Notes under the pieces: generated by a model
What the model saw: the letters and a program-made list of their open reading frames with translations, nothing else
What the model was told of the DNA's origin: nothing
Databases searched by the model: none
Source of the DNA: Candidatus Omnitrophota bacterium
GTDB taxonomy: Bacteria > Omnitrophota > Gorgyraeia > Gygaellales > Profunditerraquicolaceae
NCBI GenBank assembly: GCA_030691725.1
Contig: JAUYDQ010000108.1
Span: forward strand, 1-10,121
Direction of reading: 5' to 3'
Length of the DNA stretch: 10,121 nucleotides
Made by a program: the position numbers and the translations under genes
Shown: in pieces, positions 1-10,121 of the stretch
Layout: each line of letters begins with the position of its first letter
Position numbering within the stretch: position 1 is the stretch's first letter

Positions 1-116
1 CTAATATCCCTTATCGCGGTAATATCCCATTTCTTTTCATCTTTATTGACACCGTAGCTATATCGAACAGTAAGTACCTTCTTTATACGAACTGATTTCC
101 TTCTCTCTTCTCCCAT
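1..116 (-). CDS. PilZ-domain protein, N-terminal fragment (runs off left edge)
   Basis: The 38 codons visible before the window edge begin MGEERRKSVRIKKVLTVRYS and end in TAIRDI, followed by AG, which fits the Ser of a D-x-S motif. An RRxxR-like basic cluster near the N-terminus, then a strand with VRY, then IRDIS, is the opening of a PilZ domain, the c-di-GMP receptor fold. The fold assignment is family knowledge from a short piece; the D-x-S-x-x-G motif is cut by the edge, so c-di-GMP binding cannot be judged. An in-frame TAA two codons upstream fixes ATG at 116 as the first possible ATG start; there is no strong Shine-Dalgarno. A candidate promoter lies at 148-176. A second PilZ gene occurs at 1283-1693, two genes away. 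Confidence 0.6.
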   Translation of the reverse strand, partial: MGEERRKSVRIKKVLTVRYSYGVNKDEKKWDITAIRDI

Positions 117-147
117 GTCTTAAAACTTTTTATCCATCGCCACTGAC

Positions 148-176
148 ATTTTAGCAAAAAGGTGACTCGGCATCAA
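148..176 (-). promoter_or_regulatory. candidate sigma70-type promoter for the left-edge PilZ gene
   Basis: Reading the minus strand, TTGATG (171-176) and TAAAAT (148-153) are separated by exactly 17 nt, four and five matches to the consensus boxes. The predicted start near 141 would leave a leader of about 25 nt before the ATG at 116. It lies in the only free space between tRNA-Pro and the PilZ gene. Read-through from the tRNA-Pro transcript is an alternative. Confidence 0.4.
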
Positions 177-208
177 ATTTGCATGCACGCAAAATGCGGG
201 CGAATTTG
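174..208 (-). other. hairpin in the tRNA-Pro trailer
   Basis: Arms 174-182 and 200-208 pair over 9 bp (one G-U), and an inner CGCA/TGCG hairpin (188-191 with 195-198) sits in the loop. The outer arm takes in one C of the tRNA CCA end and the other covers the -35 box of the candidate promoter. No T-run follows on the minus strand, so this is not a classical terminator. It may aid tRNA 3' processing or simply be chance. Confidence 0.3.
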
Positions 209-283
209 GTCGGGGGAGTGAGACTTGAACTCACGACCTCTTGAACCCCATTCAAGCGCTCTACCAAACTGAGCCATCCCCCG
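207..283 (-). tRNA. tRNA-Pro(GGG), CCA encoded
   Basis: On the minus strand the acceptor arms CGGGGGA and TCCCCCG pair over 7 bp with the C1-G72 pair typical of bacterial tRNA-Pro. The D-arm is GCTC/GAGC, the anticodon stem is CTTGA/TCAAG around the loop ATGGGGT (anticodon GGG, reading CCC), and the T-arm carries TTCAAGT. The discriminator is A73 and CCA is encoded (207-209). The mature 5' end is 1 nt from the gpsA stop codon, so the tRNA is probably cut from the gpsA mRNA by RNase P. Confidence 0.95.
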
Positions 284-284
284 G

Positions 285-1283
285 TCACTCTTCTTTTTTC
301 TCCCGCGTCATCAAGTCACTGACTGCCCGTTCAGGAGATTTATTTTTATAAAGAACGCTGTAAACTTCTTTTGTTATAGGCATATCCACTTTATATTTCA
401 AACTCAATGCGTATGCTGATTGCGTAGTAGGCACACCTTCTGCGATCATTTGCATATGAGCTCTTATTTGTTTCAAAGTTTTCCCTTTACCGATTTGCTC
501 GCCTACAAATCTATTTCGGCTATAAGGGCTAATACAGGTAGTGACTAAATCACCCAATCCGCTTATCCCGCTAAAAGTCGCGACCCTAGCTCCCATAGCA
601 TAGCCTAACTTCGAAATCTCCACCAGTCCGCGCGATAAAAGAGCTGCCTTTGTATTCGTACCAAATCCTAAACCATCAGATATGCCGCAAGCAATAGCAA
701 TAATATTCTTAAGGCTGCCTCCTAATTCTACACCAATAACATCATCATTTGTATAAATTCTAAACCGCTCTGTCATAAAAATACCTTGCAGATATTTCCT
801 TAGATTCTTATCATAAGAAGCAACTACTGCCGTTGTAGGTGCCTCTTTAGCTACTTCGTGGGCAATGGTTGGGCCAGAGAGAACCGCCAATCTCACATTA
901 CCTATTTCTTCATGTATTACCTCAGACATCCTTTTAAACGAACCTGTCTCTATGCCTTTGATTACACTTAAATATATAGCGTCCCTGGAATAATTCAATT
1001 TTTTGAACCTCCTTAAGATTATACGCAGATATTGTGAAGGTATGGCAAAAATTATTAATTCTTTATCGCAGGTTGCATCATTTAAGTTTGAGGTGATCTC
1101 TATATCTTTGGGTATTTTAATTTGAGGTAAAAATTTAGTATTTATTCTTTTTTTATCTAAATAAGAAACATAGTCTGGAAAAGCGCCCCATAGGCTGACC
1201 TTAAAACCTTTATGAAAAAGTAGCATTGCTAATGTGGTACCCCAACCGCCGTCTCCTAAAATAGAAATATCGAGTTTCTGCAT
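285..1283 (-). CDS. gpsA: NAD(P)H-dependent glycerol-3-phosphate dehydrogenase
   Basis: This enzyme reduces dihydroxyacetone phosphate to sn-glycerol 3-phosphate, the backbone of phospholipids, in the cytosol. The 332 residues are normal for GpsA. The N-terminal Rossmann loop reads GDGGWGT (10-16; most homologues have GAGSWGT). SVIKG carries the conserved Lys109, LSGP spans 135-138, and GGSLKN carries the catalytic Lys192. GLGFGTNTKAAL (204-215), SGLGDL (241-246) and the substrate-binding Arg256-Asn257 (SRNRF) follow. The start codon overlaps the stop of the upstream PilZ gene by 1 nt (TAATG), suggesting translational coupling. The TGA stop is followed after 1 nt by tRNA-Pro. The Asp in place of the usual Ala in the glycine loop is slightly unusual, but the remaining signature is complete. 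Confidence 0.96.
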   Translation of the reverse strand: MQKLDISILGDGGWGTTLAMLLFHKGFKVSLWGAFPDYVSYLDKKRINTKFLPQIKIPKDIEITSNLNDATCDKELIIFAIPSQYLRIILRRFKKLNYSRDAIYLSVIKGIETGSFKRMSEVIHEEIGNVRLAVLSGPTIAHEVAKEAPTTAVVASYDKNLRKYLQGIFMTERFRIYTNDDVIGVELGGSLKNIIAIACGISDGLGFGTNTKAALLSRGLVEISKLGYAMGARVATFSGISGLGDLVTTCISPYSRNRFVGEQIGKGKTLKQIRAHMQMIAEGVPTTQSAYALSLKYKVDMPITKEVYSVLYKNKSPERAVSDLMTREKKEE

Positions 1284-1693
1284 TATTGTTTACTTTCTCC
1301 CTCGAGTTGCTTCTCTACGAAATGAAACCTCGGATAGATATTGGTTAAATTCTTTTCTTCGCGCGTGATAAATTGAACTCCGACATTATATGTGTCATCA
1401 TTTCTTTGTTCTATTCTCACTACCTTACCAATAATACCGTTTTGATAAATCAGGCTTCTTCTTTCTATCTCCTCAAAAATATTTAACTGACTCCTGTCAA
1501 AAGAAAGCCATAAGATATCATCCTGATTCACTCTGTCTTTTATATTACAAAGCAGGCCTGATTGACTTATATCTGCAGTATAACCTTGGAGCAATTTATT
1601 AATAGTTTCCTCACTGCATACTTTATAGGCAAGGGGCGCTCTATAATCCAATCTCATAAACTTGCGCCTATCCGGCCCCCCTTCGGACACCAT
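1283..1693 (-). CDS. PilZ-domain protein (putative c-di-GMP receptor)
   Basis: This is a stand-alone 136-residue protein. It shows both halves of the PilZ c-di-GMP signature: the basic RRKFMR (9-14) and DISQSG (41-46, D-x-S-x-x-G). The late strand YNVGVQFI (102-109) matches the usual closing strand with its conserved V-G-V-x-F pattern. There is no signal peptide or membrane segment, so it is probably a soluble adaptor that passes a c-di-GMP signal to a partner I cannot identify. The ATG lies 5 nt after the thymidylate synthase stop. A GGAG sits about 13 nt upstream, rather far for ideal initiation. The next ATG would split the RxxxR motif, which supports this start. It is translationally linked to gpsA by TAATG; no functional link to glycerol phosphate synthesis is evident. 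Confidence 0.85.
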   Translation of the reverse strand: MVSEGGPDRRKFMRLDYRAPLAYKVCSEETINKLLQGYTADISQSGLLCNIKDRVNQDDILWLSFDRSQLNIFEEIERRSLIYQNGIIGKVVRIEQRNDDTYNVGVQFITREEKNLTNIYPRFHFVEKQLEGESKQ

Positions 1694-1698
1694 CTGAA

Positions 1699-2469
1699 TT
1701 ATTTCACTCCTAAATTTTGCAGCGAAGAAGGATTAAGCTTATTCGTCCTGATCTTCGCTAACTCCCAGCTGTATTCATAAAGGTGCAGACCTTTGCTGAC
1801 AGCGACAATCTCGCCGTCGCCAACACCAATATCTTGCGCCATATATTGCTTTACTAACTGCAACCCGCCTAAATTAGAAGGAAACCCGCCCCATAAATCC
1901 CAAGAGCGAAAATATAAAATAAAATGCAGCTTTCCATAGCGTACCCTTGTATCTATAAGCCTAAGGCAGGGCGGATCAGCTAACTTTATATCCGAAGGCA
2001 TGCCAATCTCCATTATTGCCTGATTTGTCCCAAATCCTTGCTCTTTATAAATCTTTATTACTTCTTCAATCTGATTTACATTTAGAGGCATTTCTTTAAT
2101 CATATCTTTGCCGTCAATATTTTGTTTTACTCTTACTTTTGGCTCAACTAACCTCTCTCCATATGTATAATCTTCAGTCTCGGTTTTTACACCAGTCATA
2201 AGGTAATTTAAATAACCCTGGATATATTCCATATCTGTAGGCACAGGAATGCTCATTCCCTCCGGGATTATGGGAATAATTTGATGTGACGGTTTTTTTG
2301 TCCTCACAACCACAAAATCAAACTCCAGGCGTTTCTGTCCTTCGTAACTGCCCCTGGTTATGGTATAGACATGCCCTTTATCGAGTATCTGAGATAGACA
2401 CTGGAACCAGGCATCGTCCAGGTCAAATGCATCAATAAATACCGGTTCTAAGAATTCTCTCTCTGACAT
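1699..2469 (-). CDS. thymidylate synthase, ThyA fold, divergent subfamily
   Basis: The protein has 256 residues and would methylate dUMP to dTMP with methylene-tetrahydrofolate. The C-terminal half carries the full catalytic set: Cys168 (ADPPC), Arg188 and Asp191 (FRSWD), Asn199, His229 and Tyr231 (LHLYEY). The spacings from Cys to Arg, Asp, Asn, His and Tyr (20, 23, 31, 61, 63) equal those of E. coli ThyA (C146, R166, D169, N177, H207, Y209). Asn199 is the residue that favours dUMP; dCMP hydroxymethylases have Asp there, which argues against that activity. The N-terminal half and the motif RSWDLWGGFPSN are unlike classical bacterial ThyA, so this belongs to a separate, archaeal-like branch; I leave the symbol blank. 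It follows tRNA-Gly by 26 nt, with no clear Shine-Dalgarno before the ATG. Its folate need fits folP upstream. Confidence 0.85.
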   Translation of the reverse strand: MSEREFLEPVFIDAFDLDDAWFQCLSQILDKGHVYTITRGSYEGQKRLEFDFVVVRTKKPSHQIIPIIPEGMSIPVPTDMEYIQGYLNYLMTGVKTETEDYTYGERLVEPKVRVKQNIDGKDMIKEMPLNVNQIEEVIKIYKEQGFGTNQAIMEIGMPSDIKLADPPCLRLIDTRVRYGKLHFILYFRSWDLWGGFPSNLGGLQLVKQYMAQDIGVGDGEIVAVSKGLHLYEYSWELAKIRTNKLNPSSLQNLGVK

Positions 2470-2495
2470 AGTTTTATTTATATGTGCTCATTGAA

Positions 2496-2566
2496 AGCGG
2501 GAGACGGGAATTGAACCCGCGTATATAGCTTGGAAGGCTATTGTTCTACCACTGAACTACTCCCGC
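2496..2566 (-). tRNA. tRNA-Gly(TCC), CCA not encoded
   Basis: The acceptor arms GCGGGAG and CTCCCGC pair perfectly. The D-arm is GTTC/GAAC, the anticodon stem is ATAGC/GCTAT around CTTCCAA (anticodon TCC), and the T-arm is CGGGT TCAATT CCCG-like. The discriminator is T73, usual for bacterial tRNA-Gly. The following bases are TTC, so CCA must be added after transcription. It is the only complete tRNA-Gly here; two broken copies precede it at 2634-2731. Confidence 0.95.
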
Positions 2567-2640
2567 ATATATAGCTTGTTGAGCCCCGCTATTATTAATT
2601 CAGGGCGAAATCCCGCCTTCTATTAATTAGCTTGGCGGGA
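2562..2640 (-). repeat. 62-nt insert plus duplicated tRNA-Gly 3' anticodon half
   Basis: Bases 2562-2578 repeat 2516-2532 of the intact tRNA-Gly (16 of 17 identical: 3' anticodon arm followed by GCGGG), so a 3' half-copy abuts the tRNA-Gly 5' end. Between it and the 5' half-copy ending at 2641 lie 62 nt (2579-2640). These contain the perfect inverted repeat GGCGGGA/TCCCGCC (2634-2640 with 2611-2617) and two copies of the palindrome ATTAAT (2594-2599, 2622-2627). Read together, 2562-2674 looks like a second tRNA-Gly split at the anticodon by a small palindromic insert. Confidence 0.5.
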
Positions 2641-2674
2641 GAAGGCTATTGTTCTACCATTGAACTACGCTCGC
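2634..2674 (-). pseudogene. broken tRNA-Gly, 5' half copy B
   Basis: From the 5' end at 2674, acceptor GCGAGCG, D-arm GTTC AATGGTA GAAC and AATAGCCTTC match the intact tRNA-Gly nearly base for base. Identity stops inside the anticodon (after C35 or slightly earlier), where TCCCGC, resembling the acceptor 3' strand, follows directly. The T-arm is absent here. Direct joining would need about 30 nt deleted, with a shared TC at the junction. Confidence 0.6.
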
Positions 2675-2691
2675 GTCAATCTTTGATAAAA

Positions 2692-2731
2692 GCGGGGGAA
2701 GGCTACTGCACTTCCTCTGTGCTATGCCCGC
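2692..2731 (-). pseudogene. broken tRNA-Gly, 5' half copy C (compact hairpin)
   Basis: It sits 6 nt after the tRNA-Tyr CCA, where tRNA-Gly would be expected in this cluster. It has a GCGGG acceptor 5' strand, a D-arm GCAC AGAGGAA GTGC and GTAGCCTTC, then jumps in the anticodon to CCCCGC followed by TTTTAT. The D-stem differs from the intact copy at two pairs, yet both remain paired. GCGGG/CCCGC plus the T-run could act as a weak terminator or give a 40-nt RNA; it could equally be decay. Confidence 0.55.
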
Positions 2732-2737
2732 GTTATA

Positions 2738-3046
2738 TGGTGGGCAGGAGAGGATTCGAACCTCTGAAGCACAAGTGCAACAGATTTCAAGTGCCCTCAG
2801 GTTACCCTGAGGCTTGGACTATCTCATTACCTTAACCTGCCTGTTATAAACAGGCTACCGGCTTTAGGTAGCAGGCGCTTAGTCTCTGCACCTTCCCGCC
2901 AAAACTCTGGCGGGCTTGGCTCAGGATTGCCCTTGACCCATATAGATCAAGGGGTTCCCTGAATTCACCTACTTTTCCACCCCGCCTTTCGGCGGGGCGC
3001 TGCATTCTCTACAGTCTGTCCCCTTTGGCCACTTGGGTACCTGCCC
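2738..3046 (-). tRNA. tRNA-Tyr(GTA) interrupted by a group I intron, CCA encoded
   Basis: The exons are 3011-3046 and 2738-2787, joining to an 86-nt tRNA. The acceptor arms GGGCAGG and CCTGCCC pair; the anticodon stem ACAGA/TCTGT encloses CTGTAAA (anticodon GTA). A long variable arm (GCA CTTG TGC) marks it as class II, as expected for bacterial tRNA-Tyr. The T-arm is AGAGG TTCGAAT CCTCT, with A73 and an encoded CCA. The intron splits the anticodon between U35 and A36, so the tRNA cannot work without splicing. It lies 18 nt after tRNA-Thr(TGT). Confidence 0.95.
2788..3010 (-). ncRNA. group I self-splicing intron in tRNA-Tyr
   Basis: The 223-nt intron starts after a U (3011) and ends in G (2788). 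P1 pairs exon CUGU (3011-3014) with the guide GCAG (3000-3003), giving the diagnostic U-G at the splice site. P2 is CCCCGCC GAAA GGCGGGG (2980-2997). P3 pairs AGGTG with CGCCT. P4 pairs TCAGG (2958-2962) with CCTGA (2921-2925). P5 (CCTTGA/TCAAGG) and P6 (CCCGCCA/TGGCGGG) follow. P7 lies in GCAGAGACTA (2880-2889) and GATAGTCC (2816-2823), the R and S elements. P8 is GCTACC/GGTAGC, and P9 is CCTCAGG GTAA CCTGAGG (2795-2812). The Q element reads AATCCTGAGCCAAGC. There is no ORF inside. Splicing would use exogenous guanosine. The subgroup was not determined; the small size and tRNA host resemble the IC3 introns of bacterial tRNAs. Confidence 0.95.
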
Positions 3047-3064
3047 ATATATCTATCAAATCAA

Positions 3065-3136
3065 AGCTGGCGAAAGGAATCGAACCTTCAACCCGCGGTT
3101 TACAAAACCGCTGCGCTGCCGTTGCGCCACGCCAGC
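3065..3136 (-). tRNA. tRNA-Thr(TGT), CCA not encoded
   Basis: The acceptor arms GCTGGCG and CGCCAGC pair over 7 bp. The anticodon stem GCGGT/ACCGC encloses TTTGTAA, so the anticodon is TGT, reading ACA. The T-arm contains GTTCGATTC. The discriminator is T, followed by TTG, so CCA is not encoded. The 5' end lies 5 nt from the stop of the endonuclease gene. It opens a Thr-Tyr-Gly cluster in the same order as E. coli thrU-tyrU-glyT. Confidence 0.95.
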
Positions 3137-3141
3137 AAAAT

Positions 3142-3558
3142 CTATTTTTCAAGTAAATCAAACCTTGATTCATATTTTGATGCCATAATTATAAACTTCT
3201 TTTGTTTATTTTTTGTTGGTCTTAAACGTAGTTTACAACTACTAATATTTCTTGTATGGTTTAGTGGAATAAAATAAACTTTATTTTCTCTAGGATGATA
3301 TGCTGCAATAACATCGATATCCCTAAGTGAATAATGTATTATATTATAGTTATTTGAACTCCTAATAGACACATTGAGCGTCCCATTTTTAGGAGTAACA
3401 TATTTAACTTGAATGCGCTTAAAGACTCCGTTTTTCTCGGAAACGAGATCGTATCTATTATCTTCACCCCAGGGAACTAGCACATTAAACCCATTTTGCT
3501 TAAGTAAATAAGTAACGAAAGCCTCAGCTATATCACCTTTTTGTTTCGTAATAGCCAT
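3142..3558 (-). CDS. PD-(D/E)XK endonuclease, group I intron-associated (I-Ssp6803I type)
   Basis: This 138-residue protein has the core of a PD-(D/E)XK nuclease: Glu12 (KGDIAEA), Asp37 (NRYDLV) and Gln50-Val-Lys52 (RIQVKY). The Q-x-K variant and these spacings resemble I-Ssp6803I, the homing endonuclease of the Synechocystis tRNA-fMet group I intron, and the Pfam family named for intron-associated PD-(D/E)XK nucleases. Here the gene is not inside an intron: it lies 95 nt upstream of intron-bearing tRNA-Tyr, with tRNA-Thr between. The start follows the nnrD stop by 1 nt (TAAAATG), with GAGGTG 8 nt upstream inside nnrD. By hand count G+C is about 31% over 3181-3540 against about 46% for nnrD over 3601-3780, suggesting later acquisition. 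Cleaving intronless tRNA-Tyr genes is my inference; a restriction-type or other nuclease role is possible. Confidence 0.82.
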   Translation of the reverse strand: MAITKQKGDIAEAFVTYLLKQNGFNVLVPWGEDNRYDLVSEKNGVFKRIQVKYVTPKNGTLNVSIRSSNNYNIIHYSLRDIDVIAAYHPRENKVYFIPLNHTRNISSCKLRLRPTKNKQKKFIIMASKYESRFDLLEK

Positions 3559-3559
3559 T

Positions 3560-4426
3560 TTAACTACACCTCTTTATCGCCTCTGGAATCTTCTCGATTA
3601 TATCCGAGGCAATCATGCCCACTTGCGTTTTTTCTTTTGCGGCTAAATCTCCGGCTAAACCATGGAGATAAACTGCATATTTTGATGCCTCAAAGGCTTT
3701 TAAGCCTTGAGCCAAAAAAGCCGCAATCATTCCTGTCAAAACATCACCGCTTCCTGCAGTAGCCATCCCTGGATTACCGGTTTTGTTTATATATAAATTA
3801 CCGCTAAAGTCCGCAACCACAGTATCGTGTCCTTTTAATACTGTAGTTACTTTATAATCCTTGGCGAATTTCCTGGCAATACCTCTTCTCTTAGCCTGAA
3901 TTTTTTTTATACTTACACCTAATAACCTCGCCATTTCGCCAGAATGCGGCGTTAATATTCTCATGACTCCTAACCCCACACTCCTAACTCCCAACAAATC
4001 CAAATGCCCTACTAACGCATTAAGCCCATCTGCATCGATAACCATGGGTTTATCTATTTTAGATATTACTTTCCGCGCTAAACCTTGCGTTGACTTATTC
4101 TGAGTAAGGCCTGGGCCGACTACTAATACATCAACTTTTTTTACAAAATCTTTAATCTTTTTATATCCACTCAGGCTTAGCGTGCCATCTCCGGTTTCGG
4201 ACAAAGGAAAGGTCATTACTTCTTTAGGTTTTATTTTTATTATCGCACTATTTAAACTTTTAGGAATACCCAGCGTAACTAACCCAGCCCCTGAACGCAT
4301 AGCTGCCTCACTACATAAAACCGCAGCTCCCGAGAATCTTGCGGAACCGGCTAAAATAAAAATATGCCCAAAATCACCCTTGTGGGCATTAGTCCTTCTG
4401 CGTAATAATAGCGTTGGCAACCGCAT
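3560..4426 (-). CDS. nnrD: ADP-dependent (S)-NAD(P)H-hydrate dehydratase
   Basis: NnrD repairs hydrated NADH and NADPH using ADP, restoring usable cofactor. The 288 residues form one ribokinase-fold domain: HKGDFGH (15-21), the AGSARFSGA loop (26-34), LVVGPGL (101-107), VIDADGLNAL (129-138), LTPHSGEMARLLG (158-170), VLKGH (196-200) and GNPGMATAGSGDVLTG (217-232) with the catalytic Asp228 of the GSGD motif. Only the dehydratase domain is present. The epimerase (NnrE/YjeF N-terminal) domain fused to it in E. coli is missing and would have to be encoded elsewhere. The ATG lies 38 nt inside the end of acpS; LPTLLLRRRTNAHKGDFGH matches the family from its first residues, which supports this start despite the overlap. 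It is the last housekeeping gene before the nuclease and tRNA cluster. Confidence 0.94.
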   Translation of the reverse strand: MRLPTLLLRRRTNAHKGDFGHIFILAGSARFSGAAVLCSEAAMRSGAGLVTLGIPKSLNSAIIKIKPKEVMTFPLSETGDGTLSLSGYKKIKDFVKKVDVLVVGPGLTQNKSTQGLARKVISKIDKPMVIDADGLNALVGHLDLLGVRSVGLGVMRILTPHSGEMARLLGVSIKKIQAKRRGIARKFAKDYKVTTVLKGHDTVVADFSGNLYINKTGNPGMATAGSGDVLTGMIAAFLAQGLKAFEASKYAVYLHGLAGDLAAKEKTQVGMIASDIIEKIPEAIKRCS

Positions 4427-4745
4427 AATTTTTCACATGGGAAATAGAAATATGTACATCTATCTTCTTGCCCCTGCCATTTAAAATCACACAACAGGGC
4501 TTACCTTCTTTATCGTTTAAGATCTGGACGTCTTTCCAATTTAATTTGGCATCACCCAGCGCCTTAAATACTGCCTCTTTAGCTGCAAACCTGCCTGCAA
4601 GATGCTGGTATAAACTACCTCTGGTTTTCGCATTCTCTAATTCTTCCTGAGTAAATATGCGGTTTAAGAAATCTTTGCCCCACTTCTCCACTGCCTGGCG
4701 CAGGCGCGTTACTTCAGTTATATCTACTCCGGTTCCGATTATCAT
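4389..4745 (-). CDS. acpS: holo-[acyl-carrier-protein] synthase
   Basis: AcpS transfers 4'-phosphopantetheine from CoA to the serine of acyl carrier protein, switching on fatty acid synthesis. The 118-residue length is typical. The N-terminus MIIGTGVDI carries the metal ligand Asp8, and GRFAAKEAVFKALG carries Glu57 and Lys61. HISISHVKNYAVA (98-110) is the usual C-terminal strand. A longer frame is open upstream to 4805, but its 20 extra residues overlap pdxJ and have no family match. I chose ATG 4745, which overlaps the pdxJ stop as ATGA and places the conserved IGTGVDI at the very start. pdxJ-acpS adjacency is common in bacteria and supports both calls. Confidence 0.95.
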   Translation of the reverse strand: MIIGTGVDITEVTRLRQAVEKWGKDFLNRIFTQEELENAKTRGSLYQHLAGRFAAKEAVFKALGDAKLNWKDVQILNDKEGKPCCVILNGRGKKIDVHISISHVKNYAVANAIITQKD

Positions 4746-5455
4746 CTTATTAATGCCTTCATCTGGCGCACTGCCCGCTCCAAACCCACCAGCACTGCGC
4801 GGCACACAATAGAATAACCTATATTTAACTCCTCTATTCCCTTTATTTTAGCCACCCTCGGCACATTATAATAATTTAAGCCGTGCCCGGCAAAAACATG
4901 CAGCCCTCTATCCCTGGCATATTTAACTGCTGTTTCTAATTCTTTAAAATATTTATCCTGTTCTTTTTTATTCCTGGCATCGGCATAGCGGCCGGTATGC
5001 AGCTCTATCATCCTTATCCCTAATTTTCTTGCGGCGTCAATCTGTTTTTTGTCGGGATCAATAAATAAACTTACCGCAATACCGCTTTTTCCTAATTTAT
5101 CTGCTGCCTGTTTTATCTTTTTAAAATTAGATACTACATCTAAACCGCCTTCAGTAGTTAACTCTTGCCTTTTTTCAGGTACCAGAGTTGCCTGGTCAGG
5201 CTTAACTTTACAGGCAATCGTAACTATCTCCTCGGCAATGGACATTTCTAAATTCAATTTTACCTTAACTATTTCTTTTAAAATACAGAGGTCTCTTTCT
5301 TTAATGTGTCGGCGGTCTTCTCTCAAATGCACAACTATACTATCAGCTCCGGCTGTTTGAGCAATTAAAGCTGCGAATGCAGGCTCTGGCTCAATGCCAT
5401 GCCGAACTTCTCTTAAGGTTGCCGCATGGTCAATATTTACGCCTAAATTAAGCAT
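4742..5455 (-). CDS. pdxJ: pyridoxine 5'-phosphate synthase
   Basis: PdxJ condenses 3-amino-1-hydroxyacetone 1-phosphate with 1-deoxyxylulose 5-phosphate to form pyridoxine 5'-phosphate, the last step of the DXP-dependent vitamin B6 route. The 237-residue TIM barrel keeps the key residues at E. coli-like positions: His43 and Arg45 (VVHLREDRRH), His50, Glu70 (LNLEMS), Thr100-Thr101 and His191 (FAGHGLNY). The N-terminus LGVNIDHAATLRE is the family start, which fixes ATG 5455 even though there is no good Shine-Dalgarno. The ATG follows the stop of the small membrane protein by 3 nt, so re-initiation or coupling is likely. The 3' end overlaps acpS as ATGA. Its presence implies B6 synthesis by the PdxA/PdxJ route rather than PdxS/PdxT. 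Confidence 0.97.
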   Translation of the reverse strand: MLNLGVNIDHAATLREVRHGIEPEPAFAALIAQTAGADSIVVHLREDRRHIKERDLCILKEIVKVKLNLEMSIAEEIVTIACKVKPDQATLVPEKRQELTTEGGLDVVSNFKKIKQAADKLGKSGIAVSLFIDPDKKQIDAARKLGIRMIELHTGRYADARNKKEQDKYFKELETAVKYARDRGLHVFAGHGLNYYNVPRVAKIKGIEELNIGYSIVCRAVLVGLERAVRQMKALIR

Positions 5456-5458
5456 ATT

Positions 5459-5599
5459 TTAGTAATCAAAGTGTTTTATTTCGCCTTTAACATAAAGCCA
5501 GACCATAATCGCTAAAATAAGCGCAATGAGTTTAAGCCAAGGATGGTATGTAAACCAGTGTCCGATACGATAACCGATACTAATTCTTTCTTTAGGCAT
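5459..5599 (-). CDS. 46-residue CdaR/YbbR-like membrane stub
   Basis: This short gene fills the gap between cdaA and pdxJ. ATG 5599 overlaps the cdaA stop by 8 nt (ATGCCTAA), and the TAA at 5459-5461 is 3 nt from pdxJ. The product starts MPKERISIGYRIGHWFTYHP, followed by one hydrophobic helix at about 21-38 (WLKLIALILAIMVWLYVKG) and a short tail ending KHFDY. The W/N-x-LKL...LA..xW-L-Y-V pattern just before and in the helix is how YbbR/CdaR proteins begin. CdaR normally follows cdaA and modulates c-di-AMP synthesis, but it carries several extracytoplasmic YbbR domains that are absent here. It may be a minimal CdaA partner or a remnant whose frame has survived. Identification rests on the helix pattern and position only. 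Confidence 0.7.
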   Translation of the reverse strand: MPKERISIGYRIGHWFTYHPWLKLIALILAIMVWLYVKGEIKHFDY

Positions 5600-6356
5600 C
5601 TTCTTTCTTGAGTTTTGTAATCTCTTTAATCTTGAAAAGCATATCTTCTCTGCTTAAATCCTTGTATAATTTACCGCGATACAACAAAGACATATCCTGC
5701 CGCTCCTCGGAAACAATAATAATTACGGCGTCTGTTTCTTCGCTTAACCCTAAAGCAGCGCGGTGCCGCATGCCGTATATGCGGCTTAAATCCTGATTTT
5801 CATTAAGAGGGAATAGGCATCCGGCAGCAATGATACGGCCGTGTTGTATAATTAAACCTCCGTCATGAAGCAAGCTATTAGGCGTAAATATGTTCTCGAT
5901 TAAGTCCGAAGATACGCGTGCATCGATAAGAACACCGCTTTCAATATAAGCAGTAAGGGGGTCATTCTTCTCTATGGCAATAAGCGCGCCAATCTTATTC
6001 TTGCAGAGATTCTCAGTTGCTTCACCTATCTGTTTTAATATATAATCCATCTCTTCTTCACTTTCGCTGGTACCGAATAGATGGCGCTGACCTAACCTCG
6101 CCAAACCTTGTCTTATCTCCGGATGAAAAATGACAAGAATAGCAATAACTGAGATAGCGAATAATTTTGTAAGTAACCAATCAAGTATCTGTAAGCCCAA
6201 CTTCTGAAATAAGAAAAAGGCAGCTAAAAGAATAATTATTCCGCGTAAAACCTGTATTGCACGCGTACCCTCAAAGAAAAGCATAATATGATAAATCACA
6301 AACCAGAGTATCAGGATCTCAATTATCGGCTTCCACATAAGAATAATATTCAACAT
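5592..6356 (-). CDS. cdaA: membrane diadenylate cyclase CdaA (c-di-AMP synthase)
   Basis: CdaA joins two ATP into c-di-AMP, which controls potassium and osmotic balance and cell wall functions. The 254 residues have three N-terminal hydrophobic helices (about 10-29, 36-51, 62-78), then the DAC domain. The RHR motif is intact (MRHRAALG, 196-203) and followed by VIIIVSEE (211-218). The other hallmark, normally DGA, reads DGG (HDGGLII, 164-170), so the small residue differs. The catalytic Asp165 is present, and I expect activity. It is followed by a YbbR-like stub as in the classical cdaA-cdaR pair, but without glmM in this window. The start matches the family (LNIILMWKPIIEILILWFVIY); only a weak AGGT lies 12 nt upstream. 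It begins 19 nt after folP. Confidence 0.95.
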   Translation of the reverse strand: MLNIILMWKPIIEILILWFVIYHIMLFFEGTRAIQVLRGIIILLAAFFLFQKLGLQILDWLLTKLFAISVIAILVIFHPEIRQGLARLGQRHLFGTSESEEEMDYILKQIGEATENLCKNKIGALIAIEKNDPLTAYIESGVLIDARVSSDLIENIFTPNSLLHDGGLIIQHGRIIAAGCLFPLNENQDLSRIYGMRHRAALGLSEETDAVIIIVSEERQDMSLLYRGKLYKDLSREDMLFKIKEITKLKKEDA

Positions 6357-6375
6357 ACTCGTATACTACCTGATA

Positions 6376-7611
6376 CTATCTTAGATTATTTATAGTATTT
6401 AGAACTTTTATTGCCTGTTTTACCGCTTGAACATCGTGGACCCTGATTATATTTGCGCCGTTTTTAGCTGCTAATATTGACGCGGATACAGTACCAAAAA
6501 TTCTCGCCTTCGGTCCTGCATTTAATATTTTGCCTATGAAGGATTTCCGGGATGGACCTACTAATATAGGTCTGCCTAAGATTTTAATTTCTTTTAATCT
6601 CTTCAATATCTCTAAATTATGCGTAAGCGTCTTGCCGAAGCCGATACCAGGGTCAACGATAATTCTTTCTCTATCTATGCCCCAGGCAACAGCCTCACTT
6701 ATTGCCTTATCTAAATACTCTATTACCTCATCAATCAAAGAGTTATAAACAGGGTTATTCTGCATAGTTCGCGGATTACCCTTCATATGCATAATCACAA
6801 CGCCTGCTTTATATTTGGAAACTATCCTTGCCATTTTATTATTTAAGCCGATTATATCATTTACTAAACTTGCGCCGTTATCCAGGGCCTGCCTTGCTAC
6901 TTCGGGTTTAAAAGTATCGATGGAAATAGGAATTTTGATTTTCCTGGAAATCTTTTTAATTATAGGTATTGTGCGTGCTAATTCTTCTTTGACAGAAACA
7001 GGTTTAGCGCCTGGACGGGTCGATTCTCCTCCTATATCAATAATATCCGCTCCGTCTTCTACCATTTTCTCTACGAAGTCGAAAACTCGTTCAGGGACAG
7101 TCCCCTTAGTTTGACTACGATTCAGCGAAGTCGGGGACAGCCCCTGATAAACCCCGTCTCCGCTGAATGAATCCGGCGTGAGATTTACAATCCCCATAAT
7201 ATAGGTTTTGCCTTGCCTTAAAGCCAATTTGTATCTACCCAGGTTAAGATTAAATTCATCCTTCTGATAATTGGTGAGGCTAACGGATAAATCATGCGCT
7301 AATCTATCCAAGCCAAAAGGCTGTCTATTTAACTTTTTAGTGAGCTGATTAAATTGAGCAAGATTCCCCATAATAAGGCAATCAGTTTTACGGGCCTTGC
7401 CTGTTAATACACCGCGCGCTACAGCTACATCGCCACCAAAAGAAAGCATTTCTTGCTTGAGTATATTTGCAGTAATATTAGAAAGAGAATTTATTTTTAC
7501 AAGGTAGGACGTTGCTTTGGGCAGCATAATTTCAATGCCATAGGGATCAACTTTAATATCCTGCATCAATTTTTTTAACTCTTTATGATTGCTGGGCTGG
7601 AGGATTAGCAT
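6376..7611 (-). CDS. folP: dihydropteroate synthase with N-terminal extension and repeat-derived insert
   Basis: FolP condenses p-aminobenzoate with the pterin pyrophosphate to give dihydropteroate, the target of sulfonamides. The catalytic barrel begins near residue 135: IVNLTPDSFSGDG (141-153), DIGGESTRPGA (192-202), SIDTFKPEVA (230-239), MHMKGNPRTMQ (274-284), DPGIGFGKT (320-328), GPSRKSFIG (352-360) and RVHDV (390-394). About 130 residues precede it, with VDPYGIEIM, ANILKQEMLSFGGDVA and RQPFGL, a conserved domain found before DHPS in some anaerobes. Residues 155-174, just after loop 1, are an in-frame insertion from a palindromic element (7091-7147). ATG 7611 overlaps ftsH by 29 nt. A second ATG at 7566, 16 nt after the ftsH stop, is possible, but the first residues look like the family, so I keep 7611. 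Confidence 0.95.
   Translation of the reverse strand: MLILQPSNHKELKKLMQDIKVDPYGIEIMLPKATSYLVKINSLSNITANILKQEMLSFGGDVAVARGVLTGKARKTDCLIMGNLAQFNQLTKKLNRQPFGLDRLAHDLSVSLTNYQKDEFNLNLGRYKLALRQGKTYIMGIVNLTPDSFSGDGVYQGLSPTSLNRSQTKGTVPERVFDFVEKMVEDGADIIDIGGESTRPGAKPVSVKEELARTIPIIKKISRKIKIPISIDTFKPEVARQALDNGASLVNDIIGLNNKMARIVSKYKAGVVIMHMKGNPRTMQNNPVYNSLIDEVIEYLDKAISEAVAWGIDRERIIVDPGIGFGKTLTHNLEILKRLKEIKILGRPILVGPSRKSFIGKILNAGPKARIFGTVSASILAAKNGANIIRVHDVQAVKQAIKVLNTINNLR
7091..7147. repeat. 57-nt palindromic (REP-like) element inside folP
   Basis: Arms 7091-7105 (TCAGGGACAGTCCCC) and 7133-7147 are inverted copies with 13 of 15 matches, and each arm is itself a near-palindrome around GGGAC-A-GTCCC. An inner stem pairs GACTACG (7113-7119) with CGAAGTC (7126-7132) around ATTCAG, leaving TTAGTTT as a one-sided bulge, the shape of many REP elements. 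The length is a multiple of three, so folP stays open and gains 19 codons. No target-site duplication is visible. Confidence 0.7.
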
Positions 7612-9478
7612 TTGGGGTATCGGTATCGGGCCTTACCAAACCGAGCATGCGCTTGATTTCTTCACCACTGAGCACTTCTTTTTCAAGTAAGGTATTGGCT
7701 AATAGTTTTAGCTTTTCTTGATTCTCCTGGATTAGTTTCTTTGCGCGGCTATAGCACTCATCAATGATATGTTTTATTTCTTCATCAATAATGCTGGCTG
7801 TCTCATCGCTGTAGTTCTTTTCTTCGATAAGGTCTCTCCCTAAAAATACCGGGCCATGGCTTTTACCCAAAGTAATATTACCTAGGCGCTCGCTCATTCC
7901 ATAATCACAAACCATCTGCCTGGCTATCTGGGTAGCTGCCTCCAAATCTCGGGCGGCACCCGTTGTAATATCGCCGAAATTCAGTTCCTCTGATACCCTT
8001 CCGCCCAAAGCCACTGTAATATCGCCAAAAAGTTCTCCCTTGGAATGATATCCTTTATCTTCCCGGGGCGGAGTTAAAGTATATCCGCCTGCCATTCCTC
8101 TTGGTATAATTGATACTTTTGTAACGGGATCTACCTCGGGAATAAGCAGGGATAATATGGCGTGCCCTGCTTCATGAATCGCAGTTAATTCCTTTTCGCG
8201 TTTAGACATTACCCTGCTTTTTTTCTCCGGCCCCATAATCACGCGTTCTATGGCTGCCTCTAAGTCTTTTTCTTCGACTGCTTCTTTGTTGTGTCTGGCA
8301 GCTAAGAGTGCCGCCTCATTACACAAGTTAGCAAGGTCTGCTCCTGAAAATAAAGAAGTTTGCTGCGCAATAATTTTCAGATTAACGGAAGGAGCTAATT
8401 TTATTTTTCTGGTATGCACCTTGAGTATCGCTTCTCTACCCGCTATATCCGGAAGATTTACCACAATAACTCTGTCAAATCTTCCCGGCCGCAAAAGCGC
8501 TGGGTCCAGCGTATCCGGCCGGTTAGTTGCAGCAATAAGGATTAACCCTTGCTCTGTGGCAAATCCATCCATTTCTACTAAAAGCGCATTCAAGGTCTGC
8601 TCTCGCTCATCATGACCTCCGCCTATACCGGAAAAACGAAGCCGCCCTACTGCATCTATTTCATCAATAAAAATAATCGCGCCTTTACCGGAAATCTTTC
8701 CTGCCTTACGGCCTTGCTCGAATAAATCCCTTACCCTGCTGGCTCCCACACCTACGAACATTTCCACAAAGTCAGACCCGGATATACTGAAAAACGGCAC
8801 GCCTGCCTCTCCTGCCACAGCTTTAGCGACTAATGTTTTCCCACAACCCGGAGGGCCTATTAATAAAACGCCTTTAGGAATTCTACCGCCTAATTTTTGG
8901 AACCTCTTGGGGTCTTTTAAAAACTCAATAACTTCCTGGAGTTCCTCCCTGGCCTCGTCTACTCCTGCTACATCATTATTAAAGGTGACTTTCTCTCCTT
9001 CTTTATCGCTATGTATCTTCGGCCGCATCTTGCCAAAACCCATAATCCTGTTTCCCAGTTGCTCTCCCCGAGCAGCCATCATCCACCAAAAAAATATCAA
9101 TAAAACCACCGGGCCCAATGAATACAATAAATTTGTCCATAAAGTGCGCGGTGGTTTAACATCAAAATGTTTTAAATTCTGGCGCATAAGATTAAGCAGT
9201 TCTGTATCATTATCAGGGATATTTAAGAAGAATTTACTGTTGTCAGTAAATTCGCCCTGCAGCACAGATTCAATCTTGGTCACAGACTTAAGCTTCTCGG
9301 GAGTAGCCTTTAAAATCCCGTAAAAGTCACTATAAGATACCTCCTTCGGTATGCCGGTTATGGGTATGGTTAAAGAATTAAGTAACAGATAAAAGGCAGC
9401 AATAATAAGTAACCAAACCCAAGGAAAACGTCTAAGTATATTGTTTTTCTTAGACTTAGGAACATTATGATTTGCCAT
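7583..9478 (-). CDS. ftsH: ATP-dependent zinc metalloprotease FtsH
   Basis: FtsH is a membrane-anchored hexameric AAA+ protease that extracts and degrades misfolded membrane proteins and short-lived regulators. With the start chosen here it has 631 residues: transmembrane helices at about 19-40 and 113-136 with an extracytoplasmic domain between, Walker A GPPGCGKT (208-215), pore loop FVGVGA (241-246), Walker B IIFIDEID (268-275), the second region of homology through ATNRP...RPGRFDR (317-336), the zinc site HEAGH (435-439) and the third ligand Asp511 in DLEAA. The frame is open to an ATG at 9505, but that ATG forms part of the -10 box (9504-9509) and has no Shine-Dalgarno. ATG 9478 is preceded by GAGGAAG and is preferred. 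It heads the operon and ends 29 nt inside folP. Confidence 0.97.
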
Positions 9479-9503
9479 TTTCTTCCTCTCTTTTAGAAAT
9501 TTC

Positions 9504-9532
9504 ATTATATATTTAAATATTTATAAAATCAA
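9504..9532 (-). promoter_or_regulatory. strong sigma70-type promoter of the ftsH operon
   Basis: TTGATT (9527-9532) and TATAAT (9504-9509) lie 17 nt apart in a very AT-rich spacer. The -10 box is a perfect match and the -35 box matches 4 of 6. Transcription should begin near 9497, about 19 nt before the ATG at 9478, with the GAGGAAG ribosome site in between. It is the best promoter in the window and probably drives ftsH through nnrD, and perhaps the nuclease and tRNA cluster. Confidence 0.75.
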
Positions 9533-9547
9533 GTGTTTATTAAGGAT

Positions 9548-9578
9548 TTGTCTTGCGGCAAGAAAATCGCTTCGCGAT
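9548..9578 (-). terminator. small terminator-like hairpins after tilS
   Basis: On the minus strand ATCGC GAA GCGAT is followed directly by TTTTCTT, a short intrinsic-terminator shape about 23 nt after the last tilS stop. A second hairpin, TCTTG CCG CAAGA, follows immediately. Both stems are only 5 bp, so termination may be partial. Its place just upstream of the ftsH promoter fits the end of the tilS transcript. Confidence 0.5.
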
Positions 9579-9601
9579 AACTTCAATATGATTTTCAGTG
9601 G

Positions 9602-9844
9602 TTAGAAAAGTGTTTTATACTTTTCTACACCATAAAAAAAGAGTTGATTTTTCTTCTTAACTACCGATACTCCTTTAGGCAGGTCAACTATGGAATTGAC
9701 TGGTCGGTTAAAAATCAAATCTTCTAATTCTTTTATGTGCGCAAAAGTAAGCCTTCGCGTATTGCCTTTTACTCTGGCAATAGTCATCCGCAATACCAAT
9801 CTGCGTATTGCCGGGTGCAATTTTATAAGCCTGGTGAGATTGAG
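9602..9844 (-). pseudogene. tilS: TilS C-terminal remainder beyond an in-frame stop
   Basis: This segment is in the same frame as the upstream tilS piece, directly after a TAA at 9845-9847. It encodes 80 residues: LNLTRLIKLHPAIRRLVLR, then TFAHIKELEDLI and SIVDLPKGVSVVKKKNQLFF. The pattern (P-A-I-R-R-x-V-L-R, then LT..HI..LE.L, then LPKG..V.....L.F) is the usual end of TilS. It could be translated separately from TTG 9820, but no Shine-Dalgarno is evident. Good conservation after the stop suggests a recent mutation, a sequencing or assembly error, or read-through. It is not a frameshift: the distance from the stop to the TTG is 27 nt. Confidence 0.7.
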
Positions 9845-10121
9845 TTATGTCTTTGACTGCTTTATTGAGCGCTGAGCTACGTGCATTAAATAATCATAAT
9901 CGTAGCCTATGCTTTCTGACATATTGCTCAATACTTCTTTAATATTTTTATTGTATTCTTTCTCTAATAAAGGCAGCAGCCTGTTTCTGATCTTATTCCT
10001 AAAATAAATGTCTTCTAAATTAGATGTATCGATGCGCGGCCTGATCTTTTTGCGCTTCAGGAATGTCTCTATTTCCCGGCGCTTTACTTCTATCAAAGGC
10101 CGAATAACCTGATAACCTGTA
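9845..10121 (-). CDS. tilS: tRNA(Ile)-lysidine synthase, partial (runs off right edge)
   Basis: TilS converts C34 of tRNA-Ile(CAU) to lysidine so that it reads AUA, an essential reaction. The 91 residues visible (TGYQVIRPLIEVKRREIETF at the edge) lie after the ATP-pyrophosphatase domain, which is outside the window. RPL...R.EI, DTSNLEDIYFRNKIRNRLLP and the helix after it form the conserved linker and the start of the helical tRNA-binding region. The frame is open to the edge with no need of an internal start. It ends at TAA 9845-9847, earlier than expected, since TilS-like sequence continues in frame at 9602-9844. tilS next to ftsH is a common bacterial arrangement; hpt, often between them, is absent. 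Confidence 0.85.
   Translation of the reverse strand, partial: TGYQVIRPLIEVKRREIETFLKRKKIRPRIDTSNLEDIYFRNKIRNRLLPLLEKEYNKNIKEVLSNMSESIGYDYDYLMHVAQRSIKQSKT

Follow-up and report, generated by a model that had tools for sequence, protein, structure and literature searches.

The window, that is, the whole 10,121-nucleotide stretch of DNA analysed, carries on its minus strand a tRNA-Tyr(GUA) gene (3046–2738) composed of exons of 36 and 50 nt that are separated by a 223-nt insert. ARAGORN reported the gene when introns were allowed (tRNA-Tyr(gta) c[2738,3046], 223-nt intron), and it was reported neither by ARAGORN without introns nor by the Rfam tRNA model. The insertion splits the anticodon between U35 and A36, which corresponds to the position after nucleotide 36 of the gene. 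When joined, the exons give a canonical class II tRNA-Tyr fold of 86 nt including CCA in ARAGORN, a standard tRNA whose spliced anticodon loop would read CUGUAAA. The gene and its neighbors are arranged as follows.

3142..3558, minus strand: free-standing gene for a PD-(D/E)XK nuclease (PF11645) of 138 aa, ending 5 nt before tRNA-Thr and pointing in the same direction
3065..3136, minus strand: tRNA-Thr(UGU) (ARAGORN), the upstream neighbor of tRNA-Tyr, in the same direction
3011..3046, minus strand: 5′ exon of tRNA-Tyr(GUA), 36 nt, ending in C32-U33-G34-U35 (ARAGORN with introns; conserved in relatives)
2788..3010, minus strand: group I intron, 223 nt, with omega-G at 2788 (RF00028 match, junction, and covariation)
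2738..2787, minus strand: 3′ exon of tRNA-Tyr, 50 nt, from A36 through the encoded CCA (ARAGORN with introns)
2496..2566, minus strand: tRNA-Gly(UCC) (ARAGORN), the downstream neighbor of tRNA-Tyr

The Rfam group I intron model, Intron_gpI (RF00028), matched positions 2795–3003 of the minus strand over its full length (model positions 1–253) with 88.2 bits, compared with a bit-score cut-off of 50, and an E value of 5.6e-22. The sequence-only reading of this DNA had proposed a group I intron in tRNA-Tyr(GTA), 223 nt long and inserted at U35|A36, and had named this covariance model as a check; the full-length match and the ARAGORN result with introns both confirm the proposal, and the coordinates, strand, and length were borne out by the latter. 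The folding energy of the precursor was −142.9 kcal/mol (z = −7.7 relative to 100 shuffles). Protein-spliced tRNA introns of the archaeal or eukaryotic kind usually lie at 37/38, a position that the insertion at 35/36 does not share.

Between tRNA-Tyr and the intact tRNA-Gly, at about 2570–2735 of the minus strand, two pieces resembling the 5′ halves of tRNA-Gly were seen by eye, and they look like decayed duplicates; the tRNA search of this interval gave a single sub-threshold match (14.6 bits, 2605–2670). A 256-aa protein encoded at 1699–2469 (minus strand) showed a weak match to thymidylate synthase (PF00303, E 4.2e-11) that covers only residues 129–241.

The elements of the intron were placed by its structure and by an alignment (A1) of 33 Tyr introns; of the 35 complete ones found in this study, two (L035 and L050) were omitted for their long insertions near the 3′ end.

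3000..3014, minus strand: P1, exon 3014–3011 (CUGU) with intron 3003–3000 (GCAG), U-G at the splice site, extended by 3010–3004 (A-U)
2978..2999, minus strand: P2 with a GAAA loop (structure and alignment)
2870..2973, minus strand: P3, 2973–2966 with 2877–2870; the outermost pair is present in just 5 of 33 rows
2890..2962, minus strand: P4 (2962–2957/2926–2921), P5 (2953–2945/2938–2930), and P6 with P6a (2920–2890)
2817..2884, minus strand: P7, the guanosine-binding helix, 2884–2880 with 2821–2817, in a pseudoknot with P3
2829..2869, minus strand: P8, base ACCU/AGGU, adjoined by CCUAAA
2789..2815, minus strand: P9.0 (2815–2813/2791–2789), enclosing P9 (2812–2806/2801–2795) with a GUAA loop

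All four P1 pairs of CUGU with GCAG, including the U-G at the splice site, were invariant in 33/33 rows, and the U-G pair and the terminal G that had been noticed in the window alone were found in every aligned intron. The extension of P1 by the first intron nucleotide covaried: in 10 of 33 rows both partners differ yet still pair, and in four the pair is broken. Four of the five P7 pairs were invariant, and the fifth was formed in 31 rows. An invariant P1 and a nearly invariant P7 are as expected of a site-fixed guide and a guanosine pocket. The fourth pair of P8, formed in only 19 of 33 rows, is a weak spot of the drawn structure.

The named structure, including P7 and P9.0, was paired in 95.7% of the cells of the 33 rows, whereas six slid versions paired just 30.9 to 47.8%, a comparison that favors the named structure in that it was derived from one row of the alignment. 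Double-sided changes occurred in 32 of 69 pairs (21.6 ± 2.0 after shuffling; none of 500 shuffles reached the observed value) and in 240 cells (70.1 after shuffling), figures that are not probabilities because the rows share descent. P4, P7, and P9.0 vary hardly at all, and their support is conservation rather than covariation. RNAalifold, unaided, found P1, P2, P3, P4, P5, P6a, P8, and P9, placed P6 in a shifted register, and also recovered the anticodon stem, in which the two exons pair with each other; 31 of the 64 pairs it predicted had both-sided changes. Pairing of the exons in the anticodon stem was retained in all 33 rows. The P3–P7 pseudoknot, P4–P6, P8, P9, and P9.0 of a group I intron were therefore found across 33 homologs, which supports the earlier claim that P3 to P9 are present. 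A conserved P10 was not evident, as the base preceding GCAG is a U, and hence a possible partner for A36, in just 9 of 33 rows.

The L2 loop is GAAA in 27 rows and the L9 loop GUAA in 30, a combination that we take to fit subgroup IC3, and the CCUAAA beside P8 is presumably receptor-like for the L2 GAAA loop. As read from the rows, all 27 introns with GAAA in L2 have CCUA[AC] in P8, and three with GUAA do not. In these three (L031, L032, and L210), the loss of the receptor-like CCUA motif from P8 together with the change of L2 to GUAA suggests a swapped L2–P8 contact; they form one clade and so represent one event.

The host is an uncultured bacterium of the phylum Candidatus Omnitrophota. Among the 108 genomes of its family, 26 carry the intron at the identical site, 55 have an uninterrupted tRNA-Tyr, and 27 showed neither form. 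The carriers comprise 25 found by junction search and a congener (G065) whose contig ends inside the intron; the uninterrupted set comprises 54 genomes with the exact arm pattern and a stem variant (G059) missed by that pattern, and the carrier and intact-arm sets do not overlap. The genomes with neither form include four that are at least 90% complete (G006, G038, G067, and G071). A pattern for the 5′ half matched 79 of the 108 genomes and missed one carrier (G019). Genus g55, with 27 genomes, contains six carriers, 18 genomes with the intact arm, and three with neither. In a sample of 384 genomes of the phylum, the 3′-end pattern of the intron occurred in 27, of which 10 lie outside the family, across seven other families, and all ten of these are tRNA-Tyr introns. 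In 11 fetched relatives chosen for their intact arm, the intron site was empty in every case, tRNA-Thr was seen in nine, and tRNA-Gly in all 11. The 35 complete Tyr introns measure 181 to 266 nt; those examined encode no protein and are too short for a nuclease.

The same 3′-end pattern gave 41 matches in named contig records, which are partly from the same genomes as the family and phylum sets; such a search would miss carriers in other phyla whose introns end differently. A tRNA-Tyr 3′ exon followed in 31 matches, 29 of which also had the 5′ exon, and the other 10 had no tRNA-Tyr exon. The 31 records are named as Omnitrophota or Omnitrophica (29), Ca. Susulua of the phylum Omnitrophota (one), and an "uncultured bacterium" (one). 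The pattern, the only one used for this purpose, was found in no viral contig.

We propose that splicing would proceed by the established route of group I introns. In the folded tRNA-Tyr precursor, the GCAG guide of the intron would hold the 5′ exon end, C32-U33-G34-U35, in P1, exogenous guanosine bound in P7 would attack after U35, and the freed U35 would attack after the terminal G of the intron, placed by P9.0. CUGU would thereby be ligated to AAAUCU and the intron released, and the loop CUGUAAA would yield mature tRNA-Tyr. The intron RNA very probably removes itself from the tRNA-Tyr transcript; this view is based on anatomy, conservation, covariation, and the finding of no uninterrupted copy, the chemistry being that known for group I introns in general.

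The host assembly, of which the window is contig 48, consists of 774,362 bases in 143 contigs and is 82.97% complete. Neither Tyr nor Asn is represented among its 26 Rfam tRNA matches, the single tRNA-Tyr 5′ half found is the window copy, and a search with the exact pattern gave no uninterrupted tRNA-Tyr anticodon arm. Decoding of UAU and UAC had earlier been said to depend on splicing if this were the only tRNA-Tyr gene, and that premise holds as far as the assembly allows, since a second gene could be missing from an 83%-complete genome. Carriers appear to depend on intron splicing for UAU/UAC decoding, because the only tRNA-Tyr gene found is interrupted, and at the same site in dozens of relatives. 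We put the probability that the tRNA-Tyr(GUA) gene of the window, apparently the single one, holds an ORF-less, site-specific group I ribozyme at roughly 0.93.

Three other explanations bear on this reading. The interrupted gene might be a dead or slowly spliced copy, with an intact tRNA-Tyr elsewhere serving the decoding, as the incompleteness of the host assembly and the 27 family genomes with neither form would permit. However, the intact arm is absent by exact pattern from all 36 carriers (26 in the family and 10 outside), and 9 of the 10 outside the family reach 90% completeness or more with no more than 5% contamination. Family genomes have at most one 5′-half match each, except G028 (two, one at 3 mismatches), and the exons and core are conserved with covarying helices, all of which makes a dead copy very improbable. 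Some host protein, for example a tyrosyl-tRNA synthetase that binds the tRNA-Tyr exons, might aid or regulate splicing and make the intron a control point for tyrosine decoding. The exons here are indeed those of tRNA-Tyr, and according to the accessible part of PMC3984707 the folding of group I introns is assisted in fungi by the tyrosyl-tRNA synthetase CYT-18, but the host TyrS matches TIGR00234 from position 5 to 404 of 406 in a 404-aa frame and so has no large extension; we regard such a role as improbable, if slightly less so than a dead copy. The window is a contig of a metagenome-assembled genome, and an assembly or binning artefact could be suspected for that reason. The same arrangement recurs in assemblies from many projects, though, and in all ten carriers retrieved from other families tRNA-Thr precedes tRNA-Tyr (in three of them the stretch also includes a following tRNA-Gly(UCC)), and the chance of an artefact is close to nil.

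The Tyr intron has many sister introns in the family. At least 127 Rfam group I intron matches were found in at least 64 of the 108 genomes, the counts being lower bounds because at most 15 candidates were scored per genome. They were labelled, each count again a minimum, as tRNA-Asn (31), tRNA-fMet (26), tRNA-Tyr (25), 23S rRNA (17), tRNA-Lys(UUU) (5), tmRNA (5), tRNA-Arg(UCU) (3), and 16S rRNA (1), with 14 unlabelled. Labels were given to 60 by junction search (U or C before the intron, G at its end, at least three P1 pairs, a score of at least 116, and known 3′ exon starts preferred) and to 53 by a 3′ exon signature; the five tmRNA labels were made by pattern, and two of them (L111 and L126) were inspected. 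The first intron placements of ARAGORN for several relatives, such as those labelled tRNA-Thr or tRNA-Lys, were not all usable, and the junction search was used instead. At least 56 of the 108 genomes have one or more interrupted tRNA species, and at least seven have three.

In the host, tRNA-Asn(GUU) is also interrupted, at U35|U36 (L002, G000:C82:169-473); by eye, this intron has an extra hairpin before its GCAG guide. A host 23S match (L003, G000:C121:280-426), labelled by pattern, scored 30.8 bits, below the Rfam cut-off, and shows, as judged by eye, an apparently degraded endonuclease frame. In five of the 108 genomes (L030, L043, L051, L069, and L075), introns of a distinct group I lineage interrupt tRNA-Lys(UUU) at U33|U34. 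Two weak Rfam matches (L143 and L145) overlap frames resembling the window nuclease (33–35% identity) and have a tRNA-Arg(UCU)-like 3′ exon; from these features, they are probably nuclease-bearing Arg introns.

A tree of 70 introns, the 60 assigned by junction and the 10 Tyr introns from outside the family, had long branches, and in it the introns clustered by host tRNA (five label changes, compared with a shuffled mean of 31.6). In the free tree, the Tyr introns enclosed the fMet introns together with a single Asn intron; holding the Tyr introns as one clade was 4.3 log units better (p-AU 0.596), and they can be one clade on these data. The Tyr and Asn introns have the same CUGU exon end and GCAG guides. 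A shared origin of the two was considered, but the tree did not discriminate: constraining them to group cost 11 log units (p-AU 0.306). The idea that the guide also serves tRNA-Asp and tRNA-His gained no support, as none occurred among the 60 junction-assigned introns in a search that could have shown them.

The nuclease encoded upstream of tRNA-Thr matched PF11645 (E 3.1e-28, 98.9 bits, cut-off 26.1) and PDB 2ost (E 2e-7), which we take to be I-Ssp6803I and which the PDB lists as a putative endonuclease. Its ORF does not lie inside a group I intron, being placed 5 nt upstream of tRNA-Thr. Full-length orthologs (at least 67% identity) occur in 10 of the 108 family genomes, fragments in G017, G018, G043, and G067 not being counted, and all ten are on the same strand as, and 94 to 140 nt upstream of, the tRNA-Tyr 5′-half motif; tRNA-Thr was seen between the two in G000, G007, and G061. 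Four of these genomes have the intron (G000, G069, G077, and G096, 4 of the 26 family carriers), and six have an intact tRNA-Tyr (G007, G008, G026, G054, G057, and G061). A tight partnership of nuclease and intron was therefore rejected: among the 81 genomes with a scored tRNA-Tyr, the intron was present in 4 of the 10 with an ortholog and in 22 of the 71 others, with no evident association. The same protein family is encoded by a tRNA-fMet intron of Omnitrophota (L058; PF11645 E 3.9e-43, 2ost E 1.9e-46), and similar nuclease frames were found in many other fMet loci. An HNH-like ORF was found in 11 fetched tRNA-Asn intron loci; the one scanned matched Pfam HNH below the cut-off (E 0.0077).

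These observations bear on how the intron is maintained. It may be a selfish mobile element kept by homing through a trans-acting nuclease and not by vertical descent alone, which is compatible with the ribozyme reading. Its patchy presence within genus g55, the adjoining free-standing PF11645 gene, the nucleases encoded by sister introns, and the marginal rejection of the family f1 introns as a single clade (p-AU 0.047) are in line with homing; the last of these hints, though not strongly, at transfer of Tyr introns between families. By contrast, none of the 35 complete Tyr introns has room for a nuclease, no viral contig has the pattern, the clade test gives 0.129 for the set without two rows, and the full-length nuclease is found in few family carriers and also beside intact tRNA-Tyr genes. 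On balance, we consider maintenance by homing a real possibility at somewhat less than even odds. A more specific version is collaborative homing on a bacterial chromosome, in which the Tyr intron and the I-Ssp6803I-like nuclease would spread as a pair: tRNA-Tyr loci lacking the intron would be cut by the nuclease and would gain the intron during repair, in a phylum with at least five tRNA species colonised by fixed-guide introns. The phage case, in the accessible part of PMC3984707, likewise pairs an ORF-less intron with a nearby free-standing nuclease gene, but the setting here is a bacterial chromosome, and nuclease and intron do not co-occur preferentially; we regard collaborative homing as an unlikely, speculative model.

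As a kind, group I introns in the anticodon loops of bacterial tRNAs are already well known: they occur in tRNA-Leu(UAA) of cyanobacteria, tRNA-Ile(CAU) of Azoarcus, and tRNA-Arg(CCU), and they carry GNRA loops on P2 and P9. The Tyr intron resembles these in being a small anticodon-loop ribozyme with a U-G pair in P1, exon pairing in the anticodon stem, and such GNRA loops, but it differs, by description, in its tRNA-Tyr host, its 35/36 site, and its GCAG guide on C32-U33-G34-U35. Another known set of bacterial tRNA introns also includes genomes with two or more tRNA species interrupted but involves other hosts and another phylum, although tRNA-Arg(UCU) is interrupted here too (at least 3 of 108 genomes). 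We take Ca. Velamenicoccus archaeovorus to belong to Omnitrophota. The accessible part of PMC13153191 describes a 23S rRNA group I intron with a homing endonuclease in this organism, of the same phylum as the Tyr intron, and RNA reads that indicate nearly complete splicing; it differs in its rRNA host and internal endonuclease, and tRNA introns are not mentioned in that part. The Synechocystis tRNA-fMet intron with I-Ssp6803I (PMC1995217, in part) is likewise a tRNA anticodon-loop group I intron, and the Omnitrophota fMet introns encode a relative of its nuclease, but the Tyr intron has no ORF and the related gene adjoining it stands alone and is only distantly similar (2ost E 2e-7).

In the accessible parts of the respective papers, four tRNA genes are counted as bacterial group I intron hosts (PMC1995217), fMet and Ile2 are named as hosts (PMC8450103), and Arg-TCT and Leu-TAA introns are described in Beggiatoaceae (PMC4853749); an extent of 22 nt given for tRNA-Arg in the portion of the literature seen is too short for a ribozyme. 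The suggestion that tRNA-Tyr lies outside the known bacterial host classes agrees with these three papers, within a literature search that covered few subscription papers, and no published description of a bacterial group I intron in tRNA-Tyr was found among the titles and abstract openings searched. The tRNA-Tyr host and the 35/36 site are not described in the literature searched and appear new in that sense, as does the wide distribution in one phylum, although databases may hold unpublished calls.

These results add tRNA-Tyr, together with tRNA-Asn and tRNA-Lys in relatives, to the hosts that we found reported for bacterial group I ribozymes. The Tyr intron is no oddity, given the number of genomes with interrupted tRNA species in a single Omnitrophota family. 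Carriers seem to need ribozyme splicing to read an entire codon family, and consequently a standard scan calls an essential tRNA missing. A role in trans for the free-standing nuclease is an attractive idea, but genomes with its gene are not preferentially those with the intron. With carriers, empty sites, sister introns, and nucleases all at hand, intron gain, loss, and trans-homing in bacteria become directly testable.
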